From Serratia oryzae (GTDB lineage Bacteria > Pseudomonadota > Gammaproteobacteria > Enterobacterales > Enterobacteriaceae): DNA of 64,000 nucleotides. The notes beneath the pieces are model-generated. The model was not told the DNA's origin and did no database searches. It was given only the letters and a program-made list of their open reading frames with translations. This document shows, in pieces, positions 1 through 64,000 of this stretch (its first letter is position 1; each line of letters starts with the position of its first letter). The DNA is taken from contig NZ_MOXD01000011.1 in NCBI RefSeq assembly GCF_001976145.1, forward strand, positions 86,316-150,315, written 5' to 3'. Both the position numbers and the translations under genes were made by a program.

Positions 1-127
1 TGTGATTTTCTGCCCCGGTGGTTTTTACACTGCTGCAACCGTGCTGGGTTTGCGCGTGACGATTGCCGCAACCGCAGCCGCTCTCGGTATGGCTATGTTC
101 CTGATGATGTTCTTTATGAGTATGCAT
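1..127 (-). CDS. zntA: Zinc/cadmium/lead-exporting P-type ATPase ZntA, N-terminal fragment
   Basis: Only the first 42 codons are inside the window; the gene runs off the left edge. The minus-strand reading begins MHTHKEHHQEHSH and continues with a GCGCGN cysteine motif, the His-rich, Cys-containing leader expected before the metal-binding domain of ZntA. ZntA pumps Zn(II), Cd(II) and Pb(II) out of the cytoplasm across the inner membrane. The assignment is supported by a ZntR-type promoter directly upstream and by the neighbourhood, since zntA lies next to yhhN-yhhL-rsmD-ftsY in enterobacteria. Here the serralysin locus separates zntA from yhhN. Confidence 0.85.
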   Translation of the reverse strand, partial: MHTHKEHHQEHSHTESGCGCGNRHAQTQHGCSSVKTTGAENH

Positions 128-166
128 AACGCCCCCTTCAGGCAATTAACGGTGTTCACACTATTA

Positions 167-198
167 ACTCTACACCTTGGAGCTGACTCCAGAGTCAA
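167..198 (-). promoter_or_regulatory. ZntR-type (MerR family) promoter of zntA
   Basis: On the minus strand a -35 box TTGACT (198-193) and a -10 box TAGAGT (172-167) are separated by 20 bp, the over-long spacer typical of MerR-family promoters. The spacer holds an imperfect dyad (174-195, arms CTCTGGAG and CTCCAAGG) that resembles the E. coli ZntR operator. By analogy zinc-loaded ZntR would untwist this promoter to switch on zntA. Confidence 0.8.
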
Positions 199-227
199 GC
201 CTCATATGAGAATTATTGCTAATTGAA

Positions 228-2265
<2,038 letters not shown>

Positions 2266-2313
2266 CAGGAAGGTAGGGGCCGCCTGTGCAGCCCCTACTT
2301 GCAGGAGAATCAG

Positions 2314-2673
2314 ATGAGTAGCAGGTTAACGCGTGCCGCGATGATCGCGGTGGGCATCACAGTGATGGGAGCAGCGATGGCCAGCAGTTTAGTTCTTCCT
2401 ACCGCGCAGTCATTGGCGGGCCAGTGGCAGGTTGCCGACGGCCAGCAGCAATGTCGGGTGGAGTTTCTCGTCAGCGAGCAACAGGGTACCAATGGTTATG
2501 AGCTGCGGGATCGCGAGCAGTGTTTGAAAAACCTGTTTGCCGCTGAGGTGGTTGGCTGGCGGCCAGCGCCCGATGGCATCGCACTGTTGCAGGCTGATGG
2601 CAGCACCTGGGTGTTTTTCTCACGCGAGGGGGAGGTTTATACGGGGGCGGGGGTGACGTTAAAGGCACTGTAA
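2314..2673 (+). CDS. inh: Periplasmic serralysin inhibitor (Inh/AprI family)
   Basis: This 119-residue protein should sit in the periplasm and block the protease if it misfires inside the cell. A signal peptide ends about AMA-SS (cleavage after residue 23). The mature N-terminus SSLVLPTAQSLAGQW corresponds to the trunk that family members insert into the protease active site. Two cysteines, C47 and C70, probably form the conserved disulfide of the small beta-barrel. The ATG at 2314 is chosen because GCAGGAG at 2301-2307 lies just upstream; an in-frame TTG at 2299 would start before that site. It is probably co-transcribed with the serralysin gene and is followed by a strong hairpin. Confidence 0.9.
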   Translation: MSSRLTRAAMIAVGITVMGAAMASSLVLPTAQSLAGQWQVADGQQQCRVEFLVSEQQGTNGYELRDREQCLKNLFAAEVVGWRPAPDGIALLQADGSTWVFFSREGEVYTGAGVTLKAL

Positions 2674-2680
2674 TGGGCAG

Positions 2681-2706
2681 AACGGGTTCGGCGAACCGAA
2701 CCCGTT
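2681..2706. terminator. Hairpin between inh and yhhN
   Basis: AACGGGTTCGG (2681-2691) pairs perfectly over 11 bp with CCGAACCCGTT (2696-2706) around a CGAA loop. It lies between two convergent genes, so it probably ends transcription from both sides, although neither side has a long T-run. Confidence 0.7.
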
Positions 2707-2713
2707 GCAGGCA

Positions 2714-3340
2714 TTACAGATACAGCGAACGGACGATCAGGAAATGGCCGACGAAGTAACAGAAGGCCACAATCCCGTCTGCGGCATGAAAAGTAAAACG
2801 GTAGCGGTTGAGAAGCCACACGATGTTAGCCAGCAGCAGCAGCGATGCCCCCGCCAGCAGCGAGAAGCTTAAATCGGTACTGCGCAGGAAATACTGTTCA
2901 CCGGCCAGCCATACCATCAGCAGCGCCATGGCCACCAGTGTGGCGATCGGCCAGCGCATCTCTTCCAGCCGGCTCCAAATGGTTGCCAGCAGTGCTGCCC
3001 CGATGATGAGCAGCGCCAGAGGCAACGGCCAGAAAAGGCTGAAGGTCATCTGGCTGGCAAAGCTCAGGGTATAAAGTAAGTGCGAGAGGAAGAACGCACC
3101 GATGGCATACAGCACGCGTTCGCGCGGCAGCAGCAGCAGGGCGTCACCCACCAGCGTGGCTAACAGGCCCAGGACGATCAGATAGCCGGTAGCACCCAGC
3201 ACCGGTGCCTGCCAGGCCAACAGCAGCATCAGCAGCAGCGTGACCGGTTTAAATACCCAGCGTTGCCAGCGCAGACCGCGGTAGGAGGCGTCGACGAACA
3301 GCCAACCGGAGAAAAATACGGCAAGGAACGGCCAACTCAT
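2714..3340 (-). CDS. yhhN: YhhN family inner-membrane protein
   Basis: This 208-residue protein is almost wholly hydrophobic, with about seven or eight membrane segments, and matches the YhhN/TMEM86 family in length and in landmarks such as [15 protein letters not shown] near the start and [11 protein letters not shown] at the end. Eukaryotic relatives hydrolyse lysoplasmalogens; the bacterial role is not established. The start at 3340 (MSWPFLAVF) has a good AAGGAAG ribosome site and agrees with the E. coli protein. An open frame continues upstream to 3397, but that extension has no family counterpart. It is the last gene of the rsmD-yhhL-yhhN string, and the yhhM gene usually found in between is absent. 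Confidence 0.88.
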
Positions 3341-3465
3341 TTTGTCTTCCTTATTTATTATGGGAGCTGCAGTAACCAACTCCGGGTTGTCACTCATGTC
3401 ACTTCTTCAGTTTAGGCAGCGCGCGTAAGTTAAACAACGCTTTCTTCATCATGCAGGGTATCGGG

Positions 3466-3738
3466 TTACTTCTTCTTGATCGGCGGCTGTTTTTTCTGCC
3501 AGGCCAGCAGTTCAAAGACGCCAAAAATAAAGATTTTGGCCTGCTGCCCACGGCTGATGGGCTGGTCTTTCGGCTGGGTGGATTTCAGTAATACCAGTTG
3601 CAGCCCGTGCATGACCACCATAAAAAACAGCGCCACATCGATAAAGTACTTCAGCGGTTTGGGGTACGGTGCGAACAGGTTGGTGAGCAGAAAGCCCCAT
3701 ACGCACAGCATCAGCAAGCGGCCCAGATTAATCAGCAT
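3466..3738 (-). CDS. yhhL: DUF1145 family small membrane protein YhhL
   Basis: This 90-residue protein begins MLINLGRLLMLCVWGF and contains two hydrophobic segments, then the conserved LLKSTQPKDQP and FGVFELLAWQKK motifs of the YhhL/DUF1145 family. Its function is unknown. The start codon lies inside the end of rsmD (11-base overlap), which points to translational coupling. An upstream in-frame extension to 3894 only reads antisense through rsmD sequence in another frame and is not used. Confidence 0.86.
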   Translation of the reverse strand: MLINLGRLLMLCVWGFLLTNLFAPYPKPLKYFIDVALFFMVVMHGLQLVLLKSTQPKDQPISRGQQAKIFIFGVFELLAWQKKQPPIKKK

Positions 3739-4351
3739 GTTCGGTTTTCTCATCAGTGGAACGGATATAAAGACGGTAAGCCACCTGACCGGCGACTTTC
3801 TCGCGGTGCAGCGTCCAGGTGGCGGGAACGTCAGCGGCGGCGCTTTCGGCTTCGGCTTCGACATAGATCCACGCCTCATCCGCCAGCCAACCACCTTGTT
3901 CTAATAGTATAACGGTTTCAGCCAGCAACCCTTGGCGAAATGGCGGATCGAGAAACACCACGTCAAAAGGTTGCCCATTGCCCGCAAGCCAGTGCAGTGC
4001 GTTGGTATTGATCACCTGCCCTGCGCCCTGCAGCAACGCCAGGTTTTTCTCCAACTGTTGTGCCACTGGCCGCTCATATTCCAGCAGCGTGGCGCTGGCG
4101 GCGTAGCGTGACAGTGCTTCCAGCCCTAACGCACCGCTGCCGGCGAAGCAATCCAGGCAACGAGCGCCGCGGATCACCGGTGCCAGCCAGTTGAACAGCG
4201 TTTCACGCACGCGATCGGTGGTTGGCCGCAGCCCTTGGCTGTTGGGGACCGGCAGCTTACGCCCGCGCCACTGGCCGCCGATAATGCGGATCTGGCCGGC
4301 AGGGGCCGATGGCGTTTTTTTAGCTGGGCTGCGTGAAGATAGTTTTGCCAT
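3728..4351 (-). CDS. rsmD: 16S rRNA (guanine(966)-N(2))-methyltransferase RsmD
   Basis: This 207-residue SAM-dependent enzyme methylates G966 of 16S rRNA in assembled 30S subunits. It shows the family features in order: IRIIGGQWRGRKL near residue 22, RPTTDRVRETLFNWL, the SAM-binding DCFAGSGALGLEALSR, and the catalytic DPPF motif near residue 136. The length is close to the E. coli protein. It is divergent from ftsY, as in other enterobacteria, and its 3' end overlaps yhhL. The region 4352-4602 between the two divergent genes should hold both promoters. Confidence 0.95.
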   Translation of the reverse strand: MAKLSSRSPAKKTPSAPAGQIRIIGGQWRGRKLPVPNSQGLRPTTDRVRETLFNWLAPVIRGARCLDCFAGSGALGLEALSRYAASATLLEYERPVAQQLEKNLALLQGAGQVINTNALHWLAGNGQPFDVVFLDPPFRQGLLAETVILLEQGGWLADEAWIYVEAEAESAAADVPATWTLHREKVAGQVAYRLYIRSTDEKTEHAD

Positions 4352-4602
4352 AAAGAGTATTGATACGCTTCGGAGTTAACGAAAAGTGACCACCATTCTA
4401 CCGGTGCGGCGCGCCGGGGGAAACGCTAAAACACGGTTGCGTTGGAAAGCGTGCCCGATGCGTGTTGCTGTGTGAGGGAAAGTGATAGACTCGGCGGATT
4501 AATTTTCGCATTGGCAAGTTAACTACCCAATGTGCTTGGTACGGCCAGCAACGCTGCGGTTTCAAGTCATCAGGGTATATGGGTATGGAGTAGGGGCAAT
4601 AG

Positions 4603-5961
4603 ATGGCAAAAGATAAGAAACGTGGTTTTTTCTCCTGGCTGGGCTTCGGCCAACAGGAAGAGAATCAGCAGCAACCTGAGCCAGCGGCAGAACAAGGGGA
4701 ACATCAGGCGACAGACACAGTGGTTGCCCCTAAACTGGACGACAAACTCCCCGCTCAGGAATTCGCACCCGCCGAATCCAAAGATACCCCAGGGGAGTGG
4801 GATGCCAGCCTGAACGGCGAGCCAATCGCTGAAAACATCCCGGTGCTGGTTGAGCACAGTGTGGTGGTGGAACAACCAGCTGAAGAGATCGACCCCCTGA
4901 TTGAACCGGTGGCTGAGGTGGTTGAACCTGAGCCACAGCCTGCACCCGAGCCGCTGGCCACAACGGTAGAGATTGAAACCCCGGCAGATATCCCCGAACT
5001 GCAGGCCCCTGCGGTGACACAGGAGCAGGAACGGCCGAGCAAGGAAGGCTTCTTCGCTCGTCTGAAACGCAGCCTGCTAAAAACCAAACAGAATTTGGGC
5101 TCTGGTTTTATCGGCCTGTTCCGTGGCAAAAAGATTGATGACGATCTGTTCGAAGAGTTGGAAGAACAACTGCTGATTGCCGACGTCGGCGTGGAAACCA
5201 CGCGTAAAATCATTGAATCCCTCACCCAGCATGCCAGCCGCAAGCAGTTGAAAGATGCCGAGGCGCTGTACGGCAAGCTGAAAGAAGAGATGTCGGGCAT
5301 TCTGGCGAAGGTGGATCAGCCGCTGGATGTCAGTGGCAAAACGCCGTTTGTGATCCTGATGGTGGGGGTTAACGGCGTGGGTAAAACCACGACTATCGGT
5401 AAACTGGCGCGCCAGTTCCAGGCTGAAGGGAAGTCGGTGATGCTGGCGGCTGGGGATACCTTCCGCGCCGCCGCGGTCGAGCAGCTGCAGGTGTGGGGGG
5501 AGCGTAACCGTATTCCGGTGGTGGCCCAGCATACCGGGGCTGATTCTGCCTCGGTGATCTTCGACGCCGTCCAGGCCGCTAAGGCGCGTAATATCGACGT
5601 CCTGATCGCCGATACCGCTGGCCGTTTGCAGAACAAAGCGCACCTGATGGAAGAGCTGAAGAAGATCGTGCGCGTCATGAAAAAACTGGACGAGCAGGCC
5701 CCCCATGAGGTTATGCTGACTCTGGATGCCAGCACCGGGCAGAATGCGGTCAGCCAGGCGAAGTTGTTTAATGAAGCCGTGGGCTTAACCGGCATCACGC
5801 TGACTAAACTGGATGGTACCGCCAAAGGCGGGGTGATTTTCTCTATCGCCGATCAGTTTACTATCCCGATTCGCTATATCGGCGTAGGTGAAGGCATTGA
5901 AGATTTGCGGCCGTTTAAGGCCGACGATTTTATTGAGGCACTTTTTGCCCGAGAGGATTAA
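4603..5961 (+). CDS. ftsY: Signal recognition particle receptor FtsY
   Basis: This 452-residue GTPase docks the SRP-ribosome complex at the inner membrane during co-translational insertion. An acidic, low-complexity A domain rich in Glu, Pro and Ala fills roughly residues 15-145. The N domain follows, then the G domain with G1 GVNGVGKTT (255-263), DTAGR (337-341) and TKLDG (401-405). The ATG at 4603 has a GGGG ribosome site. It heads the ftsY-ftsE-ftsX operon, with five bases between its stop and ftsE. Confidence 0.96.
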   Translation: MAKDKKRGFFSWLGFGQQEENQQQPEPAAEQGEHQATDTVVAPKLDDKLPAQEFAPAESKDTPGEWDASLNGEPIAENIPVLVEHSVVVEQPAEEIDPLIEPVAEVVEPEPQPAPEPLATTVEIETPADIPELQAPAVTQEQERPSKEGFFARLKRSLLKTKQNLGSGFIGLFRGKKIDDDLFEELEEQLLIADVGVETTRKIIESLTQHASRKQLKDAEALYGKLKEEMSGILAKVDQPLDVSGKTPFVILMVGVNGVGKTTTIGKLARQFQAEGKSVMLAAGDTFRAAAVEQLQVWGERNRIPVVAQHTGADSASVIFDAVQAAKARNIDVLIADTAGRLQNKAHLMEELKKIVRVMKKLDEQAPHEVMLTLDASTGQNAVSQAKLFNEAVGLTGITLTKLDGTAKGGVIFSIADQFTIPIRYIGVGEGIEDLRPFKADDFIEALFARED

Positions 5962-5966
5962 TACGG

Positions 5967-6638
5967 ATGATTCGCTTTGAACAGGTCAGTAAAGCTTATC
6001 TGGGCGGACGGCAGGCGCTGCAGGGGGTTGATTTCCATCTGCGCCCGGCGGAGATGGCGTTTCTGACCGGCCATTCCGGGGCAGGGAAAAGTACCCTGCT
6101 GAAACTGATTTGTGGTATCGAACGGCCAAGCGCGGGGCATATCTGGTTCAGCGGGCACGATATCAGCCGCTTGAAGAGCCGCGAGGTGCCTTTCTTGCGC
6201 CGCCAGATCGGCATGATCTTTCAGGATCACCATCTGTTGCTGGATCGCACGGTGTACGACAATGTGGCCATGCCGCTGGTGATCGCCGGGGCCAGTAGCG
6301 AAGATATTCGCCGCCGCGTGTCGGCCGCGCTGGACAAGGTCGGGCTGCTGGATAAAGCGAAGAACTTCCCGATCCAGCTTTCTGGCGGTGAGCAGCAGCG
6401 CGTCGGCATCGCCCGCGCGGTGGTGAACAAGCCTGCGGTTCTGCTGGCGGATGAGCCAACCGGTAACCTGGATGATGCGCTGTCGGAAGGTATTCTGCGC
6501 CTGTTTGAAGAATTTAACCGCGTAGGGGTGACGGTGCTGATGGCCACCCACGATACCGGGCTGATTGCGCGCCGCAACTACCGTATCCTGACGCTGAGCC
6601 AGGGCCGCATGGCCGGAGGAGCGCATCATGGCGAATAA
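5967..6638 (+). CDS. ftsE: Cell division ATP-binding protein FtsE
   Basis: This 223-residue ABC ATPase works with FtsX at the septum, where the pair drives activation of periplasmic murein hydrolases through EnvC. Walker A GHSGAGKS is at residues 35-42, followed by the Q-loop segment GMIFQDHH, signature LSGGEQQR and Walker [13 protein letters not shown], then the switch histidine in MATHD. Its last 11 bases overlap the start of ftsX, indicating coupled translation. Confidence 0.96.
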
Positions 6639-7581
6639 CGAGAAAACGGCCAAGAGCAAGGCACTGCGCGGCGGCTGGCGTGAACAGTGGCGCTACGCCT
6701 GGATGAACGCTATCGCGGATATGCTGCGCCAACCGCTGGCCACGCTGCTGACGGTGATGGTGATCGCTATCTCCCTGACGCTGCCCAGCGTCTGTTATAT
6801 CGTGTGGAAAAACGTCAGCACCGCGGCCACCCAGTGGTACCCGACGCCGCAGTTGACGGTCTACCTGGATAAATCCCTCGACGACGACGCGGCGGTGAAA
6901 GTGCTGGACGCCATCAAGGCGGAAGCGGGCGTGGAAAAGGTGAACTACCTGTCGCGTGAGGAAGCGCGCGGTGAGTTCCGCAACTGGTCTGGTTTTGGCG
7001 GCGCGCTGGATATGCTGGAAGAGAATCCGCTGCCAGCGGTGGCGATAATCACGCCGAAGATGAGTTTTCAGAGCTCCGATACGCTCAACACCCTGCGCGA
7101 TCGCGTGGCGGCGATTCACGGCGTGGACGACGTGCGGATGGACGACAGCTGGTTTGCCCGCCTGGCGGCGCTGACCGGGCTGGTGGGCCAGGTGGCTTTG
7201 ATGATCGGCATCTTGATGATTGTGGCGGTATTCCTGGTGATTGGTAACAGCGTACGCCTAAGTATCTTCAGCCGTCGCGATACCATCAACGTGATGAAGC
7301 TGATCGGTGCCACCGATGGCTTTATTCTGCGCCCGTTCCTCAACGGCGGCGCCATGCTTGGCTTCTTTGGCGCATTATTCTCGCTGATCCTCTCCGGTGT
7401 GCTGGTATGGACGCTGGAATCGGTGGTGACCAGCGTGGCAAAAGTGTTCGGCACCACCTTTACCCTGCACGGTCTGGGGTGGGACGAAGCCCTGCTGTTA
7501 TTGCTGATTGCCGCGATGATTGGCTGGGTTGCCGCCTGGTTGGCCACAGTGCAACATTTACGCCGATTTACACCACAATAA
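6628..7581 (+). CDS. ftsX: Cell division protein FtsX
   Basis: This 317-residue integral membrane partner of FtsE has a cytoplasmic N-terminus, a first membrane helix near residues 38-60 ([14 protein letters not shown]), a large periplasmic domain of about 110 residues that would contact EnvC, and three further helices in the FtsX/MacB-type C-terminal domain (from [18 protein letters not shown] on). Length and motif [13 protein letters not shown] fit the family. It overlaps ftsE by 11 bases. Its stop codon lies only about 12 bases before a candidate rpoH promoter. Confidence 0.95.
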
Positions 7582-7590
7582 AGGTTTTTT

Positions 7591-7599
7591 TGGTATACT
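7591..7599 (+). promoter_or_regulatory. Candidate extended -10 promoter for rpoH
   Basis: TGG-TATACT (7591-7599) fits an extended -10 element just after the ftsX stop codon. No good -35 lies at 17 bp. It would correspond in position to the distal housekeeping rpoH promoter and leave a leader of about 280 bases, long enough for the temperature-sensing structure known in rpoH mRNA. Confidence 0.45.
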
Positions 7600-7732
7600 C
7601 TTCTCCTGCTGCGTCTTACCTGGTTGCGGGGGAAGAGGGCGCCTATCCCACCTCTTTTCATGACCGCACAAATTCCCTATGATTCTGAGCATCCGTCACG
7701 TATTGTCGTGAGCGCGGCGAACGAAAAAATGT

Positions 7733-7760
7733 GGAACTTATAGGGTAGAACAGGGTCGTA
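7733..7760 (+). promoter_or_regulatory. Sigma-E-type promoter of rpoH
   Basis: GGAACTT (7733-7739) and TCGTA (7756-7760) are separated by 16 bases after GAACTT, the same spacing as the sigma-E-dependent P3 promoter of E. coli rpoH. This would feed envelope stress or extreme heat into sigma-32 synthesis. Confidence 0.65.
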
Positions 7761-7885
7761 AATGGCAGCAAATGTTAAGGTGCCCGGCGTGTGGAAACGC
7801 TTTTGCAACAGCAATAGCCATAAGATCAATAACTCCCCGCCGTAAAATCATCTGCATGATCTGTTTTATCAAGAGAGGGTTTTGA

Positions 7886-8743
7886 ATGACCAAAGAAATG
7901 CAAACTTTAGCCTTAGTCCCACAGGGCAGCTTGGAAGCCTACCTGCGGGCAGCCAACGCCTATCCGATGCTGACGGCAGAGGAAGAGCGGGAATTGGCTG
8001 AACGGCTGCATTACCAGGGCGATCTGGAAGCAGCCAAGCTGCTCATCCTGTCTCACCTGCGCTTTGTCGCTCATATTGCCCGTAACTATTCAGGGTACGG
8101 GTTGCCACAGGCAGACCTGATCCAGGAAGGGAATATCGGCCTGATGAAAGCGGTGCGCCGCTTCAATCCAGAAGTGGGTGTGCGCCTGGTTTCTTTTGCC
8201 GTGCACTGGATCAAGGCAGAAATTCACGAATACGTGCTGCGCAACTGGCGTATCGTCAAAGTGGCGACCACCAAGGCACAGCGCAAACTGTTCTTTAACC
8301 TGCGTAAAACCAAGCAGCGTCTGGGCTGGTTCAATCAGGACGAAGTGGAGCTGGTCGCTCGCGAACTGGGTGTGACCAGTAAAGACGTGCGTGAAATGGA
8401 ATCCCGCATGGCCGCACAGGACATGACCTTTGACCCAACGCCGGAAGATGAAGGGCGTGATGGTCAGGCAATGGCTCCGGTGCTGTATCTGCAGGACAAA
8501 AGCTCTGACTTTGCCGAAGGCATCGAGGAAGATAACTGGGAAAGCAGCGCCGCAGACAAACTGGCCTATGCGCTGGAAGGCCTGGACGAGCGCAGCCAGC
8601 ATATCATCCGCGCCCGCTGGCTGGACGATGACAACAAATCCACCTTGCAGGAACTGGCCGATCAATACGGTGTTTCTGCTGAACGTGTGCGCCAGCTTGA
8701 AAAGAACGCCATGAAGAAGCTGAAGATGGCGATCGAAGCGTAA
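7886..8743 (+). CDS. rpoH: RNA polymerase heat-shock sigma factor RpoH (sigma-32)
   Basis: This 285-residue group 3 sigma factor directs RNA polymerase to heat-shock promoters. Region 2 is seen as [16 protein letters not shown] through [16 protein letters not shown] and [15 protein letters not shown]. The RpoH box region carries [17 protein letters not shown], and region 4 is [17 protein letters not shown] with the helix-turn-helix [27 protein letters not shown]. The first codons, ATG ACC AAA GAA ATG CAA, resemble the translation-control region of the E. coli gene. The upstream gap of 304 bases holds two candidate promoters. Confidence 0.97.
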
Positions 8744-8761
8744 TTCTGCTCAATGCATTGA

Positions 8762-8794
8762 AAAAGCCCGGCTGGTGTTAACCTCCGGGCTTTT
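8762..8794. terminator. Rho-independent terminator after rpoH
   Basis: AAAAGCCCG (8762-8770) pairs with CGGGCTTTT (8786-8794) around a 15-base loop. The T-run serves rpoH and the opposing A-run serves the convergent minus-strand gene, so it is probably bidirectional. Confidence 0.85.
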
Positions 8795-8808
8795 CTATTG
8801 TTGGGCGT

Positions 8809-10869
8809 TTATTTAGCGATGCCAGCAAATTCCGGTGCCGGGCAATTATAGCCAAAATGGCTTGACCAGCCGTATGGAGTGCCTGTTTTGACGTAGCGCT
8901 GATAGAGCGCCCGCCCGGTTTTGGCATCGCGTGCGATAACCCAACTTGCAGCGTTGCACAGCACGGCGGCGTAGGCATGGCTTTTTGGCGGCAAGAGATC
9001 GGCGGCTTTCTGCGCCAGAGCCACCGCCTGCCAGCGATAGTGCAGGAAGCGGTTATCTGCCTCTGGCAGAGATTTGGCAGCCCGCACCGCTTCAGCGGCA
9101 CTGATCCAGCTCTTGTGCTTCAACTCGCTGGTATTAAAGGCATCTCCCAGGTAGGAATAACCTGCGCCGTAAATGGCGTAGTCTGGCGTCATTTCGTAAC
9201 CGCTGAACTCCAGCCCCTGTGAGCGCAGCAAGGCCGCGGCCTGATAGTAGGCTTCGGCGCGCGTGGTTTTATCGCTGGCTTTATCCTGTGCCACTTTCAA
9301 GCGGGCGGCAAATTCCTGCGCGGCTTGGCCATAGTTAGGAATGGCGAAGTAATTGAGCGCTTCCTGATAACGCCCGGCGCGCATCATCCGCCGCGCCAAC
9401 AGTTCGCGCAGATGGATTTCTGGCGTGAGTACCTGGCCGTTGTACTCATCCGGCTTGACCGGTTTCAGCGGCGTGGTGGGCGCAGGGGCATGTTTATCGA
9501 CAAAGCCTTTCAACTCATCAATGGTCAGCACCCGCTCGGCGATATCGGCGACGTCTGCCCAGTAATTTTCTTTACCGCGGTACATCAGTTCCATCGCTTG
9601 CAGGTAATCGCCGCGGTTCAGCGCCAAAATGGCTTGCTCACCGGCTACCCGGCATTCGGGAATGATCATTTCATTAGCGAAATCTTCACCATACTGCGGC
9701 CCCCAGCTTTCGTCAGAGGGGAAGGCTGCGGCCGCTTTGGCATAGGCGGCGGTGGCGGCCTTCAGGTTGCCGTCACGCAGCGCCATCTTGGCGCGCAACC
9801 ACCAGGCCAAACCGCTGTCTCCGGCGTTTTTCAGCAGGCTGGCGGCCATCGGGTACTGCCCAGAACGATAAGCGAGTGCCGCCAGCCGATCGCTGCCTGC
9901 AAAGCCGCTTTGCACCGACTCATTCAGCAGCGCCAGGATTGGTGTAATTATCTGCTTGGTATTGTCGTATGGCTGCAGGTTACCGCTGCGGGCGAACAGT
10001 TCGATGGTCACCAGTTGCTGAATCAGCGGATCGTGAATCACCTGTTTTAAGCTATCCAGATGAGCTGGGTTAATCAGATAGCTGGAGACATATTGCAACG
10101 ATAAGCCGCCATCACTGTCCCCCTGTGCCGCCTGCTGGGCATACAGCTGCACCGCAGGGGCAATCTCGCCCTGCCACAGGTGAATGCGCGCCTGCTGGCC
10201 CAGGCTGCTTAACGCCAGTTGATCGGGATCGGCCACACCGTTTTTCACTTGATCGATCACCTGCTGGAAAGCCGCGCTAGCCTTAGCAAGCTGTGCTTTT
10301 TCTGGATGTTGCACTGCCGGTGCGGTTGAACCGTCGGCGTTTTCCGGCGTGCCGCGATCATTCATCCACAGTCGCCCGAGCGAGTATTGTGCCCGTAATC
10401 CCCAGTCGCCCCGATCGGCCGCCGGCAGCGCCAGCACTTGCTGGAAGTAATCCGCCGCACGGGGATCTTCCGCCGCAAAAGCTACCGCGCCCAGGGTGTA
10501 CAGGCGTGCCGCGTTGGAGAGCGCTTGTGCGTCAACGGCATCCGCTTGTTCAACGGTTTTGCTGGCGCGCATCTGGTTGATCGCCACCTCCTGAGGGGAC
10601 TGCGGCATCGGTTTTGCCGGTGTCTCCGGAGCCGCAGCCTTCCACAGCGGCAATTGCTTATCTACTGCGACCAGGCGGCGGGCTTCGAACGCAAAGTTAC
10701 CTTCTGGCATATACAACAGAGTACCGTCGCGATTGAGCAACAAGCGGTTGGGGAAATCCGGCCCGCAGGCCTGGCTGCTCAATGGAATAAGCAACGCGGC
10801 GGCAATCAGGGGGACGAGCGGGAGAGTGCGGTTACGCATGCCCGCTAAGCGCAAATCATGGGACGACAT
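8809..10869 (-). CDS. Large exported protein of unknown function
   Basis: I do not recognise a defined family for this 686-residue protein. A signal peptide is evident (MRNRTLPLVPLIAAALLIPLSSQA, residues 11-34), and the next residues CGPDFPNRLLLNRDG suggest an export site just before a cysteine; the lipobox is poor, so lipoprotein status is open. The body is rich in Ala, Gln, Leu and Tyr and looks like helical TPR/Sel1-type repeats. The start at 10869 has AGGAGG in front and overlaps the DUF3142 gene by 14 bases. It is the last gene of panM-DUF3142-this gene. It may act with the DUF3142 protein in the periplasm. Confidence 0.8.
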   Translation of the reverse strand: MSSHDLRLAGMRNRTLPLVPLIAAALLIPLSSQACGPDFPNRLLLNRDGTLLYMPEGNFAFEARRLVAVDKQLPLWKAAAPETPAKPMPQSPQEVAINQMRASKTVEQADAVDAQALSNAARLYTLGAVAFAAEDPRAADYFQQVLALPAADRGDWGLRAQYSLGRLWMNDRGTPENADGSTAPAVQHPEKAQLAKASAAFQQVIDQVKNGVADPDQLALSSLGQQARIHLWQGEIAPAVQLYAQQAAQGDSDGGLSLQYVSSYLINPAHLDSLKQVIHDPLIQQLVTIELFARSGNLQPYDNTKQIITPILALLNESVQSGFAGSDRLAALAYRSGQYPMAASLLKNAGDSGLAWWLRAKMALRDGNLKAATAAYAKAAAAFPSDESWGPQYGEDFANEMIIPECRVAGEQAILALNRGDYLQAMELMYRGKENYWADVADIAERVLTIDELKGFVDKHAPAPTTPLKPVKPDEYNGQVLTPEIHLRELLARRMMRAGRYQEALNYFAIPNYGQAAQEFAARLKVAQDKASDKTTRAEAYYQAAALLRSQGLEFSGYEMTPDYAIYGAGYSYLGDAFNTSELKHKSWISAAEAVRAAKSLPEADNRFLHYRWQAVALAQKAADLLPPKSHAYAAVLCNAASWVIARDAKTGRALYQRYVKTGTPYGWSSHFGYNCPAPEFAGIAK

Positions 10870-12064
10870 AAGTGCCTCCTGGCGTGATCTGTTGGCAGCG
10901 CAGCCAGCCCAACGGGCGTGATTGCCCTGCGCGTAGCTGATCGCCGCTGATGCGGATAAAACGTGCTTGTTCTGCTGTGGTTTCCAACCGGTAATGGCCC
11001 ACCGCGTCGGCAGCCAGACAGCGGCTGGCGTTAATGCCGATCTCGCGTGGGAGCGGGGCATCCACCGGTCCGTTATTCTGAATCAGCAGATCATACAGCC
11101 CATTTGGCTGCGGCAGAAATTTTACCTGCCAATCGGCCGTGAGCGGCTGATGATCGATCACCGCCCGCAGTGTGGCGAGTGACCAGGCGCGGCGATCGCT
11201 TTCCAGCGGCAGGCGAAACCAGATAATGCCGTGCAGGCGTGGCAAATTGAGCGTGGCAAGCTGGCGCAGAAAGTCGGCCACCTGCTGTGGTGCCACGCTG
11301 AGCTCCTGCGTGCTGCCCGCTACGCGCACAGAAGCCTCGCTTTCCACCTGGGCGCCCTGGGCATCAAAACTCACCAGGCCCATACCGTAAGCAGGCAATG
11401 CCACGCGAAAGGGATTAGGGCTGAGGTGGGCATATTGGCTCGCCCAGCGTAATGCCAACCGGCCATCGAACAAGCCTTGCTGCGGTGATAACACCGCATG
11501 CACTTGCAGCACTGAGCTGTCGGCCTGTTGCAACACGCCGGGTAACGCCGGTGAGCCGATCCAGGCAGGCAGAGCGGTGATACCCAGTTGCAACGAGGCG
11601 GGGAGTTGCTGGCGCAGTTGCTGCAGAAAATGCTGATACTCCGGCAGGCGGGCGGTGGCGGCATCGTGATCGATCTCCACCCCGATGACCGGCAACCCGG
11701 CCGCCTGCCAGCGTTGCAACAGTTGCAACAGGCGCTGGCGGATTGCCGGTTCATCCAACTGTTTCAGTTGCCCATCCAGGCGCACCACCAGCCACAGCGG
11801 GCGGCCATCCTGCTTCAGCAGTGGCGTATTGACCTGGATCTCGCGGTAGCCCTCACGCGGGTGCACCTGCAGGCCCAGAATGCGTAGGGTGGAAAACAGG
11901 TCACGGCTGGCGGCCAACGCGTTGGCGTGTTGTGGCGTCCAGACCCGCTGCCAGAGATATACCTGCTGATCCCAGGCAGTATGCAAGCGCAATGCCTGAT
12001 AGCGGCCAGCCAGCACTGCGGTCAGCGCCAGCAACAATACGGCGGCGGCGGCCCAAGGTTTCAT
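10856..12064 (-). CDS. DUF3142 domain-containing protein
   Basis: This 402-residue protein has a hydrophobic N-terminus (residues 3-20) that is either a membrane anchor or signal peptide, then a domain resembling DUF3142. Landmarks are VYLWQRVWTP near residue 35, VIGVEIDHDAATARLPEYQHFL near 147 and LHGIIWFRLPLESDRRAWSLATL near 277. The strand order and D-x-D-like acid residues recall a TIM-barrel glycosidase-like fold, but no catalytic role is established. Its start overlaps the panM stop by four bases (ATGA), and its end overlaps the large exported protein, so the three are probably one transcript. Confidence 0.75.
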   Translation of the reverse strand: MKPWAAAAVLLLALTAVLAGRYQALRLHTAWDQQVYLWQRVWTPQHANALAASRDLFSTLRILGLQVHPREGYREIQVNTPLLKQDGRPLWLVVRLDGQLKQLDEPAIRQRLLQLLQRWQAAGLPVIGVEIDHDAATARLPEYQHFLQQLRQQLPASLQLGITALPAWIGSPALPGVLQQADSSVLQVHAVLSPQQGLFDGRLALRWASQYAHLSPNPFRVALPAYGMGLVSFDAQGAQVESEASVRVAGSTQELSVAPQQVADFLRQLATLNLPRLHGIIWFRLPLESDRRAWSLATLRAVIDHQPLTADWQVKFLPQPNGLYDLLIQNNGPVDAPLPREIGINASRCLAADAVGHYRLETTAEQARFIRISGDQLRAGQSRPLGWLRCQQITPGGTYVVP

Positions 12065-12453
12065 TTCTGCCAGAGATCGTCCAGGGCGGAAAAGCCGCAG
12101 GCGCGCATAAAGTTCTCTACTTCGCCGCGCTCACGCGGGGGTAATCCGGCGGTAGAGAGCTGCCAGCGCAACGCCTGCGGCAGTTGGCGCTGGGCATCCT
12201 GTACCAGATACAGCCCGACGCCGCGGCGGCGTGTCACTTCGCGCACCATCAGATCGTGCAGTTGCGCGGTATCACCCTGCAGCTCAATTTTGACCGCCCC
12301 CAGCAGCCGCTCATTAAACCGTGCTGCGAACAGCGCCTTGCTGCCTTGCAGCCAGGCCTGCCACTGTGTCAATGACTGGTGTGGCCAGATTTTGCCAAGG
12401 TCAATCAGGTCTTGTGCGGATAACGTGGTCAATCGCTCAATGGTTAGTTTCAT
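12061..12453 (-). CDS. panM: PanD maturation factor PanM (GNAT fold)
   Basis: This 130-residue GNAT-type protein promotes autocleavage of the aspartate 1-decarboxylase zymogen PanD in a CoA-dependent way, linking pantothenate synthesis to CoA levels. It shares with the E. coli protein the start MKLTI-RL, the block FAARFNERLLGAVKI and the CoA-loop REVTRRRGVGLYLV. It lies next to the liv genes, as in E. coli. A short gap of about 470 bases separates it from divergent livJ. Confidence 0.88.
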   Translation of the reverse strand: MKLTIERLTTLSAQDLIDLGKIWPHQSLTQWQAWLQGSKALFAARFNERLLGAVKIELQGDTAQLHDLMVREVTRRRGVGLYLVQDAQRQLPQALRWQLSTAGLPPRERGEVENFMRACGFSALDDLWQK

Positions 12454-12925
12454 GCAAAATATCCACTAGGATGAAGAGTCTGGACAGTGTAATAGATCTT
12501 GTTCAGAGCGTTGTGTAAGTTTTTCTGTACGACGACTGCGCAAAATGTTTTTTGCATCCGGCATTTTCCGAGTAAAAAATTAGTTACTGGCTTGTTAACT
12601 AGCACAATGCGCTGCGCCATGTCCGATCTAGCGTAGAATTAATCCGGATTTTATTCTGTTTACACCGCTTGTTTCTGAGCATAAGAGTTGATTTGCAGAA
12701 GAAAATTCCTGTTTAATGGCATGAAAAGTAAAGTCTTATTAGAAAATGTTGTCGAAAATACACCTAAATCATTATTACTTATAGATAAAAGCCGTATACC
12801 CGGCGTATTTCAAACGGCTCGCGCGTTTGCTGCCTGGCTGCAGTTTCAAGCCATAAAGGGTATACAGTGAATAGGTGCGGCAAACACCACGGGCAAACTC
12901 ACAACGATAGACGGGGATTATGCGG
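12454..12925. other. Divergent intergenic region panM/livJ
   Basis: About 470 bases with no credible gene. A 60-codon open frame at 12688-12870 is produced mainly by the repeat at 12795-12864 and lacks a ribosome site. The region should hold the livJ promoter, but I cannot single out -35/-10 boxes with confidence. Confidence 0.5.
12795..12864. repeat. Short inverted-repeat element with ERIC-like ends
   Basis: A 70-bp element bounded by TATACCC at the left and GGGTATA at the right, with TATTTCAA and TTTCAAG just inside. The ends resemble those of the ERIC copies elsewhere in the window (TATACCCTTCATACTTCAA), but the ERIC core is missing. It sits about 60 bp upstream of livJ, so it would be transcribed in the livJ leader or lie at its promoter. 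Confidence 0.6.
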
Positions 12926-14041
12926 ATGAAATTAACAAAGGGTAAAGCGCTGCTGGCTGGCTGTATCGCTATGGCTATGGGCCATGTGGCGATGGCGAAA
13001 GATATCAAAGTGGCGATCGTGGGGGCAATGTCAGGCCCAGTGGCGCAGTACGGTGATATGGAGTTCACCGGTGCGCGCCAGGCGATCGCTGATATCAACG
13101 CCAAAGGCGGCATCAACGGGGATAAACTGGTAGGCGTGGAATATGATGACGCCTGCGACCCGAAACAGGCCGTTGCGGTGGCCAACAAAGTGATCAACGA
13201 CGGTATCCGTTACGTGATCGGCCATCTGTGCTCCTCTTCTACCCAGCCAGCGTCAGATATCTATGAAGACGAAGGGGTGATCATGATTACCCCGGCGGCC
13301 ACCAACGCCGATCTGACCACTCGTGGTTATAAAATGATCATGCGTACCACCGGCCTGGATTCCGATCAGGGTCCGACCGCGGCGAAATACATCCTCAATG
13401 ATATCAAACCGAAGCGCATTGCCGTGGTGCACGATAAACAGCAGTACGGTGAAGGCTTGGCACGTTCGGTACGTGACAGCCTGAAACAGCAGGGCACTGA
13501 CGTGGTGATGTTCGAAGGTATCACCGCAGGTGACAAAGATTTCTCCACCCTGGTGGCGCGCCTGAAGAAAGAGAACGTCGATTTCGTTTACTTTGGCGGC
13601 TACTACCCGGAAATGGGGCAGATCCTGCGCCAGGCCAAGCAGGCCGGCCTGACTACCCGTTTTATGGGGCCGGAAGGCGTGGGTAACTCTTCGCTCTCTA
13701 ACATCGCCGGTGCCGCGTCTGAAGGCATGCTGGTGACTTTGCCGAAACGCTACGATCAGGTTCCTGCCAACCAACCGATTGTTGATGCGCTGAAGGCCAA
13801 AAAGCTGGATCCAACCGGGCCGTTCGTCTGGACCACCTACGCCGCGCTGCAATCGCTGGTTGCCGGCATGGAGCGCAGCGGCAGCCAGGAGCCTGCGGAT
13901 ATCGTCAAAGATCTGAAAGCGGGCAAACCGGTGGAAACCGTGATGGGGCCACTGAGCTGGGATGAGAAGGGCGACCTGAAAGGTTTCGAATTTGGCGTGT
14001 TCGAATGGCATGCTGATGGTTCATCGACGCCAATTAAATAA
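12926..14041 (+). CDS. livJ: Periplasmic branched-chain amino acid-binding protein LivJ
   Basis: This 371-residue periplasmic receptor captures Leu, Ile and Val (LivK-like leucine specificity cannot be excluded) for the LivHMGF importer. The signal peptide is [16 protein letters not shown]...AMA, and the mature protein starts [20 protein letters not shown]. The blocks [37 protein letters not shown] and [16 protein letters not shown] are typical. ATG 12926 is chosen over 12920 because GGGGA at 12913-12917 gives a proper spacing only for the second. There is no second binding-protein gene here, whereas E. coli has both livJ and livK. Confidence 0.92.
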
Positions 14042-14068
14042 GCCATAATAATATTCAGTAATGCCAAT

Positions 14069-14186
14069 GCTTAAGGTGGCGCCCCCTCTTCCTGCGGGAG
14101 AGGGCCGGGGTGAGGGGCAATGGCTTAGTTGATTCCTCCTCATCCTGACCCTCTCTCTAGCGGGAGAGGGTCAACCTTGACTTAAG
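14069..14186. repeat. BIME-like palindromic repeat between livJ and livH
   Basis: Two REP-type hairpins in opposite orientation: CCCTCTTCC...GGGAGAGGG near 14083-14104 with the tail GGCCGGGGTGAGGGG, and CCCTCTC...GAGAGGG near 14149-14170 preceded by CCTCATCCTGACC. CTTAAG occurs at both ends. The hairpins could stabilise or attenuate the transcript between the highly expressed binding protein and the membrane components. Confidence 0.8.
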
Positions 14187-14279
14187 TATCTATAAACCCG
14201 GTATTACCGGTGCCTGCAACGTTAGCAGGCCGTTGGGCCGATATTTTCCGGCCACGACAACACCTTAGAAGGCCAGAGT

Positions 14280-15206
14280 ATGTCAGAGCAGTTTCTCTAT
14301 TTCCTGCAGCAGATGTTCAACGGCGTCACGTTGGGCAGCACCTATGCATTGATTGCCATCGGTTACACCATGGTCTACGGCATTATCGGCATGATCAACT
14401 TCGCTCATGGCGAAGTGTATATGATCGGCAGTTATGTCTCATTTATCGTGATCGCCGCCCTGATGATGATGGGGATCGACGTCGGTTGGCTGTTGATCGG
14501 CAGCGCCTTCCTGGTGTCGATCGTGATCGCCAGCGCTTATGGCTGGAGCATTGAGCGCGTGGCCTATAAGCCGGTGCGCAGCTCCAAGCGCCTGATCGCG
14601 TTGATCTCCGCCATCGGGATGTCGATCTTCCTGCAAAACTACGTCAGCCTGACGCAGGGCTCGCGCGATGTGGCGTTACCGAGCCTGGTCACCGGCCAGT
14701 GGGTGCTCGGCGAAAGCAATGGCTTTGCCGCCACCATCAGTACCATGCAGATCACGATCTGGGTGGTGACTTTCCTCGCCATGCTGGCGCTGACCCTGTT
14801 CATCCGCTATTCGCGCATGGGCCGTGCCTGCCGCGCCTGTGCTGAAGATTTAAAGATGGCCAGCCTGCTGGGCATCAACACCGATCGGGTGATTTCGCTG
14901 ACGTTCGTCATCGGTGCCATTATGGCGGCGGTCGCTGGCGTGCTGCTCGGCCAGTTCTATGGCGTGATTAACCCGTACATCGGCTTTATGGCCGGGATGA
15001 AAGCCTTCACCGCCGCCGTGCTGGGCGGGATCGGCAGTATTCCGGGTGCGATGATCGGTGGGCTGGTGCTGGGCGTGGCCGAAGCGCTGACCTCGGCTTA
15101 TTTGAGCACTGAATACAAAGATGTGGTGTCTTTCGCACTGCTGATCGTGGTGTTGCTGGTGATGCCGACTGGCATCCTCGGGCGTCCGGAGGTGGAGAAA
15201 GTATGA
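14280..15206 (+). CDS. livH: Branched-chain amino acid ABC transporter permease LivH
   Basis: This 308-residue inner-membrane permease has eight or so hydrophobic segments and the LivH signature [19 protein letters not shown] near residues 28-46. The cytoplasmic loop [23 protein letters not shown] near residue 180 is the EAA-type contact with the ATPases. It pairs with LivM. The stop overlaps livM by four bases. The ATG at 14280 follows an AAGG/AGAG ribosome site. Confidence 0.95.
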
Positions 15207-16486
15207 AACTCGATCTGCTTAACGCCATCATTGCCACGGTGGTGCTGTTTGTCATGGCGTCCTTCCTGATGGGGATGCAACTGAGCCTTGATGGCACCAA
15301 ACTGGTGGTGCACGGCGCTGCCGAAGTGCGCTGGATGTGGATTGGCATCGGCTGCGTGGTGGTGTTCTTCTTCCAACTGTTGCGCCCGCTGATGCAGCAG
15401 GGGCTGAAAAAAGTCTCCGGCCCGTCGTTCGTGTTGCCCAGTTTTGATGGCACCACCATGCGCCAGAAACTGCTGGCGGCGGCGATCATCATCGCTGCGG
15501 TGATCTGGCCGTTCCTGGTTTCACGCGGCACGGTGGATATTGCTACCCTGACGCTGATCTACGTGATGCTCGGCCTGGGCCTGAACGTGGTGGTCGGCCT
15601 TTCCGGCCTGCTGGTGCTGGGTTACGGCGGTTTTTATGCCATCGGCGCTTATACCTACGCGCTGCTGAACCACTATTATGGCCTGGGATTCTGGGAGAGC
15701 CTGCCGCTGGCGGGGATTGTCACGGCGGCCTTCGGTTTTATTCTCGGCTTTCCGGTATTGCGCCTGCGCGGCGACTATCTGGCGATCGTCACGCTCGGTT
15801 TTGGTGAGATCGTGCGTATCCTGCTGTTGAACAACACCGAAATCACCGGCGGCCCGAACGGTATCAGCCAGATCCCGAAACCGACCTTCTTCGGCTTGGA
15901 ATTCAACCGCAGCGCACGCGATGGTGGCTGGGATACGTTCCACAATTTCTTTGGTCTGCAGTACGATCCCGGCGATCGCATCGTGTTCCTGTATCTGGTG
16001 GCGCTGCTGCTGGTGATCCTGACGCTGTTCGTGATTAACCGCTTGCTGCGCATGCCGCTCGGGCGGGCCTGGGAAGCGCTGCGTGAAGATGAGATCGCCT
16101 GCCGGTCATTGGGCCTCAGCCCGACCAAAATCAAGCTGACCGCCTTCACCATCAGCGCCGCGTTTGCCGGTTTTGCTGGAACGCTGTTTGCCGCGCGCCA
16201 AGGCTTTGTCAGCCCGGAATCGTTCACCTTTGTCGAGTCGGCCTTTGTGCTGGCGATCGTGGTGTTGGGTGGAATGGGCTCGCAGTTTGCGGTGATCCTG
16301 GCGGCGATCCTGCTGGTGGTTTCCCGTGAATTAATGCGTGACTTGAATGAATACAGCATGTTGCTGCTGGGCGCACTGATGGTATTGATGATGATTTGGC
16401 GGCCACAAGGCTTGTTGCCGATGAAGCGGCCACAGCTGAAGCTGAAAGCGGCAGAGATCAAGGCAGTGAAGGGGGAGCAGGCATGA
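15203..16486 (+). CDS. livM: Branched-chain amino acid ABC transporter permease LivM
   Basis: This 427-residue permease is longer than LivH because of an N-terminal extension of about 110 residues with two hydrophobic segments. The conserved core has [31 protein letters not shown] near residue 120, [19 protein letters not shown] and the coupling loop [18 protein letters not shown] near residue 292. It overlaps livH upstream and livG downstream by four bases each (ATGA), so it is part of one operon. Confidence 0.95.
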
Positions 16487-17250
16487 GTACTCAACCTTTA
16501 CTGGCAGTCGACGGGCTGTCGATGCGTTTTGGCGGCCTGCTGGCGGTCAACAACGTCGCCTTGGCGCTGCATGAGGGTGAGATCGTTTCGTTGATCGGCC
16601 CGAACGGTGCGGGAAAAACCACGGTGTTCAACTGCCTGACCGGTTTCTATCGCCCCACCAGCGGCACCATCAAACTGCGCGAGCGCCATCTGGAAGGGCT
16701 GCCAGGCCAGACGATCGCGCGTATGGGCGTGGTGCGCACCTTCCAGCACGTGCGGCTATTCCGCGAAATGACGGTGGTGGAAAACCTGCTGGTGGCTCAG
16801 CATCAGCACTTGAAGAGCGGCGTGTTTGCCGGTTTGCTGAAAACCCCGGCGTTCCGCCGCGCCGAAGCCGATGCGCTGGAACGGGCAACGGTATGGCTTG
16901 AGCGCGTCGGCCTGCTGGAAATGGCCAACCGTTCGGCGGGTAACCTGGCCTATGGCCAGCAGCGGCGGCTGGAAATTGCCCGCTGCATGGTGACGCGCCC
17001 GGAACTGCTGATGCTGGATGAACCGGCAGCAGGCTTGAACCCGAAAGAAACCGACGAGCTGGATCACCTGATTATGGAACTGCGCAATCAGCATAAGGTT
17101 TCGGTGTTGCTGATTGAGCACGATATGAAACTGGTGATGGGGATTTCCGATCGCATCTATGTGGTCAATCAGGGAACCCCGCTGGCGCAGGGCACTCCGG
17201 CAGAAATCCGCAATAACCCGGACGTGATCCGGGCCTATCTGGGCGAATAA
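16483..17250 (+). CDS. livG: Branched-chain amino acid ABC transporter ATPase LivG
   Basis: This 255-residue ABC ATPase energises the LivHM channel. Walker A is GPNGAGKTT near residues 37-45, the signature is [13 protein letters not shown], and Walker B is [13 protein letters not shown], with switch His in LLIEHDM. The start at 16483 overlaps the livM stop and has a GGGGGAG ribosome site; an in-frame extension to 16396 only reads livM sequence in another frame. Confidence 0.95.
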
Positions 17251-17254
17251 GCAT

Positions 17255-17956
17255 ATGTTGTCATTTAATCAGGTTTCCGCCCATTACGGCAAAATCCAGG
17301 CGCTGCATCAGGTCAGCCTGAATATTCAGCAGGGTGAGATCGTCACCCTGATCGGTGCCAACGGTGCCGGTAAAACTACGCTGCTTGGTACACTCTGTGG
17401 TGAACCGCGTGCCAGCGAAGGCACCATCCAACTGCTGGATCAGGACATTACCCAGTGGCAGACCGCGCGCATTATGCGTGAGGCGGTGGCGATCGTGCCG
17501 GAAGGGCGGCGGGTGTTCTCGCGCATGACGGTGGAAGAGAATCTGGCGATGGGCGGTTTTTTTGCGAGCCGTGAGCAGTACCAGCAGCGTATTGAGCGGG
17601 TATTCAACCTGTTCCCACGCCTGCTGGAGCGCCGCAACCAGCGTTCCGGCACCATGTCCGGCGGTGAACAGCAGATGCTGGCGATTGGCCGGGCGTTGAT
17701 GAGCCAGCCGAAACTGCTGCTGCTCGACGAGCCTTCGCTCGGGTTGGCACCGATCATCATCCAGCAGATTTTCGACATCATCCAACAACTGCGCGAAGAG
17801 GGCATGACCATTTTCCTGGTGGAGCAAAATGCCAATCAGGCGTTAAAGCTGGCGGATCGTGGTTATGTGCTGGAAAACGGCCGCGTGGTGTTAGAAGATA
17901 CGGGAGCTGCATTGTTAGCAAACGAAGCGGTCAGATCGGCGTATCTGGGCGGTTAA
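17255..17956 (+). CDS. livF: Branched-chain amino acid ABC transporter ATPase LivF
   Basis: This 233-residue second ATPase of the Liv importer has Walker A GANGAGKTT near residues 35-43, signature MSGGEQQMLAIGRAL near 136 and Walker B LLLLDEPSLGLAP. It begins four bases after livG and is the last gene of the livHMGF operon. A BIME-like repeat follows. Confidence 0.95.
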   Translation: MLSFNQVSAHYGKIQALHQVSLNIQQGEIVTLIGANGAGKTTLLGTLCGEPRASEGTIQLLDQDITQWQTARIMREAVAIVPEGRRVFSRMTVEENLAMGGFFASREQYQQRIERVFNLFPRLLERRNQRSGTMSGGEQQMLAIGRALMSQPKLLLLDEPSLGLAPIIIQQIFDIIQQLREEGMTIFLVEQNANQALKLADRGYVLENGRVVLEDTGAALLANEAVRSAYLGG

Positions 17957-18009
17957 TGCGCCAAACACAGGTTGAACTTCACACAGGGTGGCCAACAGAT
18001 TGCGATGAC

Positions 18010-18120
18010 GCCCCCTCTCCCTGCGGGAGTGGGCCGGGGTGAGGGGCTTTGGCAACAGCTTATCCCTCTCATGCTAACCCTTTCCCCGCAGGAGAGGGAA
18101 AGGGCAGCCTTGATTTAAGC
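18010..18120. repeat. BIME-like palindromic repeat after livF
   Basis: A second copy of the element found between livJ and livH: the same CGCCCCCTCTCCCTGCGGGAG start, GGCCGGGGTGAGGGG middle and an inverted CCCTTTCC...GGAGAGGGAAAGGG hairpin, ending with CCTTGATTTAAG as the first ends with CCTTGACTTAAG. The two copies bracket livHMGF. Confidence 0.8.
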
Positions 18121-18172
18121 GTTATCAAACAACAGATTGCGCTCATATTTTTAACGATTACGAGAATAACCA

Positions 18173-19360
18173 ATGAAGACAGAAGGATTACTCGCGCAGC
18201 GCATGCTGAAGGTAAAGAGCTCGGCAATCCGTGAATTGCTCAAGCACAGTAAAATGGAAAATGTCATTTCGCTGGCGGGTGGCATTCCCTCTGATGCGCT
18301 GTTCGATTTCGAAGGATTGAGCATTGCCACACAGCAGGCGATTACCGAGCAGGCAAAAAGTGCTTTTCAGTATGGTTTGACCGAAGGGAGTTACCTGCTG
18401 CGTGAACGCATCTGCGCCCTGTGTAGCGAACGTGGCGTCATCGCCAAACCGGAAGATGTGCTGGTTACCGCCGGTTCCCAGCAGGCGCTGGATCTGGTGA
18501 TGCGTGCGGTGGTTAACCCCGGCGATGTGTTTGTGGTGGAGCGCCCGACCTACCTGGCCGCGCTGCAGACGCTGGAACTGGCGGAAGCCAACGTCATGTC
18601 GGTCTCTTCCGACAGCGATGGCATGGTGGTTGATGAACTGGCGGAATTGCTGAAGACCCAGAAAATCAAAGGGGTATACGTGGTACCGAACTTCGGTAAC
18701 CCGACCGGCCTGACGCTGAGCACCGCACGCCGTGAACAACTGGTGAAGCTGGCTGCCGAGCATAACTTCCTGATTATGGAAGACGATCCGTACGGCGAAC
18801 TGCGTTTCACCGAAGAGCGCAATGCCACGCTGTATCAGGTTTCCCAGCAGATTTTGGGCCATACCGATAACGTTATCTACACCTCAACGTTCTCCAAGAT
18901 CCTGGCTCCAGGCCTGCGCCTAGGCTGGGCGATCCTGCCGCCGTTCCTGCTGCACAAGATCGCCATCATCAAGCAGGCGGCCGATCTGCATGCCAGTTCG
19001 CTGTCGCAGAGTATCGCCGAATGCTATCTGGGCCTGAACCGTTTACCGGCACAGATCGAGAAGATCCGCGCTGCCTATAAGCAGAAATGCGACATTCTGG
19101 CCGGATTGGTGGAAAAAGAGCTGGGCGATGTGATCAGCTTTGATATGCCAAAAGGCGGCATGTTCCTGTGGGCGCGCTTCCGCCAGCCGTTCAACGCCAC
19201 CGAATGGTTGAAAACTACCCTGAATGAAGGTGTGGTATTTGTGCCAGGGGAGTATTTCTTCTCTGATAAGCCAGATCACTCCACGTTCCGCCTGTCGTTT
19301 GCTACCGCGACCGAACAGCAAATGCAGGAAGCGGTCGCCCGCCTGCGCCGCGCCTTATAA
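18173..19360 (+). CDS. PLP-dependent aminotransferase, class I/II fold
   Basis: This 395-residue fold-type I aminotransferase resembles 2-aminoadipate/aromatic aminotransferases and the aminotransferase half of MocR proteins, but without the GntR DNA-binding domain. Visible landmarks are VISLAGGIPSDALFDF near residue 31, VTAGSQQALDLV near 100, NFGNPTGLTLS near 177, and the Schiff-base lysine K242 in TSTFSKILAPGLRLGW. RLSFA near the C-terminus holds the substrate-carboxylate arginine. The substrate is not known. The gene stands alone between livF and ugpB; position after the Liv system suggests, but does not prove, a role with branched-chain or related amino acids. Confidence 0.85.
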   Translation: MKTEGLLAQRMLKVKSSAIRELLKHSKMENVISLAGGIPSDALFDFEGLSIATQQAITEQAKSAFQYGLTEGSYLLRERICALCSERGVIAKPEDVLVTAGSQQALDLVMRAVVNPGDVFVVERPTYLAALQTLELAEANVMSVSSDSDGMVVDELAELLKTQKIKGVYVVPNFGNPTGLTLSTARREQLVKLAAEHNFLIMEDDPYGELRFTEERNATLYQVSQQILGHTDNVIYTSTFSKILAPGLRLGWAILPPFLLHKIAIIKQAADLHASSLSQSIAECYLGLNRLPAQIEKIRAAYKQKCDILAGLVEKELGDVISFDMPKGGMFLWARFRQPFNATEWLKTTLNEGVVFVPGEYFFSDKPDHSTFRLSFATATEQQMQEAVARLRRAL

Positions 19361-19414
19361 TCCCTTTACGGCGGCGTGGAGCCTCCATGCCGCCGCCATC
19401 TGTGCTTCACCTTT

Positions 19415-19454
19415 CCGTCACGCTGCTGTAATCCAATCGTTATTTTTCTGTCAT
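19415..19454 (+). promoter_or_regulatory. Tandem Pho boxes upstream of ugpB
   Basis: Four heptamers occur at exact 11-bp steps: CCGTCAC (19415), CTGTAAT (19426), TCGTTAT (19437) and CTGTCAT (19448). The PhoB consensus half-site is CTGTCAT in 11-bp direct repeats. PhoB would therefore activate ugp under phosphate limitation. The ugpB start codon is 167 bp further on because a MITE-like repeat lies between. Confidence 0.75.
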
Positions 19455-19492
19455 TCCTGCATGGCATGTTAGCTCCCGAACAAAATGAGACG

Positions 19493-19590
19493 TTTCAGAC
19501 TGCTGACAAAGCCCGTTATTAGGGAGAGCGCCCCTCGGTGCGCTAGGCCCGAGTATCTCGGGTTCAAAACCTACTTTGTCATCAACCTCG
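19493..19590. repeat. MITE-like repeat in the ugpB leader
   Basis: A roughly 98-bp element with inverted ends (TGCTGACAAAG at 19501 against CTTTGTCATCA near 19575) and an internal hairpin GGCCCGAG/CTCGGG (19546-19562). The same sequence, with about 110 bp inserted in the middle, recurs at 24621-24823. It separates the Pho boxes from the ugpB ribosome site and should be transcribed in the 5' leader. Confidence 0.7.
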
Positions 19591-19620
19591 GTTTATACCC
19601 GTTTTTCTCAGGAGTTAGGC

Positions 19621-20934
19621 ATGCTGACCCAAACAATTAAAATAACGACGCTGTGCGTGGCGTTAACTCTGGCGATCGGCGCTCAGGCTGCGACCGACAT
19701 CCCGTTTTGGCACTCAATGGAAGGTGAGTTGGGTAAAGAGGTGGATTCTTTGGTGAGCCGCTTCAACCAGGCCCACAGCGACGTACGAATTGTTCCGGTT
19801 TTTAAAGGCAACTACGAACAGAGCCTGGCGGCGGGCATTGCCGCTTACCGTTCAGGCAAAGCACCGGCGATCCTGCAGGTTTACGAAGTTGGCACTGCCA
19901 CCATGATGGCCAGCAAGGCCGTGAAGCCGGTTTACCAGATCTTTCAGGAAAGCGGCGTGCCGTTTGATGAGTCGGTTTTTGTCCCGACCGTGGCCGGTTA
20001 CTACAGCGACAATAACAGCGGGCACCTGATTTCCCAACCGTTCAACAGCTCTACCCCGGTGCTGTATTACAACAAAGACGCCTTCAAAAAAGCCGGCCTC
20101 AACCCGGATCAACCGCCAAAAACCTGGCAGGAACTGGCGGCCGATAGCGCCAAGCTGCGCCAGGCCGGCATGAAGTGCGGCTACACCAGCGGCTGGCTGG
20201 GGTGGATCCAACTGGAGAACTTCAGCGCCTGGCACGCAGTGCCGTTTGCCAGCGAAAACAACGGCTTTGGCGGCACTAACGCCAAGCTGGAGTTTAACCA
20301 GCCGCTGCAGGTCAAGCATGTCCAATTGCTGCAGGACATGAGTAAGAAAGGCGACTTTACCTACTACGGGCGTAAAGACGAACCCACCGAGAAGTTCTAC
20401 AGCGGCGACTGCGCCATTATCACCGCCTCTTCCGGCGCGATGGCCACCGTCCGGAAATATGCCAAATTCGACTTCGGCGTCGGCATGATGCCTTACGACG
20501 CCGAGGCGAAAGATGCCCCACAGAACGCCATTATCGGCGGGGCCAGCCTATGGGTGATGAACGGTAAAGATGCCGCCACCTACAAAGGCGTGGCGCAGTT
20601 CCTACAGTTTCTGGCGCAGCCGGAGATTGCCGCCGAATGGCACCAGAAAACCGGTTATTTGCCGATCACTACCGCCGCTTTTGAGCTGACCAAACAGCAG
20701 GGCTTTTACGACAAGTTCCCAGGGGCCGATATCCCAACCCGCCAGATGCTGAACAAGCCGCCGTTACCTTTCACCAAAGGCCTGCGCCTGGGCAATATGC
20801 CGCAGATCCGTACCCTGGTGGATGAAGAGTTCGAAAGCGTCTGGGCGGGCAAGAAAACCCCGCAGCAGGCGATGGATGCCGCCGTTGAACGTGGGGATGC
20901 ACTGTTGCGCCGCTTCGCGTCCTCAACTCAGTAA
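19621..20934 (+). CDS. ugpB: sn-Glycerol-3-phosphate-binding periplasmic protein UgpB
   Basis: This 437-residue solute-binding protein delivers glycerol-3-phosphate and glycerophosphodiesters to UgpAEC. A signal peptide ends at [19 protein letters not shown]. The FWHSMEG block and [30 protein letters not shown] and [11 protein letters not shown] are typical of UgpB. ATG 19621 is chosen since AGGAGTTAGGC lies just before it; an in-frame extension to 19576 starts inside the upstream repeat. Pho boxes upstream place it in the phosphate-starvation response. Confidence 0.95.
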
Positions 20935-20973
20935 GCGTCAGTTTGGCCGTGTTCCGCCAAGCGGCATCGATTT

Positions 20974-21015
20974 ACTCCCTCTCCCAGTGAGAGAGGGCCG
21001 AGGTGAGGGGCTGAT
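20974..21015. repeat. REP-like palindrome between ugpB and ugpA
   Basis: A single hairpin unit CTCCCTCTC...GAGAGAGGG followed by CCGAGGTGAGGGG, related to the BIME-like copies around the liv genes. It lies after the abundant binding-protein gene and could help set the ratio of UgpB to the membrane subunits. Confidence 0.7.
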
Positions 21016-21048
21016 GCAGTCTCTCATCCACATAAACGGTTAACCTCA

Positions 21049-21936
21049 ATGTCATCACATCGTCCCGGTTTCGGCCCTAGCTGGCTGCCCTATGCTCTGG
21101 TGCTGCCTCAACTGCTGATCACCGTTATTTTCTTCCTGTGGCCCGCCGGTCAGGCTCTGTGGTATTCGGTACAGAGTGTCGATCCCTTTGGCCTCTCCAG
21201 CCAGTTTGTCGGCCTGGATAACTTTAGCCAACTGTTCCAGGATCCCTATTATCTGGAGTCGTTCTATACCACGCTGGTGTTCAGCTCCTTGGTGGCCGGG
21301 GTCGGCCTGCTGGTGTCGTTGCTGTTTGCGGCGCTGGTGGATTATGTGTTGCGTGCCAGCCGCGTCTACCAAACGCTGATGATCCTGCCCTATGCGGTAG
21401 CGCCCGCCGTGGCGGCGGTGCTGTGGATCTTCCTGTTCAGCCCCGGCATGGGGTTGATCACCCGCTTTCTCGCCGGTTTCGGCTACGAATGGAATCATGC
21501 GCAAAACAGCGGCCAGGCGATGTTCCTGGTGGTGCTGGCGTCTGTATGGCAGCAGATCAGCTATAACTTTCTGTTTTTCCTGGCGGCATTGCAGTCAATC
21601 CCACGCTCGCTGGTGGAAGCGGCGGCGATCGACGGCGCAGGCCCGGTGCGGCGCTTCTTCAATCTGGTGCTGCCGCTGATCGCTCCGGTCAGCTTCTTCC
21701 TGCTGGTGGTGAACCTGGTGTACGCCTTTTTCAATACCTTCCCGGTGATCGACGCCGCCACCGGCGGCGGCCCGGGGCAATCCACCACCACGCTGATCTA
21801 CAAGGTTTACCGTGAAGGCTTTGCTGGCCTGGATCTGTCCAGCTCTGCGGCGCAGTCGGTGATCCTGATGCTGTTGGTGATTGGCCTGACGGTGATTCAG
21901 TTCCGCTTTGTTGAACGTAAGGTGCGTTATCAATGA
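21049..21936 (+). CDS. ugpA: Glycerol-3-phosphate ABC transporter permease UgpA
   Basis: This 295-residue permease has six membrane segments and the MalF/UgpA-type EAA loop [24 protein letters not shown] near residue 190. It forms the channel with UgpE. Its stop overlaps the ugpE start by four bases. It is 114 bp from ugpB, with a REP-like palindrome in the gap. Confidence 0.95.
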
Positions 21937-22778
21937 TTGAGAATCGACGCGGGCTGGACATTTTCAGCCATACGATGCTGATTATCGGCGTGCTGGTGGT
22001 GCTGTTCCCGCTGTATGTGGCGTTCGTTGCCGCCACGCTGGACGATCGGCAGGTGTTTGAGGTGCCAATGCAGCTTATCCCAGGGGATCATCTGTGGAGC
22101 AACCTGAGCCATATCTGGCAGAGCGGCGTGGGTTCCCTCAAGGTGCCGTTTTCACAGTTGTTGCTCAACAGCGCGATCGTGGCGCTGGCGATCACCGCCG
22201 GTAAAATGGTGGTTTCGGTGCTTTCTGCCTATGCCATTGTCTATTTCCGTTTCCCGCTGCGCAGCCTGTTTTTCTGGCTGATCTTCATGACGTTGATGCT
22301 GCCGGTGGAGGTGCGTATTTTCCCGACGGTGGAGGTGATCTCCAACCTCAATCTGCTGGACAGCTACACCGGCCTCACGCTGCCGCTGATGGCCTCGGCA
22401 ACCGCCACCTTCCTGCTGCGCCAGTTCTTTATGACCTTGCCGGATGAGCTGCTGGAAGCGGCACGCATCGACGGCGCCGGGCCCATGCGTTTCTTCTGGG
22501 ACATCGTGCTGCCGCTGTCGAAAACCAATCTGGCAGCGCTGTTTGTCATCACCTTTATCTACGGCTGGAACCAGTATCTGTGGCCGCTGCTGATCACCAG
22601 TGATGCCTCGATGGGCACCGCCGTGGCGGGGATCCGAAGCATGATTTCCACCTCCGGTGCGCCAACCCAGTGGAACCAGGTGATGGCGGCAATGATATTG
22701 ACCTTAATTCCACCCTTGGCGGTGGTTCTTCTGATGCAGCGCTGGTTTGTGCGCGGTCTTGTAGACAGTGAGAAATAA
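21933..22778 (+). CDS. ugpE: Glycerol-3-phosphate ABC transporter permease UgpE
   Basis: This 281-residue permease has six membrane segments and the EAA loop [25 protein letters not shown] near residue 174. It pairs with UgpA. The start overlaps ugpA (ATGA) and the gene abuts ugpC directly, with no spacer, so translation of the three is probably coupled. Confidence 0.95.
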
Positions 22779-23852
22779 ATGGCAGGTTTAAAACTACAGG
22801 CGGTCACCAAGTCTTACGACGGCAAAACAGCGGTGATTAAGCCTTTCGATCTCGACGTAGCGGACGGTGAGTTTATCGTGCTGGTTGGCCCTTCCGGTTG
22901 CGGCAAATCGACGCTGCTGCGTATGGTGGCTGGCCTGGAACGCACCACCAGCGGCGATATTTATATCGACACCCAGCGGGTTACCGAGCTGGAGCCGAAA
23001 GATCGCGGTATCGCGATGGTGTTCCAGAACTATGCGCTGTACCCGCATATGAGCGTGTACGACAACATGGCCTACGGCCTGAAAATCCGTGGATTTGGCA
23101 AACAGCAGATTCGCCAGCGCGTGGAGGAAGCGGCGCGCATTCTGGAACTGGAGCCGTTGCTGCAGCGCAAACCGCGTGAGCTTTCCGGCGGGCAGCGGCA
23201 GCGGGTGGCGATGGGCCGAGCGATTGTGCGCGAACCGGCGGTATTCCTGTTTGATGAGCCGCTGTCTAACCTGGATGCCAAACTGCGCGTGCAGATGCGT
23301 CTGGAACTGCAGCAACTGCACCGCCGCCTGAAAACCACCAGCCTGTACGTGACGCACGATCAGGTGGAGGCGATGACGCTGGCGCAGCGGGTGATCGTGA
23401 TGAACAAAGGCGTAGCGGAGCAGATCGGCACGCCGAGCCAGGTTTATCAGCGCCCGGCTTCGCTGTTTGTCGCCAGCTTTATCGGTTCCCCGGCAATGAA
23501 CCTGCTGCCCGGCGTATTGAATGCCGATGGCAGCCAACTGCAACTGGCCAGCGGTATGGCGCTGCGCTTGCCTGAGGCGCAGCCGCGCTGGGGTGGGCGT
23601 GAATTGACGCTGGGTATTCGCCCGGAGCATCTGCAACTGACCACGCGTGAGCAGGGCGGTATTCCACTGGAGCTGCAAACGCTGGAGCTGCTCGGCGCAG
23701 ATAATCTGGCGCATGGCCAATGGGGCGGTACGAGCGTGATCGCACGCCTGAGCCACGAAACCTTGCCGCCAGCGGGCAGCAGGTTATATTTACAACTGCC
23801 TACACAGGCACTGCACTTTTTTGATACCCATAGCGGATTAAGGATGGAATGA
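22779..23852 (+). CDS. ugpC: Glycerol-3-phosphate ABC transporter ATPase UgpC
   Basis: This 357-residue ABC ATPase of the MalK subfamily powers UgpAE. Walker A is GPSGCGKST near residues 37-45, the signature [15 protein letters not shown] near 135, and Walker [17 protein letters not shown]. Beyond residue 240 comes the OB-fold regulatory domain typical of MalK/UgpC ([10 protein letters not shown]). The start codon follows the ugpE stop at once, and its stop overlaps ugpQ. Confidence 0.95.
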
Positions 23853-24589
23853 TGACCACGGCCTGGCCTTACCCTCATATTGCTGCTCATCGCGGCGGTG
23901 GTTCTTTGGCACCGGAAAATACCCTGGCGGCGATCGATGTTGGCGCGCGCTACGGTCACAAGATGATCGAGTTTGACGCCAAGTTGGCGCAGGACGGGCA
24001 GATCTTCCTGCTTCATGACGACACGCTCGATCGCACCAGCAACGGTTGGGGCGTGGCGGGCGATCTGCCGTGGGAGAAGTTGGAGCAGTTAGACGCCGGT
24101 AACTGGTACAGCGCGGCATTTAAAGACGAGCGTCTGCCGCTGCTGGCTGAAGTGGCCGAGCGCTGCAAGCGACATGGGCTGATGGCCAATATTGAAATCA
24201 AACCGACTCTGGGCGTTGAGGAAGAAACCGGTCGCGAGGTAGCCTTGGCGGCACGTCTGCTATGGCAGGGGCAAACTGACCCGCTGCTGTCTTCATTTTC
24301 CGTTGAAGCGCTGGCGGCGGCGCAGCATGCGGTGCCGGAACTGCCACGCGGCCTGCTGCTGGATGAGTGGGATGACAATTGGCGTGAACTGACCCGCAGG
24401 CTGGAATGCGTTTCGATACATCTCAACCATAATGTTCTGACCGCCGAGCGGATAAACATGCTGAAGGCGGCTGGGCTGCGTATTCTGGTGTACACCGTCA
24501 ACAGCCCTGAGCGCGCGCGCTTATTGTTGAACTGGGGCGTGGACTGCATTTGTACCGATCGGATAGATTTAATCGGACCTAACTTTTAA
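23849..24589 (+). CDS. ugpQ: Glycerophosphodiester phosphodiesterase UgpQ
   Basis: This 246-residue cytoplasmic enzyme splits glycerophosphodiesters into glycerol-3-phosphate and an alcohol. It shows the GDPD motifs [12 protein letters not shown] near residue 14 and [26 protein letters not shown] near 41-66, with the metal-binding Glu/Asp and catalytic His residues. It has no signal peptide, as expected for UgpQ rather than GlpQ. ATG at 23849 overlaps the ugpC stop; a second ATG follows at once (23852). A repeat compound begins directly after the stop. Confidence 0.93.
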
Positions 24590-24926
24590 ACCCTCGAAGA
24601 ACAAATCTGCGTCAGCAGATTTCAGACTGATGAAAAAGTCCGTTATTAGGGGAAGCGTGCCGAAGGGGGCGTAGCGGCGCAAGCCCCGACAAATTTGCCG
24701 GGAGCAAATTTGAACGACGTTAAGTCGGCCCGTAGGGTGGGACACAAGGATGTGTCCCATCATAGCCCCTCGGTGCGCTAGACCCGGGTATCTCGGGTTT
24801 AGAAGCCATTTTGTTATCAACCTCAATCTGCGTAAGCAGATTTGAACGCTGCTGGCAGCGGTCTCGAAGAGGCGAGTTCCAAGGATGGGCCGAGTCACCA
24901 AGCAACTCGAATTATTTTGGGTATAG
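24590..24926. repeat. Compound repeat: ERIC-type end, hairpin train and inserted MITE-like element
   Basis: This begins at the ugpQ stop and ends in the ERIC-type terminus GCAACTCGAATTATTTTGGG (from 24902). Inside it, a longer copy of the MITE-like element (24621-24823) is bracketed by AAATCTGCGTCAGCAGATTT on the left and AATCTGCGTAAGCAGATTT on the right, as if it had duplicated its target hairpin. The extra 110 bp of the MITE contain their own hairpins (AAATTTGC/GCAAATTT and GGGACAC/GTGTCCC). No gene is visible. Confidence 0.7.
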
Positions 24927-24934
24927 CCACTGCC

Positions 24935-24948
24935 TAGGATTATTCTTT
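24935..24948. promoter_or_regulatory. RcsAB-box-like site upstream of the chaperone-adhesin cassette
   Basis: TAGGATTATTCTTT, whose complement AAAGAATAATCCTA differs at two positions from the RcsAB box TAAGAATATTCCTA. It differs by one base from the sites before the pilin gene. A weaker partial match, TAAGAATATGCTA, lies at 24972-24984. It lies 186 bp before the chaperone start. Confidence 0.5.
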
Positions 24949-24985
24949 TTCCCTATTACTATTGACCGCTCTAAGAATATGCTAC

Positions 24986-25114
24986 TATACCCGTCATACT
25001 TCAGGTTGCATGAGCGTTGGCTTTATTCGCTCCCCCAGTCACATTATTAATGTAAGCTCTCGGGGATTCGCTGCGTCACCACCTTCTTTGCAACTCGAAT
25101 TATTTAGGCTATAT
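24986..25114. repeat. ERIC element, near full length
   Basis: A 129-bp element running from TATACCCGTCATACTTCAGG to TGCAACTCGAATTATTTAGG, with the ERIC core in between (CCCCCAGTCAC ... GTAAGCTCTCGGGGATTC). Length and core agree with the standard 127-bp ERIC. It ends just before the fimbrial chaperone gene. Confidence 0.85.
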
Positions 25115-25133
25115 AGCCCAAGTGGTTTTCATT

Positions 25134-25928
25134 ATGCAAAGTAAAGGCTCAGGTGTTGTGATATATCGTAAAGATTTTATGTTGGCTTTATTTTTGGTCG
25201 GTATTTTATTGAGCCTAATATTTCCATCTTCAATGCATGCGGCAGTGCAATTTGATAATACGCGTATTTTTTTTTCCGCTAAAGAGCGTGAAGTTAGCAT
25301 AAGATTGATAAACAAGGGAAATGAGTCAGCATTGATGCAGGCTTGGGTTGATAAGGGTAATCCCGATATACAACCAGATAATGCTGATGCACCGTTTCTC
25401 GTTATGCCTCCGATATTTCGTTTAGATCCTAAAGAAGCACAAAGCGTACGTATAATATTTGCAGGGGAAAAATTACCTCAGGATCGGGAATCACTCTACT
25501 GGCTTAACTTTCTTGAGATCCCAGCTATTCCAAAAGAGAATGGCGTTGATTTTATTCAGTTTGCATTGCGTTCTCGGTTTAAGTTGTTTTATCGGCCGGT
25601 AGGTCTGCCTGGCAATCCATCTGAAGCGATTACACAGGTAAGATGGCGCATCATTGAACAAGATGCAGGTCGCTATGCGCTCAAAGGTGAAAATCCCACG
25701 CCATACCATATTACCTATCGATGGCTAAAACTATCCTATGGCGGTAAAGATTATGATATTGATGTGGGAATGATTAATCCTTTCGCACAGCGGGAGTACA
25801 CGCTAGGTGAAATTTCTGCTGAGGAAAAAAATGGAAGAATTCGCTATCGTGGGGTGGGTGACTACGGTATTTTGCCAGAGCAACAGGCTGTTGTGAAAAA
25901 GGTATCGGTGAATAGTACCAGTCCTTGA
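25134..25928 (+). CDS. Periplasmic fimbrial chaperone (PapD/FimC family), cassette copy
   Basis: This roughly 264-residue protein is a periplasmic chaperone that folds pilus subunits by donor-strand complementation. A signal segment (MLALFLVGILLSLIFPSSMHA) precedes AVQFDNTRIFFSAKEREVSIRLIN. Family blocks are RLDPKEAQSVRIIFAGEKLPQDRESLYWLNFLEIP and RSRFKLFYRPVGLPGNP. The start is uncertain: ATG 25134 is used, but ATG 25179, directly before the signal segment, is also possible; neither has a strong ribosome site. It is a paralogue of the second chaperone (30745) and lies directly before the adhesin gene, away from the usher. Confidence 0.85.
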   Translation: MQSKGSGVVIYRKDFMLALFLVGILLSLIFPSSMHAAVQFDNTRIFFSAKEREVSIRLINKGNESALMQAWVDKGNPDIQPDNADAPFLVMPPIFRLDPKEAQSVRIIFAGEKLPQDRESLYWLNFLEIPAIPKENGVDFIQFALRSRFKLFYRPVGLPGNPSEAITQVRWRIIEQDAGRYALKGENPTPYHITYRWLKLSYGGKDYDIDVGMINPFAQREYTLGEISAEEKNGRIRYRGVGDYGILPEQQAVVKKVSVNSTSP

Positions 25929-25973
25929 AGTATGAAGGGTTATAGTTATCTTTAATTGTTTTTGAGGGTTGTA

Positions 25974-26996
25974 ATGCGAAAGATAGGGTGGCAATTTCTA
26001 TTGCTATGTTCGGTGTTAGCCATAGTCAAGCCAACTTTAGCTGCCTGCTCATTTACGGGTGGTGGGGCTGGTAATGCGATAATAGATTTACCCTCAACAC
26101 CAATTTCGATTCCAGATGATACAGCGAATGGTACGGTGTTATGGAGCACAGGGTGGAAATGGTTTACAACAGGCCAGATAAATTGTACCACCAATGGTAA
26201 AGTTATGGGGATACTTTCCAGTGAAATCAGTACGCCCTCTCCTATTCCTCGAGTTCGTGCGACCAATGTACCAGGCATTGGTGTTGCTATCTTCTGGTGT
26301 AATAAAAACGTCACGTCATGTCCCACAGATCCTTGGGGAAGCGGCGCTGTTGGTGGCGGGGTAAGTAGCGGGTGGTCTGAGCTATCAGCACTGGACTGGC
26401 AATTTACGGCAGGCAAATATGATCCTTTTACTCAGGTTTGGGTCTACCTGATCAAAACGGGCAAAATTGAACCTGGTGTACTTTCAATCGCCGGGTCAAG
26501 TCTGGCTCAATACGATGGATTGGCCACCAGTAGAATCACTTTTGCTGGCACAACGAATGTTTCCAGCCGTTCTTGCGTGCAAACTAGCCCCTCTGCCATC
26601 AGGCTTGAACTGCCTACGATAGCAAAAAATGAATTTGGCAAAACGGGAACGCCACTGCTTGCAGGTAAGGAGCGCGCTTTTGATATTACGCTGGCATGCG
26701 ATCCTTCACTTAATGTGAAGTTGAGTATTGCTTCGAACGGCAGTCCAGTGCAAAACGTACTTGCCAATAGTATCGGTGGAAATATGGCAACTGGTGTAGG
26801 TATTCAACTTTTTCAAGGCGGAGTGGGTAGCCAAACTGTGGTGCCGCTAGATGTCAAAAGAGATATAACGACCACGGCGTCTTCCGGTAATAACCAGCCT
26901 GTGACTATCCCGCTTACTGCCCGCTATTATAAGTTCGGGGATATTGTTCCTGGTCAGATCCGGGTTTCTACCACCTATACGCTCACTTACGAATAA
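25974..26996 (+). CDS. Two-domain fimbrial tip adhesin, FimH-like architecture
   Basis: This 340-residue exported protein has a signal peptide ending near TLA-ACSF, an N-terminal receptor-binding-type domain of about 170 residues with several cysteines, and a C-terminal pilin domain from about residue 185 (SSRSCVQTSPSAIRLELPTI ... TLACDPSLNVKLS ... STTYTLTYE). That layout and the C-terminal beta-strand fit a tip adhesin like FimH. The receptor cannot be guessed; the N-terminal domain is only loosely like FimH. ATG 25974 has GAGGG at 25963-25967. It follows the chaperone by 45 bases, and an ERIC-type repeat follows it. Confidence 0.82.
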   Translation: MRKIGWQFLLLCSVLAIVKPTLAACSFTGGGAGNAIIDLPSTPISIPDDTANGTVLWSTGWKWFTTGQINCTTNGKVMGILSSEISTPSPIPRVRATNVPGIGVAIFWCNKNVTSCPTDPWGSGAVGGGVSSGWSELSALDWQFTAGKYDPFTQVWVYLIKTGKIEPGVLSIAGSSLAQYDGLATSRITFAGTTNVSSRSCVQTSPSAIRLELPTIAKNEFGKTGTPLLAGKERAFDITLACDPSLNVKLSIASNGSPVQNVLANSIGGNMATGVGIQLFQGGVGSQTVVPLDVKRDITTTASSGNNQPVTIPLTARYYKFGDIVPGQIRVSTTYTLTYE

Positions 26997-27009
26997 GAGC
27001 CTATCCCAA

Positions 27010-27162
27010 TATACCCTTCATACTTCAAGTTGCATGTGCGTTGGCTTTGTTACTCGGCCCAGTCGTGGGCCTCGCCCCTTCGGGGCCGCTGCCAGCAGCG
27101 TTCAAATCTGCTCCTGGCAGATGTGTCGCTCCTACCCTGCAACTCGAATTATTTTGGGTATA
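27010..27162. repeat. ERIC-type repeat carrying a hairpin train
   Basis: Bounded by TATACCCTTCATACTTCAAG and AACTCGAATTATTTTGGG. Instead of the ERIC core it contains four adjacent small hairpins: GGCCC/GGGCC, CCCC/GGGG, CGCTG/CAGCG and AAATCTGC/GCAGAT (27055-27126). It directly follows the adhesin gene. Confidence 0.8.
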
Positions 27163-27257
27163 AAGTCTATGAATGAGTAAGACTTTAATCGATTAAGAGC
27201 ACTTTGTGTGCTCGTAATAACTTGCACGTTGAGAAAAGTAAAAAAGACAATACTCTG

Positions 27258-27740
27258 TTATCGTGGTGCTATGGGTGTATCTTGGTCACAATAGATTATT
27301 GTGGTATCTGCTCTTACAAAAACATAACCCGAGGCATTTTGTCTATAAATCTCTAGTTGCAAGCCGCTATTTTCAAGTAGGTAAAAGTCGGGGAGTAACG
27401 CCCTGATAAATGCCGTGTATTTTGTGTTGTAGGGATCTTTAGAAACCAATAGGTAACTGTTTCCTGAACGAGTGTAGTTAAAATCAAAAATGCGATTTAC
27501 CTTGGCAACTTTGTTGCCGTTCTCTATCAGATTAAATGAACCTTTGACTTGGCCTTTACCATTGTTAAACATAAAAGATATTATGCCGGAAATCGTCTTG
27601 TCATCTAACTTTGTTTCAAAATTACTTTCACAAGAGAAATGCTCCATTGGGTAGTTTCGATAATAATCAATGGCGATGTTAGCCACGGCGACGAATGCAA
27701 CGAAGATCAGTAACCATTTTGCTAATTTTACTTTAGTCAT
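27258..27740 (-). CDS. Small membrane-anchored partner of the ToxR-like regulator
   Basis: This 160-residue protein has one N-terminal membrane helix (residues 8-26, WLLIFVAFVAVANIAIDYY) and a periplasmic domain of about 130 residues with two cysteines. I do not recognise a family by sequence. Its start overlaps the preceding winged-helix regulator gene by eight bases. Size, topology and position match the small partners in ToxR/ToxS, PsaE/PsaF and MyfE/MyfF, where the partner stabilises the regulator. That role is inferred, not shown. Confidence 0.7.
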   Translation of the reverse strand: MTKVKLAKWLLIFVAFVAVANIAIDYYRNYPMEHFSCESNFETKLDDKTISGIISFMFNNGKGQVKGSFNLIENGNKVAKVNRIFDFNYTRSGNSYLLVSKDPYNTKYTAFIRALLPDFYLLENSGLQLEIYRQNASGYVFVRADTTIIYCDQDTPIAPR

Positions 27741-28524
27741 AGTTTACCTCTCTTAATAAATTATAAGAGTGGCATCTTACACCGGGTGTGAGTATGTCTT
27801 TATCGCATATCAACATAGAGACCTGCGGTTTAGCTCGTGGCATGGTTAAGTAAACCTTACTCTGTGCTGCGCAAGGTATAGGATAATTTTTGACAAAAGA
27901 AAGGTATCGTTCTTCTGAATTATCCATTTCCGGTTTGAAGATCGCGCAGCCGTTTATCTCGGTAAACTGCGAGTAATGATTAAAATATCCCATATGTGAC
28001 TGATGTTGATGATTCTCCAAGATGAAAAGCGTAACTAGCCCTAGAGCCAACGTGACAAGAATGCCCAGAAATAGGTTTGACGTGAGCCACTTTTGTATTC
28101 CCGTGCTTTGAGCGATCTCTGCGGTAGGGGAGACGGTGGCCAATGTGGCGGAAGGCAGGCTTAAGTCAACGTTATCATTTTCTATTTCTTGCACGCTGAC
28201 CGTATCCGCAATAACAATGCCTTGTTTTGAGATTGTCTTCACAATGCCATCCAGATCCAAACTTTTCAGTGCCTTACGCAGTAATGAAATATTTTGATAC
28301 AGCGTGTTGGCACTAACATAAGCCCCCTGTTTCCCCCAGACAGATTCAAATAGCACCTTCTGACTTATCACACTGTAACGGTTGGCGAGTAAAATTTCAA
28401 AACATCGGCTGGTGGGAGCATTTAATTGCACAATGTCTTGTGGGCTTGTCATAAGATGCCGCCTTAGGTAGTGCAACTCGGGATTGAAGATAACGCTGTT
28501 ATCAATAAGGTAAACTTTGCTCAT
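27733..28524 (-). CDS. Membrane-bound winged-helix regulator (CadC/ToxR/PsaE type)
   Basis: This 263-residue protein has an OmpR-type winged helix at residues 1-105 (recognition segment VYVSANTLYQNISLLRKAL-like, with the wing SKQGIVI), a linker, one membrane helix near 148-168 (FLGILVTLALGLVTLFIL) and a periplasmic domain with four cysteines. Such proteins sense the periplasm and bind promoters from the membrane. ATG 28524 is chosen because GGGG lies six bases before it; an in-frame ATG at 28539 has no ribosome site. It is co-transcribed with the small membrane protein and divergent from the first LuxR-type regulator, in the middle of the fimbrial island. Confidence 0.8.
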   Translation of the reverse strand: MSKVYLIDNSVIFNPELHYLRRHLMTSPQDIVQLNAPTSRCFEILLANRYSVISQKVLFESVWGKQGAYVSANTLYQNISLLRKALKSLDLDGIVKTISKQGIVIADTVSVQEIENDNVDLSLPSATLATVSPTAEIAQSTGIQKWLTSNLFLGILVTLALGLVTLFILENHQHQSHMGYFNHYSQFTEINGCAIFKPEMDNSEERYLSFVKNYPIPCAAQSKVYLTMPRAKPQVSMLICDKDILTPGVRCHSYNLLREVNYD

Positions 28525-29052
28525 CGCTACCCCGATCATGTGCAGTTTTTTATAGATGACTCGATTAACCAGTCATGCTTCACGTTACTTTGAGATTGAG
28601 TGTATTGCTTGGCTCGAAAGGGCCTCACTATTGCAGGCTAACGCAAGTGCTACATAAAAAGCGCTGTGAGCGCTTTGTATGTTGTTGCTGTCGGCAAGCA
28701 ATTCGCATGATTTTGGCTTTAGTCAGTGTAACTATATCTTAAATTGCCAGATTAAGAAAATTCCATAACGGAATTTTTTTCTTAATTAAGAAAAACAACA
28801 TCGATTATGCTATTGATTTTAAATGTTTTTATTTTTTCATCCGCTGGGATCTAAAAAAGCCTTATTCAGAGTGAAATTGATTACGAATTAACCGCCCACT
28901 TCCCTATCATTCACTTCGCCAACCCGTTATCCGGCAAACTGGAAGTCGCAGCCTCGCTCAGTAGGCGTATTGAATGTACTGGCTTCACTTGTCGAAACAC
29001 GGGGATTTCTAAAACGTAATGATGATTTTTGAATGAAAACGCGAGGGCTTGG
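28525..29052. other. Divergent control region between the two regulators
   Basis: About 530 bases without a gene. It holds three dyads: AAAGCGCT-GTG-AGCGCTTT (28658-28676), an imperfect repeat TTAAGAAAATTCC/GGAATTTTTTTCTTAA (28752-28785), and the perfect 20-bp palindrome TTTTTCTTAATTAAGAAAAA (28776-28795). TAAGAAAATTCCAT (28753-28766) matches the RcsAB box at most positions. The region is strongly AT-rich and looks like a regulatory hub. Confidence 0.6.
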
Positions 29053-29736
29053 GTGAACAACAACCACTTTACTGTTAGTACCACTTGGTATCCTGAGAAT
29101 ATCATGGTGTTTGATAAGAACTTACTCTCGAGAAGAGCCATTATAGCTACCTTGAGAGAGGCTTATCCGACAAGTAGGATGAGTAAGAGTAATCGGTTGA
29201 GTGAGATATTGGTGTCGGTTACCGATGAGGCTTTGTTACAGCAGCCTACTCTATTGGTGATCGATTTTTCTGGCGACATAGAAGCTCCATTATTCTTCTT
29301 TAATCATTTTAGGGGATGGTTTGCTGAGAATCCTGACTCTCAGTTAAAGGTATTGCTATATACCTCAGTGGAGGATTGTTTCTTTATTTCAGCAATGGCG
29401 AGCTTTATCTCCGGTGGAATACTCTTGAAGTCAGAATCGCTGCTCTCCATGCCAAAAATGCTGAATACCTTCAGCCAGCCTAGCCAAGTTGTATTGAGTG
29501 ATGCGGTGCGCAAGTTAGTTGGTGAATATAGTTTCCCCTTGTTGACCGATAAGGAGTTACAAGGTTACTTTGCTGAGCTCGCCGAGCATCGGTTGGTATT
29601 AAGCTCACTAAAAACGGCAAGTAAGTATAAAACTTTCTATAGCAGGCGTTATAACACAATAGATAAGTTAGGATTTAAAAATGTGAAGCAATATTATCTG
29701 TATATTTCTAAAGTAAGCGGCATGTTGTGCAGATAA
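29053..29736 (+). CDS. RcsB/LuxR-type transcriptional regulator, copy 1
   Basis: This 227-residue protein combines a receiver-like N-terminal domain with a LuxR-type C-terminal helix-turn-helix (SKYKTFYSRRYNTIDKLGFKNVKQYYLY). Receiver landmarks survive: FDKN at the first strand, VIDFSGD with the likely phospho-acceptor Asp, LLYTS, and GGILLKSES with the conserved Lys; the usual acidic pair at strand one is reduced to one Asp. GTG 29053 is chosen because GAGGG (29043-29047) is five bases away and the resulting length equals its paralogue at 34629 (228 residues). An in-frame TTG at 29029 lacks that site. It probably controls the fimbrial genes. Confidence 0.78.
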   Translation: MNNNHFTVSTTWYPENIMVFDKNLLSRRAIIATLREAYPTSRMSKSNRLSEILVSVTDEALLQQPTLLVIDFSGDIEAPLFFFNHFRGWFAENPDSQLKVLLYTSVEDCFFISAMASFISGGILLKSESLLSMPKMLNTFSQPSQVVLSDAVRKLVGEYSFPLLTDKELQGYFAELAEHRLVLSSLKTASKYKTFYSRRYNTIDKLGFKNVKQYYLYISKVSGMLCR

Positions 29737-30157
29737 TCATTTTTGATTATGTCAATCTTAAGTTTCTCTGTGGTTGTTAAATAAAAGTGCATATATTAAC
29801 ACTTGTTTTATGTTTTAGGATTTTTCTTTGTTTTTTATCCATTCTTTAGGAATATTCTTTGGTTTTATGCGCTTTTGATAGGAATATTCTTTAAGAATAA
29901 TCTATGAATATAGCTTTTTTGAGGGTATATTATGCAGCGAGCTTAGGGTAGTGGCGTATCAAATGAGCGCAGTAGAAAAGCAATAAATAAGGTAACGACG
30001 TTTATTGTTGAATGTTAACTCTGCTCGTATCACATTGTTTCCGATATACAACATAAAACTTCATAAATTTTGTAAGCCTCATTTTAGCATGGGGTGGTTT
30101 TTTGTATTCGGTAGACGCAGTTTATGACTTGGTAAATAAAAAATTTGGAGTTTTAGT
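29737..30157 (+). promoter_or_regulatory. Pilin promoter region with phased RcsAB-box-like repeats
   Basis: Sites resembling the RcsAB box stand in the same orientation at 29816-29829 (TAGGATTTTTCTTT), 29847-29860 and 29879-29892 (both TAGGAATATTCTTT), 31 and 32 bp apart, which is about three helical turns. A fourth, TAAGAATAATCTA, abuts the third at 29892-29904. A likely -10, TATATT, is at 29926-29931, with no good -35, as expected for an activated promoter. The leader to the pilin ATG would be about 220 bases. No invertible-element ends were seen. Confidence 0.65.
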
Positions 30158-30697
30158 ATGAAAAATAGTTTCTATGTTAGCGTTATGACAGTAATGGCTT
30201 TAGGCTTGGCAACAAATGCTTCAGCGGTTGATGGCACTATTACTTTTGAAGGTGTGGTTAACGATACAACCTGTACTTTGGATACCAATAGCCAAAATAT
30301 GTCAGTACTCCTGCCATCGATTACTTCAACAGATTTCACTGGGGCGAATACTGCGGCTAGTTCATCTGCCGTTAAATTCACCCTGAGTGCTACAGGTTGC
30401 GATGTTGGTGCGGTGAGCGCTTCTGTATTGTTTGCTACCGGCGGTAATGTTGATAGCACCAACGGTAACCTGAATAATAGCTTTGCGGGTGGTACTGACG
30501 CACAAATTCGTATTTACAAGGCCGATGGTACTACACCAATTAACCTGGCTAACTACGGTGAATCTGCAAGCAATAAAGGTAATATCGTGAGCGGTAACAC
30601 GACTATTGATTTCTATGCCAACTATTTTAGTAAAAATGCTAAACCTACTGCAGGTGTGCTGAAAACCAGCATCCAGTACAGCATGCAGTATCTGTAA
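30158..30697 (+). CDS. Major fimbrial subunit (type 1-like pilin)
   Basis: This 179-residue pilin has a signal peptide ending ATNASA-VDG, followed by GTITFEGVVNDTTCTL, the first cysteine of the pilin disulfide pair (the second is in SATGCDVG). The C-terminus ends YSMQYL, the beta-zipper with the penultimate tyrosine recognised by the chaperone. It is exported, handed to the chaperone and polymerised through the usher. A hairpin terminator follows at once, so it should be made in excess over the assembly proteins downstream. Confidence 0.92.
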   Translation: MKNSFYVSVMTVMALGLATNASAVDGTITFEGVVNDTTCTLDTNSQNMSVLLPSITSTDFTGANTAASSSAVKFTLSATGCDVGAVSASVLFATGGNVDSTNGNLNNSFAGGTDAQIRIYKADGTTPINLANYGESASNKGNIVSGNTTIDFYANYFSKNAKPTAGVLKTSIQYSMQYL

Positions 30698-30705
30698 TCC
30701 CTGTA

Positions 30706-30729
30706 CCCCGGGGTCATTCCCGGGGTTTT
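30706..30729 (+). terminator. Attenuating hairpin between pilin and chaperone genes
   Basis: CCCCGGG (30706-30712) pairs with CCCGGGG (30719-30725) and is followed by TTTT. Such hairpins after the pilin gene of fimbrial operons limit read-through and set the subunit-to-assembly-protein ratio. Confidence 0.75.
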
Positions 30730-30744
30730 CATAAAGGTTAAATG

Positions 30745-31485
30745 ATGAAGTCTCTTTTTTTTCTTTGTAGCACACTGCTACTGAGTGTTGCTACCTATTT
30801 GTTTTTTCCCAGTATGGCCAATGCTGCCGTATCGATTGATGGCACCCGAATTGTTTATCCTGCTAAAGCAAGCGAAATAACAATAAAAATGGTCAACAAG
30901 GGAAATACGCCCTCATTAATGCAAATTTGGATAGATCGCGGTAACCCGGAAACTCAGCCTTATGATAGTGATGTTGCTTTTGTCATTACACCACCGATCG
31001 TCCGTATAGACCCTAAGAATGGGCAAAGTGTACGTCTGATGTTCACCGGTGAAAAATTACCACAGGATCGTGAAACCCTGTTTTGGTTTAACGCATTGGA
31101 AATTCCGCCAGTGAGTGCCGATCAGGATAAAAGTTCGTTGCAGATTGCCGTACGGTCTCGTTTAAAATTATTCTATCGTCCAGCCGGATTAGCGGGTGAT
31201 GCGGCGAGTGCGCCAAACCTAGTGAAATGGCATATTGTCCCCACGGCGAAAGGTGGGTATGTACTACGAGGGCAAAATCCGACGCCGTATTACGTGACCT
31301 ACAGCAAATTGAATTTACAGACTAGTGGACAACATTACGATCTAGGTAATGGAATGATTGCTCCTTTATCAAGTGAGGAATTCAGCATTAAAGGTATGCA
31401 GAGTTATTCTAAAGGTGCTCAGCTTATTTATCGTCCTATGAGTGACTATGGCGTTGGCGCTGAAAACAAAACAACTGTTCATTGA
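30745..31485 (+). CDS. Periplasmic fimbrial chaperone (PapD/FimC family), operon copy
   Basis: This 246-residue chaperone has a signal peptide ending SMANA-AVSIDGTRIVYPAKASEITIKMVNKG. Blocks RIDPKNGQSVRLMFTGEKLPQDRETLFWFNALEIPP and RSRLKLFYRPAGL include the conserved Arg and Lys that anchor the subunit carboxylate. It should serve the pilin and usher of its own operon. ATG 30745 gives better spacing to AAAGG (30733-30737) than the adjacent ATG at 30742. Its paralogue lies at 25134, before the adhesin. Confidence 0.9.
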   Translation: MKSLFFLCSTLLLSVATYLFFPSMANAAVSIDGTRIVYPAKASEITIKMVNKGNTPSLMQIWIDRGNPETQPYDSDVAFVITPPIVRIDPKNGQSVRLMFTGEKLPQDRETLFWFNALEIPPVSADQDKSSLQIAVRSRLKLFYRPAGLAGDAASAPNLVKWHIVPTAKGGYVLRGQNPTPYYVTYSKLNLQTSGQHYDLGNGMIAPLSSEEFSIKGMQSYSKGAQLIYRPMSDYGVGAENKTTVH

Positions 31486-31536
31486 TAATTGAAGATAGGT
31501 ATATCAGGTATGTGTGGTCAGGTAAGAGAGACTTCG

Positions 31537-34104
31537 ATGGATCGTGGTAATAAAATTTCTTTTACAAGAATATCGCCTCTTATCGTTTGGCTTACGCTTT
31601 GCTCATCATGCTTAACCTATGCAGTGACAACTGTTTCTGCTATTGCTGATGATGATCTTTCTACACGTTTCAATACGGATTTTTTGGTTAATAGTAACGG
31701 TGTTCCGTTAGACTTGTCTGCTTTTGAACGCGGTAATCCTGTTAATTCCGGTAACTATCGGTTAGATATTTATATCAATACAAAATCTATCGGAATACAG
31801 CAAATCACCATTGGTAAAGATGAACATAATGAAACACACTATTGTTTCCAAATGGCTGGCATTGAGCGATTAGGCATTGATTTTGATAAGTTGCCTAATA
31901 GAGAGCACTATGATCCGCAAGGGAAAGAGTGTGTGGATATTAAGAAATTGATTCCTGACAGTAGCATTGATTTTGAGCAGTCTAAGCTGAAGCTGAATGT
32001 CAGCATTCCACAAGCCTATATGCAGCAGTTTGATAATAATTATATTCCCCCAGAGAAAGCAGATTCCGGTGTGACTGCGGCATTTATCGATTATAACGCT
32101 AATGCTTGGCGTGCATTAACTCAGGGGAATATCCACACACAATATTATTTAGGGATTAATACTGGCTTTAATCTGGCAAATTGGCGCTTGCGCCATAATG
32201 GGTATTACAACCATACCATCGGTTCTATGGGCGATCAGCGGAAATATACAGCGATCAGCAGTTACTTGCAGCGTGATAGCGCTGTGCTGAGAGCTCAGTT
32301 GACGCTTGGACAGTATTATACCGCCCCCGATTTGTTCGACAGTGTGTCTTACAGTGGGATCCAATTGGCTTCCGATGAGCGCATGTTACCTGACTCCCAA
32401 CGAGGTTTTGCGCCAACAATACGTGGCACTGCAGAGAGCAATGCGAAGGTCACCATACGCCAAGGTGGCAATGTTCTTTATGAAACCAGCGTATCACCGG
32501 GACCGTTCATGATCGACAAGCTGTATGGCAGTGGTTACGCCGGTGATATGGAAGTGACTGTCACCGAGGCTGATGGACGTAAGCGTACTTTTGTTGTGCC
32601 GTTTGCCACAGTGCCGCAGTTATTACGGCCAAGCGTCGCGCGTTTCAATGTCGTGCTAGGGAAATATCGTGACGATCGCTTGAATAAGACACCAGAATTC
32701 TTTCAAGGAACTTATCAGCGTGGGATATCTAACCTGCTGACGGCGTACAGCGGAGCTATTGTATCTCAAGACTATCAGGCTATGCAGGCCGGTCTGGCAT
32801 TGAGTACCACGTTGGGTGCCTTTGCCGTAGATGCAACGCAATCCCATGCCGTTATCCCTGCGTTGACAACCGAAGGTTCTCAACAGGCGCGCGGGCAGAG
32901 TTATCGTTTCACCTACAGTAAGCTGCTGGAAACGACCCAAACCAACTTTACGGTGGCGAGTTATCGTTTCTCAAGCAAGAACTACTACAGCTTTAGCGAC
33001 TATGCACAGAGTGCAGGCAGAGCGGATAATGGTATGCCCGCGCCTTCTCGCCAGCGCAGCCGCGTACAGGCGAACGTCAGCCAGAACTTAGGGGAAGATT
33101 TTGGTAGCTTTTACTTGAGCGGATCGATTCAGAACTACTGGAACGCCGATCAGGGCAGGGATATGACGTATCAGTTGGGGTACTCCAACGCCTTTGGTTG
33201 GGGCGGTTTTAACCTATCTGCAGGACGTAGTCGCTCTGCATACGGCGCAAGTGAAACGCAGTACATGCTGAATTTCTCGCTACCTCTGGGGCGTAGCGCA
33301 AGTTCCCCTCATTTGAATACGTCGCTGACGCGCAGCACTCAGGGAGGATGGAGTGCGCAAAGCGGCATTTCTGGTTCATTAGGTGAAGAAAATCAGGTCA
33401 GTTACGCGGCCTACGCCAGCCGATATTATAACGGCAATGTTAATAGCTATGGTGGAAACACACAATACCGTACGGATAAGGCAATACTGACAGGCAGCGT
33501 CAGCAACGGTAGCGGATACTCGCAATATGGGTTGGGTACCAGTGGGAGCATGGTGATACATCCTGGTGGTGTTACGCTGAGCCAGGTACAGGGTGAAACC
33601 AAAGCCGTCATTTCAGCACGTGGTGCCAGTGGTGCTGCGTTACTTAACAATAAAGGTGTTTACATTGACACCCATGGCTATGCAATTGCTGCTGGTTTAA
33701 CACCTTACAGAGAAAATACGGTCGCACTTGATTCCAAAAATATTGCAGACCAGGTGGAACTGAAAGTCACAGAGCAGAAAACGGCTCCCCAGTACGGGGC
33801 GGTCGTTATGCTTGATTACCCGACGGTGAAAGGCTACCCGTTGTTATTGGTTGTGCGTGATGAGACGGGGAATCACCTTCCTTTAGGGGCCGAAGTTTTC
33901 GACCAACAGGGTAATAGCACAACATTTGTTGGCCAAGGAAGTCGGGTATTCCTGCGTGCTACCGAGTCGCATGGGCGTGTACGTATCCAATGGGGGCAAA
34001 GTGCCGATCGTCAATGTCTGGCGGATTATGTTTTGCCAGAAGGGGTTGCGAAGGAAAAAACCAATATGGTGCACTTGACGGCCATCTGCAAACGCCTAGG
34101 TTAA
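31537..34104 (+). CDS. Outer membrane fimbrial usher (FimD/PapC family)
   Basis: This roughly 855-residue usher forms the outer-membrane pore through which pilus subunits are assembled. After a signal peptide (about residues 1-35) comes the N-terminal chaperone-binding domain (FNTDFLVNSNGVPLDLSAFERGN), the beta-barrel with plug, and the C-terminal domains ending in the paired cysteines of CLADYVLPEG ... TAICK. ATG 31537 with AAGAGAGA upstream is preferred; in-frame starts at 31489 and 31510 are also open and would add an unlikely leader. It closes the pilin-chaperone-usher operon; no adhesin follows it. Confidence 0.92.
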   Translation: MDRGNKISFTRISPLIVWLTLCSSCLTYAVTTVSAIADDDLSTRFNTDFLVNSNGVPLDLSAFERGNPVNSGNYRLDIYINTKSIGIQQITIGKDEHNETHYCFQMAGIERLGIDFDKLPNREHYDPQGKECVDIKKLIPDSSIDFEQSKLKLNVSIPQAYMQQFDNNYIPPEKADSGVTAAFIDYNANAWRALTQGNIHTQYYLGINTGFNLANWRLRHNGYYNHTIGSMGDQRKYTAISSYLQRDSAVLRAQLTLGQYYTAPDLFDSVSYSGIQLASDERMLPDSQRGFAPTIRGTAESNAKVTIRQGGNVLYETSVSPGPFMIDKLYGSGYAGDMEVTVTEADGRKRTFVVPFATVPQLLRPSVARFNVVLGKYRDDRLNKTPEFFQGTYQRGISNLLTAYSGAIVSQDYQAMQAGLALSTTLGAFAVDATQSHAVIPALTTEGSQQARGQSYRFTYSKLLETTQTNFTVASYRFSSKNYYSFSDYAQSAGRADNGMPAPSRQRSRVQANVSQNLGEDFGSFYLSGSIQNYWNADQGRDMTYQLGYSNAFGWGGFNLSAGRSRSAYGASETQYMLNFSLPLGRSASSPHLNTSLTRSTQGGWSAQSGISGSLGEENQVSYAAYASRYYNGNVNSYGGNTQYRTDKAILTGSVSNGSGYSQYGLGTSGSMVIHPGGVTLSQVQGETKAVISARGASGAALLNNKGVYIDTHGYAIAAGLTPYRENTVALDSKNIADQVELKVTEQKTAPQYGAVVMLDYPTVKGYPLLLVVRDETGNHLPLGAEVFDQQGNSTTFVGQGSRVFLRATESHGRVRIQWGQSADRQCLADYVLPEGVAKEKTNMVHLTAICKRLG

Positions 34105-34119
34105 CAACGAGGCTGATGA

Positions 34120-34239
34120 CTTTGTTCTTACGCTGGCAGAGGTTTTATTGGCGGAATGGCGCAGGCGCTGACCAGCCTATGCTATCGAGAAAGTGCCAAA
34201 CAAATCACCTTACAACTGAATATCAGCGTCAGTAAATAA
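34120..34239 (+). pseudogene. Possible remnant of a coding gene after the usher
   Basis: In the frame of 34141 a short reading, GFIGGMAQALTSLCYRESAK and onward to ITLQLNISVSK, ends at a stop at 34237-34239. It has no start codon of its own near the front and no ribosome site. The composition looks protein-like, so it may be the tail of a lost gene, perhaps the subunit or adhesin that once followed the usher. I could not assign a family. Confidence 0.25.
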
Positions 34240-34306
34240 ATTAACTTGGCATTGATCATGACAATCCAGAGGCTATCTCCTGATGGTGCAGAAGTCTCTT
34301 ATTGGG

Positions 34307-34506
34307 CATGCCAAAAATAATTCGAGTTGCGTGTAGGTAGCAATTGAATGGATCCCCAGGAGCTTACTCAATTAAGTGACTGGGGTGAGTGACAAATCTG
34401 CGCAAGCAGATTTGAACGCTGCTTGCAGCGGCCCCGAAGGGGCGAGGCCCAATATGGGCCGAGTAACGCAGCCAACACCCAAGCAACTTGAAGTATGAAA
34501 GTTATA
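34307..34506. repeat. ERIC element with an inserted hairpin train
   Basis: The left end (CCAAAAATAATTCGAGTTGC) is degenerate, and the right end reads GCAACTTGAAGTATGAAAG. The ERIC core CCCCAGGAGCTTAC/AAGTGACTGGGG lies at 34353-34388. After it, four hairpins stand in a row: AAATCTGC/GCAGATTT, CGCTGC/GCAGCG, CCCC/GGGG and GGCCC/GGGCC (34393-34460). It separates the usher from the second regulator. Confidence 0.8.
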
Positions 34507-34628
34507 ACATCAAGTCTATTTTAAATGCACGTGGGGAGGGGGCGTGTTGGTTAAATTTTTTTGGGGCTGCAGTGTTTGCCTTTTTTTAAAACGGAGGCTA
34601 TAGGTGAGAATTATCAAAGGGGATTGGG

Positions 34629-35315
34629 TTGAATATTGAGATGGAGCTTTCTGCTTTTAAAACATGGTGTCCTAATAATATCGTTATTTTTGACAAAAAT
34701 GTATTTTCAAGGGGTGCGATTGTCGATACGGTAAGCGAAATTCATCCTGTGAGTAATATTCTATGCTTTGACTGTATCATTGAGGCATTGGATTTCACCA
34801 TGCAGGAGTGCGATCTTAAGGTATCCTCATTGATTATTGTCGATTTTTCCGGTGATAAGAATTCACCATTATTTTTCTTTAGTGCGATGAGTGCCTATTT
34901 TTCACATAACCGGCATCGTAATTTAAAAGTGCTGATATATACTTCTATTGAAGATCGTTTTTTTATCTCTGCAATGGCGAAGTCTATATTCGGCGGTATT
35001 GTTCTTAAGAGTGAATCCATTTTGTCAATGAAGCGAGTGCTTTGCTCTTTGAATCATGATAGCCGAGTGGTATTAAGTGAGAGGGTCAGTGGTTTATTAC
35101 TGGATTATCGTGTACCTAATGTATCCTATAATGAACTTCAGGGATATTTCTCTGAGATCGGCGAACATCGGTTGATACAGAGCTCGCGCAGAATTGGCAG
35201 TAAATATAAAACATTTTATTCAAGAAGATACAATACAATCGCCAAAATAGGTTTTAAAAGTGTCAAACAGTATTACCTCTATATTTCGAAAATTATTGGT
35301 GAACTGTCTGAATGA
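34629..35315 (+). CDS. RcsB/LuxR-type transcriptional regulator, copy 2
   Basis: This 228-residue paralogue of the regulator at 29053 has the same design: receiver-like domain with FDKN, LIIVDFSGD (likely phospho-acceptor Asp), LIYTS and GGIVLKSES, then a LuxR-type helix-turn-helix SKYKTFYSRRYNTIAKIGFK. The TTG start at 34629 is supported by AAAGGGG (34616-34622) six bases upstream; the ATG at 34641 has no comparable site. It is the last gene of the AT-rich island. It probably binds the RcsAB-like boxes, alone, with its paralogue or with chromosomal RcsB. Confidence 0.78.
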   Translation: MNIEMELSAFKTWCPNNIVIFDKNVFSRGAIVDTVSEIHPVSNILCFDCIIEALDFTMQECDLKVSSLIIVDFSGDKNSPLFFFSAMSAYFSHNRHRNLKVLIYTSIEDRFFISAMAKSIFGGIVLKSESILSMKRVLCSLNHDSRVVLSERVSGLLLDYRVPNVSYNELQGYFSEIGEHRLIQSSRRIGSKYKTFYSRRYNTIAKIGFKSVKQYYLYISKIIGELSE

Positions 35316-35464
35316 AAACGAGGGAGAAACAGGGCGTGTAGGGGGATAACAGCGTTCAAGGTTCTGTCTGGGCATTCGTTGTTCACTGGTAAACCATTTT
35401 TCTGTCACCTAGCTTCCTACGTTCCGTTACAATCGCCTTTTCAGATCTTTTAGGTGAATTTAAC

Positions 35465-36325
35465 GTGTGGCTTCTGATTATTACCACCATTTTGTGGGCT
35501 TTTTCTTTCAGCCTGATCGGCGAATATCTGGCAGGCCACGTCGATAGCTGGTTTTCGGTGCTAATGCGCGTCGGGTTGGCGGCATTGGTGTTCCTGCCGT
35601 TCCTGCGCTGGCGCAATATCCCACTGAAAGTGATCCTGCTATATATGCTGGTGGGGGCGTGCCAGCTCGGCATTATGTACCTGCTTAGCTTCCGCGCTTT
35701 TTTGTACCTGACGGTGCAGGAATTCCTGCTGTTCACCGTGCTGACGCCGCTGTATATCACGCTGATTTATGATCTGATCAGCGGCCGCCGTCTGCGCTGG
35801 GGGTATCTGTTCAGCGCGCTGCTGGCGGTGCTGGGAGCGGCAATCATCCGTTACCATCAGTTGAGCGAGCATTTCTGGTTTGGGCTGTTGTTGGTGCAGG
35901 CGGCGAATATCAGTTTTGCTATCGGCATGGTGGGGTACAAGCGGCTGATGGAAGTGCACCCGTTGCCGCAGCACACCGCATTTTCCTGGTTCTACCTGGG
36001 AGCGCTGGCGGTGGCGGTAATCGCCTGGTACCTGTGGGGCAACCCGAACCAACTGCCAACGACCCACCTGCAATGGGGGATCCTGGTGTGGCTGGGCGTG
36101 GTGGCTTCTGGGTTGGGTTACTTTATGTGGAACTACGGCGCAACGCAGGTGGATGCCGGCACGCTCGGCATTATGAACAACATGCATGTGCCCGCCGGGC
36201 TGCTGGTTAATCTGGCGATCTGGCAGCAGCAGCCGCACTGGACCAGCTTTATCATCGGCGGCGCGGTGATTGTGGCTTCGCTGTGGGTGCATCGCCGCTG
36301 GGTGGCTCCGCAGGCCACCCAGTGA
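35465..36325 (+). CDS. bioP: Biotin transporter BioP (YigM, EamA/DMT family)
   Basis: This 286-residue integral membrane protein has about ten hydrophobic helices in two EamA repeats. It matches E. coli YigM in length and in blocks such as LIITTILWAFSFS, LLFTVLTPLYITLIYD and GTLGIMNNMHVPAGLLVNLA; YigM imports biotin across the inner membrane. The start is GTG at 35465. It is convergent with metR, the same neighbour as in E. coli, which supports the assignment. Confidence 0.88.
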   Translation: MWLLIITTILWAFSFSLIGEYLAGHVDSWFSVLMRVGLAALVFLPFLRWRNIPLKVILLYMLVGACQLGIMYLLSFRAFLYLTVQEFLLFTVLTPLYITLIYDLISGRRLRWGYLFSALLAVLGAAIIRYHQLSEHFWFGLLLVQAANISFAIGMVGYKRLMEVHPLPQHTAFSWFYLGALAVAVIAWYLWGNPNQLPTTHLQWGILVWLGVVASGLGYFMWNYGATQVDAGTLGIMNNMHVPAGLLVNLAIWQQQPHWTSFIIGGAVIVASLWVHRRWVAPQATQ

Positions 36326-36329
36326 TGGC

Positions 36330-37280
36330 TTAAAGCTGGGGAGCCAGCGGTTTGACGTTGATAAAGCCCGCACCGGGGCGGGCGGCATCGCGCACGAACG
36401 GCAGATGTTCGCAGGCGTGCTGACGAGCGGAGCGGATAAAGGCTTCAATCACCGCCTGGCGCTGTTCGCCGTCACGCACGGCGGCATATAACCGGCTCCA
36501 CAGGCCGTCGCCCAGGGTTTTGGTCACCACCAGGCCCTGGCGTTCAAAACTTTCCACCACCCAGTGCGGCAACGCGGCAATCCCCATGCGTGCCGACACC
36601 ATCTGAATCAACAGCAGCGTGTTATCGACACTTTTCAACGTTGGGCTGACGCCTGCCGGTTGCAGAAAATGCCGCCAGATATCCAGCCGCTGGCGCTGTA
36701 CCGGGTAAATCATCAGCGTTTCATCGCACAAATCTTCTGGTTCAATGCGCGGTTTGTTGGCCTGAGGATGATCGGGGGCCAGCACCAGCCGCACCTCAAA
36801 ATCGAACATCGGTGAATAGTGCAGCCCGCTGCGCGGCAGGATATCTGAGGTTAGCACCACATCCAGTTCACCCTGTTGTAGAGCGGGCTGTGGATCAAAG
36901 GTGACGCCTGATTTGAAATCCATCACCACCTGCGGCCAGCTCTGATGGAAGCTGTCCAGTGCCGGGGTGAGCCACTGAATGCAACTGTGGCACTCAATGG
37001 CAATACGCAGCGTGGCCTGATGCGGTTCGTGGCAGGCTTGCAGCGCCTGCTGGACCTGTGGCAACACCCGCTCAGCCAACTGCAGCAGGATCTCGCCCTG
37101 TGCGCTAAAGCGCAGTGGCTGGCTTTTACGAACGAACAGCTTAAAGCCCAAACGCTGTTCCAGATCGCTGAACTGATGCGAAAGGGCCGATTGTGTCTGA
37201 TGAAGTTGCGCGGCAGCGGCGGCCAGCGAGCCGGTATTGCGCAATGCCTGCAACGTCCTTAGGTGTTTCAGTTCGATCAT
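36330..37280 (-). CDS. metR: LysR-type methionine regulator MetR
   Basis: This 316-residue LysR-type activator controls metE and other methionine genes, with homocysteine as co-effector. The N-terminal winged helix reads [23 protein letters not shown] ... [20 protein letters not shown], followed by a periplasmic-binding-like effector domain. It is divergent from metE, as in other enterobacteria, and the 105-base gap carries MetJ-type boxes and a degenerate MetR half-site (GTGAACAAATTG, near 37301). Confidence 0.93.
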
Positions 37281-37344
37281 GAGAGTCCTTCACAGTGACA
37301 GTGAACAAATTGCGCTTGTGGTTGATACAGTACCTGCGGATTAT

Positions 37345-37368
37345 GGATGTGTAAACATCTGGATGGCT
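37345..37368 (+). promoter_or_regulatory. Tandem MetJ boxes before metE
   Basis: Three consecutive octamers, GGATGTGT, AAACATCT and GGATGGCT, resemble the met box AGACGTCT (5, 6 and 5 of 8 matches). MetJ binds such tandem arrays with SAM as co-repressor. They end 17 bases before the metE ATG. Confidence 0.55.
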
Positions 37369-37385
37369 AAATGGGGAATACGACG

Positions 37386-39662
37386 ATGACAGTTCTGAAT
37401 CACACACTGGGTTTTCCACGCGTTGGTCTGCGTCGCGAACTGAAAAAAGCGCAGGAAAGTTACTGGGCAGGCAATTCAACGCAGGAAGAACTGCTGGCGG
37501 TTGGCCGCGAGCTGCGGGCTCGCCACTGGCAACAACAACAGCAAGCCGGGGTGGATTTGGTGCCGGTTGGCGATTTCGCCTGGTACGATCACGTGCTGAC
37601 CACCAGCCTGCTGCTGGGCAACGTCCCGGCACGTCACCAGAATAAAGATGGTTCCATCGACTTGGATACGCTGTTCCGTATCGGCCGTGGCCGTGCACCG
37701 ACCGGTGAGCCGGCGGCAGCGGCAGAAATGACCAAATGGTTTAACACCAACTATCACTACATGGTGCCTGAGTTTACTCAAGGCCAGCAGTTCACACTGG
37801 GCTGGACCCAACTGCTGGATGAAGTTGACGAAGCGCTGGCGCTGGGCCACCAGGTAAAACCGGTGCTGCTGGGGCCGGTAACCTATCTGTGGCTGGGCAA
37901 AGTGAAAGGCGAAGCGTTCGATCGCCTGTCACTGCTGAACGATATTCTGCCGGTGTATCAGCAAGTGCTGGCGGAACTGGCTAAGCGCGGTATTGAGTGG
38001 GTGCAGATCGATGAACCCGCGTTGGTGCTGGAATTGCCGCAGGCCTGGCTGGATGCTTTTAAACCGGCTTACGCGGCGCTGCAAGGCCAGGTTAAGCTGC
38101 TGCTGACCACCTATTTTGACAGTGTGGGCCACAACCTCGACACCATTCGTGCTTTACCGGTGCAGGGGCTGCATGTGGATCTGGTGGCAGGCCAGGATGA
38201 TATTGCCGTACTGAACAACGCGCTGCCAAAAGAGTGGCTGCTTTCGCTGGGGGTGATCAACGGCCGCAACGTGTGGCGTGCCGATCTGAGCAGTTGGTTC
38301 ACCCGCCTGCAACCGCTGGTGAACAGCCGCCCACTGTGGATTGCCAGCTCTTGTTCGCTGCTGCACAGCCCGATCGATCTGAGTGTGGAAACTCGCCTGG
38401 ATGAAGAGGTGAAAAGCTGGTTTGCCTTTGCTTTGCAAAAATGTGCGGAACTGGCGTTGCTGAGTGCGGCCTTGAATGCACCAGGAGCCAGCAAGCAGGC
38501 CGAACTGGATACCTACAGCGCGCCGATCCGCGCTCGCCGCCAGTCCAGCCGTGTGCATAATGCGCAGGTGGAACAGCGCCTTGCCGCCATCAGCGCCAAA
38601 GACAGCGAGCGCCAGAGCCCTTATCAACAGCGTGCTCAGGCCCAGCGCGACCGCTTCAACCTGCCCGCCTGGCCCACCACCACCATTGGTTCCTTCCCGC
38701 AAACCACCGAGATCCGCGGCCTGCGTCTCGATTTCAAACAGGGCCGCCTGGACGGTAAAAATTACCGCACCAGCATCGGTGAGCACATCAAGCAGGCGAT
38801 CGCTGAACAGGAACGGTTAGGGTTGGACGTGCTGGTGCACGGCGAAGCCGAGCGTAACGACATGGTGGAATACTTCGGCGAAAACCTCGACGGCTTTGTA
38901 TTCACGCAAAACGGCTGGGTGCAGAGCTACGGTTCGCGCTGTGTGAAACCGCCGGTAATTATCGGTGATATCAGCCGCCCGCAGGCGATTACCGTTGAGT
39001 GGGCCAAGTTTGCCCAGTCGCTGACCAGCAAACCGGTAAAAGGCATGTTGACCGGCCCGGTGACGATTCTTTGCTGGTCGTTCCCACGTGAAGACGTAAC
39101 GCGCGAAGTGATTGCCAAGCAGATCGCGCTGGCGCTGCGTGACGAAGTGGCGGATTTGCAGCAAGCCGGCATCGGCATCATCCAGATCGACGAACCGGCA
39201 TTACGTGAAGGCTTGCCGCTGCGCCGCTCGGATTGGGCTGCCTACCTGAACTGGGCGGTGGATGCCTTTAAACTGAACGCCGCCGTGGCGCAGGATGATA
39301 CCCAGATCCACACCCACATGTGTTACTGCGAGTTCAACGACATCATGGATTCGATCGCGGCGTTGGATGCGGATGTGATCACTATCGAAACCTCACGTTC
39401 CGATATGGATCTGCTGGAAGCTTTCAAAGAGTTCGAATATCCGAACGAAATCGGGCCGGGGGTGTACGACATCCATTCACCGAACGTGCCGAGCGTGGAG
39501 TGGATCGAGGCGCTGCTGCGCAAAGCGGCGCAGAACATCCCGGCAGAGCGCCTGTGGGTTAACCCGGACTGCGGCCTGAAAACCCGTGGCTGGCCGGAAA
39601 CCCGGCAGTCGCTGGCCAACATGGTGCTGGCGGCCCAGCGGCTGCGTGAACCGCAAGCCTAA
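37386..39662 (+). CDS. metE: Cobalamin-independent methionine synthase MetE
   Basis: This 758-residue enzyme transfers a methyl group from 5-methyltetrahydropteroyltri-glutamate to homocysteine, the last step of methionine synthesis without B12. It has two TIM-barrel domains; the C-terminal one carries the zinc ligands H644, C646, E668 and C729, all visible in HTHMCYC, IETSRSD and [14 protein letters not shown] 37386 ([14 protein letters not shown]) agrees with the family; ATG 37371 would add five residues. It is divergent from metR. A hairpin terminator follows at 39692. Confidence 0.97.
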
Positions 39663-39691
39663 TCCTCAATGATGTACTAGAGAGTTTTTCC

Positions 39692-39713
39692 AAGGGCGCT
39701 TCGGTGCCCTTTT
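39692..39713 (+). terminator. Terminator of metE
   Basis: AAGGGCGC (39692-39699) pairs with GTGCCCTT (39704-39711) around a stable TTCG tetraloop, with one G-T pair, then a short T-run. Confidence 0.8.
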
Positions 39714-39722
39714 GCTGTTTAG

Positions 39723-39980
39723 AACGGCAATACGCGCGAAAACTCCCCGGAAGGCGCGTTCCCCAAGGTTGCGTTACAAAAACGGCAATTGGTGCTGAAA
39801 AATGGCGAGGTAAAATTCAATGGCAGTGGTGGCAATCACACGTTTCAATTTCAAAGCGGCCCCTACCTATATGAATGCCAGGTAACGGTGTTAGGTATCC
39901 GTGATAGTCCGCCGGGTGTGCTGCTGGTGTATAAAAGTGGGACATTAATCGTGCAACAGCCGGTGCTCAAAGTGCAATAG
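39723..39980 (+). pseudogene. Remnant coding frame after metE
   Basis: A frame of 85 codons opens after a stop at 39720 and runs to 39980 with protein-like content (ENSPEGAFPKVALQKRQLVL, then FQSGPYLYECQVTVLG). No ATG or ribosome site precedes it; the only candidate start is TTG 39789. It looks like the C-terminal part of a gene whose front was lost, or of a very diverged small protein. No family recognised. Confidence 0.4.
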
Positions 39981-40036
39981 CGTTACTGAGTGCAGGTGTC
40001 ATATCAAGCGCATGTGAGGTAGCACCACAAAGTAAA

Positions 40037-40058
40037 TCAGGGGCGAAGGTGCCCCTGA
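40037..40058 (-). terminator. Hairpin after dlh
   Basis: TCAGGGGC (40037-40044) pairs with GCCCCTGA (40051-40058). It lies just beyond the minus-strand dlh stop, with a weak T-rich stretch after it on that strand. Confidence 0.6.
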
Positions 40059-40061
40059 CAA

Positions 40062-40898
40062 TTATTTCACCCCCACCACGCCGTGCTGGATAAACCAACT
40101 GAGCATGCGCTGCCAGCCGTCGGCAGAGGCTTCGGAGTGATAGCTTGGGCGGTAATCGGCATGGAACGCATGCCCTGCCTCGGGGTAAACCACGATCTCG
40201 GCATCGGCGTTGGCTGCGCGGATCGCCTGCCGCATGCTCTCTACCGTTTCCAGCGGAATACTGCCATCCTGGCCGCCATACAGGCCGAGCACCGGTGCGG
40301 AAAGATGCGTTGCGATATCTACCGGGTGCTTCGGTGAGTTCAGGGTTTTCTCCCCTACCAGTTTGCCATACCAAGCTACGGCGGCTTTCAACTGCGGATT
40401 ATGTGCGGCATACAGCCAGGTGATGCGCCCGCCCCAGCAGAAACCGGTGATCGCCAGTTTGTTGGCATCGCCGCCGTGTCGCGTTGCCCAGTGGGCGGCA
40501 TGATCCAGATCGGCCAGCACTTGCTTGTCTGGCACTTTGCTGACCAGATTTTGCAGAAGATCGCTGATTTCGCTGTAATCCCTGGCATCCCCTTGGCGGA
40601 AATAGAGTTCCGGGGCAATCGCCAGATAGCCCTGCTTCGCCAAGCGGCGGCACAGATCCTGAATATGTTCATGCACGCCGAAAATCTCCTGCACCACCAA
40701 AATCACCGGAAGTGGCCCGGGATGATCGGCGGGTTTGGCGATATACGCCGGGAGATCGTCGCCTTGTGAAGGAATGGTGGTTTCCCCGGTATGGATGCCC
40801 TGATGGTCGGTTTGCATCGTCGATGCGGCTGGCGGTGTAACCGCCGGGGCAAATCCCCCCTGAGCCTGCTTTAGTATCATCTCTTGTTCGGTTTTCAT
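40062..40898 (-). CDS. Dienelactone hydrolase family protein (YsgA-like)
   Basis: This 278-residue alpha/beta hydrolase matches E. coli YsgA. The nucleophile motif is GFCWGGR, with cysteine in place of the usual serine, the acid is in GLYGGQDGSIP and the histidine in PEAGHAFHADY. Blocks LPVILVVQEIFGVHEHI and LAIAPELYFRQGD are typical. The physiological substrate is not established. The start at 40898 has GGAG eight bases upstream; ATG 40910 has none. It lies between metE and udp as in E. coli. Confidence 0.88.
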   Translation of the reverse strand: MKTEQEMILKQAQGGFAPAVTPPAASTMQTDHQGIHTGETTIPSQGDDLPAYIAKPADHPGPLPVILVVQEIFGVHEHIQDLCRRLAKQGYLAIAPELYFRQGDARDYSEISDLLQNLVSKVPDKQVLADLDHAAHWATRHGGDANKLAITGFCWGGRITWLYAAHNPQLKAAVAWYGKLVGEKTLNSPKHPVDIATHLSAPVLGLYGGQDGSIPLETVESMRQAIRAANADAEIVVYPEAGHAFHADYRPSYHSEASADGWQRMLSWFIQHGVVGVK

Positions 40899-41190
40899 TG
40901 CGGTCTCCATGCAATCAATAGAGAAAAGCTCGGGAAGGGTTAACTATAGGAAAGATTACCGCTTATTGGCACCTTGTGGAGCATTTTCAGTCAAGGCGAT
41001 AAAAAACGGCAAATTATCCGGCGTTATCACATTTTCACTGTTTCTTTATCATGCTATGTCGGGTTTTCGCCTGTGTTTTGGTCATCAAGATGCTAGACGT
41101 GTTGAGGTGTTTTATCGGTGATCGGTTGCAATGCCAACTGAGGGTTCATTCGCTAAACTGAGCCGATCGCTCAATGTGTCATGATTAATA

Positions 41191-41285
41191 TGTGATTTTT
41201 ATCACTAAAAAATTGTAATTTAATTTTCGTTTCTTATTTAATAGTGAATTAATTCACAAAAATAGCCGGAGATTTTCAGTAGAGT
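41191..41285 (+). promoter_or_regulatory. udp promoter with two CRP sites
   Basis: TGTGA-N6-TCACT (41191-41206) and AGTGA-N6-TCACA (41243-41258) are good CRP sites with centres 52 bp apart. A -10-like TAGAGT is at 41280-41285, which places the second site near -41.5. This is the layout of CRP/CytR-controlled nucleoside promoters, with the CytR site expected between the two. The rest of the 40899-41330 gap shows no gene. Confidence 0.75.
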
Positions 41286-41330
41286 ATTTTTTTGTTCCTC
41301 CCAATCAACAGGATCCAAGAGGAGTCTTCT

Positions 41331-42092
41331 ATGTCTCAATCTGACGTTTTCCACCTCGGCCTCACTAAAAACGATTTACAAGGGGCTACGCTTGCCATCG
41401 TCCCTGGTGATCCACAGCGCGTAGAGAAAATTGCCAAGCTGATGGAAAACCCGGTGCACCTGGCAACACATCGCGAATTTACTTCATGGCGTGCAGAGTT
41501 GGATGGCAAAGCGATCATCGTCTGTTCTACCGGTATCGGTGGCCCATCGACGTCGATCGCGGTTGAAGAACTGGCGCAGCTTGGTATTCGCACTTTCTTA
41601 CGTATCGGCACCACCGGTGCCATTCAGGCCCATATCAACGTGGGCGATGTGCTGGTGACCACGGCGGCAGTGCGCCTCGACGGTGCCAGCCTGCACTTTG
41701 CACCGCTGGAGTTCCCGGCGGTGGCCGACTTTGACTGCACCACGGCGCTGGTAGCCGCTGCCAAGGCCAGCGGTGCTACGACCCATATTGGCGTTACCGC
41801 CTCTTCCGACACCTTCTACCCAGGCCAGGAGCGTTACGACACCTATTCCGGCCGGGTGGTCAGCCGTTTCCAAGGTTCGATGGCGGAGTGGCAGGCCATG
41901 GGCGTGATGAACTATGAAATGGAGTCCGCCACCCTGCTGACCATGTGTGCCAGCCAGGGCCTGCGTGCCGGGATGGTGGCGGGAGTGATCGTCAACCGCA
42001 CCCAGCAGGAGATCCCTGACGCGGAAACCATGAAAAAAATCGAAAGCCAGGCCGTACAGATTGTGGTCGAGGCCGCCCGTCATCTGCTGTAA
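41331..42092 (+). CDS. udp: Uridine phosphorylase
   Basis: This 253-residue enzyme splits uridine with phosphate into uracil and ribose-1-phosphate for pyrimidine salvage. Blocks [47 protein letters not shown] and [18 protein letters not shown] (nucleoside-binding Glu/Met segment) are typical of NP-I family Udp. The start at 41331 has AAGAGGAG before it; an open frame from 41292 is only leader. The upstream region carries paired CRP sites. A terminator follows at 42105. Confidence 0.96.
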
Positions 42093-42104
42093 TCCTTGCC
42101 TTTT

Positions 42105-42128
42105 CGGGCCGTTGTACGGCCCGTTTTT
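42105..42128 (+). terminator. Terminator of udp
   Basis: CGGGCCGT (42105-42112) pairs perfectly with ACGGCCCG (42116-42123) around TGT and is followed by five Ts. Confidence 0.9.
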
Positions 42129-42241
42129 CCATCCCGCAGTAATCTGTTACGGTAGGGTTCACTTGCGTCTCGAACCCGGCTGTTTTTTTGGGCTGGTACC
42201 TGTGATGATATTTTCCCAAGATAATCGCTATAAGGATGCCT

Positions 42242-43027
42242 ATGATCGCTCAGACCCCGCTTCATCCTTCACTGGCCCCGCTTGACGGCGGCATCAACTT
42301 CCGCGATCTCGGCGGCAACCGCGTGGCCGATGGCCGCCGTATCAAACGTGGGTTGCTGTTCCGTTCCGGCTCACTGGAACGCCTGACCGAAAGCGACTGC
42401 GCCTTTCTGGCTGGCGTACCGGTACGTTCGGTGCTTGATTACCGTGATGCCGATGAAGTGCAGGCTAAGCCGGACGTGCTGTGGCTGGGGGCGGATTACC
42501 ACAACTTCCCGGCGAACCCGCTCAGCAATGAAGTGAATGCCAACCTGGAAAAACTCACCAGCGAAACGCTGGCCGGATTTAATGCCCAAGCGTTTATGTT
42601 GGAACTGTACCGTCGCCTGCCGTTTAACAATGCGGCGTATCGCCAATTGACACAATTACTGATCACGCCGCAGCCAGGGGCGATTGTGCAGCACTGTGCG
42701 GTGGGCAAAGATCGTACCGGGGTAGGCTCAGCGTTGGTGCTGCTGGCGCTGGGGGCGGATGAGGCGACGGTGGTTGAGGATTATTTGTTGACTGAAACCA
42801 CGCTGGCGGCTTTCCGTGAACATATGCTGGAGCAACTCTCTCGGCGTTTGAATACGGCCGCGTTGGCGCAGTTTGCTCAGGTACTGAGTGCGCGCGAAGA
42901 GTTTCTGATGACGGCGCTGGGCTGCATTCGCGAGCAGTATGGTTCTGCCGATCGTTGGTTGGAAAGTGAATATGGGCTGGGGCAACACCAGCGTGAACAA
43001 CTGCAAGCATTCTATCTGGAACAGTAA
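42242..43027 (+). CDS. Tyrosine-protein phosphatase, IphP/lipid-phosphatase type
   Basis: This 261-residue protein has the cysteine-phosphatase motif HCAVGKDRTG, with nucleophile C152 and R158 in the C-x5-R loop. The start block LDGGINFRDLGGNRVADGRRIKRGLLFRSGSLERLTESD is typical of IphP-like phosphatases, which act on phosphotyrosine or phosphoinositides. No signal peptide, so it is likely cytoplasmic. ATG 42242 is preferred over ATG 42236 since AAGGA at 42232-42236 gives a proper spacing. It is not a gene of the conserved udp-rmuC interval and its substrate is unknown. Confidence 0.82.
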   Translation: MIAQTPLHPSLAPLDGGINFRDLGGNRVADGRRIKRGLLFRSGSLERLTESDCAFLAGVPVRSVLDYRDADEVQAKPDVLWLGADYHNFPANPLSNEVNANLEKLTSETLAGFNAQAFMLELYRRLPFNNAAYRQLTQLLITPQPGAIVQHCAVGKDRTGVGSALVLLALGADEATVVEDYLLTETTLAAFREHMLEQLSRRLNTAALAQFAQVLSAREEFLMTALGCIREQYGSADRWLESEYGLGQHQREQLQAFYLEQ

Positions 43028-43113
43028 TAACGGTATGTTTAGCCAGGGTTTAACCAAGACGGGCTGGCATTGCGTATCCTTGGGCTGTATTTTTTCTCTA
43101 CAGGAGCCTGCTA

Positions 43114-43644
43114 TTGAGCCTCAATGATATTGTCTATTGGGTCAGCGACGTTGTGCGACAGCACGAAGGCTGGGCCATTCCGATTATCTTCTTTCTGGCC
43201 TTCGGTGAATCACTGGCTTTCATCTCGCTCTTATTGCCTGCCACGGTCATTCTGCTGGCGTTGGGGGCTTTGATCGGTGAGAGCGGCATTGCCTTCTGGC
43301 CGATTTGGGCCGCCGCCGCCGCGGGGGCATTCTTTGGTGACTGGCTCTCCTACTGGGTGGGCTATCACTATCAGGATCGCGTTGCCCATATGTGGCCACT
43401 GTCACGTAATCCACAACTGCTGGTGCGTGGCCATGCGTTTTTTGAACGTTGGGGTGTGTTGGGCATCTTTTTTGGCCGTTTCTTCGGCCCATTGCGCGCG
43501 GTGGTGCCGCTGGTGGGGGGGATCTGCGGGATGCCGCAAACGTCATTCCAGATTGCCAATATTACTTCGGCGATGATTTGGGCATTCGGTATCCTCGCGC
43601 CGGGCGTCTACGGCATAAAATGGCTTAGCCAGTGGATGGGGTAG
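43114..43644 (+). CDS. DedA family inner-membrane protein
   Basis: This 176-residue protein has the DedA (SNARE-associated/VTT) hallmarks: FGESLAFISLLLPATVIL near residue 30 with the membrane-embedded acidic residue, GAFFGDWLSYWVGY near 70, and GRFFGPLRAVVPLVGGICGMP near 120. Family members are linked to lipid flipping and envelope homeostasis. The start is TTG 43114, with AGGAG seven bases upstream. It follows the phosphatase by 86 bases on the same strand and may be co-transcribed. Confidence 0.88.
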   Translation: MSLNDIVYWVSDVVRQHEGWAIPIIFFLAFGESLAFISLLLPATVILLALGALIGESGIAFWPIWAAAAAGAFFGDWLSYWVGYHYQDRVAHMWPLSRNPQLLVRGHAFFERWGVLGIFFGRFFGPLRAVVPLVGGICGMPQTSFQIANITSAMIWAFGILAPGVYGIKWLSQWMG

Positions 43645-43700
43645 GCGCGTTAAGTGAGTGATCCCCTGCTGTTGCAGGGGAATGACAATATTTCGGCATC

Positions 43701-43970
43701 TATACCCTTCATACTTCAAGTTGCTTGGGTGTTGGCTGCGTTACTCGGCCCATATTGGGCCTCGCCCCTTCGGGGCCGCTGCAAGCAGCGTTCAAATCTG
43801 CTTGCGCAGATTCGTCACTCACCCTAGTCACTTACTTGAGTAAGCTCCTAGGGATGATGAGCCTCTTCGAGGCTCACCCTGCGGGCCAGCGCAAGCGCTG
43901 TTCAAATCGGTCAAAGACCGATTTGTCATTCAGTTGCCGCCTACAAGCAATTCGAATTATTTTGGGTATA
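43701..43970. repeat. Large ERIC compound with two hairpin trains
   Basis: The compound runs from TATACCCTTCATACTTCAAG to the reverse end (CAATTCGAATTATTTTGGG). The first train, 43746-43812, has GGCCC/GGGCC, CCCC/GGGG, CGCTGC/GCAGCG and AAATCTGC/GCAGATT. Then comes the ERIC core (CTAGTCACTTAC ... GTAAGCTCCTAGGGA), then a second train, 43859-43925, with GCCTC/GAGGC, AGCGC/GCGCT and AAATCGGTC/GACCGATTT. The trains share layout but not stem sequence. Confidence 0.8.
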
Positions 43971-44121
43971 TTGTGAGTTCGCATTACGTTATTTATTAAC
44001 TCTTGCAGATAGAGTGAGAATGCGATCACGAATTTGTCGTTGATTTGCTTTTTTTACTTCCCTTATTTTTCTGAGATGTTAATTTTCCATCAAGTGGATT
44101 GTTACTGTTAATAAACAGGCA

Positions 44122-44169
44122 AAACCCAAACCTTCTTGACGTAAATGTCAGGGGTTTGGGTTTTTTTTT
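44122..44169 (+). terminator. Strong orphan rho-independent terminator
   Basis: AAACCCAAACC (44122-44132) pairs with GGTTTGGGTTT (44153-44163), with an inner TGAC/GTCA pair, and is followed by a run of nine or more Ts. The nearest upstream gene (DedA) ends 480 bp earlier beyond the ERIC compound. It may end a long leader or a small RNA transcribed from about 43975-44170; no confident promoter was found. Confidence 0.75.
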
Positions 44170-44214
44170 GCCCCGATTATTAGCATGACTCCGCTAATGA
44201 TTAATTAAATTAAC

Positions 44215-44282
44215 CTATGCTCGCATACTTCAAGTTGCATGAGCTTGCCGTCTTGCTGTAACTCGAATTATTTAGAGTATAT
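44215..44282. repeat. Miniature ERIC-end element
   Basis: Only the two ERIC ends are present, back to back: CATACTTCAAGTTGCATGAG on the left and TGTAACTCGAATTATTTAGA on the right, 68 bp in all, with no core. It lies just before the histidine-phosphatase gene. Confidence 0.65.
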
Positions 44283-44301
44283 AAATCTTATGGAGTCTCA
44301 G

Positions 44302-45090
44302 ATGAAAATAAAAACATGGTTATTGGCTTCTCTGCTTTCTCTTTCTTTTGCCACCATATCTAATGCGTTTGCGGCTGCGGACGATAGCGTGACTATTTAC
44401 TTCGCGCGCCATGGTAAAACCATACTCAATACTTATGATCGCGTTCAGGGTTGGGCGGATTCTCCGCTGACGGCATCGGGGCTCGAAACCGCCCGCTATC
44501 TTGGTGCAGGCTTAAAGGATATTCCGTTCGAACGCTATTACACCAGCGATGCTGGCCGTCAGCGCGAAACCATGCAGGTGATCCTCAAGGAAATGGGCAA
44601 GTCAGACGTTAAAGTGACGGAGTTGCCGGATTTACGCGAAATGTTCTTTGGCGGGTTTGAAGGCTTACCGAACCCAGACATGGCGAATGCTGCCGCCAAG
44701 AAAATGGGCATGGCCTCTGGGGCGGTGATGTTCCAACAGGCGGGGGAAGGTAAGATCGATCTTATCACGATGGTCAACGCCATCAGCCAAAGCGATGAGA
44801 AAAAGGAAGCAGAAAACGCGCTACAGGTAAAAACCCGCATGCAGCGTGCATTACACTCCATTGTGCAGGATGCATTAAAGGCCGGAGACAAGAACGTGTT
44901 GGCGGTTTCTTCCGGGTTATCGATGCTGATGATGGTTTCAGATATGACCGATAACCCGAATAAGAACAAGCCATTGGCTAATGCTGCGGTAGTCAAGATT
45001 ACTTATAAAGATGGTAAATATACGGTAACCGATTTGGGGGATATGAGTTATGTCGCCAAAGGAAAAGAGGCGTTAAATAAAGGCCGTTAA
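44302..45090 (+). CDS. Exported histidine phosphatase-family protein, atypical active site
   Basis: This 262-residue protein has a signal peptide ending SNAFA-AADDS and a periplasmic histidine-phosphatase (phosphoglycerate mutase-like) domain. The phospho-accepting motif is RHG (R36-H37-G38), and the acid in the DLREMFFGGFEG block is kept. The usual second histidine, in a V-S-H-G context near the C-terminus, is replaced: the sequence reads AVSSGLS, with S204 at the His position. It may be inactive, weak or use another residue. ATG 44302 has GGAG six bases upstream. It precedes the OprD-type porin by 89 bases and probably shares its transcript. Confidence 0.8.
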   Translation: MKIKTWLLASLLSLSFATISNAFAAADDSVTIYFARHGKTILNTYDRVQGWADSPLTASGLETARYLGAGLKDIPFERYYTSDAGRQRETMQVILKEMGKSDVKVTELPDLREMFFGGFEGLPNPDMANAAAKKMGMASGAVMFQQAGEGKIDLITMVNAISQSDEKKEAENALQVKTRMQRALHSIVQDALKAGDKNVLAVSSGLSMLMMVSDMTDNPNKNKPLANAAVVKITYKDGKYTVTDLGDMSYVAKGKEALNKGR

Positions 45091-45179
45091 TACCTCAGAG
45101 ATATTAAAAATAAATGTCAGGGTGATAATATTAAATCCCCTGGCAGGTTTTCCTATGCCAATTCCAGGGGATAACAATA

Positions 45180-46493
45180 ATGAAAAATTATGCTTCATGG
45201 GGTTTGATTACCGTTTCTTTATTTTCTGCAGTGGCTCATGCCGCCGATGACAGCGTATTTTCCTCACCTTTCTTTACGGACAGCAAGGCTGAATTATCGC
45301 TGAAGAATTATTGGAAATACCTGAAAGAGGATGCTGCCAACCCAACCACGGTGCATAACGCTTGGGGGCAAGGGGTGGCGTTGGGGTATCAGTCCGGTTA
45401 TCTGGCCGACACTCTCGGGGTGAATGTCGATTACTACAGCGCGGTAAAACTGGGGGCCAGTGATTATTTCAACTCGCGCGGAGTGCTGTACAACAATGGA
45501 CCTGGCAACAGCAAAGATAATGCAACCGGTTTCAGCAAATTCGGCCAGCGCTATCTCAAACTGAAGGGAGAGGTTGGTGATGCGGCACTGAATGCTCAGT
45601 TCGGCTGGCAGACGCTGCGTAATTATGGCGTGATCTCCAATTCAACCCGCCTTTCACCCACCACATATCTGGGTTGGTCTGGGGGCGTGGCGAGGGACGG
45701 CTTATCACTGCGTGGGGCCTACGTCGATCGCTCCATGGAGCGTAACTCGCCAGACAGCCTGCGCCTGCAAACTAACGATGGCCGTGAGATCAACCATCTT
45801 GCCAGCGGGGAATTGGGTTATGAAAATAGCCAGTTCAATGGTCAACTGGCTTATGGTGAGTCGCAGAATTACCTGCGCCGCCAGATCCTGCGCGTGGCGC
45901 TGAAACCCAATAACAACCTCAGCTTGGGCAGCCAGATTTATACCACTCAGGCATTGGATGATTACAAAGACATGGCGTTGAGCAGGCGTAATTTCGATCG
46001 TAATGCCAACCACTATGCTTTTGATGCCAAATGGCAGGAGAAGCTGTGGAGCCTCAAACTCGGTATTGCTCACACGCGGGCCCCGAAGGGCGGCGGTGAG
46101 CTTGGCTTGTACCCGCGTCATATGGCGAAAAACTCACGTGGTACCTTCACCTCCATGGCTTATGCCGGTGAAGACTATATGCGCGATGGCGAAACCATGC
46201 TGGCATCCATTGCCGAATATTATATTACGCCTGAATTTACCGCAGGATTGACTGGCATTTACAGCCAGTTTGGCTACCAGAGTGCAACGGTGCGTACCGG
46301 TGAGGTGAATATTTTTGGCCGCTGGGCGCCATCTCATCCGAAGCTGAAGAATCTGACGGTATTTGCGATGGTCGGCCCCGGCTGGTCCTATAAGAACGTG
46401 AATAAAACGCCGATATTATCTCAGGGAGATTACCTCACGTCGCATTCGCTGGGGGCGGAGTTTATCGCCGAGTATCGTTTCAAACTGTTTTAA
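45180..46493 (+). CDS. OprD family outer membrane porin
   Basis: This 437-residue protein has a signal peptide ending AVAHA-ADDSVFSSPFF and the OprD opening SKAELSLKNYWKYLKED. The remainder alternates polar and hydrophobic residues as in an 18-strand barrel and ends with EYRFKLF, the terminal aromatic of outer-membrane proteins. OprD channels take up basic amino acids or small carboxylates. The cognate substrate is unknown. It lies downstream of the exported phosphatase and before rmuC. AGGGGATAAC lies upstream of the ATG. Confidence 0.88.
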   Translation: MKNYASWGLITVSLFSAVAHAADDSVFSSPFFTDSKAELSLKNYWKYLKEDAANPTTVHNAWGQGVALGYQSGYLADTLGVNVDYYSAVKLGASDYFNSRGVLYNNGPGNSKDNATGFSKFGQRYLKLKGEVGDAALNAQFGWQTLRNYGVISNSTRLSPTTYLGWSGGVARDGLSLRGAYVDRSMERNSPDSLRLQTNDGREINHLASGELGYENSQFNGQLAYGESQNYLRRQILRVALKPNNNLSLGSQIYTTQALDDYKDMALSRRNFDRNANHYAFDAKWQEKLWSLKLGIAHTRAPKGGGELGLYPRHMAKNSRGTFTSMAYAGEDYMRDGETMLASIAEYYITPEFTAGLTGIYSQFGYQSATVRTGEVNIFGRWAPSHPKLKNLTVFAMVGPGWSYKNVNKTPILSQGDYLTSHSLGAEFIAEYRFKLF

Positions 46494-46585
46494 CCCCGCT
46501 TTTTCAAATAAAAACACGCTGGACATCCATACAGGCTCCCTTTAACGTGGCAGGCAACGCAATGACATAGGTTTTAGGGGGCAGG

Positions 46586-48121
46586 GTGGAGTCCAGTTTA
46601 GTTTACGGTATTGGCGGTGTGGCGTTCGGTATGCTACTGGGCTGGCTGATCGCCTGCTTATGGCTGCAACGGCACCATGCTCAGCATGAGACCGAGTTGC
46701 GCTTGCTGGAACAATCTTTGCAGCAGGCACAGCAGGAAATCGCCACCCGCCAGGAGGCGTTGCAACGCCAGGAACAACAACTGCGGCACAACGAGCTGGA
46801 ACTGCGCCAACTGCATAGCCAGGTGGCCGCGGGGCAGGAACGTATGCAGCAGCTCAATCACTGGCGCAATGAATGTGAGCAGTTGAATCAGGAACTGCGT
46901 GCCCAGCGTGAAGTGAACAGCGCCCAGGAAGCAGAACTGCGTGAAGTGACCATTCGCCTGGAAGAAACCCGCATGGCCGCCGAAGAGAAACAGCGGCTGC
47001 TGATCAACAGCGAACAACGGCTGACCAGCCAATTCGAAAACCTGGCAAATCGCATTTTTGAACACAGTGGCCGCAAGGTGGATGAGCAAAACAGGCAAAG
47101 TCTCGATCGCCTGCTGTTGCCGCTGCGCGAGCAGTTGGACGGTTTCCGCCGCCAGGTGCAGGACAGCTTTGGCCAGGAGGCCCGCGAACGCCATACGTTG
47201 ACGCACGAAATTCGTAATCTGCAGCAACTGAATGCGCAAATGGCGCGTGAAGCGCTTAACCTCACCAAGGCACTGAAAGGCGACAATAAAACCCAGGGCA
47301 ACTGGGGCGAAGTGGTGCTGAGCCGGGTGCTGGAGGCTTCCGGGCTGCGCGAAGGGCACGAATATGAAACGCAGGTTAACGTGCGGCTGGATCATCAAAG
47401 CCGTATGCAGCCTGACGTGATCGTGCGTTTACCCCAGGGCAAAGACGTGGTGATTGATGCCAAAATGTCGCTGGTGGCTTACGAGCGCTACTTCAATGGT
47501 GAAGACGAACTGGCGCGCGAAGCGGCGCTGAGTGAGCATATTGCGTCGCTGCGTGGCCATATCCGCCTGTTGGGCCGTAAAGACTACCAACAACTGCCTG
47601 GCCTGCGTTCGCTGGATTATGTCCTGATGTTTATCCCGGTGGAGCCCGCGTTCCTGCTGGCGATAGATCGCGAGCCGGAACTGATTAGCGAAGCCTTGAA
47701 ACACAACATTATGCTGGTGAGCCCCACCACGCTGCTGGTCGCGTTGCGTACCATCAGCAATCTATGGCGTTACGAGCACCAGAGCCAGAATGCTCAGCGC
47801 ATTGCCGATCGCGCAGCCCGGCTGTATGACAAGATGCGCCTGTTTGTTGACGATATGTCTGCGCTGGGGCAAAGCCTGGATAAAGCGCAGGGCAGTTATC
47901 GCCAGGCGATGAGCAAACTGAGCGAAGGGCGTGGTAACCTTATCAGCAGGATCGAAGGCTTTCGCGCGCTGGGGGTGGAGGTCAAACGGCCGATCCAGCC
48001 GCTGCTGGCGCAGCAGGCCAGTGACCAGTATGACGACGATACCGATGATGAGGGCAGCGCGTTACCCGAAGTTGCCGACGATGATAATACCGAAGAACCA
48101 TACTCCGCGTCGCAGGGGTGA
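46586..48121 (+). CDS. rmuC: DNA recombination protein RmuC
   Basis: This 511-residue protein suppresses recombination at inverted repeats. An N-terminal membrane anchor (residues 3-27) is followed by a long coiled coil to about residue 190, then the conserved domain with GDNKTQGNWGEVVLSRVLEASGLREG near 228, and VVIDAKMSLVAYERY near 285. The domain is nuclease-like. The start is GTG 46586, with AGGGGG upstream. It precedes ubiE as in E. coli; the udp-rmuC pair is broken by inserted genes. Confidence 0.93.
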   Translation: MESSLVYGIGGVAFGMLLGWLIACLWLQRHHAQHETELRLLEQSLQQAQQEIATRQEALQRQEQQLRHNELELRQLHSQVAAGQERMQQLNHWRNECEQLNQELRAQREVNSAQEAELREVTIRLEETRMAAEEKQRLLINSEQRLTSQFENLANRIFEHSGRKVDEQNRQSLDRLLLPLREQLDGFRRQVQDSFGQEARERHTLTHEIRNLQQLNAQMAREALNLTKALKGDNKTQGNWGEVVLSRVLEASGLREGHEYETQVNVRLDHQSRMQPDVIVRLPQGKDVVIDAKMSLVAYERYFNGEDELAREAALSEHIASLRGHIRLLGRKDYQQLPGLRSLDYVLMFIPVEPAFLLAIDREPELISEALKHNIMLVSPTTLLVALRTISNLWRYEHQSQNAQRIADRAARLYDKMRLFVDDMSALGQSLDKAQGSYRQAMSKLSEGRGNLISRIEGFRALGVEVKRPIQPLLAQQASDQYDDDTDDEGSALPEVADDDNTEEPYSASQG

Positions 48122-48200
48122 AAGCCGCTGTAAGGTGGGGTATTTCGTGGGTTTCTGGTACACTCCACCACACAAAATTGACTGAATAGCAGGCAGGACA

Positions 48201-48956
48201 ATGGCAGATCAAGCACAGGAAACCACCGATTTTGGTTTTCGCACCGTGGCAAGAGAAGAAAAACAGGCCATGGTGGCCAATGTTTTCCACTCGGTGGCCG
48301 CGAAGTATGACGTGATGAACGACCTGATGTCGTTTGGTATCCACCGCATCTGGAAGCGTTTTACCATTGATTGCAGCGGCGTGCGCCGTGGGCAGCGCGT
48401 GCTGGATCTGGCGGGTGGCACCGGCGATCTGGCGGCCAAGTTCTCCCGTATGGTGGGGGATCAGGGGCAAGTGATCCTGGCGGATATCAACGACTCCATG
48501 CTGAAAATGGGGCGCGAGAAGCTGCGCGATCTCGGCATCGTCGGCAACATCAATTATGTGCAAGCCAATGCCGAAGCCCTGCCGTTCCCAGACAACTATT
48601 TCGATTGCATCACCATCTCATTTGGCCTGCGCAACGTTACCGATAAAGACAAAGCGCTGCGCTCAATGTTCCGCGTGCTGAAGCCGGGCGGCCGCCTGCT
48701 GGTGCTGGAATTCTCCAAACCGCTGCTGGAGCCGCTGAGCAAAGCTTACGATGCTTACTCTTTCCACGTGTTGCCAAAAATCGGTGAGCTGGTAGTGAAA
48801 GATCCGGACAGCTACCGCTATCTGGCGGAATCGATCCGTATGCACCCGGATCAGGATACGCTGAAAGGAATGATGGACGCTGCCGGTTTTGAAAACGTCA
48901 GCTATTTCAACCTGACCGGGGGTATTGTTGCTCTGCACCGGGGCTTCAAGTTCTGA
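48201..48956 (+). CDS. ubiE: Ubiquinone/menaquinone C-methyltransferase UbiE
   Basis: This 251-residue SAM-dependent methyltransferase acts in ubiquinone and menaquinone synthesis (2-methoxy-6-polyprenyl-1,4-benzoquinol and demethylmenaquinone C-methylation). The SAM site is [16 protein letters not shown] near residue 69, with [15 protein letters not shown] near 40 and [20 protein letters not shown] near 131. It heads ubiE-ubiJ-ubiB, overlapping or nearly abutting ubiJ. Confidence 0.96.
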
Positions 48957-48957
48957 T

Positions 48958-49578
48958 ATGGACATGCCGATGCTGTTAACCCCGTTACTGACCGGCGTAG
49001 TGGAAACTTCGCTCAATAGCCTGCTCTTCCGCGATCGCAGCATGAAGGCCGCGCGCCAGCGGCTGGTGGGGAAAGTGCTGCGCATCGAATTGCAGGAACT
49101 CAGCGCGCCGCTGGTGCTGGTATTCAGCGAGCAACGGGTTGATGTGCTTGGCCAATCTGAAGACAACGCGGACTGCACCGTGCAAACCCGTGCATCGGTG
49201 CTGCTGAAATTGCGCGATCGCCAGCAGCTTGCGCCGCTGATGCGCAGCGGTGAGCTGATCGTCGAAGGCGATATTCAGGTGGTGCAACAACTGGTGGCGC
49301 TGCTCGATCTGGCGGAATGGGATCCGGCTGAATGGTTGGCACCCTATATCGGTGATATCGCCGCGCAGGGGATCAGCCAGATTGTGGGTAAAGGTGCCGC
49401 TCTGTTTAAGTCGGGTTTACAACGCCAGCAGCACTATGTGGCAGAAACCTTGACGGAAGAGTGGCGTGTGGCTCCTGGGCCGCTTGAAGTGGTGTGGTTT
49501 AACGAAGAGGTTGACGCCGCTGCCCGTAGTGCTGACGCACTGATTGCCCGTATGGACAAGTTGGAGGGTAAACGATGA
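48958..49578 (+). CDS. ubiJ: Ubiquinone biosynthesis accessory factor UbiJ
   Basis: This protein of about 206 residues carries an SCP2 lipid-binding domain and supports the soluble Ubi complex (with UbiK) in late ubiquinone synthesis. It matches E. coli UbiJ in [27 protein letters not shown]-like [22 protein letters not shown] and [19 protein letters not shown]. Three in-frame ATGs (48958, 48964, 48970) follow the ubiE stop, none with a strong ribosome site; 48958 is used here. Its stop overlaps the ubiB start by four bases. Confidence 0.88.
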
Positions 49579-51206
49579 CCCCTAGCGAACTATGCCGCCT
49601 GTATTTGATCATCAGCGTTTTTCTCAGCTATGGGCTGGATGAACTGATCCCTAAAATGCGCCTGACATGGCCATTGCGTTTTGGCCGCCGCCTGCTGTTC
49701 TGGATGCCGAATCGCCATAAAGACAAGCCCTTGGGTGAACGCTTGCGTTTGGCGTTGCAGGAACTGGGGCCGGTGTGGATCAAGTTCGGCCAGATGATGT
49801 CGACCCGCCGTGACTTATTTCCCCCGCATATTGCCGATCAACTGACGCTGTTGCAGGATCGCGTGGCACCGTTTGACGGTGCGTTGGCCCGCCAGCATAT
49901 TGAATTGGCAATGGGCGGCCCGCTGGAAACCTGGTTTGATGATTTCGAGCAGCAGGCACTGGCTTCCGCCTCTATTGCCCAAGTGCATACCGCACGGCTG
50001 AAAAGCTCCGGGCAGGAAGTGGTGCTGAAAGTGATCCGCCCGGACATTGGGCCGATTATCAAGGCAGATGTGCGCTTGATGTACCGCCTGGCGGGCTGGG
50101 TGCCGAAACTGCTGCCGGATGGCCGCCGCCTGCGCCCGCGTGAAGTGGTGCGCGAGTACGAGAAAACCCTGCTGGACGAGCTGAATCTGCTACGTGAGGC
50201 GGCTAACGCGATCCAGCTACGCCGTAATTTCGACGGTAGCCCGATGCTTTACGTGCCCGAGGTCTATTCCGATTACTGCCGCGAAAGCGTGCTGGTGATG
50301 GAGCGGATTTACGGCATTCCAGTGTCGGATATTGAAGCCTTGGAAAAGCAGGGCACCAATATGAAGCTGCTGGCAGAGCGCGGAGTGCAGGTGTTCTTTA
50401 CCCAGGTGTTCCGTGACAGCTTCTTCCATGCCGATATGCACCCCGGCAATATTTTTGTCAGCTACGAGCACCCGCAGGATCCCTGTTATATCGGTATTGA
50501 CTGCGGCATTGTTGGCTCGCTGAACAAGGATGATAAGCGCTATCTGGCAGAGAACTTTATCGCTTTCTTTAACCGTGACTACCGCAAAGTAGCGGAACTG
50601 CACGTCGACTCCGGCTGGGTGCCGCGAGATACCAACGTAGAAGATTTTGAGTTTGCCATCCGTACCGTCTGTGAGCCGATTTTCGAAAAGCCGCTGGCGG
50701 AGATCTCGTTTGGTCATGTGCTGCTCAACCTGTTCAACACGGCGCGCCGCTTTAATATGGAAGTGCAGCCGCAACTGGTGTTATTGCAGAAAACCCTGTT
50801 ATATGTTGAAGGCTTGGGCCGTCAGCTTTATCCGCAGCTGGATCTCTGGACCACGGCGAAGCCGTTCCTCGAAAGCTGGCTGCGCGATCAGGTGGGGATC
50901 CCGGCCGTGATCCGGGCGCTGAAAGAAAAAGCGCCGTTCTGGGCCGAGAAACTGCCTGAATTGCCCGAATTGTTTTACGATAGCCTGCAGCAACATAAAC
51001 GGCTGCAGTTGAGTGTGGATCAATTGACCAATCAGATGCAGGCACAGCGTATTCGCCAAGGTCAATCACGGTATTTGTTTGGCGTTGGCGCTACACTGCT
51101 GGTCAGCGGTACGATTTTGCTGCTGGGAGGCGTTGATGTGCTTCCTGCATGGTTGATGGTTGCCGGTGTGGTAGCCTGGTGCGTAGGTTGGAAGCGCACC
51201 ATCTGA
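49575..51206 (+). CDS. ubiB: Atypical kinase/ATPase UbiB
   Basis: This 543-residue protein-kinase-like membrane protein is needed for ubiquinone synthesis and probably works through ATPase activity on lipid intermediates. Marks are the KxGQ motif [12 protein letters not shown] near residue 72, the Ala-rich nucleotide loop ASASIAQVH, catalytic-type HADMHPGN near 289 and IDCGIVG. Two C-terminal membrane helices (about 497-540) anchor it. It overlaps ubiJ and is followed by the tat genes. Confidence 0.96.
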
Positions 51207-51262
51207 ATGAATTCAAAACCCGGTTACAGGTTGCGGCATATCCTATTGGAAGATGGAAAGGG

Positions 51263-51268
51263 TATAAT
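51263..51268 (+). promoter_or_regulatory. -10 box of a likely tatA promoter
   Basis: A perfect TATAAT lies 42 bases before the tatA start in the 103-bp gap after ubiB. The -35 at the expected distance is poor (ATCCTA), so the promoter may be moderate or activator-aided. Confidence 0.4.
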
Positions 51269-51309
51269 GCGGCAACATGGAATAACCCTTTAATATAGAG
51301 GCGATTGGA

Positions 51310-51573
51310 ATGGGCGGTATTAGTATTACGCAATTGTTGATCATCGCAGTGATCGTGGTGCTGCTGTTTGGTACCAAAAAACTTCGTACGCTGGGATCCG
51401 ATCTCGGTGCATCAATCAAAGGCTTCAAAAAAGCCATCGGTGATGACAGTACGCCACCGGCTAACACGGCTGAGAAAAGTAACCTTGAAGACGCTGACTT
51501 TACGGCCAAGCCTATCACCGATAAGCAGCCGGAAGTGAAAACCGAAGAGTCGAAGAACAAAGAGCAGGTATAA
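51310..51573 (+). CDS. tatA: Sec-independent protein translocase subunit TatA
   Basis: This 87-residue pore-forming subunit has one N-terminal membrane helix (residues 4-20, [17 protein letters not shown] with the FG hinge at [14 protein letters not shown]), an amphipathic helix, and a charged acidic tail. It forms the channel for folded twin-arginine substrates. It is the first of tatABC-tatD. Confidence 0.95.
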
Positions 51574-51576
51574 ACC

Positions 51577-52104
51577 GTGTTTGACATTGGGTTTGGTGAA
51601 CTGCTGCTGGTATTGGTGATCGGCCTGGTGGTACTCGGGCCGGAACGCTTGCCGGTCGCGGTCAGAACAGTTGCTGGCTGGATCCGGGCGCTGCGCTCTC
51701 TGGCAGCTTCAGTGCAAAATGAGCTTTCGCAGGAGCTGAAACTGCAGGAATTGCAGGAAAGCCTGAAGAAGGTGGAGAGTGCCGGTTTGCAGAATCTGAC
51801 GCCGGAACTCAAAGCATCGATGGATGAATTGAAAGAAGCGGCAGAATCGCTGAAGCGTTCTTACCATAGCGATCCGCGTGAGCCAGCGCACACCATCCAT
51901 AACCCGGTGGCGACCGATCCCGAAGCGATTCACGATGGTGCCTCCTTGGCTGAGGGTGCCGCTGTGCCGCATCCGGCACAGCCCCTGTCTGCACCCGCCG
52001 AGGAAGCAACGGCACCTGTGACGCCAGCCCCTGCACCGCAGGCCATTCAAGAGCCTGTGGCGGATAAAATCCCTGCTTCTCAACAACCTAGTGGCGAACG
52101 TTAA
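51577..52104 (+). CDS. tatB: Sec-independent protein translocase subunit TatB
   Basis: This 175-residue subunit forms the receptor complex with TatC. It has the N-terminal helix [25 protein letters not shown] with the conserved E8 and the G-P hinge, a long amphipathic helix, and a variable Pro/Ala-rich tail. The start is GTG 51577, three bases after the tatA stop. Confidence 0.94.
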
Positions 52105-52107
52105 AAC

Positions 52108-52878
52108 ATGGCCGTTGAAGATACCCAACCGCTTATCAGTCATTTGATCGAACTGCGTAAGCGGCTGTTGAATTCGATTATCAGCGTGCTGGTGATCTTT
52201 ATCGTGTTGGTATTTTTCGCCAACGACATTTACCAGTTGGTGTCCGCACCGCTGATCAAACAACTGCCCGCCGGGGCGAGCATGATTGCCACCGATGTGG
52301 CTTCGCCTTTCTTTACCCCGATCAAGCTGACGATGATGGTGTCGGTTATCGTTGCCGCGCCAATTATTCTTTATCAGGTTTGGGCGTTTATCGCTCCTGC
52401 GCTGTATAAACACGAGCGCCGCCTGATGATGCCGTTGCTGGTGTCCAGCAGCCTGCTGTTTTATCTCGGCATGGCGTTTGCCTATTTTGTGGTGTTCCCG
52501 CTGGCTTTTGGCTTCTTTGCTAAAACTGCGCCAGCAGGCGTGTTGATTGCCACCGATATCAACAACTACCTCAATTTCGTCATGGCGCTGTTTATGGCGT
52601 TCGGCGTGGCGTTCGAGGTGCCGGTGGCTATCGTTCTGCTGTGCTGGAGCGGTGTGACAACGCCGGAAGATCTGCGTAAGAAGCGCCCGTATGTGCTGGT
52701 TGGGGCTTTCGTGGTCGGTATGTTGTTGACGCCACCGGACGTATTTTCGCAAACCCTGCTGGCGATCCCGATGTATCTGCTGTTTGAGGTGGGGGTATTC
52801 TGCGCCCGCTTCTACGTTGGGAAACGGCGTAAACCCACAGAAGAAGATGAAGGTGAAGAAGAGCCACCCGCGCCCTGA
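52108..52878 (+). CDS. tatC: Sec-independent protein translocase subunit TatC
   Basis: This 256-residue protein has six membrane helices and is the twin-arginine signal receptor. The N-terminal cytoplasmic segment [16 protein letters not shown] carries the signal-binding Glu/Arg residues, and the first periplasmic loop and [18 protein letters not shown] follow. It starts three bases after tatB. A terminator follows at 52896. Confidence 0.96.
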
Positions 52879-52895
52879 TTGCCGTGAGTCTCTGA

Positions 52896-52917
52896 ACCGC
52901 CCTGATGGGCGGTTTTT
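52896..52917 (+). terminator. Terminator of tatABC
   Basis: ACCGCCC (52896-52902) pairs with GGGCGGT (52907-52913) around TGAT, followed by TTTTT. tatD starts only 15 bases later, so tatD expression may depend on read-through or on its own promoter. Confidence 0.8.
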
Positions 52918-52931
52918 GCTTTGGAAAAACC

Positions 52932-54751
<1,820 letters not shown>

Positions 54752-54758
54752 ATACAGA

Positions 54759-54780
54759 ACAGGCACCCAAGGGTGCCTGT
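54759..54780. terminator. Hairpin between convergent hemB and rfaH
   Basis: ACAGGCACCC (54759-54768) pairs with GGGTGCCTGT (54771-54780); the innermost pair probably opens to form the loop. It lacks a long T-run on either side. Confidence 0.65.
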
Positions 54781-54785
54781 GTGCA

Positions 54786-55274
54786 TTACAGCTTCTGGAA
54801 TTGCCGGTTATCAATGCTTTGGGTGACCTGTTTGTTGATCAGGTTCAGCAACAGCATGGAGCGGGTTTCGCCGTCTGGTTCGGTATAGATTGCCTGTAAG
54901 CCTTCGAACACACCATTGGTAATCAATACGGTATCGCCCGGCAACGGCGTGTGCGGATCGACATAGTGTTCGTTGCCGTGTGCCTGAAGTTCTTCAATAA
55001 CCTGCAGTGGAATGAGTGCCGGTAAGGCGCCAAAACGAACAAAGTGACTGACGCCGCGTGTTGCGCTGATCGTGGTGGTATGAATCCGCTCCGGATCGAA
55101 TTCGACGAACAGATAGTTGGGAAATAACGGCTCATCGACCACAATACGCTTGCCACGTACGATCTTTTCCAGCGTGATAATCGGGCTAAGGCAGTTCACT
55201 TCTTGCCGCACCAAGTGTTCCTGCGCCCGTAAAAGTTGGCCACGCTTACAATAAAGTAAATACCAAGATTCCAT
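54786..55274 (-). CDS. rfaH: Transcription antiterminator RfaH
   Basis: This 162-residue NusG paralogue is recruited at ops sites and lets polymerase read through long operons such as LPS core, capsule and secreted-factor loci. The N-terminal NGN domain starts [21 protein letters not shown], with [13 protein letters not shown] near residue 52 and GVSHFVRFG near 72; the KOW-like C-terminal domain follows. Length equals the E. coli protein. Start 55274 matches the family; an open extension to 55313 is leader. Confidence 0.94.
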
Positions 55275-55519
55275 AATTTCACATGCCTTTCTGTCAGCCA
55301 GTAAGCATAGCAAAAGCTACAACGGATACCTAGTAACGCAACCTTCCTGTCTGTGACAACCTCTATCTGCATGAATTATCGGCAGTTAGGGAAGCGTCAC
55401 ACACTTATCTACCTGCCTCAGGTATAACAGTAGGTCTTAAATTTGTTACTGTCACGGTATGGCATGCCTGCCAGGCACCTAATGTGGCGTTATTATCATT
55501 TCTGGACCGAGGGAGAGAC

Positions 55520-56245
55520 ATGGAACTATTTCTGCTGAGTAACGGCAAACTTTCTGGTGAGGCTGAATTGCTCGGTTATGCCAAAAGCCAACTGTTGGCG
55601 ATGATTGAACGTTGTAAGATCGCCTCTGCGCTATTAATTCCCTATGCGCTGATCCGCAGCGATTATGATCAGCGGGCGCAAGAGCTGACGCAGGCGTTGG
55701 GGATCAAGGTCACCAGTATTCATCATGCCGAATCTCCGGCAGCAGCGATCGCGCAGGCCGAATGCATCATGATCAGCGGTGGTAATACCTGGATGCTGAA
55801 CCAGATGCTGCATGAAAAGGGACTGATTGTGCCGATCCAGCGTGCGGTGCGCGAACGCAATGTGCCTTACGTGGGCTGGAGCGCGGGCTGCAACGTGGCA
55901 ACGCCGAGCATCCGTACCACCAACGATATGCCGGTGCGTAACAGCGTAGTGCTGCCCGCGCTGGGCCTGTTCCCGCTGCAGATTAACCCGCACTATATCG
56001 ATGCCCATATCAGTGGCCACATGGGGGAAACCCGTGATGAGCGCTTGGCGGAGTTCTGTGCGGTCAACCCGAGTGAGTCGGTGGTAGCGCTGCGCGAAGG
56101 CAGCCTGTTGTATGTCAGCGGGAACGATCTGCATTACTTTAGCGCCAAGCAGCAGGGCTTCAAGGTGTTCCGCCACGGGGTGGAGACGCTGGAGTATCAT
56201 GACACGCAGGCATTACGCCCGTTGGTGCCTTTTACCTGCCATTGA
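55520..56245 (+). CDS. pepE: Dipeptidase E (aspartyl dipeptidase)
   Basis: This 241-residue S51 serine peptidase cuts N-terminal aspartate from dipeptides. The nucleophile is in VGWSAGCNVATPSIRTTNDMP; GGNTWMLNQML and LFPLQINPHYIDAH are family blocks. ATG 55520 has GGGAGA upstream. It stands alone between rfaH and ubiD; the position is not that of E. coli pepE (which lies elsewhere), a rearrangement rather than evidence against the call. Confidence 0.9.
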   Translation: MELFLLSNGKLSGEAELLGYAKSQLLAMIERCKIASALLIPYALIRSDYDQRAQELTQALGIKVTSIHHAESPAAAIAQAECIMISGGNTWMLNQMLHEKGLIVPIQRAVRERNVPYVGWSAGCNVATPSIRTTNDMPVRNSVVLPALGLFPLQINPHYIDAHISGHMGETRDERLAEFCAVNPSESVVALREGSLLYVSGNDLHYFSAKQQGFKVFRHGVETLEYHDTQALRPLVPFTCH

Positions 56246-56321
56246 ACCTTTAACAAAATTGCAGCAACAACCGTGAAGAGGGCTTATAATGCCCTCCTCA
56301 CTGGCCGCTATAATGATTATC

Positions 56322-57809
56322 ATGAAATACCGTGACTTACGTGATTTCCTCTCGTTGCTGGAAAAGAGAGGGGAATTAAAACGCATCAGCCAGCCGATCG
56401 ATCCCTATCTGGAAATGACAGAAATTGCCGATCGTACCTTGCGTGCAGGCGGCCCGGCGTTGCTGTTCGAAAATCCGAAAGGTTACGACATGCCGGTGCT
56501 GTGCAATCTGTTCGGTACCACCAAGCGTGTGGCGATGGGAATGGGCCAGGAAGACGTCAGCGCACTGCGTGAAGTCGGCAAGCTGCTGGCGTTCCTCAAA
56601 GAACCGGAGCCACCGAAAGGCTTCCGCGATCTGTTCGATAAAATCCCTAAATTCAAACAAGTGCTCAACATGCCGACCAAGGTGTTGGGTTCTGCGCCTT
56701 GTCAGGAACAAGTTTGGCAGGGTGATGATGTCGATCTGGGCCGCATCCCGATTATGCATTGCTGGCCGGAAGATGCCGCACCGCTGGTGACCTGGGGGCT
56801 GACCGTCACGCGCGGCCCGCACAAAGAGCGCCAGAATCTGGGTATCTACCGCCAACAGGTGCTGGGCAAGAACAAGCTGATTATGCGTTGGCTGTCGCAT
56901 CGCGGCGGCGCCCTGGATTATCTGGAATGGTGCCAGACACACCCTGGTGAGCGTTTCCCGGTGGCCGTTGCCTTGGGGGCCGATCCTGCCACTATTCTCG
57001 GTGCTGTGACGCCAGTGCCGGATAACCTTTCCGAATACGCCTTTGCCGGGCTGCTGCGCGGCAATAAAACCGAAGTGGTCAAGTGCCTCTCCAACGATCT
57101 TGAAGTGCCAGCCAGCGCAGAGATTGTGCTGGAAGGCTATATCGAACCGGGTGAGATGGCACCGGAAGGGCCATATGGCGATCACACCGGTTATTACAAC
57201 GAGATTGACCACTTCCCGGTATTTACCGTCACGCATATCACCCAGCGGCGGAACGCGATTTACCACTCGACCTACACTGGCCGCCCGCCCGATGAGCCTG
57301 CGGTGATGGGCGTGGCACTGAACGAAGTCTTCGTACCGATCCTGCAAAAACAGTTCCCAGAGATTGTGGATTTCTATCTGCCACCGGAAGGATGTTCCTA
57401 CCGCTTGGCGGTAGTCACCATCAAAAAACAGTATGCTGGGCATGCCAAACGCGTAATGATGGGAATCTGGTCTTTCCTACGCCAATTTATGTATACCAAG
57501 TTCGTCATCGTGTGTGATGACGACGTGAATGCGCGTGACTGGAACGATGTGATTTGGGCCATTACCACCCGTATGGATCCGGCAAGGGATACCGTATTGG
57601 TGGAGAATACGCCGATTGATTATCTGGACTTCGCTTCGCCAGTTTCTGGCCTTGGCTCGAAAATGGGCCTGGATGCCACCAATAAATGGCCCGGAGAAAC
57701 CCAGCGTGAGTGGGGCCGTCCGATCCAGATGGATGAGAAGGTGCGTGCGCGCATCGATGAAATTTGGGATGAGCTCGCCATATTCAGTGACAGAGAACCG
57801 ACGCTGTAG
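56322..57809 (+). CDS. ubiD: 3-octaprenyl-4-hydroxybenzoate carboxy-lyase UbiD
   Basis: This 495-residue prenylated-FMN enzyme decarboxylates 3-polyprenyl-4-hydroxybenzoate in ubiquinone synthesis; UbiX makes the cofactor. Family blocks include [17 protein letters not shown] near residue 43, [19 protein letters not shown] near 160, [12 protein letters not shown] with the catalytic acidic residue near 285, and [10 protein letters not shown]-like [15 protein letters not shown] 56322 gives the family start [10 protein letters not shown]; upstream in-frame codons lie among two TATAAT-like boxes (56285-56290 and 56309-56314) that may be promoter elements. It is followed by fre. Confidence 0.95.
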
Positions 57810-57859
57810 CGTCAGGCTTTGTACTCAGCTTTGCATTGATGACCCGACAGAGGGAACGC

Positions 57860-58561
57860 ATGACAATATTGAGCTGTAAAGTGACCTCCGTAGAGGCCAT
57901 TACCGATACCGTTTATCGGGTACGTTTAGTGCCTGAAGGTTCGTTTTCGTTCAAGGCAGGGCAATACCTGATGGTGGTTATGGATGAGCGCGATAAGCGC
58001 CCGTTCTCTCTCGCTTCGACACCGGCACAGCAGGAATACATCGAATTGCACATTGGTGCTTCGGAGCTGAATCTGTACGCGATGGCGGTAATGGAGCGGA
58101 TCCTCAAAGAACAGGCGATCACCGTGGATATTCCGCATGGCGATGCCTGGCTGCGTGAAGAAGGTAGCCGCCCGCTGGTGCTGATCGCGGGGGGAACCGG
58201 TTACTCGTACGCCCGTTCTATCCTGTTGGCCGCGCTGGAACGGCAACCGGATCGCGATATCTCCATTTATTGGGGCGGGCGTGAGCTGAGACACCTGTAC
58301 GATCTCAGCGAATTGAAGAACCTTTCGATGCAGTACTCTAATCTGAAAGTGATCCCGGTGGTGGAGCAGCCAGAGAGTGACTGGCGTGGCCGCAGCGGAA
58401 CCGTATTAAGCGCGGTATTGCAGGACTTTGGCTCACTGGCGGGGCATGATATCTACATTGCTGGGCGTTTCGAAATGGCGAAAATTGCCCGCGAACGTTT
58501 CTGTGCCGAGCGCGGTGCTTTGGAAGCACATATGTATGGTGATGCTTTCTCGTTTATCTGA
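57860..58561 (+). CDS. fre: NAD(P)H-flavin reductase Fre
   Basis: This 233-residue enzyme reduces free flavins with NAD(P)H and can activate ribonucleotide reductase and supply reduced flavin. It has the flavin-binding RPFSLAS near residue 46, nucleotide-binding [16 protein letters not shown] near 112, and [23 protein letters not shown] at the end. The start has AGAGGGA upstream. It lies 50 bases after ubiD and is probably in the same transcript, with a terminator after it. Confidence 0.95.
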
Positions 58562-58579
58562 GAGAACGCGCGGCAGTGA

Positions 58580-58608
58580 AAACGGGGAGCCAAGCGCGCC
58601 CCGTTTTT
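58580..58608 (+). terminator. Terminator of fre
   Basis: AAACGGGG (58580-58587) pairs with CCCCGTTT (58599-58606), and the T-run continues. Confidence 0.75.
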
Positions 58609-58635
58609 ATTGGGGCCGGTGTGGATTATGGGCAT

Positions 58636-58661
58636 AAAAAAACCCGCCCCTGACAGGCGGG
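58636..58661 (-). terminator. Terminator of fadBA
   Basis: CCCGCC (58643-58648) pairs with GGCGGG (58656-58661); read on the minus strand it is followed by seven Ts (58642-58636), so it ends the fadBA transcript. Confidence 0.85.
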
Positions 58662-58716
58662 AAGTACGACAACTAAACTATTGAGGATGCCCCGCAGAGC
58701 ATCCAAGCAGACACAG

Positions 58717-62083
<3,367 letters not shown>

Positions 62084-62109
62084 GTCTATCTCCTGAATCA
62101 GCGCAGATG

Positions 62110-62126
62110 ATCTGGTATGACCAGAT
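62110..62126. promoter_or_regulatory. FadR-like operator before fadBA
   Basis: ATCTGGTATGACCAGAT is a perfect 7-bp palindrome around ATG and contains the TGGT-N3-ACCA core of FadR sites. FadR would repress fadBA here until acyl-CoA is present. The rest of 62084-62414 shows no gene. Confidence 0.7.
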
Positions 62127-62351
62127 GTTGAGGAGTGTGGTTTTTATGTTAACAATATGCAAATAAAAGATTGCGTATTTGCAGGATTGATCACATGAGG
62201 GATATATAATCCATTGATATAAATATAGGTTATTTTTCTGCTTCTAGTGATAAATGCGCAAATGCAAAACGCTTTGCAAAAATACTGAGCGCGGGATGTA
62301 ACGTGTTTGCAGCAGCTTTGCGAAGCACTCCGCACGCAGGAGTGGATGGGG

Positions 62352-62379
62352 TTGGAGCGCCGATACAGTGTGTTAAGAT
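62352..62379 (+). promoter_or_regulatory. Candidate pepQ promoter
   Basis: TTGGAG (62352-62357) and TAAGAT (62374-62379), 16 bp apart, form a plausible sigma-70 promoter 35 bases before the pepQ start. Confidence 0.5.
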
Positions 62380-62414
62380 GGTGCATTCCGTTTTGAGGAT
62401 ATAAAGGTACTGTG

Positions 62415-63746
62415 ATGGAAACGCTGGCTTCTTTGTATAACGATCACCTGGCAACGCTGCAAAAACGGGCGCGTGAGGTGTTAGAGCGCAATAACCTGGA
62501 CGCATTGCTGATCCACTCCGGGGAACTGCAACGGGTATTTCTGGATGATCACCACTACCCGTTTAAAGTGAACGCAAACTTTAAAGCCTGGGTGCCGGTC
62601 ACGTCCGTGCCGAATTGCTGGTTATGGGTTGATGGCGTTAACAAACCGAAGCTGTGGTTCTATTCTCCGGTAGACTATTGGCACAGCGTCGAACCGTTGC
62701 CAGACAGTTTCTGGACCAAACCTATTGAGCTGCACCCGCTGGTGAATGCCAACGATATTGCCAGCCAACTGCCATCACAGCGCGAACGTGTTGGCTATAT
62801 TGGTTACGCCCAACAGCGTGCACGCGATCTCGGGATTGCTGCTGAGAACATTAACCCGCAAGCGGTGCTGAATTACCTCGATTTCCATCGTTCGATCAAA
62901 ACCGGCTACGAGTTGGCGTGTATGCGTGAAGCGCAGAAAACCGCCGTGATGGGCCATCGCGCTGCGCACGAGGCTTTTCTGTCCGGCATGAGTGAGTTCG
63001 ATATTAATCTGGCGTACCTGACCGCCACCGGCCACCGTGATACCGACGTTCCTTACGACAACATCGTTGCCTTGAACGAACACGCGGCGGTGCTGCATTA
63101 CACCAAGCTGGATCACCAGCCCCCTGCTGAGGCCCGGAGTTTCCTGCTTGATGCCGGGGCCGAATATAACGGCTATGCTGCCGATCTGACGCGTACCTAT
63201 GCGGGCCAGAGTGGTAACGCTTTCGCACATCTGGTGAAAGATCTCAATGATGAGCAACTGGCATTGATTGGCACTATCAAATCCGGGGTGCGCTATACCG
63301 ATTACCATGTGCAAATGCATCAGCGTATCGCCAAACTGCTCAAGAACCATAAGCTAGTGGGCGGTATCAGCGAAGAAGCGATGGTAGAGCAGGGTATTAC
63401 CTGTCCATTCCTGCCGCATGGGTTAGGCCATCCTCTTGGCTTGCAGGTGCATGATACTGCTGGCTTTATGCAGGATGAAAACGGGACCCACCTGGCAGCC
63501 CCTGCAAAATACCCTTTCCTGCGCTGTACGCGAGTGCTGCAGCCGAGCATGGTCCTGACTATCGAACCAGGGCTGTATTTTATCGAATCGCTGTTGGCAC
63601 CATGGCGTAGCGGTGAATTCAGTAAACATTTTGCCTGGGATCGCATCGATGCGCTGAAACCCTACGGGGGTATCCGTATTGAGGACAATATTGTGATTCA
63701 CGAAAAGCGTGTTGAGAACATGACGCGCGATCTGCATCTTGCCTGA
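62415..63746 (+). CDS. pepQ: Xaa-Pro dipeptidase PepQ
   Basis: This 443-residue M24 metallopeptidase removes Xaa from Xaa-Pro dipeptides. The pita-bread domain has dinuclear-metal ligands visible in [19 protein letters not shown] (two Asp), [16 protein letters not shown] (His), LTIEPGLYF (Glu) and GGIRIEDN (Glu). Length equals E. coli PepQ. ATG 62415 is preferred to the GTG at 62412. It is divergent from fadB, and its stop overlaps the start of yigZ by one base. Confidence 0.95.
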
Positions 63747-64000
63747 TGCAGGCTTACCCGATCCCTAGTGCTGTTGTCAGCGTCAGTGAGGAGATAAAGA
63801 AGAGCCGTTTTATTACACTGCTGGCGCCAACCTGCGGAGTGGTTGCGGCTAAAGCCTTTATCCAACAGGTTCGTGAGGAGCATCCCTCCGCCCGGCATCA
63901 TTGCTGGGCGTTTGTGGCCGGTGCTCCTGATGATTCGCAGCAGTTGGGTTTTTCTGACGACGGTGAGCCTTCAGGAACCGCCGGTAAACCGATACTTGCC
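63746..64000 (+). CDS. yigZ: YigZ/IMPACT family protein, N-terminal fragment
   Basis: The first 85 codons lie in the window, and the gene continues past its right edge. The reading [20 protein letters not shown] continues with RFITLLAPTCGVVAAKAF and contains GAPDDSQQLGFSDDGEPSGTAGKP, the hallmark block of YigZ/IMPACT proteins. The role is unknown; the fold is linked to translation control in eukaryotes. Start and pepQ stop overlap (TGATG), showing tight coupling. Confidence 0.9.
   Translation, partial: MQAYPIPSAVVSVSEEIKKSRFITLLAPTCGVVAAKAFIQQVREEHPSARHHCWAFVAGAPDDSQQLGFSDDGEPSGTAGKPILA

Follow-up and report, generated by a model that had tools for sequence, protein, structure and literature searches.

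Candidate Rcs-type operators in a fimbrial island of Serratia oryzae encoding two divergent RcsB-type regulators

The window analysed, a stretch of 64,000 nucleotides from Serratia oryzae, contains a fimbrial island with a chaperone-adhesin cassette, a pilin-chaperone-usher operon, regulator genes and sites resembling the RcsAB box, laid out as follows.

24935..24948, + strand: box C, TAGGATTATTCTTT, preceding the chaperone-adhesin cassette
24962..24988, + strand: putative cassette promoter, TTGAC at 24962 and TGCTACTAT at 24980
25122..25928, + strand: PapD-type chaperone (Pfam PapD_N, 1.2e-40)
25956..26996, + strand: fimbrial adhesin-like protein (Pfam Fimbrial, 7.4e-12; MrkDrd under the cut-off)
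27258..27740, - strand: small protein P0004, a possible PsaF/ToxS-like partner to judge from its place beside P0003
27733..28539, - strand: ToxR/PsaE/CadC-like regulator P0003 (Pfam Trans_reg_C, 4e-09)
28753..28766, + strand: weaker box-like site, TAAGAAAATTCCAT
29029..29736, + strand: LuxR1 (P0001), divergent RcsB-type regulator; the true start may be GTG 29053
29816..29829, + strand: box 1, TAGGATTTTTCTTT, upstream of the pilin gene
29847..29860, + strand: box 2, TAGGAATATTCTTT, upstream of the pilin gene
29879..29892, + strand: box 3, TAGGAATATTCTTT, upstream of the pilin gene
29892..29905, + strand: possible fourth site, weak, TAAGAATAATCTAT, sharing 1 bp with box 3
29926..29933, + strand: putative pilin -10, TATATTAT, without a good -35
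30158..30697, + strand: fimbrial subunit of pilin type, presumed to be the major pilin (Pfam Fimbrial, 5.2e-12)
30742..31485, + strand: PapD-type chaperone (Pfam PapD_N, 3e-43)
31489..34104, + strand: usher (Pfam Usher, 4.2e-158)
34629..35315, + strand: LuxR2 (P0002), LuxR1 paralogue, 51% identical; likely start ATG 34641

P0003 has an N-terminal winged helix followed by a hydrophobic stretch (a putative membrane span, read by eye), and its best solved chains are annotated 'cholera toxin transcriptional activator' (ToxR; 1.1e-06); the small protein beside it matched no family above the cut-off. Neither an Rfam search over 24000-36400 at gathering scores nor a plasmid search by DNA gave a match, and a terminator-like hairpin in the pilin leader (30076-30095) is no more stable than shuffles. 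Searched against 198 genomes, DNA of the pilin region matched itself, a paralogous pilin of the same genome and, in nine other genomes, short pieces.

The original prediction placed near-identical 14-mers at six coordinates, all of which are correct on re-reading, but the sites are not of equal standing. The pattern TAGGAWTWTTCTTT is read at four of the six (24935, 29816, 29847 and 29879), all in the same + strand orientation, and for these the description holds; scored on the better strand against an independent RcsAB consensus, TAAGAATATTCCTA (that of Wehland and Bernhard, as given in PMC4325325), they have 2, 3, 1 and 1 mismatches, respectively, and match it more closely than background. 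The sites at 28753 and 29892, with 3 and 4 mismatches, are weaker, and the former lies inside a conserved inverted block (TTAAGAAA/TTTCTTAA, about 28751-28790). The box sites are near-palindromic, and the four good ones keep, on either strand, four of the five most conserved RcsAB positions (T.AG.....TC); among the window sites all five are present only at 28753 and 29892, the pattern itself occurring 91 times in the window, too often to decide on 29892. The partner half of all four good sites departs from the consensus at its outer base, TTCTTT replacing TTCTTA. Boxes 1-3 start 31 and 32 bp apart, about three helical turns, just as predicted. The centre of box 3 lies 40.5 bp upstream of TATATT (29926), and that of box C precedes the hexamer TACTAT within TGCTACTAT by 41.5 bp; the putative pilin promoter was not reported by a generic promoter scan.

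The rarity of these sites depends on how they are described. Exact copies of TAGGAWTWTTCTTT, a pattern fitted to the sites themselves, number four in the 5.0-Mb genome, all in the island, and the same is true of TARGAHTWTTCTTT, also fitted, for which the control gave two. The consensus at up to two mismatches gives 37 strand matches at 31 places (six on both strands), as against 19 strand matches when it is read backwards; many of these may be background, and such matches are not unique to the island. The genome scan nevertheless reveals enrichment, since three of the 31 places fall within one 5-kb stretch, in the island, where 0.03 would be expected (Poisson P 5e-6), and two of only four genome matches with at most one mismatch are the pair 29847/29879. 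Inspection of the genes neighbouring two canonical-box matches elsewhere (C64:176970 and C71:141643) gave no fimbrial link, and the looser core ARGA-N4-TCTTT occurs at background level across the genome (50 strand matches, including 4 in the island, versus 56 for the control). Within the window, the view that nothing of comparable quality exists outside the island stands at up to two mismatches (three places, all in the island) but fails at three, where 12698 and 57387 are added; the 9 strand matches then found, at 7 places, compare with 2.23 expected, and none of 100 shuffled windows reached nine, the largest having eight.

That the boxes are chance resemblances in AT-rich DNA is very improbable. 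The region upstream of the pilin is only 30% G+C, and five congeners that lack the island hold 0, 2, 0, 1 and 2 copies of the fitted motif (backwards control 2, 0, 0, 0 and 0), so a single copy proves nothing; counterparts of the sites in the relative Serratia sp. Ag1 are, moreover, each 3 mismatches from the consensus. However, when the sequence upstream of the pilin (29737-30157) was shuffled 3000 times, two places at up to two mismatches never arose, and three places at up to three arose once. Together with the genome counts, the Poisson test and conservation in Ag1, these shuffles disfavour background as an origin, and support the conclusion that the four good sites exceed chance.

Ag1 is the only close relative found, and box conservation rests on this single pairwise comparison. 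The suggested check for conservation in a related island bore out the four good sites: each has a counterpart retaining 12-14 of 14 bases, namely TAAGACTATTCTTT (L027 4116) for box C (12/14), and 14/14, 12/14 and 12/14 for boxes 1, 2 and 3, although three other places in the 16.7-kb Ag1 stretch equal these counterparts in mismatches to the consensus. Two TAAGACTATTCTTT sites in Ag1 keep all five core positions. The 28753 counterpart is TAAGAAAATTCTTG, and the 29892 site is 10/14 identical, with the five core positions retained in both genomes. Boxes 1-3 agree at 38/42 bases, compared with 15/35 in the two linkers (p 1.3e-5) or 28/51 when 16 bp upstream are added to the linkers (p 1.8e-4 against boxes). 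Box spacing in Ag1 is 30/32 bp, the block 29921-29970 is 48/50 identical, and box-to-promoter distances are equal for both units, the Ag1 cassette promoter counterpart comprising TTGAC and TGCTACCAT at equal distances. LuxR2 of Ag1 follows the adhesin gene.

The further prediction that two RcsB/LuxR-type paralogues are encoded in the island was upheld at the level of remote homology. Pfam matched neither protein to a family, the NCBIfam RcsB model found LuxR1 at E 0.08 only and LuxR2 not at all, and a solved-structure search with LuxR1, LuxR2 and their profile returned nothing meaningful. By hhalign they align with RcsB, RcsA and other LuxR proteins over 196 columns (98.1%, E 1.3e-13), so that, judged by sequence, the two are remote homologues of RcsB/LuxR (REC-HTH LuxR/FixJ) regulators, the family relationship looked for in auxiliary partners of RcsB such as RcsA, MatA, BglJ and GadE. 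The base-contacting residues K180 and S184 reported for RcsB (PMC5829831) have equivalents in LuxR1, K201/S205, and among the 30 GerE proteins fetched from the same genome (some rows read by eye) this pair was read in three: RcsA, RcsB and one other. Of nine reported side-chain phosphate-contacting residues of RcsB, LuxR1 keeps one (T181), K186 being replaced by R, and K30 stands in place of D11, the second acidic residue of the receiver. Its AlphaFold model has a receiver-like alternation of strands and helices (mean pLDDT 70), with the HTH region poorly modelled. LuxR1 and LuxR2 share 28/31 residues in the recognition-helix segment and 84/178 over residues 20-197 (p 3.7e-6), and thus should read the same DNA. 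RcsB, RcsC, RcsD and RcsA are all encoded in the genome (NCBIfam).

That the four TAGGAWTWTTCTTT sites are operators for RcsB acting with a local partner, LuxR1 or LuxR2, is in our judgement the most probable reading, at about even odds. As RcsAB/RcsB-type operators they would tie the pilin-chaperone-usher operon and the chaperone-adhesin cassette lying upstream of it, each a transcription unit, into one regulon. We infer that the binder would be a dimer of RcsB and one of the local RcsB-type proteins, in which RcsB would contact TAGGA and its partner AAAGAA, the half-site found here instead of the TAAGAA of the RcsAB box. The pilin sites, three in number and spaced by about three helical turns, might then activate the promoter or lift silencing of the AT-rich DNA, the last of them being centred some 40 bp upstream of a -10 that lacks a good -35; LuxR2, if co-transcribed, would provide positive feedback. 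The original picture of a self-contained regulon grafted on Rcs is in part supported, an Rcs-linked fimbrial regulon having a close precedent in mat. 'Self-contained' is too strong, because the island encodes, besides, a membrane regulator of the ToxR/PsaE kind and its small neighbour gene, and a need for RcsB would in itself contradict the term.

It is possible, if doubtful, that the sites are bound without RcsB, by LuxR1 or LuxR2 as homodimers or by the two as a heterodimer, the RcsAB likeness reflecting an inherited recognition helix. The nearly identical recognition segments, the near-palindromic sites (which fit a homodimer or a LuxR1-LuxR2 dimer equally well), the constancy of TTCTTT in eight sites of two genomes (four of them chosen for it) and the retention in LuxR1 of receiver residues D29, D79, T112 and K134 are all consistent with such binding, whereas the TAGGA/TTCCTA half is the reported RcsB half of the known box (PMC4325325), and MatA, the nearest precedent, works with RcsB. 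Use of the sites by RcsB alone or by RcsB with RcsA, the local proteins acting elsewhere, is rather unlikely: both proteins are encoded in the genome, the sites are at best one base from the RcsAB box, and partner-free binding of RcsB to such a site has been reported in vitro (PMC5829831), but neither the outer-position change shared by all four sites and four in Ag1 nor the presence of regulator genes beside the sites in both genomes would be expected.

It is highly unlikely that P0003, with P0004, is the activator of the pilin gene and the boxes are of minor importance. Both proteins have Ag1 counterparts, the nearest solved relative of P0003 is ToxR, and PsaA production is reported to need both PsaE and PsaF (PMC6657601); yet the conservation and array of the boxes would be left unexplained, and the conserved inverted block lies between the genes for P0003 and LuxR1 rather than at the pilin promoter. 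The P0003/P0004 and box layers may both act.

If the proposal of RcsB with a local partner is right, a known style of control, the joining of fimbriae to Rcs, fits here in a different setting. More speculatively, and with more doubt than confidence, an RcsB-family pair lying outside present Pfam models may have appropriated Rcs-type operators whose partner half is changed to AAAGAA and, with RcsB, may drive a helically phased array of three sites that couples envelope stress to unrelated fimbriae, with LuxR2 feedback, phased arrays perhaps being general for Rcs-linked fimbrial promoters. The proposed regulon suggests that RcsB partners link fimbriae to Rcs beyond mat/ecp, and that such a link arose in an unrelated gene cluster encoding divergent partners of its own. 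With one array, two paralogues and RcsB, the island would be a compact test case for how RcsB partners set operator choice, and as its regulators are missed by current domain models, RcsB partners may be under-counted.

Comparison with known systems places the island between several designs. P0003 resembles the membrane regulators of the PsaE-PsaF and ToxR-ToxS type in its ToxR-like winged helix and in lying beside a small gene and fimbrial genes, a likeness that rests on winged helix and gene layout; unlike them, the island combines it with RcsB-type regulators. LuxR-type pairs also occur beside fimbrial subunits in other genera (L033-L036) and at a second locus of the same genome (L085, C3:28911-37376), with E values of 1.2e-6 to 3.9e-6 against the LuxR1/2 profile. 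A phage-integrase-family recombinase adjoins L033, L035, L036 and L085 (called by Pfam for L033 and L085, by eye for L035 and L036), whereas none was seen in the island, and L085 has no box at up to two mismatches. Relative to the RcsAB box, the four island sites have one to three mismatches and retain the RcsB half, but their partner half reads AAAGAA for TAAGAA, which removes, on either strand, one of the five best-conserved positions.

The mat operon is activated by MatA-RcsB, according to a review (PMC7917084). As in the island, a LuxR-type regulator, MatA(EcpR), adjoins the fimbrial genes, an RcsAB-like box lies upstream (in E. coli K-12 TAAGACTATTCCTA, 341 bp upstream of matA), and MatA shares with LuxR1/LuxR2 a KT-x-Y in the recognition segment. 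MatB was matched in 40 genomes, and 30 loci, one per genome, were returned and used unfiltered. RcsAB-like boxes with at most two mismatches lie upstream of MatB at 13/30 (reversed control 0/30), including five of the six loci with a recognised LuxR gene upstream; the other 17 include the second mat locus (L114) of congener G004. Of the three MatB loci of that congener (C18, C36 and C98), C18 and C98 were examined: C18 has a box, AAAGAATATTCCTA standing upstream of one mat operon in G004, and C98 (L114) has none at up to three mismatches. Box pairs (up to three mismatches) within 100 bp occur at 6/30 loci, spaced 21, 93, 31, 63, 48 and 64 bp, values that favour multiples of 10.5 bp (P 0.018 vs uniform; island pairs alone 0.016; both together 0.002). 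This is a hint of helical phasing across Rcs-linked fimbrial promoters, drawn post hoc from weak sites and some related loci. The differences are also clear. The island fimbriae are PapD/PapC-type, unlike mat/ecp, with a Pfam Fimbrial pilin and no MatB match in the genome; BLAST links LuxR1/LuxR2 to MatA-type proteins by matches that are all short and weak (best E 0.016); the island has three boxes inside 100 bp, as none of the 30 MatB loci does; and the island has two regulator paralogues and a second boxed unit. MatA-RcsB control of mat/ecp is, with these differences, the closest known design.

The fimbrial cluster (window at G000:C2:86316-150315 of the 5.01-Mb own genome) is flanked by a GDPD gene and an EamA-metR pair, and is arranged as follows.

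25122-26996, chaperone-adhesin cassette, first part of the cluster
27258-27740, small gene, after the cassette
27733-28539, minus strand, winged-helix regulator
29029-29736, LuxR1, after the winged-helix regulator
30158-34104, pilin, chaperone and usher, after LuxR1
34629-35315, LuxR2, last gene of the cluster

Two congeners, G001 and G003, instead have a membrane-transport gene at the island's place (318 or 319 aa, checked against Pfam in G001), and in G002 different genes adjoin EamA, with no GDPD gene within the 9.5 kb taken; the island's place is therefore variable. Between genes there are MITE-like repeated pieces (GCAACTCGAATTATTTTGGGTATA and similar sequences, in either orientation; 24825-24928, 25082-25116, 27010-27165 and 34303-34506), one of which stops just before the 24935 box, in the window and Serratia sp. 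Ag1 alike. The segment 34104-34240 is, by eye, the remnant of a chaperone-adhesin pair lost in the window, which Ag1 keeps intact after the usher (L027 13073-14866).

The original prediction held that six near-identical RcsAB-like sites punctuate the island. Four of these, boxes 1, 2 and 3 before the pilin (29816, 29847 and 29879) and the cassette box (24935), share TAGGAWTWTTCTTT, all in the same direction, and the 31- and 32-bp spacing of boxes 1-2-3 is borne out; the sites at 28753 and 29892 are weaker, with three and four mismatches, respectively. The former lies inside a conserved inverted block, TTAAGAAA...TTTCTTAATTAAGAAA, which may belong to another regulator. Genome-wide, TAGGAWTWTTCTTT with up to one mismatch has 12 matches (four exact, all in the island, and eight others) versus 11 for the backwards control, i.e. 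only the exact class stands out. Since TAGGAWTWTTCTTT was fitted to the sites, the published RcsAB consensus is the fair test. With up to two mismatches it gives 37 strand matches (31 places by our count; backwards control, 19 strand matches), and three of the 31 places fall in the island's 5-kb stretch (P 5e-6). Two other own-genome fimbrial regions (C71:122000-134000 and C3:26000-40000) have one three-mismatch box each and none with two or fewer; the sites thus do not simply accompany fimbriae.

The motif TARGAHTWTTCTTT occurs four times in the own genome, always in the island, and four times in G006, with three copies on the island contig, where the fourth island site misfits it (backwards control, two in each genome). 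Five island-less genus genomes have 0, 2, 0, 1 and 2 copies (control 2, 0, 0, 0 and 0). For the three of these five copies whose context was read, one is upstream of a mat operon (G004), one adjoins a leuO-like gene (G002), and one, an exact TAGGAATATTCTTT at G005:C17:22106 (L083), precedes by 220 bp a gene pair for two-partner secretion, which encodes a ShlB-type transporter and a TPS-domain protein. An RcsAB-like site occupies about the same place in two species (G000:C64:176970 and G002:C1:5052219; L084), between the 3' end of a leuO-like gene and an AMP-binding-enzyme gene. Two further two-mismatch sites (G000:C71:286469 and 286667; L070) precede a lone GerE-type gene (287054) and a long reading frame with bacterial Ig-like repeats (288431 to the contig end).

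A scan of the named genome collection for the LuxR pair returned a single locus, in Ag1 (NZ_JQEI01000022, L027), described as a mosquito-midgut strain (PMC4357753). The pair is present in two of seven genus genomes, own and G006; the latter is taken as the same record as Ag1, leaving a single independent comparison. Of 392 family genomes, seven have a match with E no higher than 1e-4: the two just named, plus five distant matches (E 1.2e-6 to 1.9e-5). LuxR-type pairs that are distant kin of LuxR1/LuxR2 occur with fimbrial subunits in several genera (L033-L036 and G000:C3:28911-37376, L085), mostly accompanied by a small phage-integrase-family recombinase.

Upstream of the pilin, the Ag1 counterparts read TAGGATTTTTCTTT, TAGGATAATTCTTT and TAAGACTATTCTTT; its cassette box is again TAAGACTATTCTTT. 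In this one pairwise comparison, boxes 1-3 are conserved at 38/42 bases and the two linkers at 15/35 (p 1.3e-5), or 28/51 with 16 bp upstream added (p 1.8e-4 against boxes). The spacing in Ag1 is 30 and 32 bp. All four Ag1 sites have three mismatches to the RcsAB consensus, a quality reached at three further places in its 16.7 kb (6093, 7724 and 8317). The 29892 site retains 10/14 bases, with five core positions identical. Distances to the -10-like hexamers agree between the two islands: 40.5 bp from the centre of the last pilin box to TATATT, and 41.5 bp from that of the cassette box to TACTAT/TACCAT, the hexamer being downstream each time. Within the pilin leader (29921-30157, about 220 nt), block 29921-29970 shares 48/50 bases with Ag1. 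A terminator-like hairpin and its T-run (30076-30101) are kept in Ag1 with one-sided pair changes; the hairpin is a possible attenuator, though no more stable than shuffles.

LuxR1 and LuxR2 (51% identity) match no Pfam family, and the NCBIfam RcsB model finds LuxR1 only at E 0.08. A profile of both with their Ag1 orthologues aligns with a nine-sequence RcsB/RcsA/other LuxR profile over 196 columns (98.1%, E 1.3e-13). Alignment of LuxR1 with own RcsB and RcsA shows RcsB D56, T87, K109 and D10 kept (D79, T112, K134 and D29) and D11 replaced (K30). The AlphaFold model (mean pLDDT 70, four sequences) has alternating strands and helices, receiver-like; its C-terminal HTH region, mostly below pLDDT 50, is little informative. 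The base-contacting K180 and S184 are kept (K201, S205), a pair read in three of the 30 GerE proteins fetched and compared (from 36 own-genome proteins above cut-off), including RcsA and RcsB, as is only one (T181) of the nine RcsB side-chain phosphate contacts given in PMC5829831. The recognition segment (198-228) is identical at 28/31 positions between LuxR1 and LuxR2, compared with 84/178 for residues 20-197 (p 3.7e-6). A short GerE protein elsewhere (G000:C44:415952-416113, L059) has KTFYAHRRN, cf. KTFYSRRYN in LuxR1/LuxR2, and a two-mismatch RcsAB-like site is 3.5 kb away (C44:412416).

The RcsB half of the box is kept, as TAGGA in all four window sites and TAAGA in two Ag1 sites; alteration of the other half is uniform. 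We favour, with about even confidence, RcsB sitting on each box with LuxR1 or LuxR2 as partner; that LuxR1/LuxR2 act there alone, without RcsB, is a less likely but credible alternative. LuxR2, which in Ag1 starts about 120 bp downstream of the adhesin gene after the usher, would, if co-transcribed, complete a feedback loop. The pilin promoter region is AT-rich (30% G+C), making H-NS silencing plausible.

Precedent comes from the mat/ecp system. In E. coli K-12, TAAGACTATTCCTA precedes matA by 341 bp, and in the 1.5 kb upstream of MatB at 30 family loci the best consensus match has up to two mismatches in 13 (reversed control 0/30; 2.2% of Markov sequences), up to one in seven and none in three; the other 17 lack a match within two mismatches. 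MatA-RcsB is described in a review as activating the mat operon, RcsB phosphorylation not being required (PMC7917084). An RcsB-type box ahead of fimbrial genes is thus a design that recurs. The present cluster is not a mat system: the own genome has no MatB match, the chaperone-usher type differs from mat/ecp, and LuxR1/LuxR2 resemble MatA only weakly. Searches of open-access papers, judged by titles and abstract starts, gave none on this locus (subscription journals being mostly outside). Whereas none of the 30 MatB loci has three boxes within 100 bp, the window and Ag1 both do.
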